DNA of 64,000 nucleotides from Niabella ginsenosidivorans (GTDB lineage Bacteria; Bacteroidota; Bacteroidia; Chitinophagales; Chitinophagaceae), in NCBI RefSeq assembly GCF_001654455.1, contig NZ_CP015772.1, positions 868,001-932,000 on the forward strand, given 5' to 3'. Positions 1 through 64,000 of the stretch are shown here, one piece after another. Within the stretch, counting starts at the first letter, position 1; each line of letters starts with the position of its first letter. The notes under the pieces are model-generated. The model saw only the letters and a program-made list of their open reading frames with translations, was not told the origin of the DNA and ran no database searches. The position numbers were made by a program, and so were the translations under genes.

Positions 1-495
1 GCCGACCAGTTCACCCCTTCCGGAAGCGCTGTTGCAGCGCAGGCAGGAGCATTAAGCGCAGACCACCTGGAAAGCTCCACTCAAAAAGAAATAGACCGGT
101 TAGCAAAGTCTGGTGTAATTGCAACGGCTTTGCCGGGTGCCTCAATGGGCCTTGGGTGCGCATTTGCACCGGCACGCAAGCTGCTGGATGCGGGCAATGC
201 AGTTACCATTGCTACAGACTGGAATCCCGGTTCTGCACCGATGGGGTGTTTGATGACGCAGGCTTCCGTACTGGCCTGTTATGAACGGTTGACAAATGCT
301 GAAGTGCTGGCGGCTATTACTTTTCGCGCAGCAGCAGGTCTGGGATTAAAAGACAGAGGTATCCTTGCAAGAGGCTACCTAGCGGATTTTGTGATTTATG
401 CAACGGATAGCTATAAAGAAATTACTTACCAACAGGGCCGTTTGCAGCCTTTGGCAGTCTGGAAGAAAGGAGTATCCGTTTATACAGCTAAATAA
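1..495 (+). CDS. hutI: Imidazolonepropionase, C-terminal part (5' end outside window)
   Basis: This enzyme hydrolyses 4-imidazolone-5-propanoate to N-formimidoyl-L-glutamate, the third step of histidine degradation, in the cytosol. The open frame runs in from base 1 with no start, so the N-terminal half of the amidohydrolase barrel lies upstream; 164 residues remain. Visible family signatures are ADQFTPSG near the edge, LSADHLE, the ATALPGASMGLG stretch and TIATDWNPGSAPMG, where the Asp is the metal-proximal residue expected of the amidohydrolase superfamily. The gene ends 6 bases before hutU, so the two are clearly co-transcribed. The identification is firm; the only limit is truncation by the window. 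Confidence 0.95.
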   Translation, partial: ADQFTPSGSAVAAQAGALSADHLESSTQKEIDRLAKSGVIATALPGASMGLGCAFAPARKLLDAGNAVTIATDWNPGSAPMGCLMTQASVLACYERLTNAEVLAAITFRAAAGLGLKDRGILARGYLADFVIYATDSYKEITYQQGRLQPLAVWKKGVSVYTAK

Positions 496-501
496 TTTGC
501 A

Positions 502-2502
502 ATGACATTTCAGGAAGAAATAGTACAGGGCATTCCTGGTGAAATGCCCCCCAAAAAAAGGCCGGATCCTGAGCTGAGCCACGCTCCCAAAAGAAAAGCG
601 ATACTGAACCGGCAGGAACAACAACTGGCTGTTCGCAATGCCCTGCGTTATTTTCCCCGGGAATGGCACGGAGAGCTGGCAAAAGAATTTTTTGAAGAAT
701 TGCAGGAGTATGGGCGTATATACATGTATCGTTTTATGCCGGAGCATCCGGTATATGCCCGGCCGATAAATGAATATCCTGCAAGAATAACGCAGGCTGC
801 AGCCATCATGTTAATGATCCAGAACAACCTGGATCCGGCTATAGCGCAGCATCCGCAGGAGCTGATCACCTATGGCGGTAATGGCGCCGTGTTTCAGAAC
901 TGGGCGCAATACCGGTTAACCATGCAATACCTGGCGTTGATAACGGAAACTCAGACGCTGCATATGTACAGTGGTCATCCCATGGGTTTGTTTCCATCTT
1001 CCGCTGCAGCCCCACGCGTAGTGATCACCAATGGAATGATGATCCCCAATTACTCAAAACCGGATGATTGGGAACGGTACAATGCCCTGGGTGTAACGCA
1101 ATACGGGCAAATGACCGCAGGGTCCTATATGTATATTGGTCCACAGGGAATTGTACATGGAACAACGATCACCGTAATGAATGCCTTCCGGAAAAAGCTG
1201 GAAAAGGGTGCCACACCGCAAGGCAGGATATTCCTTACATCCGGCTTGGGCGGCATGAGTGGTGCACAGCCAAAGGCAGGCAGTATTGCCGGGTGCATTA
1301 CTGTTTGCGCAGAAGTAAACCCTGCCGCTGCGCATAAACGGCACCAACAGGGTTGGGTGGATGAATTGTTTGAAGACATCAGTGCAATAGTAGCCCGGAC
1401 AAAAAAAGCAGTCAGGGAAAAAGAGATCGTTTCACTGGCCTATATAGGCAATGTAGTGCACCTGTGGGAACGTTTTTATGAGGAGGAGCTGTTTGTAACT
1501 GTTGGCAGCGATCAGACCTCACTGCATAATCCCTGGTCGGGCGGCTATTATCCCGCCGGCATCTCATTTGATGAAGCCAATCAGCTCATTGCAAATGACC
1601 CGGAACAGTTCCGGCAAAAAGTGCAGGTATCCCTGGTGCGGCAGGTAGATGCAATTAACAAACATGTGGCAAGAGGAACCTATTTTTTTGATTATGGCAA
1701 TGCCTTCCTGTTAGAAGCAGGCCGGGCAGGCGCTGATGTTTTTGCAGATAATCAAACGAATTTTAAATATCCTTCCTATGTACAGGATATTTTGGGACCT
1801 ATGTGTTTTGACTACGGGTTCGGACCATTCCGATGGGTATGCACTTCCGGAAAGGAGGAAGACCTGGCACTAACGGATCAGCTGGCATTGGAGGTGCTGC
1901 AGGCGATCCGGCAAACAGCGCCTGAGGAAATTCAGCAGCAGTTAGAGGATAATATTCAATGGATTGCTGAGGCTGCAAAAAACAGGCTGGTGGTGGGCTC
2001 ACAGGCGCGCATTCTTTATGCGGATGCGGAAGGGCGTATAAAGATTGCCCGTGCATTTAATGAAGCAGTAAGAGACGGCCGTTTGCAGGCTCCTGTTGTA
2101 TTAGGCCGGGATCATCATGATGTAAGTGGTACTGATTCTCCTTACCGGGAAACCAGCAATATTTACGACGGCAGCAGGTTCACCGCAGATATGGCGGTGC
2201 ATAACGTGATCGGGGATAGCTTCCGGGGAGCTAGCTGGGTATCTGTTCACAATGGTGGCGGTGTTGGCTGGGGCGAAGTGATCAACGGTGGCTTTGGAAT
2301 GGTACTGGATGGTACAGATGCGGCTGAACAAAAACTGGGATCTCTGCTGTTTTATGATGTCAATAACGGCATTGCCCGGCGTGCATGGGCGCGCAATACA
2401 GGGGCCATACAGGCTTTAGACCGGGAGCTGGAACGCAGCCCGCAATTAATAGTTACAAAAGCCAGCCTTGTTGACAATCGTATACTGGAATCTTTATTTT
2501 AA
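502..2502 (+). CDS. hutU: Urocanate hydratase
   Basis: Urocanase converts urocanate to 4-imidazolone-5-propanoate with tightly bound NAD+, the second step of histidine catabolism. The 666-residue product is the long form usual in Bacteroidota. Recognisable blocks include YGGNGAVFQNWAQYRL, LYSGHP-like MYSGHPMGLFPS, TSGLGGMSGAQPKA, the GSDQTSLHNPWSGGYYPAG region and the C-terminal VHNGGGVGWGEVINGGFGMVLDG. The start at 502 follows hutI directly; no better start is seen. It sits between hutI and hutG in one transcription unit. A histidine ammonia-lyase gene is not in the window and may lie upstream. Confidence 0.97.
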   Translation: MTFQEEIVQGIPGEMPPKKRPDPELSHAPKRKAILNRQEQQLAVRNALRYFPREWHGELAKEFFEELQEYGRIYMYRFMPEHPVYARPINEYPARITQAAAIMLMIQNNLDPAIAQHPQELITYGGNGAVFQNWAQYRLTMQYLALITETQTLHMYSGHPMGLFPSSAAAPRVVITNGMMIPNYSKPDDWERYNALGVTQYGQMTAGSYMYIGPQGIVHGTTITVMNAFRKKLEKGATPQGRIFLTSGLGGMSGAQPKAGSIAGCITVCAEVNPAAAHKRHQQGWVDELFEDISAIVARTKKAVREKEIVSLAYIGNVVHLWERFYEEELFVTVGSDQTSLHNPWSGGYYPAGISFDEANQLIANDPEQFRQKVQVSLVRQVDAINKHVARGTYFFDYGNAFLLEAGRAGADVFADNQTNFKYPSYVQDILGPMCFDYGFGPFRWVCTSGKEEDLALTDQLALEVLQAIRQTAPEEIQQQLEDNIQWIAEAAKNRLVVGSQARILYADAEGRIKIARAFNEAVRDGRLQAPVVLGRDHHDVSGTDSPYRETSNIYDGSRFTADMAVHNVIGDSFRGASWVSVHNGGGVGWGEVINGGFGMVLDGTDAAEQKLGSLLFYDVNNGIARRAWARNTGAIQALDRELERSPQLIVTKASLVDNRILESLF

Positions 2503-2545
2503 ACCGGTCGTATAAAAAACAAATGTTTAAACCTATTGTAAGCAT

Positions 2546-3529
2546 ATGGCATTAACAGCATCAAAAGCATACCAGGCAGCATCCGCTGAAAACTGGGTTG
2601 GAAGAAAGGACGGGAAGGAAGCGGCGTATGAGCGCTGGGGACAGGTAGTGAAAATCTTAGATCTGAAAGAGGCGCTACCTGAATTAAAAAGATCGTTTGT
2701 AATGATTGGCTACTGTTGTGATGAAGGCGTGCGCCGTAACCAGGGCAGGGTGGGCGCGGCCAAGGGGCCTGATCATTTGAGGGTCATATTGAAAAATCTG
2801 CCGGTGCACCATCCTGCTGCTATAAAGATTTATGACGCAGGGAATATTTATTGCCAGGAAGGAGATCTTGAAGAAACACAAACGCTCCTTGCACATGCTG
2901 TCAGCCGTATTATTGCTGCGGGCGGCTTCCCGCTGGTGCTGGGTGGCGGGCATGATCTTGCCTATGGGCACTTTACAGGTATTCAAAACAGTATTGGTAA
3001 CCAGAAAAAAATTGGCATCATTAATTTCGATGCGCATTTTGATCTGCGTGCTCCGGATGCAGGTAGTGGCAATTCCGGTACGGGCTTTTACCAGGTTGCC
3101 ATGGAACTGAAGGCACAGGGCAGGCCTTTTTATTATTTGCCGGTTGGTATTCAGCGCATCAGCAATACTAAAAAGCTTTTTGAGGTTGCTAAAGAATTCA
3201 ATGTAAGCTATATTGATACATCACTGCTAAATGCGGGCAACCTGCCGCACCTGTTGCCGCAGTTGCAGCAGTTTTTGGATAGGGTTGATGTTGTTTACCT
3301 GACGGTGGATCTGGATGTGTTTTCAGCCGCACAGGCGCCGGGTGTCAGTGCTACTGCTTTTAACGGAATAGAGCCGGGGCATTGCTTTTTTACGCTGTTG
3401 CGACTGATCTGTCAATCGGGAAAACTGCGCTCACTGGATATTGCTGAATTAAATCCTGATTATGATATTGACAGCAGAACCGCTAAACTGGCGGCAGATA
3501 TCCTGTTTAATGTATTGCTGGAATTATAA
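2546..3529 (+). CDS. hutG: Formimidoylglutamase (arginase/agmatinase family)
   Basis: The 327-residue protein belongs to the ureohydrolase (arginase/agmatinase) superfamily. Its position behind hutI-hutU points to formimidoylglutamase, which splits N-formimidoyl-L-glutamate into glutamate and formamide. The binuclear Mn ligands are visible: the His of LGGGHDLAYGH (about residue 136), the Asp-His-Asp set in NFDAHFDLR (about 160), and the Asp pair in LTVDLDVFSAAQAPG (about 254). The family-typical GPDHLRVILKNLP region precedes them. The gap to hutU is 43 bases. It is convergent with the PNGase-like gene, 31 bases away, and no clear terminator was seen between them. Arginase or agmatinase activity is unlikely given the context. 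Confidence 0.9.
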   Translation: MALTASKAYQAASAENWVGRKDGKEAAYERWGQVVKILDLKEALPELKRSFVMIGYCCDEGVRRNQGRVGAAKGPDHLRVILKNLPVHHPAAIKIYDAGNIYCQEGDLEETQTLLAHAVSRIIAAGGFPLVLGGGHDLAYGHFTGIQNSIGNQKKIGIINFDAHFDLRAPDAGSGNSGTGFYQVAMELKAQGRPFYYLPVGIQRISNTKKLFEVAKEFNVSYIDTSLLNAGNLPHLLPQLQQFLDRVDVVYLTVDLDVFSAAQAPGVSATAFNGIEPGHCFFTLLRLICQSGKLRSLDIAELNPDYDIDSRTAKLAADILFNVLLEL

Positions 3530-3560
3530 AGCCTGTTTGCCGTTTAAATTGCTAAAAGCA

Positions 3561-5264
3561 CTAATCGCCAATTAATGCGCCCGAAACATTCCAGTAGCTG
3601 AAGCTGGAACCTTCCGGCGCTCCCTGCGGAATTTTTACCTGTATGTGGTGATCGCCCTGCTCAAGGTCTCCCAGTTCTATAAAGAACGGATTGGTTACCG
3701 TACCGGGGCACCAGTTGGAACGGCTGAGATCAGAAGAAGAGAGCCCATTGCTGAAATTGCCTGAAGCTGGATTGTACAAACGGTAAGTACCGCAATCTTC
3801 CCGCCAGGGAACCAGGCTGAAAACGGTTTTGTTATCCAGGAGAATCGTATTGAGCCTGGGCACAAATTCATCGCCGCCATCCCAGCCGCCATGCCCCGTA
3901 GTAATATAACGCAGCCTTGCGTTCTTTAATGGCTGTTTCAACGTGAAGCTGACGGTAATTCCGTTTTCGTTGTTGAATAGAGTGGCATATTCCTGTCCTG
4001 CCATTTCCATAATGTTCAAGGTATTGAATAAGGGAATAATATGTTGCTGCTGTTTTCCCGCATCTCCTTTATGGATCGTTATATTGGCAGAAACCCTGTG
4101 CCCGCCTTTATCGTAATTGCCAATGAAAATGCCAATGTATACTTCCCTCTTATTGAACAATGCAGCATAATCGCTGATGTCCTGCCGGTACGGAACGGCT
4201 TCCTGCCATTGTTTTCCTTTAAGGGTAATATGGTTAAACTGCCTGACGCCGAAAGGAGTGAAGAAGCGCAGCAGCTCAACCGGCGGATCATAGTCTGCAG
4301 TTGCAATGACCCCCTGGTAACGCTTGCCATTGCCGTTTGTATAAACAGGAAGGGCGTTGATGCCCTTTTTTAATCCATCGAGGAAAGACTCCTTTTTAGT
4401 AACCGGTATCAGGAACACACTGCCGGTACGGTCATATGCATCGCCATTGGATTGTTCCGTCAGATCCAGGAAAACAGTGCTGCTGCTATCTATTGCGGGC
4501 ATTTTAATTTTCTTTACCACTACGGTTCCCTTTGCAAAACGGAATACATCCGGCACTGTCAGGCTGCTGTCCGAAAAATTGACGACCTGGTTGTGAAACA
4601 GCGGGATAGTTGTAAACCTGCTTTTCCATATTTCATCGCGATAGCTCAACAGGTCTGTTTGCTGCGCCGGCGCTGTTAAAAATGACGGTAGCTGCAATTG
4701 CTGTTGTTCAATTTTTTCTGCTGCGATGGTGCTGTTGCCGTTGCGGATCATTTCTAAAACAAGGCCCAGGTTTTGCCCCAGGATGGTAGGAGCTCCTTTT
4801 ACAGGAAGCTGATCTGTATACCAGAGTTCAATGGTGTTAGAGTTGACAACGGTTTTTGCTTTTTTACAGGTGTATCCCAGGATGTTCCTGGTTTCGTTGC
4901 TCAATTCAAATGTTTGCTTTCTCAAAGCCGTGTCGGTTGAGGAAATGATCTCCTGATCATTTAAAAATGCAAATAAATATTGCACATTCTTACCCCGGTC
5001 AATAAGAGAAACTTCAAAAGGATAAGCGCCTCTTCTTGTAAAATCCTTTTCTGTGGTGACCAGCGTTTGCTCTTTTCCGGCAAATACCCATATTTTATTT
5101 TGATGTTCCGGGGTTTTGCCATTAAAACCGGAAGTATAGATGATCTTATAAACGGTAGGATCATTAAGGTGGAGCTGTGCCTTGCACGGTATAGCTGCCA
5201 GTAAGAGCAACAGTAATAAAAGTTTGCAGGGTATTGGATGCATAGCTTGTTTTGTTGGGTTCAA
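3561..5264 (-). CDS. Secreted PNGase F-like peptide-N-glycosidase with N-terminal extra domain
   Basis: The C-terminal half matches the two-domain PNGase F fold: the segment with NGDAYDRTGSVF corresponds to the nucleophile region (Asp after the aromatic residue), and the last 110 residues carry a GHGGWDGGDEF block, the diagnostic SRSNWCPGTVTNP motif and a final KIPQGAPEGSSFSYWNVSG strand. Such enzymes remove N-glycans by cleaving the Asn-GlcNAc amide bond. A signal peptide precedes an additional domain of about 220 residues resembling GLPGLI-type proteins (NILGYTCKKAKT signature), an arrangement like the bowl-like N-terminal domain of PNGase F-II. A start at the internal Met 8 (base 5243) is equally possible and fits the signal peptide better. 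It is predicted to be exported to the periplasm or cell surface. Confidence 0.85.
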   Translation of the reverse strand: MNPTKQAMHPIPCKLLLLLLLLAAIPCKAQLHLNDPTVYKIIYTSGFNGKTPEHQNKIWVFAGKEQTLVTTEKDFTRRGAYPFEVSLIDRGKNVQYLFAFLNDQEIISSTDTALRKQTFELSNETRNILGYTCKKAKTVVNSNTIELWYTDQLPVKGAPTILGQNLGLVLEMIRNGNSTIAAEKIEQQQLQLPSFLTAPAQQTDLLSYRDEIWKSRFTTIPLFHNQVVNFSDSSLTVPDVFRFAKGTVVVKKIKMPAIDSSSTVFLDLTEQSNGDAYDRTGSVFLIPVTKKESFLDGLKKGINALPVYTNGNGKRYQGVIATADYDPPVELLRFFTPFGVRQFNHITLKGKQWQEAVPYRQDISDYAALFNKREVYIGIFIGNYDKGGHRVSANITIHKGDAGKQQQHIIPLFNTLNIMEMAGQEYATLFNNENGITVSFTLKQPLKNARLRYITTGHGGWDGGDEFVPRLNTILLDNKTVFSLVPWREDCGTYRLYNPASGNFSNGLSSSDLSRSNWCPGTVTNPFFIELGDLEQGDHHIQVKIPQGAPEGSSFSYWNVSGALIGD

Positions 5265-5415
5265 AGATAGGGTGAATCATTTTTGATACGGGGGCATGAA
5301 TAGATTTAATTTAAGCATCCATGAAATCACAGGGATAAAAAATTGCAGATCGGTGTATCGGCCCTGCTTGAAAACGTTTTTTAAAAGAAATTGCCGGATT
5401 ATTGTATTTTACAGC

Positions 5416-6981
5416 ATGCTTCATCAGTTTCCCTTATACCTGGGTATTGTTATTTTTATAGTGTTGCTGGTTATGCTGGCAAACCGCGTTAAAATAGCGT
5501 ATCCCATCATACTGGTTGTAGGTGGCTTACTGCTGAGCTTTATACCGGCAATGCCGGTGATCAGCATTGATCCGGATCTGATCTTTATTATTTTTCTGCC
5601 TCCTTTATTATATGAGGCTGCCTGGAACACTTCCTGGAAGGAGCTTTGGCGCTGGCGGCGCGTTATTTTCAGCTTTGCCTTCCTCATAGTGTTGGTCACT
5701 TCTATGGTGGTGGCCTGGGTTGCCAGTAGTTTTATCCCGGGCTTTTCTCTGGCACTCGGCTTTTTATTGGGCGGCATCGTGTCTCCGCCGGATGCGGTGA
5801 GCGCCTCTGCTATCATGAAATATATAAAAGTACCCAAGCGCATGCAATCTATAGCGGAGGGAGAAAGCCTGATGAATGATGCATCCAGCCTTATTGTTTT
5901 TCGTTTTGCGCTGATTGCTGTAGAAACCGGGCATTTTGTTTTTTATAAAGCAGCGGGTAGCTTCTTCCTGGTGATCCTGGGTGGTGTTGCTGTAGGACTG
6001 CTCGTTGCCTGTATTTTTTACTGGTTATTTAAGAAATTGCCAACGGATGCAAATATGGATCTTGTGTTTACCCTGGTAGCTCCATATATCATGTATGTTA
6101 CTGCTGAGTCCATGCATGTGTCCGGGGTGCTGGCCGTGGTTTGCGGCGGTCTTTTTCTTGCAGCAAGGCAACAGGTAATGAGCAGCACTTCCCGGCTGCG
6201 CAGTTCTAATGTATGGTCGGCACTGGCCTTTGTGCTCAATGGCCTGGTATTTATGCTGATCGGGTTAGAGCTGCCGGTTATTGTAAATAATCTGGATGGT
6301 GTTTCTTTGGCGGATGCTGTGGGGTATGGATTACTGATCACGGGCGTATTGATTATTGGGCGTATATTATCTACTATTGGCGCCTCTGTATTTACTACTT
6401 TTGCAAGCCGGTTTATTACAGTTGCGGATGCACGCCCGGGATTTAAAGGTCCGTTACTGTTAGGATGGACAGGGATGCGCGGAGTGGTATCCTTAGCTGC
6501 TGCGCTTTCCATTCCTACTGTTATTAAAGAAACAGGGGCGCCGTTTCCTCAACGCAGCCTTATTTTGTTTATTACGTTCATTGTAATACTGGTAACGCTT
6601 TTATTACAGGGGCTGACATTACCCTGGCTGGTGAAATTATTAAAGCTTAAGGAACGGGATCACCCGGATGAGGAAAAAGAAAACAAAGAGATCTATCATC
6701 GTTTAGCCCGGGAAAGCAAGAAGTATTTGCAGGATCACTATGCTATTGAAATAAAGTCGCATCCAGCACTGAGCCAGCTGATCACCCGTTGGGAGAATAC
6801 GGAGTGGTTCCTGGAAAATGAAATCCAGCATTCCGGCTATAAGAAGATCTACCTGGATTTGATCCGTCAGCAACGGGTGTGGCTGCATGAATGGAATGCG
6901 GATATTGCTGTTGAGGAAACGCTTATCCGCCAGCACCTGCTAAGGCTGGATCTGGAGGAGGAAAAATTACGACTGAGCTAA
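5416..6981 (+). CDS. Na+/H+ antiporter, CPA1 (NhaP-type) family
   Basis: This is a polytopic inner-membrane protein with about 12 predicted membrane segments followed by a soluble tail of about 110 charged residues. The transport core shows the CPA1 signatures GGIVSPPDAVSASAIMK, where the Asp of the ND/PD pair binds cation, and EGESLMNDASSLIVFR. GWTGMRGVVSLAAALSIP marks the conserved late helix. The role is Na+ (or K+) extrusion in exchange for protons. The frame is open from 5296, but the first 40 residues of that longer version look non-membrane and unlike the family, so the Met at 5416, which leads straight into helix 1, was chosen. Confidence 0.9.
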   Translation: MLHQFPLYLGIVIFIVLLVMLANRVKIAYPIILVVGGLLLSFIPAMPVISIDPDLIFIIFLPPLLYEAAWNTSWKELWRWRRVIFSFAFLIVLVTSMVVAWVASSFIPGFSLALGFLLGGIVSPPDAVSASAIMKYIKVPKRMQSIAEGESLMNDASSLIVFRFALIAVETGHFVFYKAAGSFFLVILGGVAVGLLVACIFYWLFKKLPTDANMDLVFTLVAPYIMYVTAESMHVSGVLAVVCGGLFLAARQQVMSSTSRLRSSNVWSALAFVLNGLVFMLIGLELPVIVNNLDGVSLADAVGYGLLITGVLIIGRILSTIGASVFTTFASRFITVADARPGFKGPLLLGWTGMRGVVSLAAALSIPTVIKETGAPFPQRSLILFITFIVILVTLLLQGLTLPWLVKLLKLKERDHPDEEKENKEIYHRLARESKKYLQDHYAIEIKSHPALSQLITRWENTEWFLENEIQHSGYKKIYLDLIRQQRVWLHEWNADIAVEETLIRQHLLRLDLEEEKLRLS

Positions 6982-7011
6982 GGCTGTAAAGTGCCGTCTT
7001 CATCTGACTGG

Positions 7012-8199
7012 TCAGAAGCTCGCTTTGATGACCCTTAACACGTTTCCGCCCAAAATTTTCCGGATCGATTTTTTTGAGTAGCCACGTTTAACAAGCTCAG
7101 CTGTTATAGCAGGGTAGCAGCTTACATCTTCCAACCCTACAGGCACAGAAGTAATACCATCAAAATCAGAGCCGATGCCCACATAATCGTCGCCCACCAG
7201 TTTTACAATATAGTCAATATGATCTACTACATCTGATAGTGTTGGTCGTAATAGTTCAGTCTGTTCCCTGTAATAGGTATGCCATTGTTTCCGGGTTTCC
7301 ATTGAGTCGTGGGTGGCAGCATATACAGAGTCTGTGAACTGCTTCCTGTAATGCATCAGTTCTTCAGACTTTTCAGCATATTTTTTGCTGACAAAGCCCG
7401 AGAAAAAATTAATGCAGATAACGCCGCCGTTTTTGGCTACCGCTCTTATTTGTTCGTCTTTTACATTCCGGAATACGGGACAAATATTGTAAACAGAACT
7501 GTGCGAAACAATGACCGGCTTGGTGCTTGCCGCAATGGCATCATAAAAGGTCTGTTCGCCAACATGGGCAAGGTCTACCAGAACGCCCAGCTCATTTAAT
7601 TTCCGGACTATTTCCCTGCCAAAGGGGGTGAGGCCTTTATGCTTTAAGGTGTCGCCATGCAGGGTTTCATCCATAGCGCTCGTGGCCCAGGGGGTACTGT
7701 TGTTCCAGGTAAGCGTAAGATAACGCATTCCTCTTTTTTGAAGGGCTTCCAGTTTATGGATGTCATTTTCGATCATATGTCCGCCTTCCACACCAATCAG
7801 CGCTACTATTTTTTTCTGGCGGATGCCTTTCAGGATATCCTGGTAGGTTCTTGCCAGTACAATAGTTCCGGGATTTCTTTGGATCAATGCGTCCAGTGAG
7901 TCGATCTGGTCATTGGCATCTGCATACAGACCCAGTTTGCTTCGTGGCTCAGGATCTGTAAACACTGAAAAGAACTGTACATCCAGCCCGCCCTTTTTCC
8001 AACGGGCAAAATCCGTATGTCCCTCAGGAACCGGCTTTGAAATGTCCTTGCCATTCCAGATGGAAGAATAGATCACGTCATTGTGCCCGTCTATAAGAAT
8101 CGCTTTCTGATGGATCTTTTGGACATTTTGTGCAGACAGCAAAAAAGGTATGCTACTGAATAACCCGATTGCCAGTTTTTTGATTCTTGCCAGATTCAT
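7012..8199 (-). CDS. Membrane dipeptidase, peptidase family M19, exported
   Basis: M19 zinc dipeptidases hydrolyse dipeptides with broad specificity. The 395-residue product has a signal peptide ending near the SAQ site at residue 23, then the zinc-binding DGHNDV motif. The catalytic Glu lies in LIGVEGGHMIEND, and further metal ligands lie in VDLAHVGEQTF and VIVSHSSVYNI. The closing GIGSDFDGI block is diagnostic of the renal dipeptidase family. It is probably periplasmic and acts in peptide scavenging. The gene stands alone, convergent with the antiporter gene and divergent from ogt, with 159 bases between the two starts. Confidence 0.93.
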   Translation of the reverse strand: MNLARIKKLAIGLFSSIPFLLSAQNVQKIHQKAILIDGHNDVIYSSIWNGKDISKPVPEGHTDFARWKKGGLDVQFFSVFTDPEPRSKLGLYADANDQIDSLDALIQRNPGTIVLARTYQDILKGIRQKKIVALIGVEGGHMIENDIHKLEALQKRGMRYLTLTWNNSTPWATSAMDETLHGDTLKHKGLTPFGREIVRKLNELGVLVDLAHVGEQTFYDAIAASTKPVIVSHSSVYNICPVFRNVKDEQIRAVAKNGGVICINFFSGFVSKKYAEKSEELMHYRKQFTDSVYAATHDSMETRKQWHTYYREQTELLRPTLSDVVDHIDYIVKLVGDDYVGIGSDFDGITSVPVGLEDVSCYPAITAELVKRGYSKKSIRKILGGNVLRVIKASF

Positions 8200-8358
8200 G
8201 CTTTGAAGATAAAAATTATATACGGGAATGCAGCTGACAAATTGTATGAACGGTTGGCTGTGACAGCGCTGTTATAGGGAAAAATAGTTAATGCTTTACT
8301 CCCAATTGTCTGCTGAAATAGTGTATTTTAGAATGTTGGGAACAACTCATTAAACAAG

Positions 8359-8859
8359 ATGCAGCAGTATTATTTCAAAGAAATACCATCGCCTGTAGGA
8401 ATATTGCGCCTGGTGGCGAATAACAATTTCCTTGTTGCTGTACAGTGGCTGCCTGTAAAGGATTTTGATGAAAACACTATACTGACTGAAGACCAGCAAC
8501 ACCCCTTGCTCCTGAAAACGGAACAGCAGTTAAATGAATATTTTTCCGGTAAGCGGAAAGTATTTTCGATTCCCTTTCAGTTGATGGGTTCCGGGTTTCA
8601 AAAAAAGGTATGGGAATTACTGCCCGATATTCCCTATGGGAAAACGGTGAGCTATGGGGAAATAGCTAAAAGATTAGGAGCTATGCAAATGGTACGCGCC
8701 GTGGGCGGTGCCTTAAATAAAAATCCTGTACCGATCATTGTTCCCTGCCACAGGGTAGTGGGGGCAGATGGAAAGATGGTGGGTTTTGGCGGGGGCGTAC
8801 AAAATAAAATTTATTTGTTGAATCTTGAAAATCCGACCCCACAGCTGGATTTATTTTAA
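8359..8859 (+). CDS. ogt: Methylated-DNA-[protein]-cysteine S-methyltransferase
   Basis: This is a suicide repair protein that moves alkyl groups from O6-alkylguanine to its own cysteine. The 166-residue length matches Ogt/MGMT proteins without a regulatory Ada domain. The acceptor Cys is in PVPIIVPCHRVVG (about residue 130). The helix-turn-helix with SYGEIAKRLG and the arginine finger in MVRAVGGALNKNP are both present. The stop lies 14 bases before the AlkA-type glycosylase start, so the two direct-repair and base-excision genes probably form one operon. The gene name is by family; it could equally be called mgmT. Confidence 0.94.
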   Translation: MQQYYFKEIPSPVGILRLVANNNFLVAVQWLPVKDFDENTILTEDQQHPLLLKTEQQLNEYFSGKRKVFSIPFQLMGSGFQKKVWELLPDIPYGKTVSYGEIAKRLGAMQMVRAVGGALNKNPVPIIVPCHRVVGADGKMVGFGGGVQNKIYLLNLENPTPQLDLF

Positions 8860-8872
8860 TTGTCCTGTTACT

Positions 8873-9517
8873 ATGATTCAAACTTTTTCCGGTCGTAATT
8901 TTAAAAAGATTTGTAACCAGCTGGCAAAGAAAGATGCGCATCTGGCGGCTGTTCTGGAAGATTACGGGCATCCTCCTATGTGGACGCGGGCGAACAGTTT
9001 TGAATCGCTGGTGCATATCATCCTGGAACAGCAGGTGTCGCTGGCATCTGCCCTGGCTGCCCTTAGGAAATTACAGAAGCATACAAAGGGCGTTACTCTG
9101 GAACGTATTTTAAAGCTGACAGACGCGGAAATGCGGGCCTGTTATGTAAGCCGCCAGAAAATGGGCTATATTCGTGGACTGGCACAAGCGATTATAGATG
9201 GTCAGATTAATCTTGAAGTAATGGCCGGGCTCCCAGATGACGAAGTAAGAAAGCGGTTGACCGCGTTAAAGGGCATTGGTAACTGGACCGTAGATGTGTA
9301 CCTGATATTTGTTTTGCAGCGTACAGATGTTTTTCCGGTGGGCGATCTGGCTGCTGTAAATGCCTTTAAAAAATTAAAGTCGCTGCCTAAAACAATCACC
9401 AGGGAAGAGCTGACCACTGCATCAGAAAGCTGGGCCCCTCATCGTACCATTGCAACAATGATTCTGTGGCATTTTTATTTATCGGAGCGCTACCGGCTAC
9501 TTAGAGCGACAGTATAA
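8873..9517 (+). CDS. DNA-3-methyladenine glycosylase, HhH-GPD superfamily (AlkA-like)
   Basis: The protein is about 214 residues and removes alkylated bases to start base-excision repair. The helix-hairpin-helix is seen in LTALKGIGNWTVDVYL, followed by the catalytic Asp in VFPVGDLAAVNAF about 20 residues later, the spacing expected for HhH-GPD enzymes. The early HIILEQQVSLASALAAL helix is also typical of the AlkA group. The frame is open from 8825 but that start would sit inside ogt; the Met at 8873 (MIQTFSGR) gives the family-like N-terminus and a 13-base gap after ogt. It lacks the N-terminal beta domain of E. coli AlkA, as do many short homologues. Confidence 0.9.
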   Translation: MIQTFSGRNFKKICNQLAKKDAHLAAVLEDYGHPPMWTRANSFESLVHIILEQQVSLASALAALRKLQKHTKGVTLERILKLTDAEMRACYVSRQKMGYIRGLAQAIIDGQINLEVMAGLPDDEVRKRLTALKGIGNWTVDVYLIFVLQRTDVFPVGDLAAVNAFKKLKSLPKTITREELTTASESWAPHRTIATMILWHFYLSERYRLLRATV

Positions 9518-9566
9518 GCATTGACAGATCAGGAAGAGTGATTTTTTAAGGATATAACAAAAAAGT

Positions 9567-10211
9567 ATGAGCAGCATTAAAGTAATGAATTTCACCATTT
9601 CCTTGGACGGTTTTGGTGCAGGTACTGATCAAAGTATGAAAGTGCCGTTAGGTACGGGAGGAGAGGAATTGCATGAATGGATGTTCCCAACAAAAAGGTT
9701 TCGTGCAATGAGCGGTAAGGATGATGGTACAGAAGGAATTGACAACGACTTTGTAGAAAAGGCTTTTGAAAATGTTGGTGCATGGATCATGGGACGTAAT
9801 ATGTTCGGACCGGTCCGTGGAACCTGGCCGGATGATAATTGGAAGGGCTGGTGGGGAGAAAATCCACCCTATCATGTCCCTGTGTTTGTATTAACACATT
9901 ATGAAAGAAAACCGGTAACAATGAAAGGAGGAACAATATTTCACTTTGCCAATGACGGAATTGAAGCAACATTGGAAGAAGCAAAAAAGGCTGCAAATGG
10001 AAAAGATATTCGCATTGGCGGAGGGGTATCAACGATCCGTCAGTTCCTGCAGGGAGGGTATATTGACGAACTGCATCTTGCTGTATCACCCGTCTTTCTT
10101 GGTTCCGGAGAACATTTATTTTCCGGAATCGATATGGTAGGCCTGGGATATAATAAAATACAAAGAACTGAAGGAGAGCGGGCAACTCACTTCATTATCG
10201 GAAAAGATTAA
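9567..10211 (+). CDS. Dihydrofolate reductase family protein (RibD C-terminal domain fold)
   Basis: The 214-residue protein has the fold shared by DHFR and the reductase domain of RibD. It begins with the FTISLDGFGAG strand-turn that opens the family. It continues with ENVGAWIMGRNMFGP, VFVLTHYERKPV, the nucleotide-binding DIRIGGGVSTIRQFL and the closing DELHLAVSPVFLGSG. These small bacterial proteins presumably use NADPH, but their substrates are mostly unknown and they are usually not true folate enzymes. The start at 9567 lies 49 bases after alkA on the same strand, so co-transcription with the repair genes is possible but not evident. Confidence 0.85.
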   Translation: MSSIKVMNFTISLDGFGAGTDQSMKVPLGTGGEELHEWMFPTKRFRAMSGKDDGTEGIDNDFVEKAFENVGAWIMGRNMFGPVRGTWPDDNWKGWWGENPPYHVPVFVLTHYERKPVTMKGGTIFHFANDGIEATLEEAKKAANGKDIRIGGGVSTIRQFLQGGYIDELHLAVSPVFLGSGEHLFSGIDMVGLGYNKIQRTEGERATHFIIGKD

Positions 10212-10287
10212 AAGTTTATAAAGGTTGGGTTTGAATAAGCACCACATAATAAGGATACCTGATTGTTGCTGCTGGTGCAATAAGCCA

Positions 10288-10842
10288 TCAGATAGTAGTC
10301 ACTTTTTTTGAAGTGATAATACCGGCAAGCAGGTTCAGCTTGTTTTTGTACTCCTGCGAGATCTCTTTGTAATCAGGCGCTGCAAATAACGCATTGCGCA
10401 CAATAGGCACCGTAAACGGTACGGGCCATGCTCTTAATGCTTTTGCAACCGCATCCATAGCGTTAATGCCCTGCATGGCCTGGCCACCATCTGCCCAGCA
10501 AACAAGGCCGATTAATTTATCAATTAAATAAGGCTTTTCTTCTTTGGAGCTTAATTCCAGCCAGTCGAGGCAATTTTTCATTACGCCCGTCATGCTCCCG
10601 TGGTACAACGGAGTCAGCCATATATGCGCATCTGCATGCCGAAAAAGATTGAGCATCACTTCTACGCCTTTGGGAGTTTTATTTAATGTATAGTCAAACA
10701 GGGGAATACCAGACTCCACCATATGGAAAACAGTAGCCTGGGAGCCCAGGGTTTCCAGGTGGTTCTTTAAATACGCAGCCAGTTTTCCGGGTGTGGATGC
10801 TTCTCTTCCGTCTAATGATCCGTTTACGATTAATATATTCAT
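10288..10842 (-). CDS. NADPH-dependent FMN reductase-like flavoprotein
   Basis: The 184-residue protein has a flavodoxin-like fold. The N-terminal ILIVNGSLDGREAS phosphate-binding loop and the TPLYHGSMTGVMKNCLDWLE motif are typical of NAD(P)H-dependent FMN reductases and related quinone or azo reductases. LIGLVCWADGGQAMQGI forms the late isoalloxazine-contacting loop. It is cytosolic and its physiological acceptor cannot be told from sequence. It is convergent with the DHFR-family gene. An AT-rich 328-base gap separates its start from the mobile-mystery pair. Confidence 0.82.
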   Translation of the reverse strand: MNILIVNGSLDGREASTPGKLAAYLKNHLETLGSQATVFHMVESGIPLFDYTLNKTPKGVEVMLNLFRHADAHIWLTPLYHGSMTGVMKNCLDWLELSSKEEKPYLIDKLIGLVCWADGGQAMQGINAMDAVAKALRAWPVPFTVPIVRNALFAAPDYKEISQEYKNKLNLLAGIITSKKVTTI

Positions 10843-11092
10843 TACAGCATTGCTCTTATTGCGTTTCCGGGCATTTTTACCTAACGCTTTTTATAGGGAT
10901 TACCGCCAAAGATACTCTTTTTTATGACCTGCTGTTTTCCCAAAAAATCATTATGCGTCTGTAAATTCTAAATTGGTAGGGGTAAATAAAAATCGTTCTT
11001 ATAAATAGTTGATTAATAAATGTTTATTTAATGACTTTCTTTTTACATTACTATAAATTATAGCCTTTCTATTTTATTTTACAGTTAAGTTA

Positions 11093-11167
11093 TATCTTTA
11101 CTTTGTATTTATTAAAGTAATATTATAACTTTACTTTTTTTATAAATTTGTAAAACTAAAACTTTAC
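11093..11167 (+). promoter_or_regulatory. Promoter and repeated operator-like sites before the HTH-Fic pair
   Basis: The 328-base gap 10843-11170 is strongly AT-rich and holds no gene. TAAATTTG at 11143-11150 is an exact match to the Bacteroidota -7 element TAnnTTTG and would place the transcription start about 15 bases before the ATG. Around it are repeated ACTTTAC/CTTTACT words at 11096-11102, 11128-11134 and 11161-11167, with an inverted AAAGTAA at 11114-11120. AAAGT at 11114-11118 and ACTTT at 11128-11132 form an inverted pair. This spacing around a promoter is what a repressor binding its own control region would need. The HTH protein encoded next is the obvious candidate, by inference. 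No good -33 TTTG was found. Confidence 0.55.
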
Positions 11168-11170
11168 GAA

Positions 11171-11629
11171 ATGAAAAAGAATCATTTGCAAAGGCAGCAG
11201 CTTAATAATAAATTACAGTTTTTTGAACCGCTGAAAAATGTGGTAGCTCCACCTACCGGATGGATAAAAGCGATCCGGCTGGCCTTAGGTATATCCCTGG
11301 AGCAATTAGGCAGGAAGTTGTCTATTACTAAACAGGGTGCAATGGATGTAGAAAAACGGGAAGCGGAAGGGAGTATTACTTTAAAAACATTAAAGGAAGC
11401 GGCCAACGCACTTGATATGCAGCTTGTATATGGCCTTGTTCCAAAAGACGGATCCCTTGATACGCTTATTGACCGTAAAGCCAGGGCGCTGGCAAGAAAA
11501 ATAGTTTTGCTCGCTGACAACACTATGATACTGGAAGACCAGGGCAATTCACAGCAACGGCTGGAAAAAGCTATTGAGGAAAAGGCGGAAGAACTAAAAA
11601 TCAAAATGCCTAAAATGTTATGGGATTAG
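11171..11629 (+). CDS. Helix-turn-helix protein, 'mobile mystery protein A' family
   Basis: The 152-residue protein carries an XRE-type helix-turn-helix at about residues 30-85 (IRLALGISLEQLGRKLSITKQGAMDVEKREAEGSITLKTLKEAANAL). It ends in a helical, charged segment. The architecture and the neighbour match the pair known as mobile mystery proteins A and B, found sporadically in bacteria. Its reading frame overlaps the Fic gene by 10 bases, so the two are translationally linked. By analogy with HTH-Fic modules it probably represses its own operon and may restrain the Fic partner. The repeated ACTTTAC sites upstream support autoregulation. Confidence 0.85.
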   Translation: MKKNHLQRQQLNNKLQFFEPLKNVVAPPTGWIKAIRLALGISLEQLGRKLSITKQGAMDVEKREAEGSITLKTLKEAANALDMQLVYGLVPKDGSLDTLIDRKARALARKIVLLADNTMILEDQGNSQQRLEKAIEEKAEELKIKMPKMLWD

Positions 11630-12237
11630 ACCTTACTTACATTGCGGGGCAAACACCTTTGAGTGAAGATGAAAAAGAGGGATTAAAGATACCCACCATT
11701 GCTACCAAAGGGGAACTGGACGAATTTGAGCAGCAGAATATAGAGCAGGCGGTGGAATGGGCGCTGTCCCGAACCTTTAGCCTTGGGCAAATATTTAGAG
11801 AGCAATTTATAAAAAACGTTCACCGGAGGATGCTGGGTAACGTGTGGAAATGGGCAGGTGATTTCCGTACCACCAATAAAAATATTGGTGTGGATAAATG
11901 GCAGATCGCTACATCATTGAAAGGGCTGCTGGACGATGCTCAATACTGGATCAACCGACAGGTTTTTTCCCCGGCAGAAATTGCCATTCGCTTTAAGCAC
12001 AGGCTGGTGAGCATCCATTGTTTTCCCAATGGTAATGGACGGCACAGTCGCCTGATGGCGGATATATTAATAAAAGCCCTGGACAAACAGATAGCGTTTT
12101 CATGGGGAGCCGGAGATCTGGGGCATAAAGGCCATTTGCGGGATGCCTACCTGGCGGCAGTAAAAGCGGCAGATAAAGACGATATCAAACCGCTGCTGAT
12201 TTTTGCCAATCCACAAGCAGGGAAACCAGCCGGCTGA
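11620..12237 (+). CDS. Fic-domain protein, 'mobile mystery protein B' family
   Basis: Fic proteins typically transfer AMP or another nucleotide moiety to a hydroxyl side chain of a target protein. The active loop HCFPNGNGRHSRL (about residue 128) matches the HxFx(D/N)GNGRxxR signature: it has the catalytic His and the second Arg, with Asn in place of the more common Asp/Glu. The upstream helix NVHRRMLGNVWKWAGDFRTTNKNIGV is the usual Fic helix pair with a flap. An N-terminal stretch TPLSEDEKEGLKI precedes the domain. No (S/T)xxxE(G/N) inhibitory motif is obvious, so control may come from the HTH partner. The pair behaves like a candidate toxin-antitoxin or regulatory module; its target is unknown. 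Confidence 0.87.
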   Translation: MGLDLTYIAGQTPLSEDEKEGLKIPTIATKGELDEFEQQNIEQAVEWALSRTFSLGQIFREQFIKNVHRRMLGNVWKWAGDFRTTNKNIGVDKWQIATSLKGLLDDAQYWINRQVFSPAEIAIRFKHRLVSIHCFPNGNGRHSRLMADILIKALDKQIAFSWGAGDLGHKGHLRDAYLAAVKAADKDDIKPLLIFANPQAGKPAG

Positions 12238-12262
12238 ATGTTCCGGGAATAAGTAATAATAA

Positions 12263-12288
12263 ATCTGAATCAAAAATATTTTTCAGAT
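12263..12288 (+). terminator. Weak hairpin after the Fic gene, possible terminator
   Basis: ATCTGAA at 12263-12269 and TTCAGAT at 12282-12288 form a 7-bp stem with a 12-base loop, 26 bases after the Fic stop. There is no long T run directly after it, so termination activity is uncertain. The remaining bases up to the DinB gene show nothing else. Confidence 0.3.
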
Positions 12289-12385
12289 CTGGAATATAGC
12301 GTGTCAGTGTAAACTTATTGTTATATGCCCTGGCCCGTGTCCTCACAAGCCGGAATCCGGGAACCGGGGTGGGTGAATTTTATAT

Positions 12386-12862
12386 TCAGAAATGAATGAT
12401 ATCTGTGTCTACAGGTGTATATCCAAGGCTCCTGCTGATGGAATGTATCTGGCCTTTATGATGAAACTCGTGTGTAATTGTGTGTGTAAAAATTTTGAGT
12501 AGCGTTGCTTTGCTTTTAACACCATTTAATTCAAATGGTATGACCGCTTCAAGATCTTCTGATTCCTGAAGAAAGCAGGTCATTAACTCATCAATAGTTG
12601 TGTACAGGGAAACGACCTGTTCAATATGATAAAACTGATCATACCCTGAGTAAGGAACGGGCTGCTTTAATGCAATATTCCCGATCCAGTGCTCATATAC
12701 ATTGGCAATATGTACCAGCAAATTCCGCATGCTGCCGCCGCGCCCAAAAGGAGCAACTTCCTTTATGAAATCAGCAGGTTGAATGGTGCTGCAATAAGTG
12801 AATAACTGATTACGGGCTTCTTTTACAAAATCATACTCTGTACTGCAAACGTCCCGGTTCAT
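12386..12862 (-). CDS. DinB family protein
   Basis: The 158-residue protein has the DinB/YfiT four-helix-bundle pattern. The three conserved metal-ligand histidines are visible in LLVHIANVYEHWIGN (about residue 55) and in HTITHEFHHKGQIHSISRSLGY near the C-terminus. Family members often act as metal-dependent thiol transferases or have unknown roles. The gene stands alone between the Fic module and the ABC-F gene, and nothing in its position indicates a substrate. Confidence 0.87.
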   Translation of the reverse strand: MNRDVCSTEYDFVKEARNQLFTYCSTIQPADFIKEVAPFGRGGSMRNLLVHIANVYEHWIGNIALKQPVPYSGYDQFYHIEQVVSLYTTIDELMTCFLQESEDLEAVIPFELNGVKSKATLLKIFTHTITHEFHHKGQIHSISRSLGYTPVDTDIIHF

Positions 12863-12975
12863 CTTTTACATTTTAAAAAGAGATTCAAAGATCGTTATTT
12901 TCTAAAAAATGGTTATTCGGGCCTACCCGATAATTTTTGAAAATGAATGCCTGTATTTTGATACAATCCCTGAGA

Positions 12976-14568
12976 TCAGTTTAGTTCAATGATTTTTGCT
13001 ACTTGTAAAGCATCTAGAAAATCAATATCATGCGAAATAACAATAACGGTTCCCTGGTAATCGTTGACGGCATTCAATAAAATATCTACATTCTGAATAT
13101 CAAGGTTGTTCGTTGGCTCATCCAGTACCAGTACATCAGGTGCCTGGTTCTGAATGGTAAGGCAACATAACAAAAGGCGCATTTTCTCACCACCGCTTAA
13201 TGTGGCACATGCGTTGTTCCATTGTGTTTTTGAAAAAAGGAAACGGGTGAGTCTTATTTTTATTTCATGTTCCTGCAGGCCGGTTTTATTAAAGGAAGCT
13301 GCCTGCTCATATATCGTGGTGTCAGGATCGATCAGCGAATAGTCCTGGTCGATATACACCGAAGTAAAGCCGGCCCTTTGAATGGTTCCATGATCCGGAT
13401 TTTTTTGACCAAGCATCATTTTGACCAGCGTGGTTTTGCCCGAACCATTATTGCCTTTAATGGCAATGCGCTCACCACTTAATACCTGAAAACTTTGCGG
13501 CTGTTGCCAAAGCAGGTGTTGCAGGTATTGTACATTTATAGCCTTTGCGTTGATCAGTATTTTCCCTTTGTGCAGGCAGGAGTTGTCGAGATCCAGTTTC
13601 ATCTGGGCAATGGCTTCCAGCTCTTTCCTGGATTGACTGAGTTCTTCTGAAATAGCGGTGATCTTTTCTGAATGTGTACTTTGCAGCTTTGATGTGCTTT
13701 TTTCAGCATTATTGCGCAGCGTATTCAACATAATGGTAGGAACACCGGCCTGATCTTGCTTTTTCCTGCCGCGGGCATCCTGCTTTTGTTTACGCTCAAT
13801 GGCTTCCCGCTCTGTCGCTTTTGCTTTTCGAAGGTCTTTTTCCCGGGATTGTATTTTTTGCTGTAAAGCATCTGCTTCCGTGGTCTTTTGCTTTTTATAA
13901 AAATCATAATTGCCGCCATAGGTTTTTATACTATTACTGGTTAACTCGCAGGTGATGGGTAAAATATTTAATAGCGTACGATCGTGACTTACGATGAGCA
14001 TTGTTTCTTTTGCATGCCGGATATAATTGTATAAAAGCTGCCTGCTGTTAACGTCCAGGTGGTTACCGGGCTCATCCATCAATACCATACCGGGCTGATG
14101 GATAGCGATCCCTGCAAGGAAAACTTTTGTTTTTTCTCCGCCGCTGAGCATTTTTAAGGGATCATTAAGGCTGTGCTTCGTCAATTGCCAGCACGCAAGC
14201 GCGGCTGTAGCTCTCTCTTCAATGGACCAGTCATCATCCAGCTCATTCATATTGGCTTCGCTGACGTCGCCTTCCAGTATGCAGTGTAAAGCACTTAATT
14301 TCCTGTCGATCTGCAACGCCTGGGCAATGGTCAGGTTATCATACTGTCCGAAATGTTGCGGAACGTAATACACGGGCTCATTACAATGCACCTGTCCGGA
14401 GACGGGAACAAGCATTCCGGCTATTATTTTTAATAGTGTGGACTTTCCGGCGCCGTTGTTGCCCACCAGGGCTATTTTGTCTGATTTATTGACTGTAAGA
14501 TAAATGCCGTCAAATAGTAATTCTTTGTTGGGGTGCTGATAGGCGATATTCTGAAGTGTAAGCATCAT
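12976..14568 (-). CDS. ABC-F family ATP-binding protein, possible antibiotic-resistance type
   Basis: The 530-residue protein has two ABC ATPase cassettes on one chain and no membrane segments, which defines the ABC-F class acting on ribosomes. Cassette 1 has Walker A GNNGAGKST, signature LSGGEKTK and Walker B with MDEPGNHLD, where Gly replaces the usual Thr of DEPTNHLD. Cassette 2 has GNNGSGKTT, LSGGEKMR and LDEPTNNLD. The linker (about residues 215-310) is rich in Lys, Arg, Glu and Gln, as expected for the arm reaching the peptidyl-transferase centre. It is divergent from a beta-lactamase gene 241 bases away. Ribosome protection is plausible but not provable from sequence; a housekeeping translation factor is the alternative. 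Confidence 0.88.
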   Translation of the reverse strand: MMLTLQNIAYQHPNKELLFDGIYLTVNKSDKIALVGNNGAGKSTLLKIIAGMLVPVSGQVHCNEPVYYVPQHFGQYDNLTIAQALQIDRKLSALHCILEGDVSEANMNELDDDWSIEERATAALACWQLTKHSLNDPLKMLSGGEKTKVFLAGIAIHQPGMVLMDEPGNHLDVNSRQLLYNYIRHAKETMLIVSHDRTLLNILPITCELTSNSIKTYGGNYDFYKKQKTTEADALQQKIQSREKDLRKAKATEREAIERKQKQDARGRKKQDQAGVPTIMLNTLRNNAEKSTSKLQSTHSEKITAISEELSQSRKELEAIAQMKLDLDNSCLHKGKILINAKAINVQYLQHLLWQQPQSFQVLSGERIAIKGNNGSGKTTLVKMMLGQKNPDHGTIQRAGFTSVYIDQDYSLIDPDTTIYEQAASFNKTGLQEHEIKIRLTRFLFSKTQWNNACATLSGGEKMRLLLCCLTIQNQAPDVLVLDEPTNNLDIQNVDILLNAVNDYQGTVIVISHDIDFLDALQVAKIIELN

Positions 14569-14632
14569 TTCTTTTGTTAAACATTTTTTGAAAATTGTTT
14601 TTCTGTGTTTTAAAAGAAATGATCAGTTTCAT
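14510..14632 (-). CDS. Possible 40-codon upstream ORF overlapping the ABC-F start
   Basis: An ATG at 14632 on the minus strand opens a 40-residue lysine- and asparagine-rich frame that runs past the ABC-F start codon (14568) and stops at 14510 in another frame. It would be translated from the candidate promoter at 14665-14672. ABC-F resistance genes in other phyla are commonly controlled by leader peptides and attenuators, so this could be a regulatory leader ORF. It may equally be chance; no homologue is recognised. Confidence 0.25.
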   Translation of the reverse strand: MKLIISFKTQKNNFQKMFNKRNDAYTSEYRLSAPQQRITI

Positions 14633-14664
14633 TGGAGTACTGTTTATATGAAAAATATCGGTTG

Positions 14665-14672
14665 CAAAGATA
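14665..14672 (-). promoter_or_regulatory. Candidate -7 element for the ABC-F gene
   Basis: On the minus strand this reads TATCTTTG, an exact TAnnTTTG match, 97 bases upstream of the ABC-F start. No convincing -33 TTTG is seen at the right distance. If used, it gives a leader of about 90 bases, long enough to hold a regulatory ORF. Confidence 0.4.
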
Positions 14673-14741
14673 ACGGATTCTTTAACAAGTAGCATATTCA
14701 TTCAGGTTTTAGTCAGGTAGGGATTAGGAAAAACACGCACG

Positions 14742-14774
14742 TTTGCCCTGACGCCAAATGTGTTACTATATTTT
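14742..14774 (+). promoter_or_regulatory. Promoter of the beta-lactamase gene
   Basis: TTTG at 14742-14745 and TATATTTT at 14767-14774 are separated by 21 bases, matching the Bacteroidota sigma-factor pattern TTTG-N21-TAnnTTTG except for the last base. The beta-lactamase ATG follows at 14810. The sequence between this promoter and the ABC-F side is otherwise featureless AT-rich DNA. Confidence 0.6.
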
Positions 14775-14809
14775 TATTAAATTTATAAATAAAAGATAAT
14801 TTAAACTCC

Positions 14810-15718
14810 ATGCAGATTAAAATTGATCATTTTCACAGGCTGTCTTTGAGTCTATGGCTTTTATTGATGCCTGTTTTATCATTCAGCCAAAACACGCTGC
14901 AAACGCAATTTGAGCACATCTCCAATGACATAAAAGGTCATTTAGGAATTAGCGCATTACTGATCGAGACCGGTGAATCGATACAATTCAATGGAAATAA
15001 AAAGTTCCCTATGCAAAGTGTCTATAAATTCCCTATTGCGATGGCAATGCTTAACCAGATTGATGCGGGCAAATTTTCACTGGAAGATACGATTCATATT
15101 GATAAATCGCAATATATACCCAAAAACGGCCATAGCCCTATACGGGATAAATTTCCTAAAGGTGCTGATCTTACCATTAAAGATATAATACGGTATAATA
15201 TCGAGGAAAGTGACGGCACAGCTTGTGATGTATTATTAAGATTGTTAGGCGGGACAGACAAAGCGCAGCAACATATCCATGAATGGGGCGTAACAGCTAT
15301 TGCAATTGCTACCACTGAAATGGTGCAGGTGGCGAATGATACTATTCAATATCAAAACTGGGCAACTCCGGAAGCTATGAATAAGCTGCTTCAATTATTT
15401 TTTGAGGGGAGGTGTCTTTCAAGGAATAGCCGGGAACTGTTACTCCAGTATATGTCAATATCCGAACCCTGGTTCGACAGAAGAATAAAAGGATTATTGC
15501 CACCCGGTACAAAAGTAGCTCATAAGACGGGAACTGCAGGAACAATTGATGGACTTACCAGGGCTACAAATGACGTAGGCATTATCACACTTCCGGATGG
15601 AAGACATTTAGCAATAACGGTCTTTATTGCTGATTCATACGATTCTCAAAAAGATCGTGAAATGGCAATTGCCAGGGTTTCCAGAGCAGCGTTTGATTAC
15701 TGGCAAAAAACTAAATAA
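14810..15718 (+). CDS. Class A beta-lactamase, PER/CfxA-like branch, with SDG motif
   Basis: This serine hydrolase opens the beta-lactam ring in the periplasm. A signal peptide ends near the SFSQ site at about residue 27. The active-site set is S-V-Y-K (Ser70-Lys73 equivalent, about residue 68), E-S-D-G at the SDN position, T-E-M-V with the Glu166 equivalent followed by the IQYQNW segment characteristic of the PER/VEB/CfxA branch, and H-K-T-G (Lys234). The Asn132 equivalent is Gly, an uncommon variant also known from mycobacterial BlaC. The gene is divergent from the ABC-F gene and looks more AT-rich than its neighbours. A hydrolysis spectrum cannot be inferred from sequence alone. Confidence 0.92.
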   Translation: MQIKIDHFHRLSLSLWLLLMPVLSFSQNTLQTQFEHISNDIKGHLGISALLIETGESIQFNGNKKFPMQSVYKFPIAMAMLNQIDAGKFSLEDTIHIDKSQYIPKNGHSPIRDKFPKGADLTIKDIIRYNIEESDGTACDVLLRLLGGTDKAQQHIHEWGVTAIAIATTEMVQVANDTIQYQNWATPEAMNKLLQLFFEGRCLSRNSRELLLQYMSISEPWFDRRIKGLLPPGTKVAHKTGTAGTIDGLTRATNDVGIITLPDGRHLAITVFIADSYDSQKDREMAIARVSRAAFDYWQKTK

Positions 15719-15749
15719 AAAATATAAATGCAAAGCAAGGCATTGCTGC

Positions 15750-16409
15750 TTACGCCACTTTTATCTCAGGTATATTATCCCTGACAACCAGCCGACCTTC
15801 TGTGGCTTTTTTTATATCTTCCACGGAAACACCGGGAGCGCGCTCTAATAAAACAAATCCTTCATCCGTAATCTCCAGCACGGCCAGGTCGGTGACGATT
15901 TTTTTGATGCAGTGAACACCAGTGAGCGGAAGCGTGCATTGTTTTAAGAGTTTGAATTGACCGTCCTTGCTGGTATGCTGCATAGCTACGATAATATTTT
16001 TGGCCGCCGCCACCAGGTCCATGGCGCCGCCCATGCCTTTGACCATCTTCCCCGGGATCTTCCAACTGGCAATATCGCCGGTATCGCTTACTTCAAAGGC
16101 GCCTAATACAGTAAGGTCAATGTGCCCGCCGCGGATCATGGCAAAGCTGGTAGCCGAGTCAAAGAAAGCACCTCCGGGCCGTATGGTTACTGTCTGCTTA
16201 CCGGCGTTGATCAGGTCCGGATCGGCCGTTCCTTTTTTCGGAAAGGGACCCATGCCCAGCATGCCGTTCTCCGATTGTAAGACCACTTCAATACCTTCCG
16301 GGATATAATTGGCTACTAATGTTGGGATGCCGATACCCAGGTTTACATAATAACCGTCTTTCAGTTCCAGTGCAATGCGTTGTGCTATTTGTTGTTTTGT
16401 AAGGCTCAT
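15750..16409 (-). CDS. scoB: 3-oxoacid CoA-transferase subunit B
   Basis: This is the beta subunit of succinyl-CoA:3-ketoacid CoA-transferase, which activates or consumes acetoacetate, the end product of leucine breakdown. The 219-residue product has the family N-terminus with YVNLGIGIPTLVANYIP, then LQSENGMLGMGP containing the catalytic Glu, and the GGHIDLTVLGAFEVS block. It is transcribed in the same direction as scoA but separated from it by a four-helix-bundle gene, whereas the two subunits are normally adjacent. It lies at the 3' end of the leucine-degradation cluster. Butyrate-acetoacetate or other 3-oxoacid specificity cannot be excluded. Confidence 0.9.
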   Translation of the reverse strand: MSLTKQQIAQRIALELKDGYYVNLGIGIPTLVANYIPEGIEVVLQSENGMLGMGPFPKKGTADPDLINAGKQTVTIRPGGAFFDSATSFAMIRGGHIDLTVLGAFEVSDTGDIASWKIPGKMVKGMGGAMDLVAAAKNIIVAMQHTSKDGQFKLLKQCTLPLTGVHCIKKIVTDLAVLEITDEGFVLLERAPGVSVEDIKKATEGRLVVRDNIPEIKVA

Positions 16410-16507
16410 CTTTTTGTTTTTTAGTAAGTAGTGAATAGGAAGTAGCTAGTGGGAGTGGTTAGAGCAGCAGAAACGAATGGGATTGTGTTGCTTGCTGTTT
16501 CCACGCT

Positions 16508-16879
16508 CTATTTCTTGCTTCCGGATTCTAAATTTGCAATCATTTTGCTTAACATTCTGAATATAGATTCAAGATGTTCTTCAAGGTTTAAAATTTCACC
16601 CTTTTTTAAGTATTCAAGAATTAATGATAGTTCTATTTGTGTATCAACTTCTACTAATGAACTTCGGGAAATTTCATAAAATCTTTTCTTTTCAACTTTT
16701 GAATTTCTTGCAGCTCCTTCAGCGAAGTTGCTGCAAACCGAAATAGCAGCTCTGCGGAGCTGACTCACTAAAACAAATTGTTCTTCTTTAGGATAAGCCT
16801 GGGTGTGCAGATAGATTTCTTTTACTAATTGTAAAGCAAATTGATATACCTGTAGTTTTTTGTGCGATAGTTCTAACAT
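16508..16879 (-). CDS. Four helix bundle protein (S23/IVS-type), inserted between scoA and scoB
   Basis: The 123-residue protein matches the family first seen encoded in 23S rRNA intervening sequences: L-x-V-Y-x-x-A-x-x-L near the start, then QLRRAAISVCSNFAEGAARNS and a C-terminal helix pair ending in LSKMIANL. These proteins form pentamers of four-helix bundles and have no established function. Here the gene splits two subunits of one enzyme, and a related copy lies upstream of the HMG-CoA lyase gene. It looks more AT-rich than the flanking CoA-transferase genes, which suggests later insertion. Its gaps hold short degenerate repeats. Confidence 0.88.
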   Translation of the reverse strand: MLELSHKKLQVYQFALQLVKEIYLHTQAYPKEEQFVLVSQLRRAAISVCSNFAEGAARNSKVEKKRFYEISRSSLVEVDTQIELSLILEYLKKGEILNLEEHLESIFRMLSKMIANLESGSKK

Positions 16880-16931
16880 GTGATTTATATTTAAGTTTAA
16901 AGTAACCCTGCTGGCTGCTTGCTATTACCTG

Positions 16932-17621
16932 CTAGCTTTCTGTCAACTGCTCGATCCGTTTCTCATAATCCACTCCCTGGAAAATCCGGTTTACATATAC
17001 ACCGGGGGTATGGATCTGCATTGGGTCCAGCTGTCCCGCAGGTACCAGTTCTTCTACTTCCGCAATGGTGATCCTGCCGGCAGTAGCCATAGGATGGTTA
17101 AAGTTGCCTGCTGTTTCTTTATAGATCAGGTTACCATGGGTATCACCCTTCCAGGCTTTGATGATAGCGAAATCAGCTGTCAGCGCGTGTTCCAGTAAAT
17201 GCGGTTTTCCGTTGAATTCGCGAACCTCCTTGCCTTCGGCCACTTCGGTGCCATATCCTGCCGGTACATAAAAAGCCGGAATGCCCGCTCCGCCCGCACG
17301 ACAGCGTTCGGCGAGGGTGCCCTGGGGGATCAGTTCTACTTCCAGCTCCCCGTTTAAAAGCTGCCGCTCAAACTCAGCATTTTCTCCCACGTAAGAGGCA
17401 ATCATTTTTTTGATCTGTTTTTTTTGCAGCAGCAGGCCGAGTCCAAAATCGTCCACCCCGGCGTTATTGGAGATACAGGTGAGCTCTTTCAGTCCGGTTT
17501 CCGTGAGCGCTTTGATGCAGTTTTCGGGGATTCCACACAGCCCGAAACCGCCTACCATCAGTGTCATGCCATCTTTAATATCTTTAATGGCTGCTGTTGC
17601 GTTGGATACTACTTTATTCAT
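16932..17621 (-). CDS. scoA: 3-oxoacid CoA-transferase subunit A
   Basis: This is the alpha subunit partner of scoB; together they exchange CoA between succinyl-CoA and acetoacetate. The 229-residue protein shows the glycine-rich CoA-binding loop [16 protein letters not shown] (about residue 20) and [43 protein letters not shown] and the [20 protein letters not shown] block follow, all standard for subunit A. It is preceded by a 461-base non-coding stretch with family C repeats and followed by a four-helix-bundle gene. It lies on the same strand as the leucine catabolic genes. Confidence 0.92.
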
Positions 17622-18082
17622 AGCAATGATCTGTTTTTATTTTTTAAACCAATCGCCATAGGCGACAGAATATTTATTAGTTTGGCTGACCAAAAGGAAA
17701 TGTCACCCTGACGAAGTCTGCCCGACAGAACGTCGTTCGGGCGGAGGTGATTTTTATAATCGGATCATGCTTCGACAAGCTATTAATGACAAATATCTTA
17801 TTGTATTGAAAGCCAACAATATACAAGATCGTCGTCTCGACCGAGTTCGGAGAACGAGCGGAGAGATCTCTATAACAGATCAGATCCCCTCTGCGCACCC
17901 GCTGAAAGCGGGTTTGGTCGGGATGACGATTAAAAAAAAACTTGTCATCCGAATGAACTTAGATGCAACACTTTTATAGTTGCCTCAGCATGACAACCGT
18001 TTTTGTCATTTCAATGAACTTTTTATTGGTGGCTCAATAAAATGATCAGCGAGCCTTTTGGTCAGTCCTGTAGCTTTATTTT
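17622..18082. repeat. Non-coding gap with family C palindromic repeats
   Basis: No gene is supported here. The stretch carries several pieces of the family C repeat: TCACCCTGACGAAG near 17702, a self-complementary ACGACGTTC-like arm near 17730, CCCGCTGAAAGCGGG near 17900 and a TTGCCTCAGCATGACA end near 17980. The same words recur at about ten other gaps of the window. Function is unknown. Confidence 0.6.
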
Positions 18083-18679
18083 CTAAAACTGATAAACCAT
18101 ACCGATACCATTTTCCGTAACCGCAAATTCGGGCGCTGCTTTCTTCCAGTAACGGTGCTGTTTTTGATGGCTCAGGTACAGCGTGGCATCAAACAACAAC
18201 AGCCCGGCGCCCTGAACGATCAATGAATTTCCATATCCCCTGTTTCTTGCCGGGTTCTTTGCATGATTCGCCCTGACCCTTAAAAATATCCCGGTGCCTA
18301 TATACAACAGGTCGAGGCCCCCATTGATCGCATATAACTTTTTTACATTTTTGTAAGCTTTGTATTTACCGGCATCCGAAAAGGATAATCCTTTTTCCTT
18401 TTTAGCGCGTAGCAACCCTAAAACACCAATGCCGGTATTGACCACACCCCATAAGGCATTCATGGTATGGAAAGCCTTAACTTCTGTATTTTTTGTGCTG
18501 ATGGCTCCTATAATACCACTGCCCATATATACTACGCCCCAGCCGGTTAGTACCCACATACCCTTCCTGTTTGTTTCAATCCGTTGTTGATGCAGGTCGT
18601 CAATAGTTAATGTGGCATTCTGCTGCGCTTGTAAAGAGCAGCACCAGCAACTCAGGAGTAGCACATATAGCCATTTCAT
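18083..18679 (-). CDS. Small membrane protein of unknown function
   Basis: The 198-residue protein starts with a signal-like segment ending in SLQAQ, followed by three or four hydrophobic segments (about residues 42-62, 72-92, 118-135 and 150-170) with glycine-rich helices such as GWGVVYMGSGIIGAI and GGLDLLYIGTGIFL. The pattern resembles a Bacteroidota-specific uncharacterised membrane family, possibly the one labelled DUF6992; I cannot confirm the assignment. It lies between the HMG-CoA lyase gene and a 461-base repeat stretch, in the same orientation. A link to leucine catabolism is not implied by its sequence. Confidence 0.7.
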   Translation of the reverse strand: MKWLYVLLLSCWCCSLQAQQNATLTIDDLHQQRIETNRKGMWVLTGWGVVYMGSGIIGAISTKNTEVKAFHTMNALWGVVNTGIGVLGLLRAKKEKGLSFSDAGKYKAYKNVKKLYAINGGLDLLYIGTGIFLRVRANHAKNPARNRGYGNSLIVQGAGLLLFDATLYLSHQKQHRYWKKAAPEFAVTENGIGMVYQF

Positions 18680-18713
18680 AACCGGGGTTTTTATGTAAGT
18701 TACGGCATCCTGT

Positions 18714-19579
18714 TTAAGATTTCAGCATGTCAAAATTGAGGTACGCTGTGGCGATCTGTTGAATACGGGTTTCATCCAGGCCGGTCGTGATATTTTTGTT
18801 ACGACAATATTGCAGCAGTTGCAGGGTATTTACATTTCCCAGCAGCTCATAACCGGTAAGCGGGCAACCGCCCAGCCCGTTGATCACCCCGTCAAAACTG
18901 CGGCAGCCAGCCTTCCAGGCCGCATCAATCTTTTCTAATGCTTCATCCGGCCACGTATGCAGGTGCAGACCCAGTTCCACATCAGGAAAACGCGGGAGCA
19001 GCGTTTTGAAAAGTTTGTAAATCAGCTCGGGCGTTCCCAGACCCGTAGTATCCGATAAGGTAATGGTCTGTACCCCTCTGCTGGCAAGGAAGTAAACAGC
19101 GTCCTGTACAATAAATTCCGACCATTCATCGCCATAAGGATTTCCAAACGCCATGCTGATATACACTCTAAGCTGCTTTCCGGTACTTTGACTGATATCG
19201 GCAATTTCATTCAATACATGCAGCACTTTGGAAGAATCGGAATGGATATTCCGTTCCAGAAAGGTATTGGAAATGGAATAGGGAAATCCTAAAACATCCA
19301 CCTTGTTTTGCGCCGCCGCTTCGGTTGCTCCCCGTGCATTGCCAATAATAGCGAGTAATTTGGTGGCTGAGCCTTCCTTATTGATCCCTTCCAGCACCTT
19401 TGCCGATTCCGCCATTTGCGGTACTGCCTTTGGCGACACAAAGCTTCCGAAATCGATCACTTCAAAACCAACCTGCATCAGCTCATTAATGTAGGCTGCC
19501 CGTTTTTCCGGCGGGATGGTATAGGAGAGTCCCTGCTGCGCGTCGCGGGACATTCGGTGATTTTTAGTTCATTGTTCAT
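18714..19579 (-). CDS. Hydroxymethylglutaryl-CoA lyase, apparent 1-base frameshift at 5' end
   Basis: The enzyme cleaves HMG-CoA to acetyl-CoA and acetoacetate, the last step of leucine degradation. The main frame (stop at 18714) gives VIDFGSFVSPKAVPQM, YISMAFGNPY, SDTTGLG, the metal-binding HLHTWPDEAL and the GLGGCPLTGYE loop that bears the conserved catalytic Cys. The normal N-terminus KITECPRDAQQG is split between frames: an ATG at 19579 reads MNNELKITECP, then a run of three C (GGG at 19547-19549 on the plus strand) breaks the frame, and RDAQQG continues in the main frame, which can begin at an ATG at 19553. A missing C is the simplest explanation. If 19553 is the true start, catalytic Arg and Asp fall at residues 3-4. 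Confidence 0.88.
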
Positions 19580-19647
19580 GGCTTATAGATCATAGTTAAG
19601 AGTTGATAGAGCATGTTTTATATGGGACAATGCCGTGGTACTGTCTT

Positions 19648-19998
19648 TTATAAGGAATTACGGAGTCTGGTGATCATTTTGCTCAGTAACTCATAGTCAT
19701 CGTATAATTTCTTAAACAAATCTTCTGTAAGATAGTTCCTCTTTTTTGCTAAAAATAACCCGGCTACTACTTCAATGGCTGAACGTAGGGCTATATTTAA
19801 AAATTGCTTAAATACAGGAATGGTTTGTCCTGTAGAGCCTTCGGCAATATTCAGTACAACTGAATCAGCAGCCCTTTTTAGTTGAGTAGAAAGACTATAT
19901 CTTTCTTCAACAGGAAAGGTCTTTGTTATAAGATCAATTTCATTGGATTCATCAACAGCTTTATGCCATACATTTAATTCTTCAAAACGGAATGCCAT
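19648..19998 (-). CDS. Four helix bundle protein (S23/IVS-type), second copy
   Basis: The 116-residue protein belongs to the same family as the gene at 16508-16879. The signature is ELNVWHKAVDESNEI, then STQLKRAADSVVLNIAEGSTG and a final helix with LLSKMITRL. The two copies are clearly diverged in sequence, so this is not a recent duplication. It sits between the isovaleryl-CoA dehydrogenase and HMG-CoA lyase genes on the same strand. The flanking gaps are filled with near-palindromic TTCATGG/CCATGAAC words. No biochemical function is established for the family. Confidence 0.87.
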   Translation of the reverse strand: MAFRFEELNVWHKAVDESNEIDLITKTFPVEERYSLSTQLKRAADSVVLNIAEGSTGQTIPVFKQFLNIALRSAIEVVAGLFLAKKRNYLTEDLFKKLYDDYELLSKMITRLRNSL

Positions 19999-20083
19999 AA
20001 TGATCCTATTATGTGGTTGATATTTATTGATATGGTTGATGGCTATGTGTATAAGCTATGAGCCATGAACCATTGACCATGAA

Positions 20084-21229
20084 CTATAATCCCAACTGCT
20101 TCGCAATTACGATCCGTTGTATTTCTGACGTTCCTTCACCGATCTGTAACAACCGCTGATCCCGGTAAAAGCGTTCTACATTATATTCTTTCATCAGCCC
20201 ATAGCCTCCATGCAGCTGCACGGCGGCGTCGGCTACTTCTTTTGCAATTTCCGAGCAATACAACTTTGCCATGGCTGCTTCTTTTGTAAAAGGCTGACCG
20301 GTATCTTTCAGCCAGCACGCTTTATATAAGAAGGTACGGGCAAGTTCTATTTTCAGGGCCATATCTGCCAGTTTGAACTGGCTGACCTGGAAAGAAGATA
20401 TGGTATTTCCAAATTGTTTCCGTTCCTGTGCATAGCTCAATGCCATTTCAAAGGCCCCCTGTGCGCAACCCAGCCCCATGGCGGCAATACTCAGCCGGCC
20501 GGCATCCAGCGTACGCAGCATGATCTTTGATCCTTCACCAACAGGCCCCAGTGTATGTGATTGGGGTACGCGGCAATCGTCAAAAAATAATTGTGACGTG
20601 TCGCTGGCGCGCCACATCATTTTGCCGTGCATGGCCTGCTGTGTAAAGCCGGGGGTGTCCCGGTCCACAATAATGGTGGTGAATTCTTTTTTGCCATTCA
20701 CTTCATTGGTCACTGCCTGTACCGTAGTGCCACGGTTCAGCTCCACGGAGCCATTGGTGATAAAGATCTTGCTGCCGTTGATCACCCATTGATCGCCATC
20801 GGTCTTCGCCGTGGTTTTGGAGGCGCGGGAGTCGCTGCCGGCGCCGGGTTCTGTTAAGCCAAACGACCAGAGCTCCGTGCCGGTGCAAAGCCGGGGCAGG
20901 TATTGCAGTTTCTGTTCTTCAGTACCATAATTATAAATTGGGCCAATGCCCAGGGAATTGTGCGCCGCCAGGGTGGCCGCCTGTGATCCATCCACCCGCG
21001 CTATTTCCTCTACGGCGATGATATAAGCCAGGTAGTCCATACCGGCGCCACCGTATTTTTCAGGGAGATAAATACCCATCAGTCCCAGCTCACCCATTTG
21101 CCGGGTCAGCTCCGGCGAGAACTGTTCTTTTTCATCCAGCTCCTGTGCCAGCGGTTTGATGTTCTTTTCTGCAAACGCACGCACCATGTTGCGGATCGAC
21201 TGGTGCTCCTCGCTTAACGTGTAATCCAT
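20084..21229 (-). CDS. Acyl-CoA dehydrogenase, probably isovaleryl-CoA dehydrogenase
   Basis: This FAD enzyme would oxidise isovaleryl-CoA to 3-methylcrotonyl-CoA, the substrate of the carboxylase encoded upstream. The 381-residue length is standard. Family blocks are GIYLPEKYGGAGMDYL, the FAD/substrate motif LWSFGLTEPGAGSDSRASKTTA, WVINGSKIFITNG and the C-terminal QLHGGYGLMKEYNVERFYRDQRLLQIGEGTSEIQRIVIA. The last block is common to short-chain family members. Substrate choice rests on the neighbours (methylcrotonyl-CoA carboxylase, hydratase, HMG-CoA lyase) rather than on a specific residue; butyryl-CoA dehydrogenase is the alternative. Confidence 0.9.
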   Translation of the reverse strand: MDYTLSEEHQSIRNMVRAFAEKNIKPLAQELDEKEQFSPELTRQMGELGLMGIYLPEKYGGAGMDYLAYIIAVEEIARVDGSQAATLAAHNSLGIGPIYNYGTEEQKLQYLPRLCTGTELWSFGLTEPGAGSDSRASKTTAKTDGDQWVINGSKIFITNGSVELNRGTTVQAVTNEVNGKKEFTTIIVDRDTPGFTQQAMHGKMMWRASDTSQLFFDDCRVPQSHTLGPVGEGSKIMLRTLDAGRLSIAAMGLGCAQGAFEMALSYAQERKQFGNTISSFQVSQFKLADMALKIELARTFLYKACWLKDTGQPFTKEAAMAKLYCSEIAKEVADAAVQLHGGYGLMKEYNVERFYRDQRLLQIGEGTSEIQRIVIAKQLGL

Positions 21230-21461
21230 GATCTATGGTTTGAAATTTGAATTTTTATAATATGCATTGTGGTTCGTTTATAATGGAGAAATCTCTACAA
21301 AAGTTAGAGACCCTTCGTTCCGAACCTTCGGAATCGCTATGCTCCACTCAGGGTGACGGTAAAAAAGTTTGTCATTTTAAAGAACTTAAAATATATTTTT
21401 ACCTATAGCCTTATATAGACACAGATGTACAGCCCCTTCCTTATTTCTTATTAGTTATTCC
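21230..21461. repeat. Family C repeat in the IVD/MCC-alpha gap
   Basis: Within this gap, 21282-21385 is almost identical to the reverse complement of about 30690-30810, including the words ATCTCTACAAAAGTTAGAG, CCTTCGGAATCGCT and CTCAGGGTGACGG and a TTTGTCATTTTAAAGAACTT end. The rest of the gap shows no feature. Confidence 0.65.
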
Positions 21462-23435
21462 TTATTTTATATGAACCAAGACGGCTGTCGTATCTACTTT
21501 ATCACCTTCTTTTACAAACACCCCATCCGCAACGCCATCCGCGGGGCTCAGGATATTGTTTTCCATTTTCATGGCTTCCACAATTACCAGCAGGTCCCCT
21601 TTTTTAACGGCGGTGCCTTCTGTTACTGCAACCTTGATCACCTTGCCGGGCATGGGTGCGGTGATGCCGCCCTGTTTTGCAACAGTGGATGCAGGAGGTG
21701 GCAGCTGCTCGTCTACTATATGCAGGATATCATTGCGTTTTACCTCGTAATCAACACCGTTATATCGGATCATATACACACCCGGTAACCACTTAAAAAT
21801 ATACACGGGATAAACCTGCTCCTGTATATGAATACGGAACTGATGCTGACCTGCATCTTCTAACTGCGCCTGTATGGATTGTCCGTTGTACTCAAAACAA
21901 ACAAACGCATCTGCAATTTTGGTCAGCGAAAGAATAAAATTTTTGTCATCCATTGTGAACGTTATTTGCGGCACCAGACGCCAGTAGCCGATCTGGTTCC
22001 AGACAGAAGAGGAGTGCTGCCCCTGTTTTAGGCTAAATACCAGCGCCGCTGCCAGGGGCACCAACGGATCATTTTTTTGCTGTTCGTTAAGATCATGAAG
22101 GAGCACCTGTAAATGCTGATCAATATATTTTGTAGAGATCCTGTTTTCAATAAAATCCGGGTGCTGTAATAATCCCCGTAAAAATGTAAGATTATTTTTG
22201 ATGCCATAGATAAAATACTGTTGCAGGGCTTCAGTCATTTTTGTTCTTGCTGCTTCACGATTGGTACCCCAGGTGATCAGCTTGGCGATCATGGGATCAA
22301 AATCTCCCGTAACTGTTGCATCACTTTGCAGCAGCATACCATCAATGCGGATGCCTTCACCTCCTGGTTCTTTATAAAAAGTTATTTTACCGGGTGATGG
22401 CAAAAACTGCTGTTCCGGGTCTTCGGCATAAATACGGCATTCAATGGCATGCCCTTTTTGATGGATGTCCTTTTGCTGAAGACTGAGCGGCTCCCCACGG
22501 GCAATGCGGATCTGCTGTTCCACAATGTCGATGCCGGTCGTCAGTTCTGTAACCGGATGTTCTACCTGTATGCGGGTGTTCATTTCAAGAAAATAAAAAC
22601 TAAGATCGGGATCTACTAAAAATTCAAGGGTGCCCGCACTCTGGTAACCGATCGCAGCAGCAAGCTGTACTCCTGCGTTACAGATCTTTTCCCGTACTTC
22701 CGGTGTTAAGGTGGGGGAGGGTGCTTCCTCAATGATCTTCTGATGCCTTCGCTGCAGCGAGCATTCCCGATCAAACAAGTGAATAACATGCCCCTGCTGA
22801 TCGCCCACCACCTGCACTTCCACATGCCGGGGTGCTTCAATGTATTTTTCAATATAAACAGTGTCGTCACCAAAATAATTTTTTGCCTCGCGTGCTGTTG
22901 CTTCCAGGGCATCTTTTAATTCCGGTTCCTGTTGTACCACGCGCATCCCTTTACCACCCCCACCGGCAGCAGCCTTTATCAGCAATGGAAAACCAATAGA
23001 AGGGTATTGGGCCAGCAGCTCCGGTATAGTGCCGGTAATGCCCGGGGTAACCGGTACACCGGCTGCCTGGGCCGTTTTGCGTGCAGCGATCTTATTGCTC
23101 ATGGCCTCCATCGCTTCCGGTGTGGGGCCTATAAAAATAATGCCCTCATCCCTGCAGGCGCTTGCAAACGCGGCATTTTCGGAAAGAAACCCATAACCCG
23201 GGTGGATGGCATCGGCATGGGTCGCTTTTGCTGCGGCAATGATGCTGCCGATATTCAGGTAGGTTTCATTGAGCGACTGCCCATCCAGCAGAACGGTTTC
23301 ATCCGCTTCTTTGAGATAAGCGGCATCAGCATCCTGGGGCGCATAGATCAGTACCGTGCTGATCTGCATTTTTTTTGCGGTCCGGATAATGCGTACCGCT
23401 ATTTCGCCACGGTTTGCTATAAGGATTTTTTTCAT
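21462..23435 (-). CDS. Biotin-dependent acyl-CoA carboxylase alpha subunit (methylcrotonyl-CoA type)
   Basis: The protein of about 657 residues has a biotin carboxylase half (KILIANRGEIAVRII, HPGYGFLSENAAFA, the ATP loop KAAAGGGGKGMRVV, EMNTRIQVEHPVTE), a middle BT-type domain and a C-terminal biotin carboxyl carrier domain with VEAMKMEN, whose Lys is biotinylated. With the carboxyltransferase at 24362-25969 it would carboxylate 3-methylcrotonyl-CoA to methylglutaconyl-CoA. The frame is open to 23462, but MKKILIANRG at 23435 is the family N-terminus; the extra nine residues come from a repeat word in the gap. Propionyl- or acetyl-CoA use is possible, but the neighbourhood favours leucine breakdown. 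Confidence 0.92.
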   Translation of the reverse strand: MKKILIANRGEIAVRIIRTAKKMQISTVLIYAPQDADAAYLKEADETVLLDGQSLNETYLNIGSIIAAAKATHADAIHPGYGFLSENAAFASACRDEGIIFIGPTPEAMEAMSNKIAARKTAQAAGVPVTPGITGTIPELLAQYPSIGFPLLIKAAAGGGGKGMRVVQQEPELKDALEATAREAKNYFGDDTVYIEKYIEAPRHVEVQVVGDQQGHVIHLFDRECSLQRRHQKIIEEAPSPTLTPEVREKICNAGVQLAAAIGYQSAGTLEFLVDPDLSFYFLEMNTRIQVEHPVTELTTGIDIVEQQIRIARGEPLSLQQKDIHQKGHAIECRIYAEDPEQQFLPSPGKITFYKEPGGEGIRIDGMLLQSDATVTGDFDPMIAKLITWGTNREAARTKMTEALQQYFIYGIKNNLTFLRGLLQHPDFIENRISTKYIDQHLQVLLHDLNEQQKNDPLVPLAAALVFSLKQGQHSSSVWNQIGYWRLVPQITFTMDDKNFILSLTKIADAFVCFEYNGQSIQAQLEDAGQHQFRIHIQEQVYPVYIFKWLPGVYMIRYNGVDYEVKRNDILHIVDEQLPPPASTVAKQGGITAPMPGKVIKVAVTEGTAVKKGDLLVIVEAMKMENNILSPADGVADGVFVKEGDKVDTTAVLVHIK

Positions 23436-23479
23436 TGTGAATGGTCGATGGTGAATGGTCAATAATCAATAAAGAGCAG

Positions 23480-24256
23480 CTATATCCAGCTGGGTTTCCG
23501 CTTTTCAAAAAATGCCTGCATGCCTTCCTGGCCTTCGGCGGAGCTGCGGGCTTTTGCGATCGCTTCCACCGTGTATGGAATGGACGTTTCCAGCTTTGTT
23601 GCGGCTATATAGTGCAATAGTTGTTTGCTTGCTGCTATGGATTTTGGCCCTCCCTGCAGCAGTTCCTGTATCAGCTCAGCCACTTTGCTTTCCAGCTCCA
23701 TTTCCTGCAGCACCTGGTTAATGAGCCCTGCCTGCGCTGCTTCCTTTGCATGGAATTGCCGGCCTGTCAGGATGAGTTCTTTCGCTTTTGTTTCCCCGAT
23801 CCTTTTTACGATATAGGGGGCGATGGTGGCCGGTACCAAACCCAGCCGTACTTCGGAAAAAGCAAACAGTGTATCATCGGCCGCATAGGAAAAATCGCAG
23901 GCCGCCAGTAACCCGTTGGCGCCACCCATTGCAGCTCCGTGCACCACTGCGATCGTGGGCTTGGGTGTATTATAGACCGCCTGGAAACACCGTGCCAGTT
24001 GCCGGTTCTCTTCCAGGCTTTCTTCATAGCCGGATGTTGATGTGGCTTTCATCCACTTCAGATCAGCGCCGGCGCAGAAAACCTTACCGCGCCCGCGAAG
24101 AGTGATCACCCGTACGGTATCATCGGCACCCAGTATTTCAAATGCCTGGATCAGTTCGGAGATCATGGTATCATTGAGCGCATTCCGTACCTCCGGCCGG
24201 TTCAGCCAGATGGTGGCGATGTGGTAATGTTGCTCTGTTTCTATGGTTGTGTACAT
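23480..24256 (-). CDS. Enoyl-CoA hydratase/isomerase family, probably methylglutaconyl-CoA hydratase
   Basis: This crotonase-fold enzyme would hydrate 3-methylglutaconyl-CoA to HMG-CoA. The chain is about 258 residues. Oxyanion-hole segments are GKVFCAGADLKWM (about residue 62) and VHGAAMGGANGLLAACDFSYAADDTLFAFSEVRLGLVPATIAPYIV, with the catalytic Glu in SEVRLGLVPA. The frame extends to 24313, but MYTTIETEQHYHIATIWLNRPE at 24256 is the natural start; the preceding residues are encoded by TTCATGG-type repeat DNA. It lies between the two carboxylase subunit genes, as in many leucine clusters. Confidence 0.9.
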   Translation of the reverse strand: MYTTIETEQHYHIATIWLNRPEVRNALNDTMISELIQAFEILGADDTVRVITLRGRGKVFCAGADLKWMKATSTSGYEESLEENRQLARCFQAVYNTPKPTIAVVHGAAMGGANGLLAACDFSYAADDTLFAFSEVRLGLVPATIAPYIVKRIGETKAKELILTGRQFHAKEAAQAGLINQVLQEMELESKVAELIQELLQGGPKSIAASKQLLHYIAATKLETSIPYTVEAIAKARSSAEGQEGMQAFFEKRKPSWI

Positions 24257-24361
24257 AAGTGAATAGTGAAAAGTCAATAGTGAATAGTTTATTGCTAATG
24301 GTTCATGGTTCATAGTTCATGGTTCATAGCATGAACGATCAACCATGAACTATATGCTGCC
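24257..24361. repeat. Degenerate short-word repeat (TTCATGG/TTCATAG)
   Basis: The gap is built from near-tandem words of 7-10 bases such as GTGAATAGTG, GGTTCATGGTTCATAG and ATGAACGATCAACCATGAAC. The two orientations face each other, giving an imperfect palindrome. Similar tracts occur at 16410-16455, 19560-19620, 20035-20085, 23436-23475 and 45850-45993, each confined to a gene gap. Confidence 0.6.
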
Positions 24362-25969
24362 TTACATTCTAAATACCCCATTCTTTGTTTCCTCCCATTT
24401 TTTGTTTAAAGAAACGGCAATGCCCAGGGCAATGATCTTTCGGGTATCTGCGGGATCAATGATGCCGTCATCCCACAACCGGGCCGTGCTGTAATAGGCC
24501 GAGCCCTCGGTTTCATATTTTTTCAGGATCGATTGGCGCAGCGTCTCTTTTTCTGTTTCCGGAAATTCCTTACCTGCAGCTTTTAGTTGTTCTTCCTTTA
24601 CGGTGGTTAATACACCAGCGGCCTGCTCGCCACCCATCACGGATATTTTGGCATGCGGCCACATAAATAAAAAGCGCGGATCATAAGCCCGTCCGCACAT
24701 GGCGTAGTTACCCGCACCAAAGGAACCGCCAAACACTACGGTGAACTTGGGTACATTGGCGTTGGCCACGGCATGTACCATCTTGGCACCATCGCGCGCA
24801 ATGCCTTTATGCTCATATTCTTTGCCCACGATAAATCCGGTAATGTTCTGTAAAAACAAAATAGGCGTTTTGCGGGCCGTGCACAATTCCACAAAATGCG
24901 CACCCTTTAATGCGGATTCGCCAAACAGCACTCCATTGTTGGCAATGATACCGATGGGATACCCCATCATATGTGCAAAACCGGTGACCAGGGTAGGAGC
25001 ATAGTTCGCTTTAAATTCATGAAAACGGCTGCCATCTACCATGCGGGCAATGATCTCTTTCGGATCTACCGGTTTTTTCAGATCGGGCTGTACAATACCG
25101 TACAATTCTTCAGGATCATAAAAAGGTTCTTCAGCCGGCAGACGCTCCAATGGCTGCGCTTCCGGCTGTTTAAAGGTCTGGATAATGTTCCTGCAAAGCA
25201 CCAGAGCGTGCGCGTCATCTTCTGCAATATGATCTGCCACACCGGAAACAGAGGTATGCACCACGGCGCCACCCAGCTCTTCAGCGCTCACTTCCTCGCC
25301 GGTGGCGGCTTTTACCAGTGGTGGCCCGCCTATAAAAATAGTACCCTGGTTACGCACAATGATCGTTTCATCGCTCATGGCCGGCACGTAGGCCCCGCCT
25401 GCGGTACAGGAGCCCATCACAATGGCGATCTGCGGAATGCCCGCGGCCGACATCCGCGCCTGGTTATAAAAAAAGCGACCGAAATCATGCCGGTCCGGGA
25501 ATACCTTATCCTGCTCCGGAAGGAAGGCGCCACCGGAGTCTACCATATAGATACAGGGAAGCTGATTCTCCAGCGCAATTTCCTGCGCCCGTACATGTTT
25601 TTTTATGGTCAGCTCCATATAAGTACCCCCTTTTACCGTGGCATCATTGGCAATGATCATTACCCTGTGCCCATGCACGGTGCCAATGCCGGTGATGATC
25701 CCCGCCGAAGGAAATTGATTGTCGTAAACATCAAAGGCAGCAAGGGGGGAGAGCTCCAGGAAAGGCGTATTGGGGTCCAGCAGGTTGTCCACCCGCTCCC
25801 GTGCCAATAGTTTTCCTCTTTTTTTATGTTTCTGAACAGAAGGCTGGGCCTCATCATGCAGCACGCTTTTCATGCGCTGCCGGTATTGCTCCAGCAGTTG
25901 CTGATAGACCTTTTTATTTTCATTGAACGGGGCGGAATGAATATCCACCGCTGATTGGATCCGGTACAC
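24362..25969 (-). CDS. Acyl-CoA carboxylase beta subunit (methylcrotonyl-CoA carboxyltransferase)
   Basis: The 535-residue carboxyltransferase transfers CO2 from carboxybiotin to 3-methylcrotonyl-CoA. Typical blocks are [84 protein letters not shown] and [17 protein letters not shown]. The [26 protein letters not shown] stretch, followed by [25 protein letters not shown], is the form seen in methylcrotonyl-CoA rather than propionyl-CoA carboxylases. It is the first gene of the minus-strand cluster. The region upstream (25970-26100) is AT-rich and may hold the cluster promoter, but no exact TAnnTTTG was assigned. Confidence 0.93.
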
Positions 25970-26129
25970 AGTGCTCAGATTTTTTACTCCTCTAAAGTTA
26001 TGCGAAGAAAAGAAAAATAGTGCACATATGCTAACAATTGTTAGTTAAATTTTATTATTTACGATATTGTTGCTTTGAATATAATAACAAGAGGCGGTAC
26101 CACCTGGAGGCAGTATTGAATAGGGCCTT

Positions 26130-26645
26130 TTGCAGAATGGTGCTGATTATATTTTTCTGTGTTTGCTTGTATAGCAGCTACATTGTATGCATATTTTCCC
26201 GTTTTTCCAGGACGTAATTGAAACTACTGTAGTCACCAGGTTTCTCAGCGCCTCTTTTTTACGCAACGGCTGTTTTTTATCAAACAAAATGAGCCCGTAA
26301 AAAAGCAGCGCAGTAATAACTGCACAACCGACAGGCAGCGAAGTCTACAACCTACGCTTTCAATAGCGTTTAGAGATTGCTTTTTCGATTTGAATCTTCA
26401 TGTGCATGGCCGGTCAAACGGCCGGAGGCGTTCGTTTGACCAAGCCTTTTTGGCAACCTTTTGTGGCGACAAAAGGTTGAAAGAAAATTGAAGAGAAGGA
26501 CACCTGCGATTACCTCAATGATTTTGTAATATAAAAATATAAATAAAAGTCAAAATTGCTGTACAGGCCTTGAAGCTTGCATAAATGGATAAAAAAGTTG
26601 TGTATAAAGGGTGGCTGAGTAGCTGGCGGGAAAATTTACCCGGCA
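26130..26645 (+). repeat. Family A multi-hairpin element, copy 1
   Basis: The 725-base gap 25970-26694 has no gene. It contains an element whose order of parts recurs at 47948-48440 and in part at 38955-39200. Stems seen: H1 GCGCCTCTTTTTTAC (26248-26262) with GTAAAAAAGCAGCGC (26297-26311), H2 GCAGTAATAACTGC (26310-26323), H3 GGTCAAACG (26412-26420) with CGTTTGACC (26433-26441), and H4 CAACCTTTTGT (26454-26464) with ACAAAAGGTTG (26469-26479). TTCATGTGC (26397-26405) is unchanged in all copies. Stems differ between copies but stay paired. It could be a structured RNA, a decayed mobile element or a DNA-level palindrome; the sequence does not decide. Confidence 0.7.
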
Positions 26646-26694
26646 TTCTATCGTTGACGCAACAGTAGCGACCGCCATAAGTTTTCGCATCGTT

Positions 26695-27162
26695 TTAAAA
26701 GCTATTGCGCTCCTGTTCATTATGAGGCAGGTGATCTGCTAAAACCGGTTTCACCGGCCGTGCTGTTATTATAAAAAACACATCCGCCACACAAAAGCCG
26801 ATCCAGTACAAATAAACACCCAAATGAAAACGTTCACCCAGCCAGCGGTGAGCAAGATCAGTACGGAAATTGGAATAGGTCATATACAGGCCCGCTAAAA
26901 AAATAACGAGGAATGCGCCCAGGATGCTTTTGCGCCGGATGCCCGTAAACTTCCGGTCAATAAGATACAAAAGCCCTGTAACCAGCAGCAGCAATAACAG
27001 GCAAACCAGCCCGGCCTGCCACCATACCCGGAAGAATTGGTAGCTTTTGTAAAAGGTATTGACGCCTATGCGGCCTATCAGGGAAATACCCGATGTTAAA
27101 ATACCGGATAATAATGCTATTGCCAGCAGCAGGCCACACAACAAAAAATAATTTCTTTTCAT
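26695..27162 (-). CDS. Small membrane protein of unknown function, four predicted helices
   Basis: The 155-residue protein has four hydrophobic segments (about residues 5-28, 45-67, 80-98 and 118-138) joined by short basic loops such as YLIDRKFTGIRRKS. A polar tail HLPHNEQERNSF closes it. I do not recognise a family. It is isolated between two repeat-filled gaps of 725 and 1112 bases, with no operon partner. Codon usage resembles the neighbours and the hydrophobicity pattern is regular, so it is probably a real inner-membrane protein. The first 20 residues could also act as an uncleaved signal anchor. Confidence 0.65.
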   Translation of the reverse strand: MKRNYFLLCGLLLAIALLSGILTSGISLIGRIGVNTFYKSYQFFRVWWQAGLVCLLLLLLVTGLLYLIDRKFTGIRRKSILGAFLVIFLAGLYMTYSNFRTDLAHRWLGERFHLGVYLYWIGFCVADVFFIITARPVKPVLADHLPHNEQERNSF

Positions 27163-27353
27163 AAATGGTGCAAAGCTACCATAAAACTTGCTGCCTGATG
27201 ATGGGCGTATAATATTTCCGGGGCATTGATCAGCCAGAGCGTAAATAAAAACATTTTTAAGTTCATTAAAATGGCAAGTAAGTTGCTAAAGCGACTGTCA
27301 TGGTGAGGCAATCATAAAAGCGTTGTATTTGTGCTCATTGAATCCGATCATTC

Positions 27354-27535
27354 GGATGACAAGTAAATAAAGTGTCGTCATGCTGTCCCGAATCTATCGG
27401 GAGGAGTGTAACACAGCCGAAGCATCTCCGGATAATCGGTTGGTCTCAATACCCGGGAGACCCTTTCGTTCCTTCCGCTTTCAGCGGAATACAGTCAGGG
27501 TGACGAATACTATAGTATTTGTCATTAACAGCCAC
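27354..27535. repeat. Long family C repeat, partner of 58866-59035
   Basis: About 180 bases share most positions with 58866-59035: GACAAGTAAATAAAG, GTCGTCATGCTG, GCCGAAGCATCTC, GGATAATCGGT, CTTCCGCTTTCAGCGGAATAC and GTCAGGGTGACGAA occur in the same order, ending in TTGTCATTAACAGC. Pieces of the same unit fill most other gaps of the window. No coding capacity is credible. Confidence 0.7.
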
Positions 27536-27689
27536 AAATAAACAGAGTTTAAGTTCTTTAAAATGACGAACCTTTTTACCGTCACTTTGGATATCCTGTT
27601 TGCGGTGCAAAAGCAACGTGGTGATGACGTTTTTTTGTGGAGCTTCATCCGAACTTTCGGATGGCTGGAAAGCAGCTTCAGCCTAATTA

Positions 27690-27895
27690 TAGAAATTCTA
27701 AAGCCGAGCGTCCCGCCCTCCCGGGTTGGTCAATTGTGGCGGGACACACCACTATATTCTAAAGCTGATAGTAGTGCCCCGCCGGAATCAGGCCGTAATT
27801 CCTGCCCGTTCGGTTCAGGCGGGGATTCCGGCTGCCCTTTTTGCGATCGTTTTTGGGCAAGCAAAAAGGATCAGAAAGAAAAAGAAGATAAGTAA
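27690..27895 (+). repeat. Family B multi-hairpin element, copy 1
   Basis: Three stems occur in order: GTCCCGCC (27710-27717) with GGCGGGAC (27738-27745), CCGGAATC (27782-27789) with GATTCCGG (27824-27831), and GATCGTTTTTG (27845-27855) with CAAAAAGGATC (27862-27872, one mismatch). The linker CACTATATTCTAAAGCTGATAG joins the first two stems. The same order is found at 31140-31310 and, inverted, at 39215-39350. The rest of the 1112-base gap (27163-28274) holds family C repeats and another family C fragment near 28000-28060. Frames across it are repeat translations. Confidence 0.7.
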
Positions 27896-28274
27896 TCGAA
27901 CTTATTAAACAAAAGCAAATTGTTTCATAAAAGATACACAGCAAATCAACAATTTGAAAATGCGTCATTGGCAGCGCAACGCAGTGGACCGTAGGTGTCA
28001 TCATTTGAAGAGATGTTTCGGCTACTCCCGCTGTTGCGGGATCCGCTCAACATGACGATCGAGTGTATTTGATTCTTTAATGTGTGCCAAAGCATATCCA
28101 GCATTGCAGAGGCTCCTCCCCGTTTACCTGCCGGCAAGGACTGCTCCCGCTGTCGTGGGATGCGCCTAAGATGGCGGAAGGTTATAACGCAACGCTTCAT
28201 GATTTTTTAATGATGGCAGCATTAAAGAAATTCATTATCTTTTGCCCTTTCATTACCAAAGCTTGTAGAAAACT

Positions 28275-30650
28275 ATGGATAAGAGCAGGAGAGACTTTTT
28301 GAAAACGGCAACTATTTTATCGGGCGCAGCCGGGTTAACCAACGTGCTGCCCACTTCTATTGCAAAAGCAGCCAGCATTAATGCAACCCCGGGCAGCACC
28401 TTTATGGATGCAGAGCATATCGTTTTCCTGATGCAGGAGAATCGCTCCTTTGATCATATGTTCGGGTGTCTGCAGGGCGTGCGCGGGTTTAATGACCCCA
28501 GGATCAAAACACTGCCGGATCAGAATAAAGCATGGATCCAGAAGGATAAAAAAGGCAATGCCTATACGCCGTTCCACATCGACATTAATAAAACAAAAAT
28601 AACCTGGCAGGGCGGGTTGCCGCACGACTGGCCGGATCAGAGCGCCGCGCGCAATCATGGCAAATATGATCAGTGGATCCCGCAAAAATCAGTAATGTGC
28701 ATGGGGCATTACCAAAGAACGGATGTGCCTTTTTATTATGCCCTGGCAGATGCGTTTACCATTTGCGATCATCATTTCTGTGCTTCTCTTACAGGCACCA
28801 CGCCCAACCGGCTGTTCTTCTGGACGGGCAATATCCGCCCGGATCTTTCCGGTAAGAGCAAGCCTGCCGTGCGCAATTCACAGGCGGAATCGAGGGATAA
28901 TGTGTATGTAGACTGGAGCTCCTTCCCGGAGCTGCTGGAAGACAGCGGGGTGGACTGGCGCATTTACCAGAATGAACTGTGGACGGCCAACCTGGAAGAG
29001 GAAATCGATTACTGGCTGGGCAATTATGGCGATAACGCGGTGGAGTATATTAAGAACCATCGCGTGAAATTATCTGCTTATTTCAGGAAGCATGGGGATG
29101 CAACCGGCAAACAGAAAATACCGGCATCTGATATTCAGGAACGATATGACCGGTTATCCCAACGCGAAAAGAACCTGGTGGACAAAGCGTTTACCACCAA
29201 TATCCATCAGGAGGGTTATTTAGAGCTGGAACCCTTCACCTTTACGGATGATGCGGGTGCACAGAAAACGGTAAACATCCCCAAGCAGGATATTTTTAAA
29301 CAGTTCCGGCAAGATGTACAGAATGGAAAACTGCCCGCTGTTTCCTGGCTGGTAGCCCCGCAAAGTTTTTCAGATCATACCAGCACACCGTTATACGGCA
29401 CCTGGTATGTATCTGAAGCGCTGAAAATTTTAACGGACAACCCGGAGGTGTGGAAAAAAACCATTTTTATTTTAACCTATGATGAGAACGATGGGTATTA
29501 TGATCACCTGGCGCCCTTTGTGGTTCCCAAAAAAGGAGACCCTTCCACCGGCAAAGTGTCGGACGATATTGATCCTACTGCCGATTTTTCCTGGGAGCAT
29601 GATCTGCCCATCGGCCTGGGCTACCGGGTGCCTTTTATTGTGGCATCGCCCTGGAGCAAAGGCGGCTATGTAAATTCAGAGATCTTTGATCACACTTCCA
29701 CGCTTATGTTCCTGGAGCAGTTTCTTTCAAAGAAAACCGGTAAGCAGATCCGCAGTCCGCATATCAGCAGCTGGCGGCGGGCTATTTGCGGAGACCTGAG
29801 CTCTGTATTCCGCCCCTATAATGGAGAAACCTACCCGCTGCCGGAATCGCTGGCAAGAGCCACTGTTGTGGAGCATATCCAGAATGCCCGTAATAAACCG
29901 GAGCAAAAACCGCCGGCTCCGTTAAGTCAAAATGAAATAGAGGCAATCAATCAGCATCCCGCCTGGGCCGATGTAAATAAAGACCGGATGCCGCAACAGG
30001 AAAAAGGCACCCGGCCCGCATCTGCATTGCCTTACCGGCTGTATGCAGATTGTATGCTTAGTGCGGATAAAAGATCAGTGACCTTACATTTGAAAGCGGA
30101 TGCAAAAGAACATGCAAATGAGCCGGTATTAAGAGGTGCACCGTTTAATGTATATACACCGGCAACCTATAATTCAGTAGCGGGTAAAACCTGGTTTTAT
30201 GCGGTAGGTGCCGGTAAAGCCATAGAAGATCATTATAGCATCGATCAGTTTTCCAATAACAAATACAACCTGGTGGTACAGGGGCCTAACGGCTTTTTCC
30301 GTCATTTTAAAGGCGCAGCAACCGGTGCGTATATTACCGTGCAATGTGAGTATGTGCGGCATCGGCTGTTCCGTAAAAAAGTAAACGGGAACCTGGAAGT
30401 AATGATCCGCAACCATTCCTCGGCGCCGCAGCAGCTCCTGTTAAAAGATCATGCGTATGGATTGGAGCAGCAGGAAGTTGCCATAAAACCCAATGCAGAA
30501 AAACGGATCAAGATAAGGCTGGAGGGCAGCAATCACTGGTACGACTTTTCTGTTCTGCTAAAAGATGATCCTTCATTTGAATGGCATTATGCCGGGCATG
30601 TGGAAACAGGGAAGGCATCTATTACCGATCCGCAGATGGCCGGAAGCTGA
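28275..30650 (+). CDS. Phosphocholine-specific phospholipase C, Tat-exported
   Basis: The 791-residue enzyme would hydrolyse phosphatidylcholine or sphingomyelin outside the cytoplasm. A twin-arginine signal SRRDFLKTATILSG opens the chain. The phosphoesterase domain shows EHIVFLMQENRSFDHMFGCLQGVRGFNDP (metal ligands Glu-Asn), HYQRTDVPFYYALADAFTICDHHFCASLTGTTPNRL with the conserved catalytic Thr, and WLVAPQSFSDHTSTPLYG and FILTYDENDGYYDHLAPF with the late metal ligands. From about residue 600 two beta-sandwich repeats typical of this family (DUF756 type) follow. The gene stands alone between repeat arrays. The acid phosphatase branch of the same superfamily is a less likely alternative. Confidence 0.92.
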   Translation: MDKSRRDFLKTATILSGAAGLTNVLPTSIAKAASINATPGSTFMDAEHIVFLMQENRSFDHMFGCLQGVRGFNDPRIKTLPDQNKAWIQKDKKGNAYTPFHIDINKTKITWQGGLPHDWPDQSAARNHGKYDQWIPQKSVMCMGHYQRTDVPFYYALADAFTICDHHFCASLTGTTPNRLFFWTGNIRPDLSGKSKPAVRNSQAESRDNVYVDWSSFPELLEDSGVDWRIYQNELWTANLEEEIDYWLGNYGDNAVEYIKNHRVKLSAYFRKHGDATGKQKIPASDIQERYDRLSQREKNLVDKAFTTNIHQEGYLELEPFTFTDDAGAQKTVNIPKQDIFKQFRQDVQNGKLPAVSWLVAPQSFSDHTSTPLYGTWYVSEALKILTDNPEVWKKTIFILTYDENDGYYDHLAPFVVPKKGDPSTGKVSDDIDPTADFSWEHDLPIGLGYRVPFIVASPWSKGGYVNSEIFDHTSTLMFLEQFLSKKTGKQIRSPHISSWRRAICGDLSSVFRPYNGETYPLPESLARATVVEHIQNARNKPEQKPPAPLSQNEIEAINQHPAWADVNKDRMPQQEKGTRPASALPYRLYADCMLSADKRSVTLHLKADAKEHANEPVLRGAPFNVYTPATYNSVAGKTWFYAVGAGKAIEDHYSIDQFSNNKYNLVVQGPNGFFRHFKGAATGAYITVQCEYVRHRLFRKKVNGNLEVMIRNHSSAPQQLLLKDHAYGLEQQEVAIKPNAEKRIKIRLEGSNHWYDFSVLLKDDPSFEWHYAGHVETGKASITDPQMAGS

Positions 30651-31060
30651 TCCATAAGCATTGTCATGGTGAGGCACAAATAATAGAGAAATTAAGTTCT
30701 TTAAATCCGATGGCTATCGGATGACAAACTTTTTTACCGTCACCCTGAGTGGAGCAAAGCGATTCCGAAGGTTCGGAACGAAGGGTCTCTAACTTTTGTA
30801 GAGATTTACCTTCGGTGAAATTGTTCTCCACTCCGCTTCGCTACGGTCGAATCCGATAGCTATCAGATGACGGAACTATATATATTCATTTCCAACAACT
30901 TGCAACACTTGTCATTAACTGCCAACCATAAAAGCGTTGCTTTTATACTCATTAAAATGACAAAAATGATTGTCATGGTGAGCCTGTCATAGTGAGGCAA
31001 CCATAAAAACATTGCATTTAAGTTCATTCGGATGACAAATTTTTTTTAATCGTCATCCCG
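30651..31060. repeat. Family C repeats after the phospholipase gene
   Basis: Part of the 1074-base gap 30651-31724, which has no gene before map. About 30690-30810 is the near-perfect inverted partner of 21282-21385. Further fragments (AACCATAAAAGCGTTG, GTCATGGTGAGGCAACC) follow up to about 31060, and another fragment lies at 31405-31480. Confidence 0.6.
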
Positions 31061-31139
31061 AGATATCAATTTGCGTTGCAAAATCAATGTGATGATGACG
31101 TATGTATTTATTCTTTCAAGTTGAAAGAGGTTTCTAAAT

Positions 31140-31320
31140 GTAGGGCTATATCAGCTTAATGATAGTAATTCAACAGCTGAGCGTTTCGCTGAAAGCGGAA
31201 CATACCACTATATGCTGAAGCTGATAGAAGTTCCCCCCGAAATCGTGCCGTAACCGATTTCGGAAGTCTTTTTTGGGTACCTTTTTGGACAAGCAAAAAG
31301 GTACAAATAAAAAAATACCA
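31140..31320 (+). repeat. Family B multi-hairpin element, copy 2
   Basis: Stems: GTTTCGC (31183-31189) with GCGGAAC (31195-31201, one G-U pair), CCGAAATC (31237-31244) with GATTTCGG (31256-31263), and GTACCTTTTTG (31277-31287) with CAAAAAGGTAC (31294-31304). Relative to the copy at 27690 the second and third stems carry paired changes on both arms, so complementarity is kept although sequence differs. The loop of the second stem reads GTGCCGTAACC, the same as in copy 3. Confidence 0.7.
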
Positions 31321-31677
31321 GGGGAGTTTTAAATAAGATATACAAGTAAATGGAAAAAAGGTATTACAAATCAGTTACTTACAAATGCGTCATTGGCAGC
31401 GCAGCCGAGGGATCTCTGTATTCTCAGAGAGATTCCTCCGCTCATTCCGCTCTGCTCCATTCGGTCGGAATGACGTTCCTTATGTAGATTCATTTCCAAT
31501 AACTTACAACACTTGTCATTAACAGCTTGCCGAACTGCGAACCATGATTCGATTGCAACCATGCCCTTCGTCAATCCCGATAGCTATCGGCACGGCAAAA
31601 GGTCATGCTTTGTGTCCTCATCAAACCAGAAATGTTATACAGCCGCCGGCAAAGGTGCAGTTACAAAAAGAAATTAA

Positions 31678-31695
31678 AGCGGTAATTTTACCGCT
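31678..31695 (+). promoter_or_regulatory. Perfect palindrome upstream of map
   Basis: AGCGGTAA and TTACCGCT flank a TT spacer, a perfect 8-bp inverted repeat ending 29 bases before the map start. It could be a protein-binding site or an RNA hairpin in the leader. No T run follows, so a terminator is unlikely. Confidence 0.4.
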
Positions 31696-31724
31696 AAACC
31701 TACTTAGGTCTAAAAAAATAAAAC

Positions 31725-32489
31725 ATGTCCATAACAAAAGAATCGGAGCTGGCAGGTATGCAAAACGCCGGCAAAGCCGTTGCCCATACACTAAAACAAA
31801 TGATGGACTATGCCCGGCCGGGAATGAGCACAAAAGAGTTGGATGATTATGGAGCAAAAATTTTAGCAGATTTTGGCGCAAGGTCTGCTCCGTATTTAAC
31901 CTATGGGTTTCCCGGGTGCACCTGTATCAGTATTAATAATGAATTCTGCCACGGCATACCATCGCACAAGCGGATCTTAAAAGAAGGCGACCTGGTAAAT
32001 ATTGATGTATCTGCGGAGCTGAACGGCTTTTGGGCAGACAATGGCGCTTCCTTTGTTTTGGGGCAGGATATGCATCAACATCAAAAATTAGTAGCAGCTT
32101 CTAAAGCAATATTAAAACAGGCCATAGACCATATTAAAGGCGGGGTCAAAATTGCAGACGTGGGTCACTTAATGGAAACGGCAGCAAAAAAGCAGGGCTT
32201 TATGGTTATCAAAAACCTGGGTGGGCATGGCATTGGCCGCAGCCTGCATGAGCAGCCGGAAGCGTTACTCAATTACAAAGACCGGTTTGATCAGCGGCGT
32301 TTTAAAAAGAACTCCGTTGTAGCCATTGAAACGTTTATTGCTACCCACTCCACCTATGCAACGGAGCTGAACGATGGATGGACGCTGGTAGGCAATAAAG
32401 GCGGCTATATGGCCCAGCATGAGCATACTATAATGGTAACCGGCGGCAAGCCCGTTATACTAACGGAAATGAACGGGATTTTTAATTAA
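31725..32489 (+). CDS. map: Methionine aminopeptidase, type I
   Basis: This enzyme removes the initiator methionine from nascent proteins. The 254-residue chain carries all five metal ligands of the pita-bread fold: Asp in VNIDVSAE (about residue 96), Asp in FWADNGASF (about 107), His in GGHGIGRSLHE (about 170), Glu in VAIETF and Glu in MAQHEHTI. It lacks an N-terminal zinc-finger extension. It is not in the ribosomal-protein cluster where Bacteroidota usually keep one map gene, and it stands among repeats, so it may be an additional copy. A 460-base repeat-filled stretch follows. Confidence 0.93.
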   Translation: MSITKESELAGMQNAGKAVAHTLKQMMDYARPGMSTKELDDYGAKILADFGARSAPYLTYGFPGCTCISINNEFCHGIPSHKRILKEGDLVNIDVSAELNGFWADNGASFVLGQDMHQHQKLVAASKAILKQAIDHIKGGVKIADVGHLMETAAKKQGFMVIKNLGGHGIGRSLHEQPEALLNYKDRFDQRRFKKNSVVAIETFIATHSTYATELNDGWTLVGNKGGYMAQHEHTIMVTGGKPVILTEMNGIFN

Positions 32490-32942
32490 AACCTGGGCTG
32501 CATCCACAACAAATAACATTTTTTTTATTGGCCCGGCTTCAGTGCTTCCGGCAGCGGTCTTGCCCGTCCGTACCGGCGCTCAGGCGGGCGTCGCACAGTA
32601 CTCCCGCAATCACGGGATTTGCTCAGCCTGTGCCTACCGCAGGCAGGCATGACGTGAGCGTAATGGCAAAAAAAGTGTCGTCACCCTGACCGAAGCGCAG
32701 CGGAGCGGAAGGGTCTCATGATTGTCTGCGCTCCGTTCCTATTGAGCCGGTATCAAAATTATCTCCTCCCGGTCAGTGAGGGCACTGACCGTGGCACAGG
32801 GGCAAAGCAAGTAGGGCGGGGTGGTGCCCTTCCGGAATTGTGTCGTAATCTCCCAGCAAGCTACTGAAGTCAGGGGACTTTTTTAATCTCTTTGCGCTTG
32901 CTTCTCAAAACACCTTTTCATCGCAGCATACAAAATCTCGCC
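32490..32942. repeat. Non-coding gap with family C repeats and a perfect hairpin
   Basis: Pieces seen include a CTCCCGCAATCACGGGAT arm near 32600, GGCATGACGTGAGCGTAAT near 32650, and CACCCTGACCGAAGCGCAGC followed by GGAGCGGAAGGGTCTC near 32690. GGTCAGTG (32771-32778) and CACTGACC (32783-32790) form a perfect stem with an AGGG loop. No gene is supported. Confidence 0.55.
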
Positions 32943-33186
32943 AAAGCGTAAACAAGAGTAGCAGAAGGCGGGCACAATATTGAGCCGGAGGTGATTGAAC
33001 GAAGAATATATTAGAGGAATTAAAAATTTGTTCGATATTTATTTTCCAATTGTTGACGGAGTATTGATCTTTGACAATTCGGAAGGCAGACATGAGCTTT
33101 TGGCCGACAAACAAATTGACGGTGTCTTAAATATTGTAAATCACATCAAGTTTAACCTTTTAAAAAATTACTATGACAACAACTGA
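32943..33186 (+). pseudogene. Zeta-toxin family remnant, C-terminal end only
   Basis: The last part of a zeta-type kinase can be read across two frames. AAA-GCG-TAA-ACA-AGA-GTA-GCA gives KA*TRVA and continues as EGGHNIEPEVIERR. After one extra A near 33005 it goes on in the next frame as YIRGIKNLFDIYFPIVDGVLIFDNSEGRHEL to a stop at 33184. The EGGHNI, RR-Y-RGI-NL and DN-S elements are typical of the C-terminus of bacterial zeta toxins, which phosphorylate UDP-sugars or similar small molecules. The Walker A half is absent: upstream DNA is repeat sequence. One stop, one frameshift and loss of the N-terminus show a dead gene. Confidence 0.75.
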
Positions 33187-33325
33187 AATTCAAATAGACG
33201 AAAAAAATCGGATTCTTAAAGGACTTGAAAAAGTCTACGAAAAATTGATCGAATTCAAAAAAGCCAAAAACAGCGAATTGGTTATCATTCGTGATAATAA
33301 AATCGTGAAAATAAAACCCGAATAA
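33173..33325 (+). CDS. Small 50-residue protein overlapping the zeta remnant, possible antitoxin relic
   Basis: An ATG at 33173 opens MTTTEIQIDEKNRIL and reads through LKGLEKVYEKLIEFKKAKNSELVIIRDNKIVKIKPE to a stop at 33323. The frame overlaps the end of the zeta remnant by 14 bases, the type of overlap found in bicistronic toxin-antitoxin genes. The product is lysine-rich, with one amphipathic helix and a short beta hairpin. It is intact although its partner is broken. I do not recognise a family; an antitoxin role is inferred only from position. The AT-rich composition matches the remnant rather than the surrounding repeats. Confidence 0.5.
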   Translation: MTTTEIQIDEKNRILKGLEKVYEKLIEFKKAKNSELVIIRDNKIVKIKPE

Positions 33326-34319
33326 AAGCAAGCACAAGCGTTCTCTAAATAGAGATTCAGACAGGAGCTACACCTTTATGCACCCTTACTCCTTCGTGAA
33401 CCGTACCACTGGTCATAGAACGCCTTTCCTGCACCACCATCACACTGACCTGAATGCCTGACGTCCCCACACGCAACATCACCCTGACCGAAGCGCAGCG
33501 GAGCGGAAGCCCGCCCGGCTAAACGCCGTTCGGACGGGGGGGCTCTCAATTATCGGGGAGTTTGTTATTACAGGGATGCTTCGGCTGTGGTCGGGATGAC
33601 GATTGAAAAAATTGTCATCCCAATAAACTTAATAGCAACGCTTTTATGATTGCCTCAGGACGACATTTTTCCCGGCTGCGTACGGCAAAATTGAAAAGTT
33701 TAAACAAGTTCAGGAACAATGCAATGTGCAGTGAGTAATACAACTCCGGAATATTCGTCCGGGGGATCATTTTTTTGGTTGATTTTTTAAGTAATGAGCG
33801 TTGAAGAAACGGGTAAACAGGTACCACCCCCACCTGCGGGGTACCCACGGGCACCTGAAATCCGGGGCCGTGCAGCTTTTACCTGCGCGCGCGAAGCAAA
33901 AACCTGAATTTTTGAAACTTTTTTCTCAGGCAGGCCACCTCCACAGGTGGACAACCCCACCCTTCTGCCTTCAGCGTCGAAGGTTAAAGGGTACCCCGGG
34001 GTATAAAAAAAGCTTTGCGCGCGCGGCTTTCAGGTAGGCTGGCAAAGCTTTTTGCTGCAACGCCGGAGGTTTTTGCTTCGGCGGTTTAGGTATTGGGTGG
34101 GTATGGGGTGCTTTTAAGTAGGCAGGGTAGGCTTTAAGGTACCTATGTATAACCGGGTGGTGGGTACGCTGCTGCCGGTGGACTGAGAAGCGGCTGTCCC
34201 GGGCCTGTAAAGTAGGTGCCCACCTGTCCTCCTTGTTCTACCAATGCAGGTACCTGCACCACCCGCCCGGCGGATTTTGCTAATCGTAAAAGAGTAAGTA
34301 TTTTCGAAAAAACTGCTCC
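33326..34319. other. Long gap: family C repeats, then GC-rich stretch full of ACCTG words
   Basis: 33470-33660 is family C repeat. From about 33780 to 34290 the DNA becomes GC-rich and contains many ACCTG/CAGGT and GGTACC-like words (for example GGGTACCC near 33840 and AGGTACCT near 34137). A strong hairpin is made by AAAAAGCTTTGC (34007-34018) and GCAAAGCTTTTT (34042-34053), a perfect 12-bp stem with GCGCGC in the loop. No gene with a sensible product was found in any frame. The nature of the stretch is unknown. Confidence 0.5.
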
Positions 34320-34802
34320 ATGAAAATAGTTACAAAACTTTCTGAAAGCGACATTATCCAATTTGGTTTTTACGTCCTTTATAGAAAATGGGTTATGAAA
34401 ATCGTTACAGGGCTGATGATTTTAACGGTACTCTTTTCACTCTTGTTTCCGGAAATAGTAAAACCGGATATGCCAAACGTGTTTCTATTTCCATTCATCT
34501 TCCTGGTTGTGCTCCCTGTTTTTGTATATGTAGCGTCTAAAAGGGATTTTAAGAATAATCGCCGGATGCATGAACAGGTAGAATATGTTTTTGACGATCA
34601 AAACCTGGTTATTAACGGGGAATCATTTAATATGACCATGACCTGGGATAAGATTTTCAGGGTTACTAAAACCAAAAGGTGGATACTTTTTTGGCAAACC
34701 CGGAATATGGCAAGCCTGGTGCCGTTGAAAGACATTTCAGCAGGCGACATGCTCCTGTTAAAAAAAATACTTAATGAACGTGGTGTAAAAAATAACCTAT
34801 AA
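34320..34802 (+). CDS. YcxB-like membrane protein
   Basis: The 160-residue protein has two membrane helices (about residues 28-47 and 55-75), followed by a cytosolic beta-rich domain. The features QVEYVFDDQNLVINGES, MTWDKIFRVTKTKRWILFWQTRN and a closing helix are characteristic of the YcxB-like family of unknown function, in which the soluble part resembles a small PH-like fold. It is followed by a 171-base gap and a secreted protein on the same strand, with no sign of a shared function. Confidence 0.75.
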   Translation: MKIVTKLSESDIIQFGFYVLYRKWVMKIVTGLMILTVLFSLLFPEIVKPDMPNVFLFPFIFLVVLPVFVYVASKRDFKNNRRMHEQVEYVFDDQNLVINGESFNMTMTWDKIFRVTKTKRWILFWQTRNMASLVPLKDISAGDMLLLKKILNERGVKNNL

Positions 34803-34973
34803 TAAAAGATTGTATTGTATATGCTTGGTCTCCAATATACATACACTGCCTGCCAGGCAGATGCGCAAATTGGAAAGCAACCGCTGGAGTAATCAAACGA
34901 ACTAAAAAGCCAAAAGACGCCAAAGCAATTCTAAATTTGTTCATTACGCCGATCTAAAAATTAAGAGTAATTA

Positions 34974-35906
34974 ATGAAACAAACATCTATCCTTGTAATC
35001 CTTATATTTTATTTTTTTGCATCCGGCTATGCGCAGGTTGCATTTAAAGTAATTAACGGGATAACCAAACAACCGGTCAAAGAAGAAACCTGCAGCATTA
35101 TAAAGGATGGAGATGCCCTGGCAGATATTGACGTAACGGATAGCCTGGGCGTCTTTACACCGCGGATCGTGCCGGATAGTAATGCCACCTATCAGTTATG
35201 GATTGATGCAGAAGGTTTCAGATCTTTAAAAAAAGAAATAGATTTACGTTCCAATAAGGTTTATACAATTTTTATTTTCCCTGATAAAAAAGCGATTCAA
35301 AAAATACCTGGTTACAGTTACGGTGGTTGTTCTACTGTTGAGTTTGGGGATTATGAACCCGGGACGCCGGAATCGCTTACTGATCTGCCGGATAGCATCC
35401 GGGAAAAACTGGAAAAACATTTACTAAACCGGTTGGGTAAAAAGTTCTATTCAAAGCTAAAGCTCAATGGCGGGCAAATTGTTGATCTGGACAGATTATA
35501 TATAGTAAACCCCAGGGCCAGGTATTACCAGTGGGTGCCTTATAGCTATTATTTATGCTTTTCGTTTCAGGCTCCGGAAAAAGGAATCGGGTTATACACC
35601 GCCAAAATCGTTCTTGATAAAAATGGAAATATTGCAAAGGAAATAGAACTGCCGGATATTAGTTCTCACCCGGAAAAGGCGAATATAATAGCACGCAAAT
35701 CCGCATTACTAATTGCAAAAAAGAGCGGTTTTACTGAAAAGACGGGTAAAATAACGTTGGATTATAGTTCGGACGCAGGTTCATTAACCTGGTGTTTTGA
35801 ACGAACCATTAAGGACAACGGGCTTACTTTTGTGCGGGAAACGCTGAAGATTGATGCGCATAACGGAAAAGTACTGGGAATAAGTAACTCACATGGAATA
35901 CGATAA
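34974..35906 (+). CDS. Secreted protein of unknown function with carboxypeptidase-regulatory-like N-terminus
   Basis: The 310-residue product has a clear signal peptide ending at GYAQ. The next 75 residues (FKVINGITKQPVKEETCSI ... YQLWIDAEGFRSLKKEIDL) look like the beta-sandwich carboxypeptidase-regulatory domain common in exported Bacteroidota proteins. The remainder, residues 110-310, contains PDSIREKLEKHLLNRLGKKFYSKL and a region around TAKIVLDKNGNIAKEIELPD that resembles PepSY-type repeats only loosely. I do not recognise the whole. It is probably periplasmic; there is no lipobox Cys. It has no operon partner in view. Confidence 0.6.
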   Translation: MKQTSILVILIFYFFASGYAQVAFKVINGITKQPVKEETCSIIKDGDALADIDVTDSLGVFTPRIVPDSNATYQLWIDAEGFRSLKKEIDLRSNKVYTIFIFPDKKAIQKIPGYSYGGCSTVEFGDYEPGTPESLTDLPDSIREKLEKHLLNRLGKKFYSKLKLNGGQIVDLDRLYIVNPRARYYQWVPYSYYLCFSFQAPEKGIGLYTAKIVLDKNGNIAKEIELPDISSHPEKANIIARKSALLIAKKSGFTEKTGKITLDYSSDAGSLTWCFERTIKDNGLTFVRETLKIDAHNGKVLGISNSHGIR

Positions 35907-36284
35907 CCCCGTTTGTGCTGCACCAATACAGGTACACCGCCAGCCCGGTAAATGCGCAAATTGGGTAAGGGCGAATGCGCTTACGGGTTCCCGTAAAAAT
36001 ATGCTTTGTGCAGAAAATATATTTGCCTAAACCGCCGTAGAGGATTTTTTATAAATTGTAAAAATTGAGTATATTAGCAAAACAACCATTTGTAAAAATT
36101 GAAACTGCTAAAGCACAAATGCCAGAACGGTTGCGGAAAAAATAAATTTTTAACTAATAAAAGCGATGGCATGGCCCGTGTGTAAGCGTTTACAAACGAC
36201 TATAAACGTTAGTAATTGCGATAATCGGCGAGTTGGGCGTAATTATAGAACGACCAAAGCACTAAAAAAGTAAGACAAAATAAA
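35907..36284. other. AT-rich gap before the TIR gene, including one arm of an inverted repeat
   Basis: The stretch contains short repeated words (TTTGTAAAAATTGA near 36090, ACAAACGACTATAAACGTTAG near 36193) and no gene. GTTGGGCGTAATTAT at 36232-36246 is the left arm of an imperfect inverted repeat whose right arm (36/37 kb junction, 37136-37150) overlaps the stop of the TIR gene. Confidence 0.5.
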
Positions 36285-37139
36285 ATGAAAATATTTTTAA
36301 GTTGGTCAGGTGACCTAAGTCATAAAATTGCCATAGAATTCAGGGAATGGCTACCTTTTGTTATTCAATCAGTAGAACCTTATGTTTCTTCAGAAGACAT
36401 AGATAAGGGTTCTAGGTGGAGTATTGACATTGCTAAAGAGTTAGAAAATTCTTCTTTTGGCATTTTATGTGTGACACCATTAAATATCGACGCGCCTTGG
36501 TTAAATTTTGAAGCGGGCGCATTATCAAAAGCCTTTAGTACTAGCAATGTTTCACCTTTTTTATTTGGTTTGAAACCTTCTGACCTAAAGAAAAGCCCTT
36601 TGCTACAGTTTCAATCAACATTGTATGATAAGAAAGATCTATTAAAACTTGTCTTGAGTATAAACAATGTTCTTGGAAAAGATAAACTTGATGAAGCAAA
36701 GCTGAAAATGACATTTGACGTTTGGTACGAACAGCTAAAATCAAAACTTGACCCAATACTAAAGGAAGCAACAACCAACAAGGCTAATGCTAAAACACAA
36801 GATAAAATTGAAACGAAATCTAATGAAGCTGTTGAAGAAATATTGGAACTAACGAGAGAACAATTTAAGATATTACGAAATCCAGAAGCTATATTACCAC
36901 CACAATATATTTCTTACATATTAAAAGAGTTTAGTCCAAATTTTAAAATTGATACCAAGATTGCGAGGGATTTAGATTTTGGGTTTAAGAATTTGAAAAT
37001 GGCAATTTCAAAATTGCCAGAAGAAGTAATGACAGAAAATCTAGATTTAGACAGAGCACTAATGCGATTAGAAAGAGCAATTATTTACCTAATTGAAAAT
37101 TATAAAAGAAGACCGACACGAAGTTTATTCGAAGAATAA
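36285..37139 (+). CDS. TIR-domain protein, candidate defence NADase
   Basis: The first 140 residues form a TIR domain. It opens with IFLSWSGDLSHKIAIEFREWLPF, then has PYVSSEDIDKGSRWSIDIAKELENSSFGILCVTP and PWLNFEAGALSKA. The Glu in the last motif is the expected catalytic residue of TIR enzymes that cleave NAD+. Residues 165-284 are helical, with a long charged segment, and match no domain I know; they may sense or oligomerise. The gene is visibly AT-rich (strong AAA/TTA usage) compared with the flanks, so it was probably acquired. A 15-base inverted repeat (13 of 15 matching) brackets it. An anti-phage abortive role is inferred from the domain, not shown. Confidence 0.85.
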   Translation: MKIFLSWSGDLSHKIAIEFREWLPFVIQSVEPYVSSEDIDKGSRWSIDIAKELENSSFGILCVTPLNIDAPWLNFEAGALSKAFSTSNVSPFLFGLKPSDLKKSPLLQFQSTLYDKKDLLKLVLSINNVLGKDKLDEAKLKMTFDVWYEQLKSKLDPILKEATTNKANAKTQDKIETKSNEAVEEILELTREQFKILRNPEAILPPQYISYILKEFSPNFKIDTKIARDLDFGFKNLKMAISKLPEEVMTENLDLDRALMRLERAIIYLIENYKRRPTRSLFEE

Positions 37140-37150
37140 CTACGCCCGAC
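37136..37150. repeat. Right arm of inverted repeat flanking the TIR gene
   Basis: ATAACTACGCCCGAC is the reverse complement, with two mismatches, of GTTGGGCGTAATTAT at 36232-36246. The arm starts one base before the TIR stop codon. The GTTGGGC core resembles the GTTRRRY end of integron attC sites, but a full folded attC was not found. Confidence 0.45.
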
Positions 37151-37259
37151 ATAAGTGTTTAGGAAAGGTGGGCTGACATATAAATTCTCAACTTTTGGAT
37201 CGATATTTTCCGACCTTTATAGATATCCTGACCGTAGATGACAATAATTTATAAATTCT

Positions 37260-37802
37260 ATGAGCTTAAACATATTTGAAATATGGGATGGCATAGGACG
37301 TCAGACTCCGTTTGCTGTAAGACGTGACCATTGGGGCGAAGAACAACATGCAGTTGTTGAAAGGATTGAATGTGAAAAGTTACCTTATGGAAAGGCTTTC
37401 GGCTATCCGGTAGTTAACGGACAAAATTCAGATCGTTTCGAGTATGATGAACAATGGCGTAATGAAAAATTAATTCCATGCTGTGGGTGTTACCAATGGA
37501 CATTTATTGAAGATGCCGAAATAAACAAAGACAAAAAATTATCAGACCAGTATCGAAAACGTTTAAATAAGGCTTTGTCTATTTTCTCAAAGTTGACCTT
37601 TGGTAAGCATAAGGGATATACAGTTGAGCAAGCATTTCTTCAAAACAATCAGTATATTGAATGGGCATTACTGAATGTTGAAAAATTCTGTTTAACAAAG
37701 GAGGCGATACATTTATTGGAGGGAATGGTAGCAGGGTTTAAGTTTCCTGATCAAATAAAAAGAATAAATGATCAGAAGTTATTGCTGTGTTTAAAAGAGT
37801 AA
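37260..37802 (+). CDS. Protein with ExoX C-terminal/DUF3820-like domain
   Basis: The 180-residue protein is unrecognised in its first 100 residues, which contain a Cys pair in LIPCCGCYQW. The last 70 residues hold LTFGKHKGYTVEQAFLQNNQYIEWALLN, the short domain found at the end of exonuclease-X-like proteins and in DUF3820 (pattern F-G-K-x-K-G followed by YxxW). This domain usually accompanies nucleic-acid enzymes, but no nuclease core is present here. It follows the TIR gene by 120 bases on the same strand and is also AT-rich, so the two may have arrived together. Function is unknown. Confidence 0.6.
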   Translation: MSLNIFEIWDGIGRQTPFAVRRDHWGEEQHAVVERIECEKLPYGKAFGYPVVNGQNSDRFEYDEQWRNEKLIPCCGCYQWTFIEDAEINKDKKLSDQYRKRLNKALSIFSKLTFGKHKGYTVEQAFLQNNQYIEWALLNVEKFCLTKEAIHLLEGMVAGFKFPDQIKRINDQKLLLCLKE

Positions 37803-37874
37803 TGGTCAAAAATAACAGTCACAAATATCGCATTGGCAATAGGTTGGCTAACATCAAAACTTTCACCTACAAAT

Positions 37875-38114
37875 TCATTCCTCAAACTCAAACTCAAAAT
37901 CCAACAGCTTTTTGGGATGCAATTTCATTGCCAAAGCTAAAGCGACAAGAGTAGCAACGGTAGGGCTTTGTCCTTTTACTTCTATGAGGTAAATTTGCTT
38001 TGCTTCAATGCCAGCCATAGCTCCAAGAGTTTCTCTTGATAGCTTTTTTGCATTCCGCAACTTTTTTAGGTTTTCCCCAAATGCTTTTCCGTATTTTGGA
38101 TTTTTTACATTCAC
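37875..38114 (-). CDS. XRE-family transcriptional regulator
   Basis: The 79-residue protein is essentially one helix-turn-helix of the Cro/CI type. GENLKKLRNAKKLSRETLGAMAGIEAKQIYLIEVKGQSPTVATLVALALAMKL covers the five helices, with recognition helix AKQIYLIE. A Glu-rich end FEFEFEE follows. The gene is transcribed away from the region 38152-38420, where a perfect palindrome overlaps a strong divergent promoter. The simplest reading is that this protein controls that promoter and perhaps its own. It ends close to, and converges on, the ExoX-C-like gene. Confidence 0.85.
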   Translation of the reverse strand: MNVKNPKYGKAFGENLKKLRNAKKLSRETLGAMAGIEAKQIYLIEVKGQSPTVATLVALALAMKLHPKKLLDFEFEFEE

Positions 38115-38151
38115 TATTGTGAAGGTGAGATGACTTTGAAAAAAATATCAC

Positions 38152-38163
38152 GTCAAATTTGAC
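38152..38163. promoter_or_regulatory. Perfect 12-bp palindrome, candidate operator of the XRE regulator
   Basis: GTCAAATTTGAC is self-complementary over all 12 bases. It lies 38 bases upstream of the XRE start, and its right half contains the TTTG (38158-38161) that serves as the -33 element of the plus-strand promoter. A dimeric HTH protein bound here would block that promoter and could affect its own. Confidence 0.6.
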
Positions 38164-38190
38164 TTGTTTTAAAATAATTGTTTATATTTG
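38158..38190 (+). promoter_or_regulatory. Consensus Bacteroidota promoter before the structured leader
   Basis: TTTG (38158-38161), a 21-base spacer and TATATTTG (38183-38190) match TTTG-N21-TAnnTTTG exactly. Transcription would begin near 38197, leaving a leader of about 220 bases before the ATG at 38418. Confidence 0.7.
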
Positions 38191-38196
38191 GTATGA

Positions 38197-38417
38197 ATTA
38201 AAATTATTTTCGCGATACTTCATAAACTCATTTGAAGCATTCGCTTTAAGTCTCGACTTGAAACCTGAGAATTTTCAATAGGAACGAGATGATAAGCAGA
38301 ATGCCCACGACCTGTGCGTGGGCTCTCTTATCCGTTGCTGGGCTTCTCAGGGCCTCTAATGCGGTAAGTTGAGCACCACGCCTTTTTGTGCGGGTGCCCA
38401 CCTAAAACTTTTTTGTT
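38197..38417 (+). ncRNA. Structured leader RNA with four stem-loops, unknown class
   Basis: Four hairpins follow one another between the promoter and the ORF. H0 is GCGA-ta-CTTCA (38212-38222) with TGAAG-cat-TCGC (38233-38244). H1 is CTCG (38252-38255) and TTGAAA (38258-38263) with TTTCAA (38273-38278) and CGAG (38285-38288). H2 is GATAAG (38291-38296) and GCCCACG (38303-38309) with CGTGGGC (38317-38323) and CTTATC (38327-38332). H3 is GCACC-a-CGC (38373-38381) with GCG-GGTGC (38390-38397), 20 bases before the start codon. I do not recognise the class. It could be a cis-regulatory element, a processed small RNA or an RNA partner of the encoded protein. Confidence 0.5.
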
Positions 38418-38918
38418 ATGGACAACGCCGTTGTTACACCCGTACAAAACATCAACACCCCTTTTAATGAGGCACAATGGCTGCAGGTGCTGTTCCTGCT
38501 GGCAGATACGCAAACCTGGCTGCAACAACAGCAGGAGGGCCTTATATGGCAGCTGCCGGTAAAGAACCGTAAGCGCCTGCTGCGCAAAAGCTGGTACCTT
38601 ACCGCTACTGCGCTGGCCCATATTCTGGAGCGCCATTATTATAAGGTGCCGCGCCACCCGCTGGCCGGCAAGTTCACTATTTCCATACCCGCTATTGCAG
38701 CCGCCATAAGGGATGCTTACCAGCAACCACCGCAGCCCCTGCCCGAACCTTCAGGGGAGGATAGCGGCCTGCTGCAACGTGTGTGGGATGCGGGCACGCC
38801 GCTGGGCTATGATACCACCGGCCGCACGGTCAGCGTGCTTACCGTTATAAGTGATGCATCCGGGGAAATTATTACGGCTTTCCCCGGTACGGCGCAAGCG
38901 CAGGACGGCTCGGGGTGA
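38418..38918 (+). CDS. Protein of unknown family behind the structured leader
   Basis: The 166-residue product begins MDNAVVTPVQNINTPFNEAQWLQVLFLLADTQTWL. It then has a basic patch LPVKNRKRLLRKSWYLTATALAHILERHYYKVP, followed by FTISIPAIAAAIRDAYQQPPQPLPEP and a C-terminal segment with GYDTTGRTVSVLTVISDASGEIITAFPG. The end looks like a short beta hairpin of the kind found in nuclease or RNase-toxin folds, but no catalytic set is evident. It has no signal peptide or membrane segment. I do not recognise the family. Codon use is GC-rich, unlike the AT-rich genes just upstream. Its leader and operator make it the likely effector of this small locus. Confidence 0.6.
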   Translation: MDNAVVTPVQNINTPFNEAQWLQVLFLLADTQTWLQQQQEGLIWQLPVKNRKRLLRKSWYLTATALAHILERHYYKVPRHPLAGKFTISIPAIAAAIRDAYQQPPQPLPEPSGEDSGLLQRVWDAGTPLGYDTTGRTVSVLTVISDASGEIITAFPGTAQAQDGSG

Positions 38919-38954
38919 TATTGTTTGTGATTTCGAATCAGGACTGGCAATAAT

Positions 38955-39200
38955 CAGCACATTGCACAGCGCCTATTTTCTTTGTAATGAATCATTGTTT
39001 TTTGAAAAAGCATACCTCAAAGAAAATCAGCGCAGTAAGGACAGGTCGATCGTCAGGCAGCAGTGTCTTCAGCCCACGCGCCCGGAGAATGCAGCAGGTC
39101 GCTTTTCGTGTCGGGTGTTCATGTGCGTGGCCGGCCAAACGGTGGAGCATTCGTTTGGCCTTGATTTTTGGGTCCCTTTGCATCAAGGCAAAGGGACGAA
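38955..39200 (+). repeat. Family A multi-hairpin element, copy 3 (partial)
   Basis: H1 is GCGCCTATTTTCTTTG (38969-38984) with CAAAGAAAATCAGCGC (39018-39033), 14 of 16 paired with the same two-base internal mismatch as in copies 1 and 2. H3 is GGCCAAACG (39133-39141) with CGTTTGGCC (39152-39160). H4 is GTCCCTTTG (39172-39180) with CAAAGGGAC (39189-39197). TTCATGTGC is at 39118-39126. H2 is not preserved. The gap 38919-39524 contains this element, a family B copy and family C words; frames through it are repeat translations. Confidence 0.7.
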
Positions 39201-39214
39201 AGAAGTGCTTTATG

Positions 39215-39350
39215 GAATCAATTTTTCTGATCCTTTTTGTTTGCCCAAAAAGGATCGCAAAAAGGGCCCCCGGAATCGGTTACGGCACGATTCCGGGAAG
39301 GAATATCTATCAGCTTCAGTGCATAGTAGTAGGCCCGCCAACTGGCGGAC
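39215..39350 (-). repeat. Family B multi-hairpin element, copy 3 (inverted)
   Basis: Read on the minus strand the stems occur in the same order as copies 1 and 2. On the plus strand they are GATCCTTTTTG (39229-39239) with CAAAAAGGATC (39246-39256), CCGGAATCG (39270-39278) with CGATTCCGG (39288-39296), and GCCCGCC (39333-39339) with GGCGGAC (39344-39350, one mismatch). It abuts the family A copy, in opposite orientation. Confidence 0.7.
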
Positions 39351-39524
39351 ACTCAACTGTGGAATTTCTATGTTTGGGGCTGTTATTGTCTAACATATTC
39401 GGAGAACCCCTTTGTCGATGGACCTATTCAGGCCAAGGCATCTGAGGTCACCTCTTGGTACATGTAAGGATTCTTCCGCTCGGTCGGAATGATGAAAAAA
39501 CACTTTACCCTAAAATAAAAACTC

Positions 39525-40133
39525 ATGAAAAACAAAACCCCAAAAGACCCGTTTGAAACCCGGTGCTGGAGCTGCGAAAGCATTACTGATCCTTACCAGG
39601 TTTTTGCCGCCTGCTTTTTTTATGCGCCCATCGGTGCCTTTAGAAAAACCATCCGGCAGGTGCTGCTATCCGCCGCCAGCAGCAAAGTGTACCATAAGGA
39701 AGACCCTGCCGCTGCATTGGGTATGTTTAAGGCCGTTACTTCTGTACTGCTTGCCGCGCACCAATTATACCGGCAAAAGAAAACCAGCGGGCTGCAAATA
39801 ACACCGGAGCAGTTTATGGACAGGCGGCTGTATGCCCGCTCCAATGCCCCCTGTGCGGAGTGGGATTACCTGCCCAAAGCCTTAACAGCAAAGGAGTATC
39901 AGAATCCTTATGCCGTGTTCCGGCGTTTTTTTAAGGATCAGCCGGTTGAAAAGTGGCGGCAGCAGGTGGAGCAGGCATTGGAGTATGCGCTGGCCGTTGA
40001 GGCGGATGATAGCGGCCCGGGTCTGCTGCGTCTGTATATTTACCTGGTAAAGCTGGTGGAAGCCGCCCATTTGATTGATGTGCGGGAGGTGCTGCACATT
40101 GGCGGGCATTTAAAGCCGGCTCAATCGATGTAG
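39525..40133 (+). CDS. Protein of unknown family, second gene of the locus
   Basis: The 202-residue protein starts MKNKTPKDPFETRCWSCESITDPYQVFAACFFYAPIGAFRKTIRQVL. It is all-helical by appearance: helices around KMFKAVTSVLLAAHQLYRQKK-like residues 65-85, then RRFFKDQPVEKWRQQVEQALEYALAVE (about 135-160) and LRLYIYLVKLVEAAHLIDVREVLH. There is no signal peptide. The conserved-looking RCWSCE could bind metal. No family is recognised. It shares strand and base composition with the unknown gene at 38418 but is 606 bases away behind two repeats, so a functional link is only a guess. Tandem repeats follow its stop. Confidence 0.6.
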   Translation: MKNKTPKDPFETRCWSCESITDPYQVFAACFFYAPIGAFRKTIRQVLLSAASSKVYHKEDPAAALGMFKAVTSVLLAAHQLYRQKKTSGLQITPEQFMDRRLYARSNAPCAEWDYLPKALTAKEYQNPYAVFRRFFKDQPVEKWRQQVEQALEYALAVEADDSGPGLLRLYIYLVKLVEAAHLIDVREVLHIGGHLKPAQSM

Positions 40134-40258
40134 CAATGACAGACCTTCCTGTCGTCATTCTGAGCGTATGCGTCAACCGGCAAAGGAGCCGAGGGATCTT
40201 CTTAATTGAGGAGATGCCTCGGCTGCGCTCGGCATGACGTGAGTGTAATCATTGTTCC

Positions 40259-40569
40259 GTCACCCTGCGAAATGAAATGAAGCCGAAGGGTCTCTCAATT
40301 ATCGGAGAGTTCGTTATTACAGGGATGCCTCGGCTGCGCTCGGCATGACGTGAGTGTAATCGTCCGTCACCCTGAATGGAATGAAGCCGAAGGGTCTCAC
40401 GGATGTCGGAGAGCCCGTTATCACAGGGATGCTTCGGCTTCGCTCAGCATGACGCGAGTGTAATCGTCCGTCACCCTGACCGAAGCGCAGCGGAGCGGAA
40501 GGGTCTCTCAATTATCGGAGAGTTTGTTATTACAGGGATGCTTCGGCTTCGCATGACGTGAGTATAATT
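40259..40569 (+). repeat. Tandem array of three ~104-bp family C units
   Basis: Units begin near 40259, 40362 and 40466. Each reads CGTCACCCTGA, a variable middle, GAAGGGTCTC, TCGGAGAG, GTTATYACAGGGATGC, CTCGGC/TTCGGC and GCATGACG with GAGTGTAAT. A partial unit precedes them (40140-40258). The gap 40134-40571 holds nothing else. Another single fragment is at 40930-40980. Confidence 0.7.
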
Positions 40570-40571
40570 GC

Positions 40572-40889
40572 TCAGTATAAAAGACTGTATATCTCCTTAG
40601 AAATCTCCTCATTAAAAACCTTCCATTGTGGATTTTTTCGTGCAATCAATTGCTCTTTCTTTTTTCTGATCCATCCCTTCAATTGTTTTTCTCTTTCTAT
40701 TGCCGAATTAATCGTATTGAACCACTCATAATAGATCAGTAATGTTGCATTGTATTGATCCGTAAAGCTACCGGGTGTTTCGTGCTGCTCGTGTTCCCAT
40801 AACCTCGACCGAAGATTGGACGTGACGCCGATATAGAGGACCGTTCTTAGTTTGTTTGTTAGTATGTATATGAAGCCTCCTTTTTGCAT
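40572..40889 (-). CDS. GIY-YIG nuclease family protein (UPF0213-like)
   Basis: The 105-residue protein is a stand-alone GIY-YIG domain: FIYILTNKLRTVLYIGVTSNLRSRLWEHE supplies the two motif tyrosines and the conserved Arg, and YYEWFNTINSAIEREKQLKGWIRKKKEQLI supplies the Glu and basic tail. Such small proteins are frequent and highly multiplied in Bacteroidota; their DNA target is unknown. The gene lies between two family C repeat blocks, which fits a lifestyle linked to repeats or mobile DNA, though this is only suggestive. Confidence 0.9.
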   Translation of the reverse strand: MQKGGFIYILTNKLRTVLYIGVTSNLRSRLWEHEQHETPGSFTDQYNATLLIYYEWFNTINSAIEREKQLKGWIRKKKEQLIARKNPQWKVFNEEISKEIYSLLY

Positions 40890-41009
40890 GATACAAAATT
40901 ATATTATTTGGATTGGCGCGTCGGATTTTTGGTGTTGTTTATGTTACAGGGATGCTTCGGCTCCGCTCAGCATGACGAAAGTATAATTATCCCATTTTCC
41001 AAAAACGCA

Positions 41010-41040
41010 AAAAAAAGCCGCCCGGGTTCAGGCGGCTTAT
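41010..41040 (-). terminator. Rho-independent terminator of the OmpA-family gene
   Basis: GCCGCC (41017-41022) and GGCGGC (41031-41036) form a GC stem. On the minus strand it is followed by a run of eight T (A run at 41009-41016 on the plus strand). It lies 27 bases beyond the stop of the OmpA-family gene. Confidence 0.85.
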
Positions 41041-41062
41041 TGTATAACTAATTGCTATGTCT

Positions 41063-41995
41063 CTATTGCTGTTGCTGTTGTTGCGGCTGTTGCTGTTCCG
41101 GCTGTGGCTGCTGTTGTTGTGGCTGTGCAGCCGGTACCGGTTCCTGTTTTGTTTCAGGTGCCTTGTCGATCAGCTCCATGAACTGATCCAGCTTCGGCGT
41201 AATAATGATCTCGGTTCTCCGGTTCCTTGTTCTTCCTTCATCGGTATTGTTATCCGCCACCGGGTTGTATTCACCACGTCCGCCAACCGTCAGGCGTTTC
41301 GGATCAACCCCATAGGTGTTTTGCAATGCCTGCACCACAGAGGAGGCCCGCAGGGAACTCAGATCCCAGTTGTTACGGATGTTGGGGCGATTGATGGGCA
41401 CATTATCCGTGTTACCCTCTACCAGCACTTCGTAATCCTTATAATCCATAATGATCTTGGCAATCTTGCTTAATGTTTCACCCGCTTTTTCTGATATTTC
41501 ATAGCTGCCGGATTTATACAGCATATTATCTGACAGGGAAATATACACAACGCCTTTCAGCACTTTAATATCAACATCCTTCAGCTCATCCCGGCTAAGA
41601 GATCGGGTAAGGTTGTTGGTCAGCACCATTAACAGGGAATCGCTTTTGTTCTTTTCATTCACCAGGTGCTGGATGTATTTATTGGAGGAGTTGATCTCAT
41701 CCACCAGCTTGGATATGTTTACCCCACCCTGGGTGATGCTTTTATCCAGAGAGCCCTGTAACGCCGCCAGTGCCTTTTTTAAAGAGGCGTTATTGGCGCG
41801 TTCCTGTTCCAGCTGCTCCTCCAAACTTTTAACGCGTTGCTGACTGGATGCCAGGTCTACCTGGCTGGTCTGGTAACGCTGGTTCAGGTTAGCATAATCA
41901 CTTTGCAGCGAGGCAAATTTTTTATTGCTTACGCAGCTTGAAAAAAAGAATACCGTACCCAGTACAGCAATTGGCAAAAATAATTTTCCTTTCAT
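41063..41995 (-). CDS. OmpA-family lipoprotein with coiled coil and Gln-rich tail
   Basis: The 310-residue protein has a lipoprotein signal ending in FFFSSC, so it is lipid-anchored. A coiled coil follows (about residues 35-105, QSDYANLNQRYQTSQVDLASSQQRVKSLEEQLEQERANNASLKKAL). The C-terminal OmpA/MotB peptidoglycan-binding domain contains the GNTDNVPINRPNIRNNWDLSSLRASSVVQAL block and the closing RTRNRRTEIIITPKL. The last 25 residues are almost only Gln and Pro, encoded by CTG/TTG-type triplet repeats on the plus strand. It probably tethers the outer membrane to peptidoglycan; a flagellar MotB role is excluded by the lipobox. A terminator follows. Confidence 0.9.
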   Translation of the reverse strand: MKGKLFLPIAVLGTVFFFSSCVSNKKFASLQSDYANLNQRYQTSQVDLASSQQRVKSLEEQLEQERANNASLKKALAALQGSLDKSITQGGVNISKLVDEINSSNKYIQHLVNEKNKSDSLLMVLTNNLTRSLSRDELKDVDIKVLKGVVYISLSDNMLYKSGSYEISEKAGETLSKIAKIIMDYKDYEVLVEGNTDNVPINRPNIRNNWDLSSLRASSVVQALQNTYGVDPKRLTVGGRGEYNPVADNNTDEGRTRNRRTEIIITPKLDQFMELIDKAPETKQEPVPAAQPQQQQPQPEQQQPQQQQQQ

Positions 41996-42245
41996 AATAA
42001 GATCCTTTAAAGTCTCCGCATCAGCTTTTGTTCAAAACTTTGTTCCATCCATTGCAAAAGCAATGCCTAATTTTTAAAAACGCAACCTGATTTTTCCTGC
42101 CTCATCAGTTACCCCTTGTATTTTAAGTAATTATTATATAAAAATATAAAAAGCAGGTATTGCTGTGAAGAAGGACGCGGCCCCGGGGCTTTTCGTTGCA
42201 AAACCAAAAACAACAGGGCAGAAATTTTTAAAAAAATGATTAAAA

Positions 42246-42303
42246 TTGATAATATTCAAAAATTCTGTCTTATATTGCGCCAATATCTTGCAAAATGCAA
42301 TAT
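42246..42303 (+). promoter_or_regulatory. Candidate promoter of the threonine operon with overlapping inverted repeat
   Basis: TTG at 42246-42248 and TATATTGC at 42271-42278 are 22 bases apart, a partial match to the Bacteroidota promoter pattern. ATATTGC (42272-42278) and GCAATAT (42297-42303) form an inverted repeat overlapping it. The remaining part of the 326-base gap 41996-42321 shows no gene. Confidence 0.4.
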
Positions 42304-42321
42304 GAAGTTCAAAATATCCAA

Positions 42322-42384
42322 ATGAATACGGGTTCCGTTAACGGAACTACCACCACTATTATCACAACCCCTTGCGGGTTGTAA
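42322..42384 (+). CDS. Threonine operon leader peptide
   Basis: A 20-codon ORF encodes MNTGSVNGTTTTIITTPCGL. Seven of its 20 residues are Thr, with four in a row, and two are Ile. This is the composition expected of a leader whose translation stalls when charged tRNA-Thr or tRNA-Ile is scarce, as in E. coli thrL. It lies 71 bases upstream of thrA, in the right orientation. The 3' end of the ORF lies in the stem ACAACCC/GGGTTGT (42364-42370 and 42376-42382), so a ribosome stalled at the Thr codons would change leader folding. The peptide was called from sequence logic; the frame is too short for routine gene finding. Confidence 0.85.
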   Translation: MNTGSVNGTTTTIITTPCGL

Positions 42385-42421
42385 GCTGCTATATCCTCCA
42401 CTGGGCCAAAGGCCGTTTTTC
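42364..42421 (+). terminator. Attenuator region of the threonine operon
   Basis: Two hairpins follow the threonine codons: ACAACCC-cttgc-GGGTTGT (42364-42382) and the short GGCC-aaa-GGCC (42404-42414) followed directly by G and five T. The second is the presumptive terminator, although its stem has only four GC pairs. The alternative antiterminator pairing could not be established by eye. Confidence 0.55.
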
Positions 42422-42454
42422 AAAAGACTTTCTTTTACGTTCTAAAATTTTTTC

Positions 42455-44911
42455 ATGCAGGTTTTTAAGTTTGGCGGCTCATCCGTAGCCAATGCCAATA
42501 ATATAAAAAAAGTAGCTGCCATTGTAAGCAACGCGGCAAAAAAAGATTCGATTGTGGTGGTGGTTTCCGCGTTAGGCGGCATTACGGATCTGCTGCTACA
42601 GGCAGGTAAGGAGGCCGCAAATGGTCATACCGTTTACCAGGAGCAGATCAGGGAAATAGAACAGCGCCATTTTGAGGCGGTAAGGGCATTGATGCCGGTG
42701 GCATCCCAAAGCGCATTACTGAGCCTTGTAAAAAAAGCCACCAATGAAATTGAAGAGATCTGCAACGGCATTTTTTTGCTCAGGGAAATTACGCCAAAAA
42801 ACCTGGACCGTTTAGCGGCCTATGGGGAGTGGCTTTCCTCACAGATCATTGCTGCTGCATTTAAGCAGGGCGACATGCAGGTATTATGGAAAGATGCCCG
42901 CGAGTTTATTTTTACCAACAGCGATTTTACCAATGCCGAAGTGGATCTGGCAATTACTGAAAAGGAGATCCGCAAATATTTTAAAGAGAACAAGAGTAAT
43001 GTATTTGTAGTGCCGGGGTTTATAGGAAGGGATGGCAACGGTGTTACCACCACCTTGGGCCGGGGCGGGTCTGACTATACAGCCGCGCTCATTGCCGCCG
43101 CAGTAGACGCTACCTCCCTGCAGGTATGGAAAGATGTAAACGGAATGATGACCGCCGACCCCCGCATGGCGCCTAATGCAAAAGTAATTGAGCATATTTC
43201 CTACAGCGAGGCGATGGAGCTTTCACATTTCGGGGCCAAAGTGCTTTACCCGCCTACCATTCAGCCGGTGATGAGCAAGAACATTCCGTTGTATGTGAAA
43301 AATACGTTTGCGCCTGAAATGCCGGGTACCATTGTGGGAGGTAAATCAAAAGAATTAAAAACCATCCGGGAGCATATTGTAAGCGGTATTTCCAGTGTCA
43401 ACAATATTGCACTGATCAGCCTGGAAGGCAGTGGAATGATCGGCATTCCGGGGTTTTCAAAAAGACTGTTTGAGGCGCTGAGCCAGGAACGCATCAACGT
43501 GGTGCTGATTACCCAAAGCTCATCAGAGCATTCCATTTGTGTGGCGATCGACCAGCGCTACCTGGAAAGAGCCAGGTTGGTTGTTGACAAAGCTTTTGCA
43601 GATGAGATCCTGCTGAAAAAAGTAGAGCCGCTGAAAGTAGAAACCAACCTGTCTATTGTGGCACTGGTGGGCGAACAAATGAAAAGCCTGCCCGGTGTAA
43701 GCGGCCGCATGTTTGGGGCAATGGGGCGCAACGGCATCAACATCCGGGCAATAGCGCAGGGCTCATCAGAAAAGAACATCAGCACCGTTATTGCTACCGA
43801 TGATGTGCGTAAAGCCATCAATGTACTGCACGAAGAATTTTTTGAAACCTCTTATAAGCAGCTCAACCTGTTTATTATGGGGCTGGGAAATGTGGGCGCC
43901 AAACTGATGGATCAGTTAAAGCAGCAGCATGCCTTTTTAAAACAGCATTTAAAGCTGAACGTAAGCGTGGTGGGCATCAGTAACAGCCGTAAAATGCTTT
44001 TTAAGGAGCATGGTATTTCCTTAAGCGGCTGGAAAGAATCACTGGCGGCAGGGGAGCCGGCTTCTCTTTCTGATTTTACCAATGAGATCATAAAACGGAA
44101 CCTGCGTAATTCTATTTTTGTGGATGTAACGGCCAATCAGGAGGTAGCAAAAGCCTATGGAAAATTATTGCAGAAAAGTATTTCCGTGGTTGCCTGTAAT
44201 AAAATTGCAGCCGCATCTCCTTTTACGGAATATAAAAAACTAAAAGAGCTGGCACATGTGTATAACGCGCGCTTTTTGTTTGAGACCAATGTGGGCGCCG
44301 CGCTTCCGGTGATTGGCACACTGAACGACCTGAGAAGAAGCGGTGATGAAATAAAAAGCATACAGGCCGTATTGAGCGGAACATTGAATTTTGTATTTAA
44401 TCACTATGATGGTACAAGAAAATTTGCAGAGGTGGTAAAGCAGGCCCAGGAGGAAGGTTATACGGAACCGGACCCGCGCCTGGACCTGAGCGGGGTGGAT
44501 GTAATGCGTAAGATCCTGATCCTGGCCAGGGAAAGCGGGTTTGAGCTGGAGATGGAAGACATCGTGAACCATTCTTTTATGCCCGCCTCCTGTATGAAAG
44601 GCAGCGTGGAGGAATTTTATAAATGCATGGCAGCGGAGGAAGCGCATTTCAGCAACCTGCTGGATGCCGCCCGTGCAGATAACAGCCAGCTAAAGTTTGT
44701 GGCCGAATTAAAGGACGGGAAAGCGTCTGTTGGCTTACAGCATATAAAGCCCGGTAATGATCTGTACCACCTGTACGGGAAAGATAACGTGGTGCTGTTT
44801 TACACGGCCCGCTACCCGGAGCAGCCTTTGGTGATAAAGGGAGCAGGAGCCGGGGCAGATGTAACGGCCAGTGGTGTGTTTGCCGATATTATGCGCGCCG
44901 CAAACGAATAA
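42455..44911 (+). CDS. thrA: Bifunctional aspartate kinase/homoserine dehydrogenase
   Basis: The 818-residue fusion catalyses the first and third steps of threonine synthesis. The kinase domain starts VFKFGGSSVANANNIKKV and has GFIGRDGNGVTTTLGRGGSDYTAALIAAA. Two ACT domains follow (about residues 310-460: ISSVNNIALISLEGSGM and TNLSIVALVGEQMKSLPGVSGRMFGAM), the usual site of threonine feedback inhibition. The dehydrogenase domain begins LNLFIMGLGNVGAKLMDQL and includes NKIAAASPFTEYKKL and the catalytic region LSGTLNFVFN and PDPRLDLSGVDVMRKILILARE. It is the first structural gene behind the Thr-rich leader. Confidence 0.96.
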   Translation: MQVFKFGGSSVANANNIKKVAAIVSNAAKKDSIVVVVSALGGITDLLLQAGKEAANGHTVYQEQIREIEQRHFEAVRALMPVASQSALLSLVKKATNEIEEICNGIFLLREITPKNLDRLAAYGEWLSSQIIAAAFKQGDMQVLWKDAREFIFTNSDFTNAEVDLAITEKEIRKYFKENKSNVFVVPGFIGRDGNGVTTTLGRGGSDYTAALIAAAVDATSLQVWKDVNGMMTADPRMAPNAKVIEHISYSEAMELSHFGAKVLYPPTIQPVMSKNIPLYVKNTFAPEMPGTIVGGKSKELKTIREHIVSGISSVNNIALISLEGSGMIGIPGFSKRLFEALSQERINVVLITQSSSEHSICVAIDQRYLERARLVVDKAFADEILLKKVEPLKVETNLSIVALVGEQMKSLPGVSGRMFGAMGRNGINIRAIAQGSSEKNISTVIATDDVRKAINVLHEEFFETSYKQLNLFIMGLGNVGAKLMDQLKQQHAFLKQHLKLNVSVVGISNSRKMLFKEHGISLSGWKESLAAGEPASLSDFTNEIIKRNLRNSIFVDVTANQEVAKAYGKLLQKSISVVACNKIAAASPFTEYKKLKELAHVYNARFLFETNVGAALPVIGTLNDLRRSGDEIKSIQAVLSGTLNFVFNHYDGTRKFAEVVKQAQEEGYTEPDPRLDLSGVDVMRKILILARESGFELEMEDIVNHSFMPASCMKGSVEEFYKCMAAEEAHFSNLLDAARADNSQLKFVAELKDGKASVGLQHIKPGNDLYHLYGKDNVVLFYTARYPEQPLVIKGAGAGADVTASGVFADIMRAANE

Positions 44912-44927
44912 AATGAATTTTTAAAAA

Positions 44928-45872
44928 ATGGAAACTGTAAAAATAAAAGCGCCGGGAACCGTTGCCAATCTGGTATGCGGGTTTGACATACTGGGGCTTG
45001 CCTTAAATGAGCCCTGCGATATTATGGAGTTCCGGCTACTGGACGAGCCGAAAGTGGTGATCCATAACCGGGATGCATTTGACCTGCCAACAGACCCTGA
45101 GCAAAATGTGGCAGGCGTGGTGCTGTTAGCCGCTATTGAAAAAGCGGGCGGCAATGTTGGGTTTGAGGTAACAATTGAGAAGCACATAAAACCCGGCAGC
45201 GGCCTGGGTTCCAGCGCGGCCAGCGCGGCAGGTGCGGCAGTAGGTGCCAATAAACTGCTGGGCAATCGTTTTTCAACGGACGAGCTGATCCAGCTGGCAA
45301 TGATCGGGGAAAAGCTGGCCACCGGTGTAAAGCATGCCGATAATATTACCCCCTGCATCCTGGGCGGTATTACATTGATCCGCTCTATCCATCCCATTGA
45401 TATTGTTCCGCTGGCCACGCCCGATTTATACGTAACCGTTGTGCATCCGCAGATCGAAGTGCGTACTTCTGACGCCAGGCAGATCCTCAAACAGCAGGTG
45501 TATCTGAAAGATGCCATCAAACAATGGGGCAATATTGCGGGGCTGGTGGCAGGATTTATGCGTAATGACAAGCAACTGATAGGACGTTCACTGGAAGATG
45601 TGATCATTGAGCCCGTCAGGAGCATTCTGATCCCGGGTTTTGATGAGGTAAAAACAAGGTCTAAAGAAGCGGGCGCACTGGGCGGAGGCATTTCCGGATC
45701 CGGTCCCTCTGTTTTTATGCTGAGCGAAACGGAAACCATTGCCCGGGAAGTAGGCGCTATTATGAATGCGGTTTACCGGGAAATAGGCATAGAGAATTAT
45801 GTATATGTAACAACGATCAGTAAAGAGGGAGTGCAGGTGGATGGGGAATCGGGAGTAGGAAGTGGCGAGTAG
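44928..45872 (+). CDS. thrB: Homoserine kinase
   Basis: This GHMP-family kinase phosphorylates homoserine with ATP. The 314-residue chain shows VKIKAPGTVANLVCGFDILGLAL at the start, the ATP-binding loop IKPGSGLGSSAASAAGAAVGAN (about residues 87-108) and the GGGISGSGPSVFML motif near residue 262. The last residues, about VDGESGVGSGE, are Gly/Ser/Glu-rich and encoded by GGAGTAGGAAGTGGCGAGTA-type repeat DNA that continues into the gap, so the natural C-terminus appears to have been extended by repeat sequence. It begins 16 bases after thrA. Confidence 0.95.
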   Translation: METVKIKAPGTVANLVCGFDILGLALNEPCDIMEFRLLDEPKVVIHNRDAFDLPTDPEQNVAGVVLLAAIEKAGGNVGFEVTIEKHIKPGSGLGSSAASAAGAAVGANKLLGNRFSTDELIQLAMIGEKLATGVKHADNITPCILGGITLIRSIHPIDIVPLATPDLYVTVVHPQIEVRTSDARQILKQQVYLKDAIKQWGNIAGLVAGFMRNDKQLIGRSLEDVIIEPVRSILIPGFDEVKTRSKEAGALGGGISGSGPSVFMLSETETIAREVGAIMNAVYREIGIENYVYVTTISKEGVQVDGESGVGSGE

Positions 45873-45993
45873 TGAGTGGGGAATATCCCGTATTCGGCAT
45901 CAAATGATCAGTTATTAGTTATCAGATTTCAGTTCTCAGTTATCAGGTTCTCAGCTGAAATCTCAATTCTCAAATCTGAAATCTCAACTCAGC
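45873..45993. repeat. Degenerate short-word repeat between thrB and thrC
   Basis: The gap is made almost entirely of TCAGTTATCAG, TCAGATTTCAG and GAAATCTCAA words in succession, changing orientation near 45955 so that CTCAGCTGAAATCTC forms a palindromic centre. It resembles the tracts at 24257-24361 and 19560-19620 in style but not in exact word. Confidence 0.6.
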
Positions 45994-47292
45994 ATGAATT
46001 ATTATAGCCTCAATCATCAATCACCCAACGTAAATTTTAAAGAAGCTGCCATTCGCGGGCAGGCTCCGGATAAGGGATTGTATTTTCCGGAGTATTTACC
46101 GCAGGTAGATGCCACTCTCGTCCAAAATATAGAATCCCTGCCGGAAGCAGAGATCGTGTTCCGGGTGATTCAACCCTATGTAGGAGGCACCCTACCGGAT
46201 GAGGTGCTTTTCCGGATCGTTTCAGAAACAGTGAATTTTCCGTTTCCTTTAGTGCCGGTTACAGAGAGCATCGCATCGCTGGAGCTCTTCCACGGCCCCA
46301 CACTGGCATTTAAGGATGTAGGCGCGCGCTTTATGAGCCGCTGCCTGGGGTATTTTTTAAAAGACGAGAAAAAGAAGGTAACTGTTTTGGTGGCCACCTC
46401 CGGTGATACGGGCGGGGCCGTTGCCAGCGGGTTCTATGGTGTAGAAGGAGTAGAGGTGATCATTCTTTATCCCAAAGGGCGGGTAAGCCCGGTACAGGAA
46501 CAGCAGTTAACGGCCCTGGGAAAAAATATTACCGCGCTGGAAGTGGAGGGCAGCTTTGATGATTGCCAAAGTATGGTAAAGCTGGCCTTTATGGATGAGC
46601 TGATCAATGCAAAGCATTTGCTCACCTCCGCCAACTCCATTAACGTGGCGCGCTGGCTGCCACAGCAGTTCTATTATTTCTTTGCCTACAAACAGTGGAG
46701 CGATAAAACGAACCCTCCTGTGGTTACGGTGCCCAGCGGAAATTTTGGAAACATCTGCGCCGGTCTGTTAGCCAAAGCCACCGGTTTGCCGTTGGGCCCT
46801 TTTATTGCGGCCTGTAATGCCAATGATATTGTACCGGAGTTTCTGCAAACAGCACACTGGCAGCCCAGGAAAGCCGTGGCCACCCTGTCTAATGCAATGG
46901 ATGTGGGCGATCCCAGCAATTTTGTGCGCATCCTGCAGTTATTTGACCGGCAGCTGGCACAATTAAAAGAGCACCTGTCTGCCGAAAGCGTTTCAGACGC
47001 CGAAACCCTTGCCACTATAAAAGATGTATTTGAAAGAACGGGTTACCTGCTGGATCCGCACGGGGCCGTAGCGTTTCATGCCCTGGAAAATTACCAGGTA
47101 CAACATCCGCATTCAAAGGGATTCATTCTTGAAACAGCCCACCCGGTAAAGTTCCCGGATGCGGTAAAACAGGCTACGGGAACGGATATTGCAATTCCCG
47201 AAGTAGTAAGCACATTAATGCAGCAACCCAAAAAAGCCGTGGCAATGCAGCCGGATTTTGCGGCGTTTAAGGAATATTTGCTGAGCAGGTGA
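45994..47292 (+). CDS. thrC: Threonine synthase
   Basis: This PLP enzyme converts O-phosphohomoserine to threonine. The 432-residue protein carries YYSLNHQSPNVNFKEAAIRGQAPDKGLYFPE at the N-terminus, ELFHGPTLAFKDVGARF with the PLP-binding Lys (about residue 109), and VLVATSGDTGGAVASGFYG. TSANSINVARWLPQQFYYFFAY and the phosphate-binding VPSGNFGNICAGLLAKATGLP follow. It completes the thr operon. No strong terminator follows directly; a CAAGCATTT/AAATGCTTG palindrome lies at 47441-47461. Confidence 0.96.
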   Translation: MNYYSLNHQSPNVNFKEAAIRGQAPDKGLYFPEYLPQVDATLVQNIESLPEAEIVFRVIQPYVGGTLPDEVLFRIVSETVNFPFPLVPVTESIASLELFHGPTLAFKDVGARFMSRCLGYFLKDEKKKVTVLVATSGDTGGAVASGFYGVEGVEVIILYPKGRVSPVQEQQLTALGKNITALEVEGSFDDCQSMVKLAFMDELINAKHLLTSANSINVARWLPQQFYYFFAYKQWSDKTNPPVVTVPSGNFGNICAGLLAKATGLPLGPFIAACNANDIVPEFLQTAHWQPRKAVATLSNAMDVGDPSNFVRILQLFDRQLAQLKEHLSAESVSDAETLATIKDVFERTGYLLDPHGAVAFHALENYQVQHPHSKGFILETAHPVKFPDAVKQATGTDIAIPEVVSTLMQQPKKAVAMQPDFAAFKEYLLSR

Positions 47293-48869
47293 TGCGGGCA
47301 GATCCGTTTCAAAAAATTATAATAACGCAGCGATACGGAGCATGCGCTATTCTTTCCGGTACTGATGCTGCCACCGTAGTTTGTGTCCGCACAAACTACT
47401 TGATGCTCATTTCAATAAAATTGATAACAGCTTATTATTACAAGCATTTTTTAAATGCTTGCAGGCATTAAGTGGGTTTTCTGCATATTCAAACAAAAGG
47501 ATAACACGAATTGGATAGATATATCCAGCAAAGCGAGATTAGCGCATTCGTGGCATTGAAAAGGTATATATGACCGTTAAATAATAGGCTGTATGTGTTA
47601 TGCCTGCTGTCAGAAACTTCAGGCCGGCCGATAGTACTTAACGATCTGCCTGCATTCGTTTATCCGGGAATTATTTTAAGAGAGCAGATTTCCGGCATTA
47701 CTCTTGTGGGCACAAATAGTTTCTTCAAAAAATGTTACAGGCAGCAGTCTGCCGGAGATAACCTGGAAATTGCAAATTTATATCACGCCGCGCTGCGGCT
47801 CTGTGATCGTCCTGGATGGATCTATAAGTAGTACCGGCGCGCTGCACCTTTATAACGAACCGGTATTAAAATTATTTTCTCTTCCCGGTCATTGCCGGCC
47901 TGCCTAACGGACAGCTACCCGGTATACATATCTTTTGCTAACAGGTGTAAAGGGCGCTGATTGCTATATTTTGCTTTTTTCTTGTTTTTCAATTTCGGAA
48001 CGCAACTGCAACTACTGTATCCAGCCGACTTCGCAGTGCCTCTTTTTTACACAACGGATGTTTATCTTTTAACAGGCCATTCCTGTAAAAAAGCAGCACA
48101 GTAATCACTGTACAACAACCTGGCAGCGTAAGCTATGGCCTGCACTTTCATTAGCATTTTGGAATTGCTTTTCGATTAGCATCTTCATGTGCACAAAAGG
48201 CGGTCCGCCGGCAAGCGGATGGCCAGGCCTTTTTGCCAACCTTTTGTGGCGATTGACAAAAGGTTGAAAAGAGCATAGATGAGTTGAAGGCTGTCATTGT
48301 CTGAATAACTCTGCAACTCATCCGAAAGTTCGGATAGACAACTCACAATCAAAATTACTGCATGAACCTGGCAATAAGAGAAAAAGTTGTGTGTACAGCG
48401 TAGCTAACAGACAGGCAGGTTCGCTCAAACCACTTGTGCTGGTGGATATTTTAATAAAATCGATAGCCGCTTATTACCATACGCTATGTGGAAAGTATAG
48501 CTGCAGAGCAGCCAGATACTTGTAGCAGTAAACAACCTCAGCTCCAAAGGCGCGTAGCGCCGCAATATTAAAAATGTGACTGCACAGGCGCGACCAATGA
48601 CAGGAGGAAATGCTTCTGACGAAGCTGAAACCCAATGCCCGTTGTTATCAGAACTATTTTCAGCAATGTGTTCACACGATAGCGGCATTACCGGATCAGC
48701 GCTTCTCTCTCTGCTTTTTAAGCCCTGAACCGGAAACCAAGAGCGTACAGTAAAATATTCCATTACTATAGTGAATCCTAACATTTTCCGGCAAAGGGAT
48801 TCCTTCTATTTTCGATTTCCCGGCTAACGGATCCCTGAACCCCGTTGGCCCCGTTTTAAATGCTGTCAT
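47293..48869. other. 1.6-kb gene-poor region with palindrome, duplicated words and family A element
   Basis: CAAGCATTT-ttt-AAATGCTTG (47441-47461) is a perfect 9-bp stem. A diverged direct duplication links about 47393-47440 (ACTTGATGCTCATTTCAATAAAATTGATA) with about 48430-48475 (the matching ACTTGTGCTGGTGGATATTTTAATAAAATCGATA). The stretch 47595-47910 keeps two overlapping frames of about 70 codons that look like a broken gene but match nothing I know. The family A copy occupies 47948-48440. No functional gene is claimed. Confidence 0.5.
47948..48440 (+). repeat. Family A multi-hairpin element, copy 2
   Basis: H1 is GTGCCTCTTTTTTAC (48036-48050) with GTAAAAAAGCAGCAC (48085-48099). H2 is ACAGTAATCACTGT (48098-48111). 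H3 is reduced to TCCGC (48204-48208) with GCGGA (48215-48219). H4 is CAACCTTTTGT (48237-48247) with ACAAAAGGTTG (48256-48266). TTCATGTGC is at 48184-48192. Compared with copy 1, H1 has C:G replaced by T:A and H2 has G:C replaced by A:T, each change occurring on both arms. Similarity continues to an AAAAAGTTGTGTGTA segment near 48380, matching copy 1 near 26593. Confidence 0.7.
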
Positions 48870-49331
48870 ATGGCTGTGAAAATATATTATGAGGATTTTA
48901 TAGTGGATGACCGGCGCGTAACTACCGGCAGAACCATTACCGAAGCAGATATTGTGTTGCACGCGGGGCAGACCGGCGACTTTTATCCCCATCACATGGA
49001 TGCAGAATGGTGTAAAGCACAGCCCTTTAAAAAACGCATTGCGCACGGAACACTTATTTTCAGCGTGGGCGTGGGGCTGACGGCCGGCGTGATCAATGAA
49101 GCCGCCATGACCTATGGTTATGAGCGGCTGCGCTTTCCCGCACCGGTATTTATAAATGATACCATTACAGCCACGGTAACCATAAAGAGTAAGCGAGATC
49201 ATAAACGGCCAGGCTATGGTATTGTTTCGGAACTGGTGGAAGTGTATAACCAGCAGCAGCAGCTGGTAATGGTTTGTGAGCATTTATTATTGGTACAGAA
49301 AAAAGAGCAACATGGAGCCGATCCTGCTTAA
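48870..49331 (+). CDS. MaoC-type (R)-specific enoyl-CoA hydratase
   Basis: The 153-residue hot-dog-fold protein starts [45 protein letters not shown], with the Asp-x5-His active pair of MaoC hydratases (D in GDFYPHH and the His). [17 protein letters not shown] and [17 protein letters not shown] follow. It would add or remove water from a 2-enoyl-CoA or a related CoA ester. It is the first gene of a tightly packed operon and overlaps the solute-binding homologue by 20 bases, so it belongs to the same pathway as the two CoA-transferases downstream. Confidence 0.88.
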
Positions 49332-50472
49332 AGGAATTACATGGGATCATACCCGCGGTATGGTGCCTTTACAGGCTGCCGCACAGCGTTTCAGCGAACT
49401 GCACCCCAATGTGGAGATCTGCTGGAGCAAACGCAGCCTGCAGGCATTTGCCGATTATTCTATTGAACAACTTTCGGAGGAATACGATCTTCTGATCATT
49501 GATCATCCCTGGGTGGGCAGCGCTTCTGTAACGGGTTGTGTATTGCCGTTGAATGAATACCTTCCCAAAGAATTGCTGGCAACGCTGGAAGCAAACAGTG
49601 CAGGCGCTTCGCACCAGAGCTATGCTTACAACGGGCAGCAGTGGGCGCTGGCTATTGATGCCGCTACCCCGGTAGCCAGTATGCGCGCAGATCTGCTGGA
49701 GGCCCATAATGTACCAGTACCACAAACCTGGGGGGAAGTACTGGCCCTTGCAAAGAAGGGCAGGGTAGCGGCACCCGCTATTCCTATTGACCTGCTCATG
49801 AATTTTTATACCTTCTGTATAGCGCGGGGCGGGGAACCATTCGGTAATGAAAAAGTGATTTCCGATGCTACAGGTACAGCTGCGCTGGATTCCATGAAAG
49901 CATTTTATTCAGTCCTGGACCGGAGTTTTTTCAGCAGGAACCCCATTGCAGTTGCAGAGGTCATGAGCAGCACAGATGATTACTGGTATTGCCCTTTTGC
50001 ATACGGGTATGCCAACTATTCAAGAAGGAATTACAGCCGCCATAGGCTGACGTATACAGGCCTTGTTACATTTAACGGGGCTCCGTTAAGGACCACCCTG
50101 GGCGGAACAGGTATTGCCGTTGCAGCGCAAAGTGCTCATAAATCTGTTGCTGTTGATTTTGTACAGTTTGTTTGCGCTCCGCGGTGGCAGGCATCAGAAT
50201 ATATTTTAAATGGCGGCCAGCCGGGCTATACGTTTGGTTATGCGGATGCATGCAACAACCAGGTATGCCGGGATTTTTTTAAGAGCACAGGAGCGGCGCT
50301 GGAGCAGGCCTACCTTCGGCCGCGGTATCATGGTTACCTGCATTTTCAGGATGCAGCGGGTTTTTATATACAGGAATTTTTAAAAGGAAATATACAGTCA
50401 CCGCAGGCAGTGCTACGGAAACTCAATGCACTGTATGCGGAAAGTTTACAAAAACAGGCAACCCTCCTATGA
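49312..50472 (+). CDS. Family 1 solute-binding-protein homologue without signal peptide
   Basis: The 386-residue protein resembles periplasmic sugar-binding proteins of ABC importers: [31 protein letters not shown], then [29 protein letters not shown], a long middle with tryptophans and tyrosines ([20 protein letters not shown]) and [24 protein letters not shown]. No signal peptide or lipobox is present with either possible start (49276 or 49312; the latter gives the natural N-terminus), and no ABC permease or ATPase gene is near. It may therefore act in the cytoplasm as a ligand-binding or regulatory protein. It overlaps the next gene by ATGA, so it is translationally coupled to CoA-transferase 1. 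Confidence 0.8.
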
Positions 50473-51611
50473 ACCGATTACCATTAAACGGATTAATTGT
50501 GCTGGAATTCAGCCAGTACCTGTCCGGGCCTTCGGCCGGTTTACGGCTGGCAGACCTAGGCGCACGTGTTATAAAGATCGAGCGGCCGAAAGGGGGCGAT
50601 CCCTGCAGGCAGCTGCCGGTAAAGAACCTGTGGGTAGGAAATGATTCGCTGAACTTTCACGCGATCAACCGCAACAAGGAAAGCTTTACAGCCGATTTAA
50701 AGAATAAAGAAGATCTTGAGCTGGTAAAAAAGCTGATGCGTAAAGCGGATGTGGTGATCCATAATTTCCGGCCGGGTGTTATTGAAAAGCTGGGCCTGGC
50801 TTATAAAGACGTAAAAGCGATCAATGAAAAAATAATCTATGCAGAGATCACCGGTTTTGGCCGCAGGGGCCCCTGGGCACAGCGGCCCGGGCAGGATCTG
50901 CTGGTACAATCCCTGTCGGGCCTGGCCTATACAACAGGAAATGGCGGTGACGCGCCTGTTCCGTTCGGGCTGTCTGTAGTGGACAGTATTTGCGGCAATC
51001 ATTTGGTACAGGCTGTTCTGGGTGCATTGGTCCGCAGGCAGAAAAAAGGGATCGGCGCTTATATTGAGCTGAGCTTGCTGGAATCCGCCATCGGGATACA
51101 GTTTGAATTATTCACCACGCTTTTTCAAAAGACGGAAGGTATCCGCCGCAGCAGGGTCAATAATGGGAACCCCTTACTGGGCGCGCCCTATGGCATTTAT
51201 AAAACGGCTGATTATTACCTGTCTCTGGCGATGATGGATCTTCACCAGCTGGCTGCGGCGCTGGATAGCGCCGCATTAAAAACCTATAGCCGGGAGGAGG
51301 TGTTTCAGAAAAGGGATGAAATAAAATCACTGATCGCCGAAAAATTAAAAAAGTGCACAACTGCTTACTGGATGAACCGTTTACGGCAGCAGGGTTTATG
51401 GGCTGCTGAAATTTATAACTGGAAGGATCTTACCAATGCCGGTGGGTATAAAGTATTACAGATGGAACAATCCCTGGGCACTGAGCACGGAACAGTTATT
51501 ACAACAAGGTGCCCGATAGTGCTGAACGGGAAAAAGCTGGTTTCGTCAAAAGCAGCCCCGGCATTAGGCGCACAGCGGGAGGCCATCATAAAACAATTAA
51601 TAGCGGATTGA
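50469..51611 (+). CDS. Class III CoA-transferase (CaiB/BaiF family), first copy
   Basis: The 380-residue protein belongs to the family that includes formyl-CoA:oxalate and carnitine CoA-transferases. LIVLEFSQYLSGPSAGLRLADLGARVIKIERPKGGD opens the interlocked dimer fold. NRNKESFTADLKNKED binds CoA. The catalytic Asp lies in RPGQDLLVQSLSG (D143), and the GAPYGIYKTADYYLSLAM block is in the second domain. It would move CoA between two acids. It is followed, one base later, by a paralogue with the same order of motifs, so the two could form a heteromer as described for succinyl-CoA:malate CoA-transferase. Substrates are unknown. Confidence 0.88.
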   Translation: MNRLPLNGLIVLEFSQYLSGPSAGLRLADLGARVIKIERPKGGDPCRQLPVKNLWVGNDSLNFHAINRNKESFTADLKNKEDLELVKKLMRKADVVIHNFRPGVIEKLGLAYKDVKAINEKIIYAEITGFGRRGPWAQRPGQDLLVQSLSGLAYTTGNGGDAPVPFGLSVVDSICGNHLVQAVLGALVRRQKKGIGAYIELSLLESAIGIQFELFTTLFQKTEGIRRSRVNNGNPLLGAPYGIYKTADYYLSLAMMDLHQLAAALDSAALKTYSREEVFQKRDEIKSLIAEKLKKCTTAYWMNRLRQQGLWAAEIYNWKDLTNAGGYKVLQMEQSLGTEHGTVITTRCPIVLNGKKLVSSKAAPALGAQREAIIKQLIAD

Positions 51612-51612
51612 A

Positions 51613-52788
51613 ATGCATCTTTTGGAAGATATATTGGTAATTGATTTCAGCCAGTTCCTGTCGGGGCCCTCGGCTTCGCTCACACTTGCTGATATGGGAG
51701 CCAGGGTCATTAAGGTAGAAAAGCCCGGCACAGGAGATATCTGCAGAGAGCTGTATGTATCTGATGTGGTCATTGACGGTGCGTCTTCCATATTCCAGGC
51801 CATTAACCGGAATAAGGAAAGTTATAGTGCCGACCTGAAGAACGCGGAGGATATGGCTAAAATAAAAGGCCTGCTGAAACATGCGGATGTAGTGATCCAT
51901 AATTTTCGCCCGGGCGTAATGGAACGGCTGGGGCTCGGTTATGAGGAAGTGAAGGCAATGAACCCTTCAGTAGTTTACGGCAGCATCAGCGGCTTTGGGG
52001 AAGAAGGGCCGTGGAAGCAGCTTCCGGGGCAGGACCTGCTGCTGCAATCCCTGACCGGGATCACTCAGTTGAATGGCAAAGCCGGTGAAAATCCCATCCC
52101 GATGGGTGTTTCCGTAATTGATATCTTATCCGGCATTCATCTGTCGCAGGGCATTTTATCATTACTTTATCAGCGAACCTTGTCAGGTGAGGGAGGAGAT
52201 GTAAAGGTCAGCATGCTGGAAAGCGCGCTTGATCTTCAGTTTGAGGTGCTCACCTGCTTTTATAACGATGGTAATGAACTACCGCAGCGCAGTAGCGTAA
52301 ATGGCGGCCATCCCTATGTAGGCGCACCGTACGGTATCTACCAGACCGCAGATGCCTGGCTGGCCCTGGCGATGACCGACATTGTTCAGCTGGGCCGGTT
52401 GACCGGATGCGAAGCGTTAACAAAGTATGTTGACAGGGACGAATGGTTTGCAAGGCGCGATGAGATCAAAAGCCTTCTTGCCCGGCATTTACAAAAACGC
52501 TCAACAGCCGAATGGCTGCAGGTGCTGGAACCGGCTGATGTATGGTGCGCTGAAGTGCTCAGCTACGGGCAGCTGAGAAAACAGCCTGCTTACACGGAAC
52601 TGGATATGGAAATGGTGGTGAAGAACAGCAGGGGCACCCGTATCACTACCACAAGATGCCCGTTTAAGGTAGACGGCTTAATGCTTACAAGCACAATAGC
52701 AGCGCCATTGCTGGGTGAGCATACGGCTGCCATTGACAAAGAATTTGGATTAAATCAATGGCAGAAACAGGAGGCTGTAGTATCTTAG
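51613..52788 (+). CDS. Class III CoA-transferase (CaiB/BaiF family), second copy
   Basis: The 391-residue paralogue of the preceding gene keeps the full set: DILVIDFSQFLSGPSASLTLADMGARVIKVEKPGTGD, INRNKESYSADLKNAED, the catalytic Asp in LPGQDLLLQSLTG (D141) and GAPYGIYQTADAWLALAMTD. The similarity between the two is evident from end to end, suggesting tandem duplication, yet both catalytic Asp residues are retained. Either subunits of one enzyme or two enzymes with different acids are possible. A 97-base gap follows before the amidohydrolase. Confidence 0.88.
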   Translation: MHLLEDILVIDFSQFLSGPSASLTLADMGARVIKVEKPGTGDICRELYVSDVVIDGASSIFQAINRNKESYSADLKNAEDMAKIKGLLKHADVVIHNFRPGVMERLGLGYEEVKAMNPSVVYGSISGFGEEGPWKQLPGQDLLLQSLTGITQLNGKAGENPIPMGVSVIDILSGIHLSQGILSLLYQRTLSGEGGDVKVSMLESALDLQFEVLTCFYNDGNELPQRSSVNGGHPYVGAPYGIYQTADAWLALAMTDIVQLGRLTGCEALTKYVDRDEWFARRDEIKSLLARHLQKRSTAEWLQVLEPADVWCAEVLSYGQLRKQPAYTELDMEMVVKNSRGTRITTTRCPFKVDGLMLTSTIAAPLLGEHTAAIDKEFGLNQWQKQEAVVS

Positions 52789-52885
52789 GCCATTATATTC
52801 AGGATCAATACCTGCGTTTGATTGTTGATAAATGCATACAAAAACGGTGCACTGGTCAGAAGAATAAGAAGCTAAAAAGAACAAC

Positions 52886-53737
52886 ATGATCATTGATACG
52901 CATATACATATCTGGGATACGGGAAAATCATCTTATGCCTGGCTGCAGGGAGCGCCGGAGCTGTTAAAGCGCACTTATGCCATTGAGGAGCTGGAAGCTG
53001 CAAGGAAAGAAGCGGGTATAGATGCCGGTATTTTTGTGCAGGCAGATGTGCAGATGGAAGATTCTTTTCATATGCTGGAAGTGGCAAAGCACACCGGCTG
53101 GATCAAAGGCGTGGTAAGCTGGCTGCCGCTGGCAGATACAGCGCGTACGATAACATTGCTGGAGCAACGGCTACTGAAGGAGGATTATTTTGTTGGGGCA
53201 CGCCATCTCATCCACGATGAAAAAGATCCGCAATGGTTGCTGCAACCCTCGGTAATAGAGAGTTTGAAAATACTTGCCGCTCATCAGATTCCCTATGATG
53301 TGGTAGGCGTATTGCCGGAGCATATGGAAACGGTACTAAAGGTAGCGGAACGGGTGCCGGACCTGCGTATGGTGCTGGATCACCTGAATGCGCCTCCCAT
53401 TGACAGGAATAAGCAATTCGGCCGCTGGGGAGCGTTTCTGCAGGAAATGGCAAAGAATAAAAATATGTATGCAAAAATATCCGGACTGGGCACTGTTGCC
53501 GGTGCGGAAAATTTTAATGCAGAGCGGCTGAAACCTTATATAGACTTTGTGATCAGCCAATTCACCCCGGAGCGTTGTTTTTGCGGGGGCGATTGGCCGG
53601 TATCCTTACTGGCAGCAGATTATGTAAACACATGGCGTATTTATAAAGAGGTGCTGGCAGCATTACTGGAAGGGGAGCAGCTTGAAAAAGTGTATTCCGG
53701 TAATGCGCTTAAATTTTATGATCTGGAGATAGATTAG
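52886..53737 (+). CDS. Amidohydrolase family, sugar-lactonase (fuconolactonase)-like
   Basis: The 283-residue TIM-barrel protein starts with the metal motif DTHIHIWD. It continues with GIFVQADVQMEDSF, the GARHLIHDEKDPQWL segment typical of L-fuconolactonase and L-rhamnono-lactonase-like enzymes, then VLDHLNAPPI and FCGGDWPVSLLAADY, in which the late Asp is catalytic. Enzymes of this type open sugar-derived lactones to free acids. Next to a Gfo/Idh dehydrogenase and a rhamnose-type transporter this role is well supported; a decarboxylase of the same superfamily is less likely because its HxH-Trp contexts differ. Confidence 0.82.
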   Translation: MIIDTHIHIWDTGKSSYAWLQGAPELLKRTYAIEELEAARKEAGIDAGIFVQADVQMEDSFHMLEVAKHTGWIKGVVSWLPLADTARTITLLEQRLLKEDYFVGARHLIHDEKDPQWLLQPSVIESLKILAAHQIPYDVVGVLPEHMETVLKVAERVPDLRMVLDHLNAPPIDRNKQFGRWGAFLQEMAKNKNMYAKISGLGTVAGAENFNAERLKPYIDFVISQFTPERCFCGGDWPVSLLAADYVNTWRIYKEVLAALLEGEQLEKVYSGNALKFYDLEID

Positions 53738-53738
53738 C

Positions 53739-54773
53739 ATGCAGTTATTCAATGGTATATTCTTTCACGGGGTGGGCGCTTCATCGGCAGCGCTCTGTTA
53801 TACGCCCGAAAAAAAAATAAGGGGATGGTCCTGGCAAACCTATTGGCTGGCGCAGGCGGCGGTATGCTGGCTGCTGCTGCCGGTTATTGTAGCAATGATC
53901 ACCATACCCTCGCTGGCGACCGTGCTGAAAGAGGCTCCTGCTTCGGCAATGCGTAACTCCTTCTTACTGGGGATGGCGTATGGAATAGGCGGTACCGCTT
54001 TTGGTATTGCAATCCGATACATCGGCTTTTCATTAACCTATGCCATTTCTGTAGGGCTTTCCTGCATTCTGGGAACGCTGTTGCCACCCATTGTGCAGGG
54101 AACCATTACTGATGTCATCAGCGGGCGTGGAGGTGGCTGGATTATTGCCGGCGTATTTCTGGGAGCGCTGGGCATTGCCTGTTGTGGTGGGGCCGGCTGG
54201 TTCAAGGAAAAAACAGTCGGCGGAAAGCAGAATAGTTTTTCATTAAAAAAAGGATTGCCGCTTTGCATCTTATCGGGCATTCTTTCCGCATTTTATGGCT
54301 TTGCGATCAATGCCGGTAAACCGATATCTGATATTGCGGCCGGTTATGGGGCGGGCAATTTCCAGGTAAATGTTGTTTATTTATTTTCAAACTCCGGTGC
54401 CTTCCTTACTACATTGCTGTATATGTTCTACCTGCATAATAAAAACAGCACCTGGAGGCAGTATGCCCGGCCAGGGGTAAAAGGGGCTTTGCCGGTTAAC
54501 TACCTGATGGCGGTGCTGACCGGCCTGTTCTGGTATGGCCAGTTCTTTTTTTACGGATTGGGGCATGTACAATTAGGGCGATATGAATTTTCCAGCTGGG
54601 CTATACATATGATCCTGCTGGTGTTCTTTAGCTCGGTTGTGGGGCTGGTATTAAAAGAATGGAAGGGCACCACCGGAAAGGCAAAAGCGACCCTGGTAAG
54701 CGCGCTGCTGGTATTGTTGCTGGCGGTCATTATATTAACGTATGGTAATTATCTGGGAGGTACCGGATCATGA
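53739..54773 (+). CDS. RhaT-type sugar/proton symporter
   Basis: The 344-residue membrane protein has ten hydrophobic helices. It shows the RhaT-family signatures FHGVGASSAALCYTPEKKIRGWSWQTYWL, then MAYGIGGTAFGIAIRYIGFSLTYAISVGLSCILGTLLPP and ILSGILSAFYGFAINAGKPI. RhaT imports L-rhamnose with protons. No rhaA, rhaB or rhaD gene is near, so the substrate may be a related deoxy-sugar or the product of the glycosidases downstream. It begins one base after the lactonase stop and overlaps the next gene by ATGA. Confidence 0.88.
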   Translation: MQLFNGIFFHGVGASSAALCYTPEKKIRGWSWQTYWLAQAAVCWLLLPVIVAMITIPSLATVLKEAPASAMRNSFLLGMAYGIGGTAFGIAIRYIGFSLTYAISVGLSCILGTLLPPIVQGTITDVISGRGGGWIIAGVFLGALGIACCGGAGWFKEKTVGGKQNSFSLKKGLPLCILSGILSAFYGFAINAGKPISDIAAGYGAGNFQVNVVYLFSNSGAFLTTLLYMFYLHNKNSTWRQYARPGVKGALPVNYLMAVLTGLFWYGQFFFYGLGHVQLGRYEFSSWAIHMILLVFFSSVVGLVLKEWKGTTGKAKATLVSALLVLLLAVIILTYGNYLGGTGS

Positions 54774-55816
54774 GCACCAGGGATACAGGTATTTGCATTA
54801 TTGGAGCCGGTGGCATTGTAAAAGCCGCTCACCTGCCTGCCTACAGGCTTGCGGGGTTTGCTGTAAAGGGTATTTTAGATCTTGACCGGCAAAAGGCAGA
54901 AGACCTGGCCATGCAATTCAATATACCCCATGTATATGAATCAGTGCAATCGATGGTCGCTGACCAGAACGATTCCGTGATCTATGATTGCGCATTGCCC
55001 GCTTCGGAAACAGCGGCGGTCTTACAACAATTGCCCGATAAGGCAACTGTGCTGATCCAGAAGCCGCTTGGGGAGCGCATTGAGGAAGCAAGAGGACTGC
55101 TGGAGCTTGCGCATGCAAAACGATTAAATGCAGGCGTTAATTTTCAATTGCGGTTTGCGCCCGGTGTGCTGGAAGCAAAGCGGATGATAAAAGAAGGGAT
55201 GATCGGCGCGCTTACTGATCTTGAGGTCTATGTAAATGTGCACACTCCCTGGAACCTCTGGTCCTTTCTTTTTGGAAAACCAAGGATGGAGATCAATTAT
55301 CACAGCGTGCATTATATTGACCTGGTCCGTTCTTTTCTGGGCAATCCGGATACGGTGTATGCAAAAACGTTCCGGCATCCGGACGCGCCTGAGCTGGCTT
55401 CGGTAAAAAGTACCATTATAATGGATTATGGCGATCTGCTGCGGGCCACTATTCATACCAATCACCATCATGACTTTGGGTATAAGCACCAGGAAGCATC
55501 TATAAAAATAGAAGGAACAAAAGGCGCTATAAAAATGAGCCTGGGCGCGCTGATCAACTATCCTGAGGGCGTGCCGGATACCTTTGAGTATGTATTGGTT
55601 GAAAATGGCAAATGTGCTGACTGGAGATCCAAACACATTGGGGGTACCTGGTTCCCGCATGCGTTTATCGGTACCATGCAGCAAATGATAAATGTAAAAG
55701 AAGGTCTGGTCAACAAACCGGAGAATAGTATTGATGATGCTTTTGAAACAATGAAGTGCGTGGAGGCTGCCTATATCAGCAGCCAGCAGGGAGGGGTTGC
55801 TCCTGTATTACTATAA
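54770..55816 (+). CDS. Gfo/Idh/MocA family oxidoreductase
   Basis: The 348-residue protein has an N-terminal Rossmann domain (CIIGAGGIVKAAHLPAYRLAGFAVKGILDLD). The substrate-site LIQKPLGERIEEARGLLELAH holds the conserved Lys of the E/Q-K-P motif, then NFQLRFAPGVLEAKRMI and INYHSVHYIDLVRSFLG. Such enzymes oxidise a sugar or its derivative with NAD(P)+. Paired with the lactonase-type amidohydrolase, oxidation of a sugar at C1 to a lactone is the likely reaction. Translation is coupled to the RhaT gene through ATGA. It is the last gene of the operon; the GH67-like gene starts 173 bases later. Confidence 0.86.
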   Translation: MSTRDTGICIIGAGGIVKAAHLPAYRLAGFAVKGILDLDRQKAEDLAMQFNIPHVYESVQSMVADQNDSVIYDCALPASETAAVLQQLPDKATVLIQKPLGERIEEARGLLELAHAKRLNAGVNFQLRFAPGVLEAKRMIKEGMIGALTDLEVYVNVHTPWNLWSFLFGKPRMEINYHSVHYIDLVRSFLGNPDTVYAKTFRHPDAPELASVKSTIIMDYGDLLRATIHTNHHHDFGYKHQEASIKIEGTKGAIKMSLGALINYPEGVPDTFEYVLVENGKCADWRSKHIGGTWFPHAFIGTMQQMINVKEGLVNKPENSIDDAFETMKCVEAAYISSQQGGVAPVLL

Positions 55817-55989
55817 TGTTATTGATGTTTGACCTGACACGGTTAGTATATGCTTCTTATTTATGCCCATAGTAATACTACGGTTGAAGTGTGCGACGCA
55901 ACCGGTATCCATAAGTAGCACTACAGCCGGGCACATAAAAATAACAGGTACTAATTGTGCCCCTTATTAATATAAATTGTACGATCAGG

Positions 55990-58704
55990 ATGCGTTTATT
56001 TGTTGTTGTTCTATTGGTGTTGTTTACTGTTACAGTAAGAGCCGGTGCAAAGGAAAAGATTGTGCTGGGCATAGCAAGGGACGCATCGCCCAGGGTGCAG
56101 TTTGGAGCACATTACCTGCAACAAGCGCTGATGAAGCTGGGCTATCCTGTGGATGTTATCCCGTATAAAGAGCAACCGCAAAAAGAGCAGCTGATCTTAA
56201 TTGCCACCTCGCCGGACAGTGCGCATCTGAAAAAGGAAAGCTTTGTCATTAATGCTAAAAAGAAATATATAACCATTACCGGGGGTGATGCCACCGGAAC
56301 TCTGTATGGTTGTTTTGAGCTGGCAGACCGCATTAAGGAAGCCGGCATTGTTCCGCAGGCGCTTGTTTTTTCCGATGCGCCGGAAATGGTTTTGCGTGGT
56401 CAGTGCATCGGCCTGCAAAAGCCCTACTACCTGCCGGGGCGGAATGTATATGAATACCCGTATACACCGCAAACCTTTCCCTGGTTCTATAATAAAAAAT
56501 TGTGGATACAGGTGCTGGATTCCATGGCGCACAACCGGATGAACTCTTTGTATTTGTGGAACGGCCACCCGTTTGCCTCGCTGGTAAAACTAAAGGAGTA
56601 TCCGTATGCTGTTGAAGTGGATGATGCCACCTTTAAATTAAACGAGGAAATGTACCGGTTCCTTACCACTGAAGCAGACAAGCGGGGTATATGGGTGATA
56701 CAGATGTTTTACAATATTATTGTATCCAAACCTTTTGCAGAAAAAAATCATTTAAAGACTCAGGAACGGGAGCGGCCGATCATTCCGGTGATTGCAGATT
56801 ATACGCGAAAATCGATAGCTGCCTTTGTAGAAAAATACCCGAACGTGGGCCTGATGGTTTGCCTGGGCGAGGCTATGGAGGGGGTAGGCAATGATGATAT
56901 TGAGTGGTTTACCAAAACCATCATACCCGGTGTGCAGGATGGGATGAAGGCCGCAGGTATCCGGAAAGAACCGCCCATCGTATTGCGGGCGCATGATACG
57001 GATGCTCCTTCTGTAATGAAAGCGGCGCTGCCCCTGTATAAGAATTTATATACGGAAGCAAAATTCAATGGGGAAGCATTAACGGACCCAAGGCCCAGGG
57101 GAGAATGGGCAAAACTGCACCAGACCCTGAGCCACTTGGGCAGCGTACATATTGCCAATGTGCATATCCTGGCCAACCTGGAACCGTTCAGATATAGCGC
57201 TCCTGATTTTATACAACAAAGCGTTATTGGAATGAACGAGGTGCTGGGCGCGTATGGGCTGCACCTGTACCCCGAAGCTTCTTACTGGGACTGGCCGTAT
57301 ACGGCGGACAGCGTTCAGGGAGGAAAACGGTTGCTGCAGATAGAACGGGACTGGATCTGGTACAAAGCCTGGAGCCGTTATGCATGGAGGTCGGAACGGG
57401 ACCGGGAGGAGGAAACCGTTTACTGGAGCCGCCTGATGGGCAACCAGTTCGGGCTTGATAAGGAAAAAGGCAAATTGATTTTGCAGTCTTATGAAGCAAT
57501 GGGGCAGATCGCGCCCAAGCTGCTAAGGCGCTTTGGCATTACAGATGGCAACCGGCAAACATTAACGCTTGGTATGCTGATGACCCAGCTGATCAACCCT
57601 TACCGGTATGGATTATTTACACTGTTGTATGAAGGGGAAAGCCCTGAAGGAGAGATGCTGATTGAATATGCTGATAAGGAATGGCACCATCAGCCGCATA
57701 AAGGAGAAACACCGGTGCAGATAGCAAAGGAGGTACGGAAGCATGGAGATGACGCGGTGGCAGCGCTGAAAGGGCTTGATGCATCTCTTACAAAAAACAG
57801 GGCAGAGTTTGACCGGGTTAAAAATGATGCGGCTTGCTACCGGGCGCTGGCTTATCATTATGCGGCTAAGGCAGAAGCTGCCTTGCAGGTGTTGCGTTAT
57901 AAATATTCCGATAATATAGAAGACCTGGAGCAGGCATTGCCGTTGTTAAAGCAAAGCCTGGACTGGTATCAGCAATTGGTAACACTAACAAAAAGCACTT
58001 ACCTGTATGCCAACAGTATGCAGACACAGCAACGTAAAATTCCTTTGCGCGGTGTTAACGGAACATTCAAAACCTGGGCAGAAGTATTACAGCCCATGCA
58101 GCAGGAGTACGATCACTTTGTAAAAAAGCTGGATTCTTTAAAGAACACGGCAACTGCCGGAACAGTAAAAACAGCTCCTTTAAAGAATACGGAGGTAAAG
58201 CTGCAGGGCAGTTATGAATGGTTTACGATTGACAGTCTGAACAGGGTGTATAAGGATACTTCATTAGCTATACGTGCCTGTGCACCTGAGCTGGCGGGCA
58301 TCCGGGGGATAAAACTTTTGTGGAAAGATCAGCTCACCAGCCCTACCAGCATTACCTTTACCAATAAGAAACCTGTAAAAGTGCTGGTAGGCTTTTTTCA
58401 GCCACAGAAAGCTGCATTTACAAGGGATACCATTTACCTGAAAGCTCCTGAACTGGAAACAAACGCACTGGCAAATGATTACGGGCAGGCAGATACTAAA
58501 ATAGCCAATGCGCTGGTGCTGCCCGGCATGCCGCAGGTGAATGTGCACACTTATGACTTCAAGGCAGGAGTTAATACCCTGAAACTGGAAAAAGGCGCGG
58601 TTCTGATCCTGGGATTTGTGGAGGGGGGTGCACCGGTTCCCGTTTATGATGCAGGCCTGTATGAGAGTGGTAATAAAAAACAGGTAGACTGGTTGTTTGA
58701 ATAG
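55990..58704 (+). CDS. Exported glycosidase with GH67-type N-terminal domain
   Basis: The protein of about 904 residues has a signal peptide ending near VRAGA. The first 120 residues match the alpha-glucuronidase N-terminal domain (GARITG-like ITGGDATGTLYGCFELADRIKEAG). A catalytic barrel follows: GQCIGLQKPYYLPGRNVYEYPYTPQ, MAHNRMNSLYLWNGHPFASL, VCLGEAMEGVGNDD and HLYPEASYWDWPYTADS with candidate acidic residues. The C-terminal 300 residues combine a helical segment with a beta sandwich. It is longer than GH67 enzymes and could belong to a neighbouring family. The frame is open from 55957, but the Met at 55990 gives the signal peptide. It probably acts on a uronic-acid- or deoxy-sugar-containing glycan. 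Confidence 0.75.
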   Translation: MRLFVVVLLVLFTVTVRAGAKEKIVLGIARDASPRVQFGAHYLQQALMKLGYPVDVIPYKEQPQKEQLILIATSPDSAHLKKESFVINAKKKYITITGGDATGTLYGCFELADRIKEAGIVPQALVFSDAPEMVLRGQCIGLQKPYYLPGRNVYEYPYTPQTFPWFYNKKLWIQVLDSMAHNRMNSLYLWNGHPFASLVKLKEYPYAVEVDDATFKLNEEMYRFLTTEADKRGIWVIQMFYNIIVSKPFAEKNHLKTQERERPIIPVIADYTRKSIAAFVEKYPNVGLMVCLGEAMEGVGNDDIEWFTKTIIPGVQDGMKAAGIRKEPPIVLRAHDTDAPSVMKAALPLYKNLYTEAKFNGEALTDPRPRGEWAKLHQTLSHLGSVHIANVHILANLEPFRYSAPDFIQQSVIGMNEVLGAYGLHLYPEASYWDWPYTADSVQGGKRLLQIERDWIWYKAWSRYAWRSERDREEETVYWSRLMGNQFGLDKEKGKLILQSYEAMGQIAPKLLRRFGITDGNRQTLTLGMLMTQLINPYRYGLFTLLYEGESPEGEMLIEYADKEWHHQPHKGETPVQIAKEVRKHGDDAVAALKGLDASLTKNRAEFDRVKNDAACYRALAYHYAAKAEAALQVLRYKYSDNIEDLEQALPLLKQSLDWYQQLVTLTKSTYLYANSMQTQQRKIPLRGVNGTFKTWAEVLQPMQQEYDHFVKKLDSLKNTATAGTVKTAPLKNTEVKLQGSYEWFTIDSLNRVYKDTSLAIRACAPELAGIRGIKLLWKDQLTSPTSITFTNKKPVKVLVGFFQPQKAAFTRDTIYLKAPELETNALANDYGQADTKIANALVLPGMPQVNVHTYDFKAGVNTLKLEKGAVLILGFVEGGAPVPVYDAGLYESGNKKQVDWLFE

Positions 58705-59170
58705 ATGTTGCTGTTGGGAAACGGCAACTGCACGGCTCTTTAAAATGATAGGTGAATTCGACGAACAAATATCATGGTGAGGGTATTGCTGATAAGTTCT
58801 TTAAAATGACAAAAAAACCGGCGTTACCTTGAGCCAAACATAAAAGGGGAAAATTAAGTTTATTGAAATGACAAGTAAATAAAGAGTCGTCATGCTGAGC
58901 GGAGTGTAACGCAGCCGAAGCATCTCTGGATAATCGGTGGGTCTTAATAATCAAGAGACCCTTCCGCTTCTTCCGCTTTCAGCGGAATACGGTCAGGGTG
59001 ACGAAATACTATAACACTTGTCATTAACAGCGAAGCGTAGCGTATTCAAAATAGTTCTTCAAACAAATGAACTCTTCAGCTCTTTCACTTACAATTAATG
59101 AAGCGCATACGCTGCCGGTGCTTTTTAAAATAAAAGGGACAGATTTCTGAAATACTGAACAATAGACACA
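58705..59170. repeat. Gap with long family C repeat, partner of 27354-27535
   Basis: About 58866-59035 aligns with 27354-27535 word for word in the same orientation (GACAAGTAAATAAAG ... GTCAGGGTGACGAAATACTATA ... TTGTCATTAACAGC). The short stretch up to the GH95 start has no clear promoter or terminator. Confidence 0.65.
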
Positions 59171-62014
59171 ATGAAAAATAGTAACCCGGTCCTGATCGCT
59201 GTATTTTTGATCGCTTTAGCGGCGCCGTCAGGTGCGCAGGACTTAAGGCTTTGGTACAAACAACCCGCAAAGGAATGGGTAGAAGCGCTGCCTATCGGTA
59301 ATGGCAGGCTTGGCGCCATGGTGTTTGGCGGGGCACAGACAGACCGCATACAGTTCAATGAGCAAACCCTGTGGACGGGCTACCCGAGGGATTATAATAA
59401 AAAGGGCGCTTACAGATACCTGGATTCCATCAGGGGACTGTTGTTTGCAGGAAAACAAAAAGAGGCGGAAGAACTTGCGGGGCGGGAGTTTATGGGGCTA
59501 AAATCACGGGAGGGCAACCGGGAGGAGTGGATCGAACAACAAAAAGCAATTTTAAAACTGAAAGAGAACCCGGCGCAACCGGGCTATAACGACCGGTCCT
59601 GGAAAAAAATGCAGGTGCCCGGTTATGATGGCTGGGAAAAAGAAGGACTGGAAGAGCTGGACGGCGCTGTGTGGTTCCGGAAGACCTTTAACCTGCCCGC
59701 AGGATGGACGGGGAGAGACCTGGTTTTGAACATCAATAAGATTGCGGATATGGATTACACTTACCTCAACGGAACATGGATCGGTTCCGGCAACAGCGGG
59801 GATGCCCCCCGCAACTATACCCTTCCGGCAAAGCTGTTAAAACCCGGGCAAAACACCCTTGCAATACTGGTTTTGAACTTTACCGGTAAAGGCGGCATAC
59901 TGGGGTACAAAGATCCGGCAAAGCAGATCGGTATTTATCCTGTTGGAGGCAGTGAGCAGGAACAGCAATCTTTAAACGGACAGTGGAACTATTTTGTACA
60001 AACCGATGAAGTGCCGGCCACCGGTGAATACCAGGCAAGCTATCAGCCTTTTGGTGATGTATTTTTTCATTGGAATGTAAATGAAACAAAAGTAACGGAC
60101 TACCGCAGGAGCCTGGATCTTGAAAATGCGGTACTAACTACTTCCTATAGCTATAATGGTGTTGCGTATAAACGTACCTATATTGCCAGCCAGCCGGACC
60201 AGGTGCTTGCGGTTCATTTTACAGCTGATCAACCGGGAATGATCAGCTTTGAAACAACGCTGAGCAGTCCGCACCGGAATTTTGTAGTGATGCCGGTCAG
60301 CGGGAATACGGTGGCGCTGAAAGTAAAGGTAAAAGATGGCGCTTTAAAAGGAGAGAGCCTGGTACAGGTGCGTGTAAGCAGGGGCACTGTTCAAATAAAG
60401 GATAACCGGCTGGTGGTCCGTAATGCAGACGCGGCTACAGTGCTCATTGCCGCAGCTACCAACTTTAAAAATTATAAGGATGTATCCGGTAATCCGTCAG
60501 CGCTTTGTAAAACAGTGTTGCAGAAAGCAGGGCCGCGCTCCTTTGCATCCATCCTGGAAAGGCACCGGAAAGAGTACCAGCGTTATTTTAATACACTGTC
60601 TGTAAATTTTTACAATAAAAAAGGCGTACCGGCTGCTGATGAAGCATTGCCGACGGATCAGCGGCTGGAACGGTTCAGAACGGCTGATGATCCCGCATTT
60701 GTAGCCTTGTACCTGCAATACGGGCGATACCTGCTCATCAGCAGCTCAAGGCCCGATGCGTACCCTGCCAATCTGCAGGGCATCTGGAATGACCTGCTGT
60801 CACCTCCCTGGGGCAGCAAATACACCACCAACATTAATGCAGAAATGAATTACTGGCCCGCTGAATTATTGGGGTTATCACCCTTGCATAATGCATTTTT
60901 TAAGATGGTGTGGGAGGTATCCGAAACGGGTAAAGAAACGGCCCGGGAGTATTATCATGCACCGGGCTGGGTGCTGCACCATAATACCGACCTGTGGCGG
61001 GGCACGGCACCGATTAACGCCTCCAATCACGGGATCTGGGTAACCGGCGGCGCCTGGTTCTGTGCGCATTTATGGGAGCGCTACCTGTTTACAAAAGACA
61101 GGAATTTTTTAAGGGATACGGCTTATCCCATTATGAAGGAGGCCGCATTATTCTTTAATCATTTCCTGGTAAAAGACCCGGCTACAGGTTATCTGATCAG
61201 TGCACCTTCCAACTCCCCGGAGCAGGGCGGACTGGTAGCAGGGCCAACAATGGATCACCAGATCATCCGGAACCTTTTCAGATCGGTTATTGATGCGGCT
61301 GGTATTTTAAAGGTGGATGCCGCGTTCCGTAAAACCCTGCAGGAACAGTACCAGCAGATCGGCCCAAACAAAATAGGCCGTTACGGGCAGTTGCAGGAGT
61401 GGATGCAGGATGTGGATGATACCACCAATAAGCACCGCCATGTATCCCATCTGTGGGCTGTTTACCCGGGCAATGAAATTAACTGGGAAACCACACCGGA
61501 GCTGATGAAAGCGGCAAGGCAATCGCTGATCTACCGGGGTGATGCAGCCACCGGCTGGAGCCTGGGCTGGAAAATAAACCTGTGGGCCCGTTTTAAAGAA
61601 GGGAACCATGCATTTCAGCTCATCCGGATGCTGCTGACGCCCGCGGGAAGAAGTGCCGGCAGTTATCCCAATTTATTTGATGCGCATCCGCCGTTCCAGA
61701 TCGATGGGAACTTTGGCGGCGCTGCGGGCATTGGTGAGCTGCTGGTACAGTCCCATACCGCGTTCATTGATATTTTACCGGCGTTGCCGGATGCATTGCC
61801 CGGTGGTGCTATTCATGGCATCCGTGCCCGCGGCGGATTGATCTTAAATATAGAATGGGCCAATAAACAACTGAAAAAACTGGAGATACAGGCAATTGCA
61901 GATGGAACCGCTCAGCTCCGATACAATAATACGGTATTGCCATTTGCGTTTAAGAAAGGGAAAAGCTATACAATAAGCGGGGACTTTAAACAGATCAATG
62001 AGAACAGGAATTGA
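59171..62014 (+). CDS. GH95 alpha-L-fucosidase with inserted jelly-roll domain
   Basis: The 947-residue protein has a signal peptide ending at SGAQ (residue 23) and the GH95 N-terminal start LWYKQPAKEWVEALPIGNGRLGAMVFGGAQTDRIQFNEQTLWTG. After AEELAGREFMG (residue 109) the usual fold is interrupted until YQPFGDVFFHWN (residue 291) by about 180 residues resembling a GH2/esterase jelly-roll (DRSWKKMQVPGYDGWEKEGL, GAVWFRKTFNLP, YLNGTWIGSGNSGDAPRNYTLPAKLLKPGQNTLAI). The catalytic barrel follows with NLQGIWNDLLSPPWGSKYTTNINAEMNYWPAE, whose two Asn (N554, N556) activate water in GH95. It should release L-fucose or L-galactose residues. The stop overlaps the GH2 gene by 17 bases. Confidence 0.88.
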   Translation: MKNSNPVLIAVFLIALAAPSGAQDLRLWYKQPAKEWVEALPIGNGRLGAMVFGGAQTDRIQFNEQTLWTGYPRDYNKKGAYRYLDSIRGLLFAGKQKEAEELAGREFMGLKSREGNREEWIEQQKAILKLKENPAQPGYNDRSWKKMQVPGYDGWEKEGLEELDGAVWFRKTFNLPAGWTGRDLVLNINKIADMDYTYLNGTWIGSGNSGDAPRNYTLPAKLLKPGQNTLAILVLNFTGKGGILGYKDPAKQIGIYPVGGSEQEQQSLNGQWNYFVQTDEVPATGEYQASYQPFGDVFFHWNVNETKVTDYRRSLDLENAVLTTSYSYNGVAYKRTYIASQPDQVLAVHFTADQPGMISFETTLSSPHRNFVVMPVSGNTVALKVKVKDGALKGESLVQVRVSRGTVQIKDNRLVVRNADAATVLIAAATNFKNYKDVSGNPSALCKTVLQKAGPRSFASILERHRKEYQRYFNTLSVNFYNKKGVPAADEALPTDQRLERFRTADDPAFVALYLQYGRYLLISSSRPDAYPANLQGIWNDLLSPPWGSKYTTNINAEMNYWPAELLGLSPLHNAFFKMVWEVSETGKETAREYYHAPGWVLHHNTDLWRGTAPINASNHGIWVTGGAWFCAHLWERYLFTKDRNFLRDTAYPIMKEAALFFNHFLVKDPATGYLISAPSNSPEQGGLVAGPTMDHQIIRNLFRSVIDAAGILKVDAAFRKTLQEQYQQIGPNKIGRYGQLQEWMQDVDDTTNKHRHVSHLWAVYPGNEINWETTPELMKAARQSLIYRGDAATGWSLGWKINLWARFKEGNHAFQLIRMLLTPAGRSAGSYPNLFDAHPPFQIDGNFGGAAGIGELLVQSHTAFIDILPALPDALPGGAIHGIRARGGLILNIEWANKQLKKLEIQAIADGTAQLRYNNTVLPFAFKKGKSYTISGDFKQINENRN

Positions 62015-64000
62015 CAGGAGATGGATCTATTTAATGCTGGTGACCTGTTTCAGTTTTTTAACAGGCACTCAACTGGCGGCGCAGTGGTATTTTGAAAGAG
62101 ATACCCTTTCTTTAAATGAGGGATGGCTTACGGTAGCCACAGATTCCCTGTTGCAGGAATACAAAGGATTTGAACAGGCGGGTTACAATACAGCGGGCTG
62201 GAAAAAGGTAACGGCTCCGCATAACTGGGATGATTACTATGGGTACAGGCGGTTACTGCATGGCAATTTTCATGGTAATGCCTGGTATAAAAAAAAGTTC
62301 AGCATCAGCAAACAACAGGGAAAAAGATACCTGCTTTTTTTTGAGGGTGTGGGCTCCTATGCTACGGTATGGGTAAATGGAATAAAAGTGGGTGCCCATG
62401 CAGGAGGGCGTACCACGTTTACACTGGATATAACGGATGCTGTAAAGAAAGAAGGCGTAAACGACCTGGCGGTGCTGGCGGAGCATCCCGCCGGAATTAA
62501 AGATCTGGCCTGGGTTTGCGGCGGATGCAGTGATGAGCGGGGCTTTTCTGAAGGATCGCAGCCGCTGGGAATTTTCCGTCCTGTTCGGTTGATCGTTACC
62601 GGCAATATCCGCATCGCTCCCTTTGGGGTACATGCCTGGTCCGCTATAAAAAAGAACCGGTCGGAATTATTCGTTAATGCAACCATTAAAAATGACCGTG
62701 AAAGCGCTGCAGTTGTTCAGTTAATTGCACGGTTAAAAAATAAAAAGCAGCAGGTGGTTGCAGAAAGCCGGCAGACAGTCCGGTTACAGCAGCTGGATTC
62801 TGTTACCGTAGCCCTGCCCAAACTGACGATCGACCACCCTGAATTATGGTCGCCGGAGCATCCGTATTTATACACCATTGAAACGATCATAAAAACAGGT
62901 GCGGTGGAAGTAGATAAGGTAAGAACTGATTTTGGATTCAGAACCCTTCACTGGAATACGGCCACCCACCGGTTTTTTTTAAATGATACACCTGTTTTTA
63001 TCAACGGGATCGCAGAGTATGAGCATCAGCTGGGGCAAAGCCATGCTTTTTCCAATGAAGAGATCATTGCCCGGGTAAAATGGCTGCAGGCCGCGGGTTT
63101 CAACGCGTTCCGCGATGCGCATCAGCCCCACAATTTGTTATATGGTACCTTGTTTGACCAAAAGGGAATTCTGTGGTGGCCGCAGTTGTCGGCGCATATC
63201 TGGTATGATACCCCGGAGTTCCGGAAACAGTTCAAAGCCTCTTTAAGAGAATGGGTGCTGGAGCGCAGGAATGATCCCGCCGTTATTTTATGGGGTTTGC
63301 AGAACGAGAGCAAGTTGCCGGAGGATTTTGCAAAAGAATGTACGGCACTGATCCGGAGCCTGGATCCTACGGCCTCCGTTCAGCGGTTAGTAACCACCTG
63401 CAATGGTGGTAAAGGAACGGATTGGGATGTGCCCCAGAACTGGACGGGCACATATGGAGGAAATCCGGATACCTATGACCGGGATCTGAAAAAGCAGGTA
63501 TTGATAGGTGAGTATGGCGCATGGCGTACCCTTGGCCTGCATGAAGCAGACAGCGTCCGCTCCTTCTTATACACAGAAGATAATATGGTGGCTTTAATGG
63601 AAAAAAAACTGCGTCTGGGTGAGGCTGCAAAGGATAGCAGCGCCGGTCATTTTTTATGGTTGCTGAATTCTCATGACAACCCCGGCAGGGTGCAGGGAGG
63701 CGAGGGCTTCAGGGCGATCGATCGTATCGGGCCTGTAAATTATAAAGGAATGCTGACCTCCTGGGAAGAGCCAACGGACGTATATTATATGTATCGCTCC
63801 AATTACGCCTCAAAACAAACAGACCCGATGGTGTATATTGCTTCGCATACATGGCCCAACCGGTGGATGACGCCGGGCATTAAGGATGCTGTAGTGGTCT
63901 ACTCCAATTGCGATGAGGTGGAGCTGTTCAATGATATGGAAGCTGCTTCCCTGGGCCGGAAAAAGAACAACGGCCGGGGCTATCATTTTCAATGGGATCA
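61998..64000 (+). CDS. GH2 family beta-glycosidase, exported, 3' end outside window
   Basis: The frame runs from ATG 61998 to the window edge (about 667 residues). A signal peptide ends near QLAAQ. A sugar-binding jelly roll follows (GYNTAGWKKVTAPHNWDDYYGYRRLL, YLLFFEGVGSYATVWVNGIKVGAHAGGRTTFTLDIT), then an Ig-like domain and the barrel with WLQAAGFNAFRDAHQPHN. The acid-base is the Glu of LWGLQNES (E437) and the nucleophile the Glu of LIGEYGAW (E505), the spacing expected of GH2. Exact activity (beta-galactosidase, glucuronidase or other) cannot be fixed. Its start lies 17 bases inside the GH95 gene, so the two are translationally coupled. Confidence 0.88.
   Translation, partial: MRTGIDRRWIYLMLVTCFSFLTGTQLAAQWYFERDTLSLNEGWLTVATDSLLQEYKGFEQAGYNTAGWKKVTAPHNWDDYYGYRRLLHGNFHGNAWYKKKFSISKQQGKRYLLFFEGVGSYATVWVNGIKVGAHAGGRTTFTLDITDAVKKEGVNDLAVLAEHPAGIKDLAWVCGGCSDERGFSEGSQPLGIFRPVRLIVTGNIRIAPFGVHAWSAIKKNRSELFVNATIKNDRESAAVVQLIARLKNKKQQVVAESRQTVRLQQLDSVTVALPKLTIDHPELWSPEHPYLYTIETIIKTGAVEVDKVRTDFGFRTLHWNTATHRFFLNDTPVFINGIAEYEHQLGQSHAFSNEEIIARVKWLQAAGFNAFRDAHQPHNLLYGTLFDQKGILWWPQLSAHIWYDTPEFRKQFKASLREWVLERRNDPAVILWGLQNESKLPEDFAKECTALIRSLDPTASVQRLVTTCNGGKGTDWDVPQNWTGTYGGNPDTYDRDLKKQVLIGEYGAWRTLGLHEADSVRSFLYTEDNMVALMEKKLRLGEAAKDSSAGHFLWLLNSHDNPGRVQGGEGFRAIDRIGPVNYKGMLTSWEEPTDVYYMYRSNYASKQTDPMVYIASHTWPNRWMTPGIKDAVVVYSNCDEVELFNDMEAASLGRKKNNGRGYHFQWD

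Follow-up and report, generated by a model that had tools for sequence, protein, structure and literature searches.

A conserved leader RNA, probably a transcription attenuator, in a portable HTH-operator-promoter cassette of Bacteroidota

The locus and its two downstream genes

The window, the whole 64,000-nucleotide stretch that was analysed (contig NZ_CP015772.1 of Niabella ginsenosidivorans, positions 868,001 to 932,000), contains a small regulator gene, a divergent promoter, a long leader and two genes downstream of it. The features are as follows, in window coordinates:

37875-38114, minus strand: small divergent XRE/HTH regulator, 79 aa, GTG start
38152-38163, no strand: palindrome GTCAAATTTGAC, putative operator overlapping the -33 element
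38158-38190, plus strand: Bacteroidetes-type promoter TTTG-N21-TATATTTG
38197-38387, plus strand: candidate attenuator RNA, with a presumed start about 7 nt after the -7 element and its end at a T-run
38239-38302, plus strand: 5' rod, in which ATTCGCTT (38239-38246) and GTCTCG (38250-38255) face CGAGAT (38285-38290) and AAGCAGAAT (38294-38302)
38256-38361, plus strand: strands of helix A (38256-38261 with 38355-38361) and of outer helix C, not fully paired here
38260-38276, plus strand: hairpin H1, whose loop CCTGAGAA (38264-38271) pairs with the H2 loop
38303-38323, plus strand: hairpin D (GCCCACG / CGTGGGC), which competes with the 5' arm of the terminator
38316-38387, plus strand: predicted intrinsic terminator, arms 38316-38335 and 38362-38382, then TTTTT at 38383-38387; MFE -33.9 kcal/mol
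38340-38356, plus strand: hairpin H2, whose loop TTCTCAGG (38344-38351) is the kissing partner of H1
38373-38397, plus strand: hairpin E (GCACC / GGTGC), alternative partner of the 3' arm of the terminator, found by eye
38418-38918, plus strand: ORF1, 166 aa, the client gene, a probable BECR/EndoU-like RNase
39525-40133, plus strand: ORF2, 202 aa, two tandem copies of a helical domain of about 70 aa, a recurring companion

The regulator has an HTH_3 match that exceeds the Pfam cutoff (E 4.1e-7). As the first-pass annotation of this DNA had described, its gene faces away from a 12-bp palindrome, and an exact TTTG-N21-TATATTTG promoter can be seen in the sequence: TTTG (38158-38161) lies inside the right part of the palindrome, and a spacing of 21 separates it from TATATTTG at 38183-38190. 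A scan for sigma-70 promoters gave a chance-level match, which is expected if the promoter is of the Bacteroidetes type. Beyond the regulator gene lie a 284-aa protein (36285-37139), perhaps involved in defence or signalling, whose TIR_2 match (E 1.6e-5) stays below cutoff, and a 180-aa protein (37260-37802) with an ExoX-like C-terminal domain (E 1.2e-8).

ORF1 had been called an ORF of no known family, and the window protein indeed gave no Pfam match up to E 1. Matches in NCBIfam were unconvincing (best E 0.017), and a PDB sequence search and PADLOC returned nothing. The gene was found in 15 of the 59 genomes searched, own genome included (14 of the 17 of the genus, 1 of the 42 others), and all named relatives sharing at least 77% identity belong to Niabella (Chitinophagaceae). 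The own genome, a single contig of 5.63 Mb, has six matching rows at five places. No EndoU/BECR profile matched the window protein, and a match above the profile cutoff is unlikely for any other ORF1 member: among 24 aligned members EndoU_bacteria matched 5 weakly (best E 0.0015) and PBECR3 one (E 0.14). An AlphaFold2 model (pLDDT 78, pTM 0.59) was compared with known structures using Foldseek, which gave no match at E 0.001 or better; the best were two chains of 5e3e, the CdiA-CT of Yersinia kristensenii (E 3.3e-3 and 3.8e-3), with a probability of 0.96 but a TM-score to the query of 0.28 and an rmsd of 8.5. Lower in the list (E 0.23 to 0.84) stand colicin D, two further CDI toxins and a ribonuclease from E. 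coli that we take to be colicin E5, and the same list also holds unrelated entries, namely ketosteroid isomerases and an orange carotenoid protein. A review (PMC9086364) puts 5e3e nearest RNase A, with some BECR likeness, and notes that, for most BECR CdiA-CT toxins of known structure, it was the structure alone that revealed the family. Set against EndoU/BECR and RNase A-like toxin domains (CdiA-CT, colicins E5 and D), the likeness of ORF1 consists of the weak EndoU_bacteria matches and the 5e3e match, with the other CDI toxins and the colicins further down; ORF1 is thus a probable BECR/EndoU-like, toxin-like RNase by inference and not by family membership. A phage or plasmid element was considered and rejected: ORF1 had no match in phages or plasmids, and the leader of a related locus (L048) had none in phages. 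At L070 and L077 (MAG loci with no RNA there), a small ORF, possibly a partner protein, ends just before or at the start of ORF1.

For ORF2, the internal duplication was detected with hhalign (probability 97%, P 2.5e-11), and the all-alpha structural model (pLDDT 85) matched nothing among PDB folds better than E 0.57. The window protein matched only DUF6435, below cutoff (E 0.04; best of the other members E 0.0047), and 48 homologous ORFs were kept, the window's own included. Two adjoining repeats of about 105 nt, 82% identical, occupy 40199-40413, and similar stretches occur near other loci; about 117 nt at 39224-39340 are 82% identical to a stretch that adjoins a further ORF1 copy in this genome (L005, 375-491). 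A 105-aa ORF on the minus strand at 40572-40889 presumably resembles a GIY-YIG endonuclease, judging from a motif.

Covariation and competing folds of the leader RNA

We aligned 28 distinct homologous leaders and compared how well the helix strands matched within loci and between loci, using 20000 permutations. Three helices stood at 0/20000: helix A (14 distinct pairs, mean run 5.79 vs 3.23 for non-cognate strands), the loop-loop helix (12 distinct pairs, 7.25 vs 4.24) and outer helix C (20 distinct pairs, 6.45 vs 4.15). The corresponding counts were 190/20000 for a pseudoknot, P, and 77/20000 for the H2 stem, while the H1 stem, which hardly varies, had no covariation support (8107/20000). 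The kissing loops occur, among other forms, as ACTGGTA/TACCAGT, CCTGAGAA/TTCTCAGG and CGTCGGA/TCCGACG, and, by eye, as CGTAGGA/TCCTACG in divergent copies. The first-pass annotation had proposed a structured leader of about 220 nt between promoter and ORF and had named covariation in aligned leaders as a check; the leader is present and its covariation is strong, in helices A, outer C and the kissing helix above all. The four successive stem-loops of that annotation are real as stems, but their layout has to be redrawn as two long rods that are connected by co-varying helices and a loop-loop helix. On this comparison of sequences, the leader is a real structured RNA with compensatory changes, in which the rods, helices A and C and the kissing hairpins would together form a four-way junction.

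A search model, R1, was built on 22 of the 28 leaders, in which 41 pairs were 97.1% paired; the window copy was one of the six leaders left out, and the loop-loop helix and P were not part of the model. R1 matched the window at 38234-38378 with 145 bits (E 7.1e-28) and gave 97 matches when 98 loci were searched. The resulting alignment (A4, 96 distinct rows) consists of related rows, 42 of its 98 sources having been fetched because of ORF1, and is biased toward the model's nested helices, not toward the loop-loop helix or P. In it, the arrangement of helices A, C and D, with E, which we call fold II, was paired in 96.9% of cells with double changes in 35 of its 39 pairs, and its covariation was 0.481, against 0.175 for shuffled and at most 0.073 for slid alignments. 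The loop-loop helix alone, although outside the search model, was 95.9% paired with many double changes, and in 38 further matches from other families it was paired in 221 of 226 cells. Two AT-rich rows of L163 (22-23 bits) and one duplicate core were left out before the counts over 94 loci given below; the L163 rows stay in the 96-row covariation counts of both folds, and the duplicate core stays in the ORF2-domain count (127 loci) and in the fold energies of whole leaders and of 95 transcripts.

RNAalifold, applied to the 28 leaders, picked a different fold, with the 5' rod and a 3' rod ending in CACGCC right before the T-run. The second rod is the terminator, whose T-run at 38383-38387 stands 30 nt before the ATG of ORF1. 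A T-rich tract lies no more than 26 nt after the RNA at 91 of 94 loci (vs 10 of 94 at +60) and after 37 of the 38 RNA matches from other families (vs 12 in the control), and a helix of at least 6 pairs ends at the T-run at 88 of 94 loci (vs 24 in shuffled sequences). Divergent copies, inspected by eye, rebuild the terminator with other sequences (AGTGCGA..TCGCACT in L050, AAACGTGGG..CCCACGTTT in L086). A simple terminator scan of the leader listed hairpin D alone; it missed the terminator because its loop limit is 8. We conclude that the RNA ends in a predicted intrinsic terminator, stem and T-run, ahead of the gene.

With the kissing helix, the rods fold was 91.8% paired in the wide alignment, with double changes in 24 of 31 pairs and a covariation of 0.321 (0.165 shuffled). 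Twelve of these 31 pairs belong to the kissing helix and P; of the 19 pairs in the rods themselves, 13 show double changes, several of them seen in only one to three sequences. The terminator strands also have conserved alternative partners, hairpin D and inner helix C, part of the support for this alternative pairing coming from nearly invariant bases. Because hairpins D and E and inner helix C use terminator strands, termination and fold II are predicted to be mutually exclusive.

Computed energies, which are crude in that they leave out the loop-loop pairs and take the longest contiguous helix as the terminator arm, favoured fold II in 86 of 94 transcripts ending at the T-run (median 6.5 kcal/mol), and forcing A, C and D over the leader plus 40 nt downstream cost a median of 0.1 kcal/mol. 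The long-range terminator helix was held in the lowest-energy fold of only 15 of 95 T-run-ended transcripts. Among the copies of the own genome, the two folds lie close in energy, the difference terminator minus fold II being between 0.0 and 3.4 kcal/mol for six of the seven and 17.6 for one. Since the energies favour fold II, they do not imply termination as the default; switching between terminator and fold II is plausible. Attenuation through a leader peptide was also considered and rejected: by eye, the ATG of GAGATGATAAG is absent in many relatives, and the length of helix A changes in steps other than 3.

The window copy itself appears damaged. Helix A and outer helix C are paired in most relatives, unlike here, where ACTTGA with TCTAATG (helix A) gives a run of 3 and AGGAACG with CGTTGCT (outer C) a run of 4; the loop-loop helix and the terminator are intact. 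Locus L014 resembles the window copy (helix A 4, outer C 5), and helix A is broken (3) in L058. Fold II costs 5.4 kcal/mol over the whole window leader, the constrained comparison puts fold II 1.5 kcal/mol better than the terminator, and the unconstrained fold of 38198-38390 consists of the two rods with the terminator. With both helices broken, the window copy may regulate poorly or be decaying. Its 3' half resembles that of L043, which makes recombination between paralogues likely.

Regulators, promoters and clients of the related RNAs

The sequences upstream of the related RNAs repeat the layout seen in the window. TAnnTTTG precedes 65 of 94 related RNAs (shuffled mean 9.8) and starts 28-32 nt before the conserved RNA core in 40 of those 65; the strict form TTTG-N18..23-TAnnTTTG occurs at only 11 of 94 loci (shuffled mean 0.4). 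Taken alone, the 12-bp palindrome of the window is weak (score 6.0 vs a shuffled mean of 4.84). A palindrome score of at least 7 was found at 24 of 94 related loci and in 5.1% of shuffles and is thus five times commoner than by chance, and L030, whose XRE protein is similar to that of the window, has the 20-bp palindrome TCACGTCAAATTTGACGTGA in the corresponding region. Loci with the same HTH type and differing clients have palindromes in common: GCGGACACCTGTCCGC occurs in L005 and L021, ahead of ORF1, and in L132, ahead of ORF2, and GACGTATTATAATACGTC in L164, L166 and L169, of the TlpA/SusC type, with a close variant in L015, an ORF1 locus.

A divergent small HTH gene is usual beside the RNA, and its type varies by locus. 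Among the divergent ORFs scanned, HTH_3 was found in 54 of 89 (94 loci) and 15 of 27 (32 further loci), and HTH_26 in 53 of 89 and 10 of 27, respectively; these counts are probably low, as the ORF scanned was the longest near the RNA and not always the HTH gene. The arrangement is that of XRE/Cro-CI regulators divergent from the genes they control, with a small HTH gene and a palindrome over the promoter; it is unlike them in that the HTH type changes between loci while the RNA stays. By eye, the response-regulator-like loci L134, L139, L140, L141, L147, L175, L176 and L212 seem to have no divergent HTH gene. At L129 and L155, the upstream divergent protein has a motif that suggests HsdM of type I restriction.

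The first-pass annotation had suggested an RNA-partnered module, and one peculiar to ORF1 is not supported. The own genome has 7 RNA matches, 5 before ORF1 copies and 2 elsewhere. Across 17 same-genus genomes, 34 of 74 RNA matches lie directly before ORF1, 3 lie 1.6-1.9 kb from it and 37 are not near it, and 34 of 42 ORF1 rows have the RNA directly upstream. This count uses the 74 RNA rows of G000-G016 and 42 of 46 ORF1 rows, omitting the fragments G000 C1:5258722, G003 C1:1199890 and G003 C1:1482926 and a G018 row. The ORF1 profile matched at none of 37 RNA loci from other families; of the 56 loci L128-L183, L144 and L146 alone gave a match. Conversely, homologues of ORF1 that lack the leader, which the same annotation had named as counterevidence, do exist: the RNA model matched at 34 of 59 named ORF1 loci, about 2 kb away at 2 of these, and not at the other 25, of which L056 and L092 are without upstream sequence. 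The RNA without ORF1 and ORF1 without the RNA argue that the RNA is a general leader element, of which ORF1 is one of several clients. The proposed recurrence of XRE gene, palindrome, promoter, RNA and ORF as one unit is supported.

At L041, L045 and L046, three of the 25 ORF1 loci without a model match, inspection by eye shows a different leader that has a stem and T-run. L041 and L045 coincide with L022 and L023; the leader preceding ORF1 at L022, L023 and L046, which R1 misses, also has long-range complementarity and possibly represents a second RNA class.

The clients besides ORF1 include TlpA/SusC receptors, ECF sigma factors, response regulators and ORF2-like genes. Among 52 first downstream ORFs we found Redoxin (11), AhpC-TSA (9), Response_reg (5), sigma-70 region 4 (5), HEPN (3), TonB Plug (2) and HisKA (2), families that overlap, many of the ORFs being without a match; among 30 first downstream ORFs from other families, TonB Plug was found in 13, Response_reg in 2 and sigma-70 in 2. 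Of the 42 RNA rows from other families, 32 entered the client, HTH and ORF2-domain counts and four were never fetched; L207-L209, L215, L219 and L220 are outside those counts and inside the terminator, kissing-helix and ORF1-profile counts for other families. The suggestion that the gene at 39525 may belong to the module gains from its recurrence, the ORF2 domain following 59 of 127 RNA loci. ORF2 often comes after ORF1, stands ahead of it in L081, and follows the RNA in the absence of ORF1 in L130 (twice), L132, L191 and L197. Ahead of the TlpA/SusC-type operons at L136, L167, L171, L172 and L177, a second hairpin (ACTCATCC..GGATGAG or like) comes after the terminator, as does the start of a possible short ORF, MSAKTSY...

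These counts bear on two other readings of the locus. Were the RNA the antitoxin of the RNase ORF1, with the terminator setting their ratio, the system would resemble type III toxin-antitoxin systems (ToxIN, CptIN, TenpIN): a promoter, a pseudoknotted RNA, a terminator and an RNase-like gene follow one another in the order described for these systems (PMC5086642), and ORF1 leans to nuclease folds. Yet the RNA has no tandem repeats and is not tied to a toxin-like gene; it is found away from ORF1 as often as beside it, ORF1 occurs without it, and its other copies serve receptors, sigma factors and regulators. In a comparison by Pfam only, the ORF1 members listed showed no ToxN/CptN/TenpN-type match. 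We therefore set aside ORF1 as the toxin of such a pair as very improbable, and the locus does not fit type III systems as PMC5086642 defines them.

A free-standing small RNA acting in trans, with a gene ending at the terminator and downstream genes reached by leak-through only, would account for the terminator-like end, the very high structural conservation and the two own-genome copies that precede unrelated operons. This is nevertheless unlikely: recurring client families sit soon after the RNA, 3' of it and on the same strand, a location typical of cis-regulation, and the terminator arms have conserved alternative partners.

Proposed mode of action, novelty and distribution

We favour, with a probability of roughly 70%, the reading of the window leader as a copy of a cis-acting transcription-attenuator RNA of Bacteroidota, carried in a portable cassette of HTH gene, operator, promoter and RNA. 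As long as fold II, with hairpin E, is held, the terminator would be blocked and RNA polymerase would read into the client operon; once the rods form, transcription would stop near 38387 and leave an RNA of about 190 nt. The divergent XRE protein would bind the palindrome over the -33 element and set initiation, providing a second lock. The cassette would be portable in that different HTH types and clients are joined to the same RNA, the client here being the probable toxin-like RNase gene ORF1, together with ORF2.

With known attenuating leaders and riboswitches, the RNA shares its position as a 5' leader, conserved long-range contacts, competing terminator helices and diverse client operons; it differs in having no Rfam 15 match at cutoff, in its varying HTH neighbours and in its multiple copies. 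A strict ligand-binding riboswitch, in which the kissing loops and the junction form a small-molecule pocket that selects between terminator and antiterminator, would be a special case of the attenuator. The kissing hairpins, the conserved bases, the overlap with the terminator and the matches in several families of the phylum all fit such a switch, but no metabolite is obviously common to the clients and most copies adjoin an HTH gene, which leaves this special case doubtful. Somewhat better placed, and still tentative, is a broader proposal that extends the attenuator reading: a riboswitch-like class, so far undescribed, in several Bacteroidota families, whose kissing-loop-locked junction senses a signal and decides termination, and which forms a portable double lock with exchangeable HTH repressors. 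If true, receptor, sigma-factor, two-component and RNase operons have all come under this double lock, with several copies in many a genome.

To our knowledge, few regulatory leader RNAs have been described in Bacteroidota. None of the 4227 families of Rfam 15 matched at the gathering cutoff anywhere in the window; the leader gave three snoRNA/miRNA matches far below the cutoffs at E up to 10, and three other RNA loci gave none at E up to 1. In our searches of open-access PMC papers and Rfam 15, we found no description of the leader RNA. PMC2864571, which lists Bacteroidetes motifs, makes no mention of 'Chitinophaga'. The RNA is apparently an undescribed Bacteroidota family, as judged against the published structures in Rfam. 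It would open a way to understand the control of outer-membrane receptors, ECF sigma factors and toxin-like genes in Bacteroidota, and it suggests how a single regulatory cassette can serve again with other repressors and other clients.

Model matches were found in 25 of 59 relatives, own genome included (E 0.1; G033 was dropped as weak), in 67 of 195 genomes and 44 of 101 genera of the same family (E 0.001), and in 31 of 296 genomes and 15 of 139 genera of the same phylum. A Rhizosphaericola mali plasmid carries a relative of the L193 RNA, with no feature annotated under it. A single genome holds up to 10 RNA matches.
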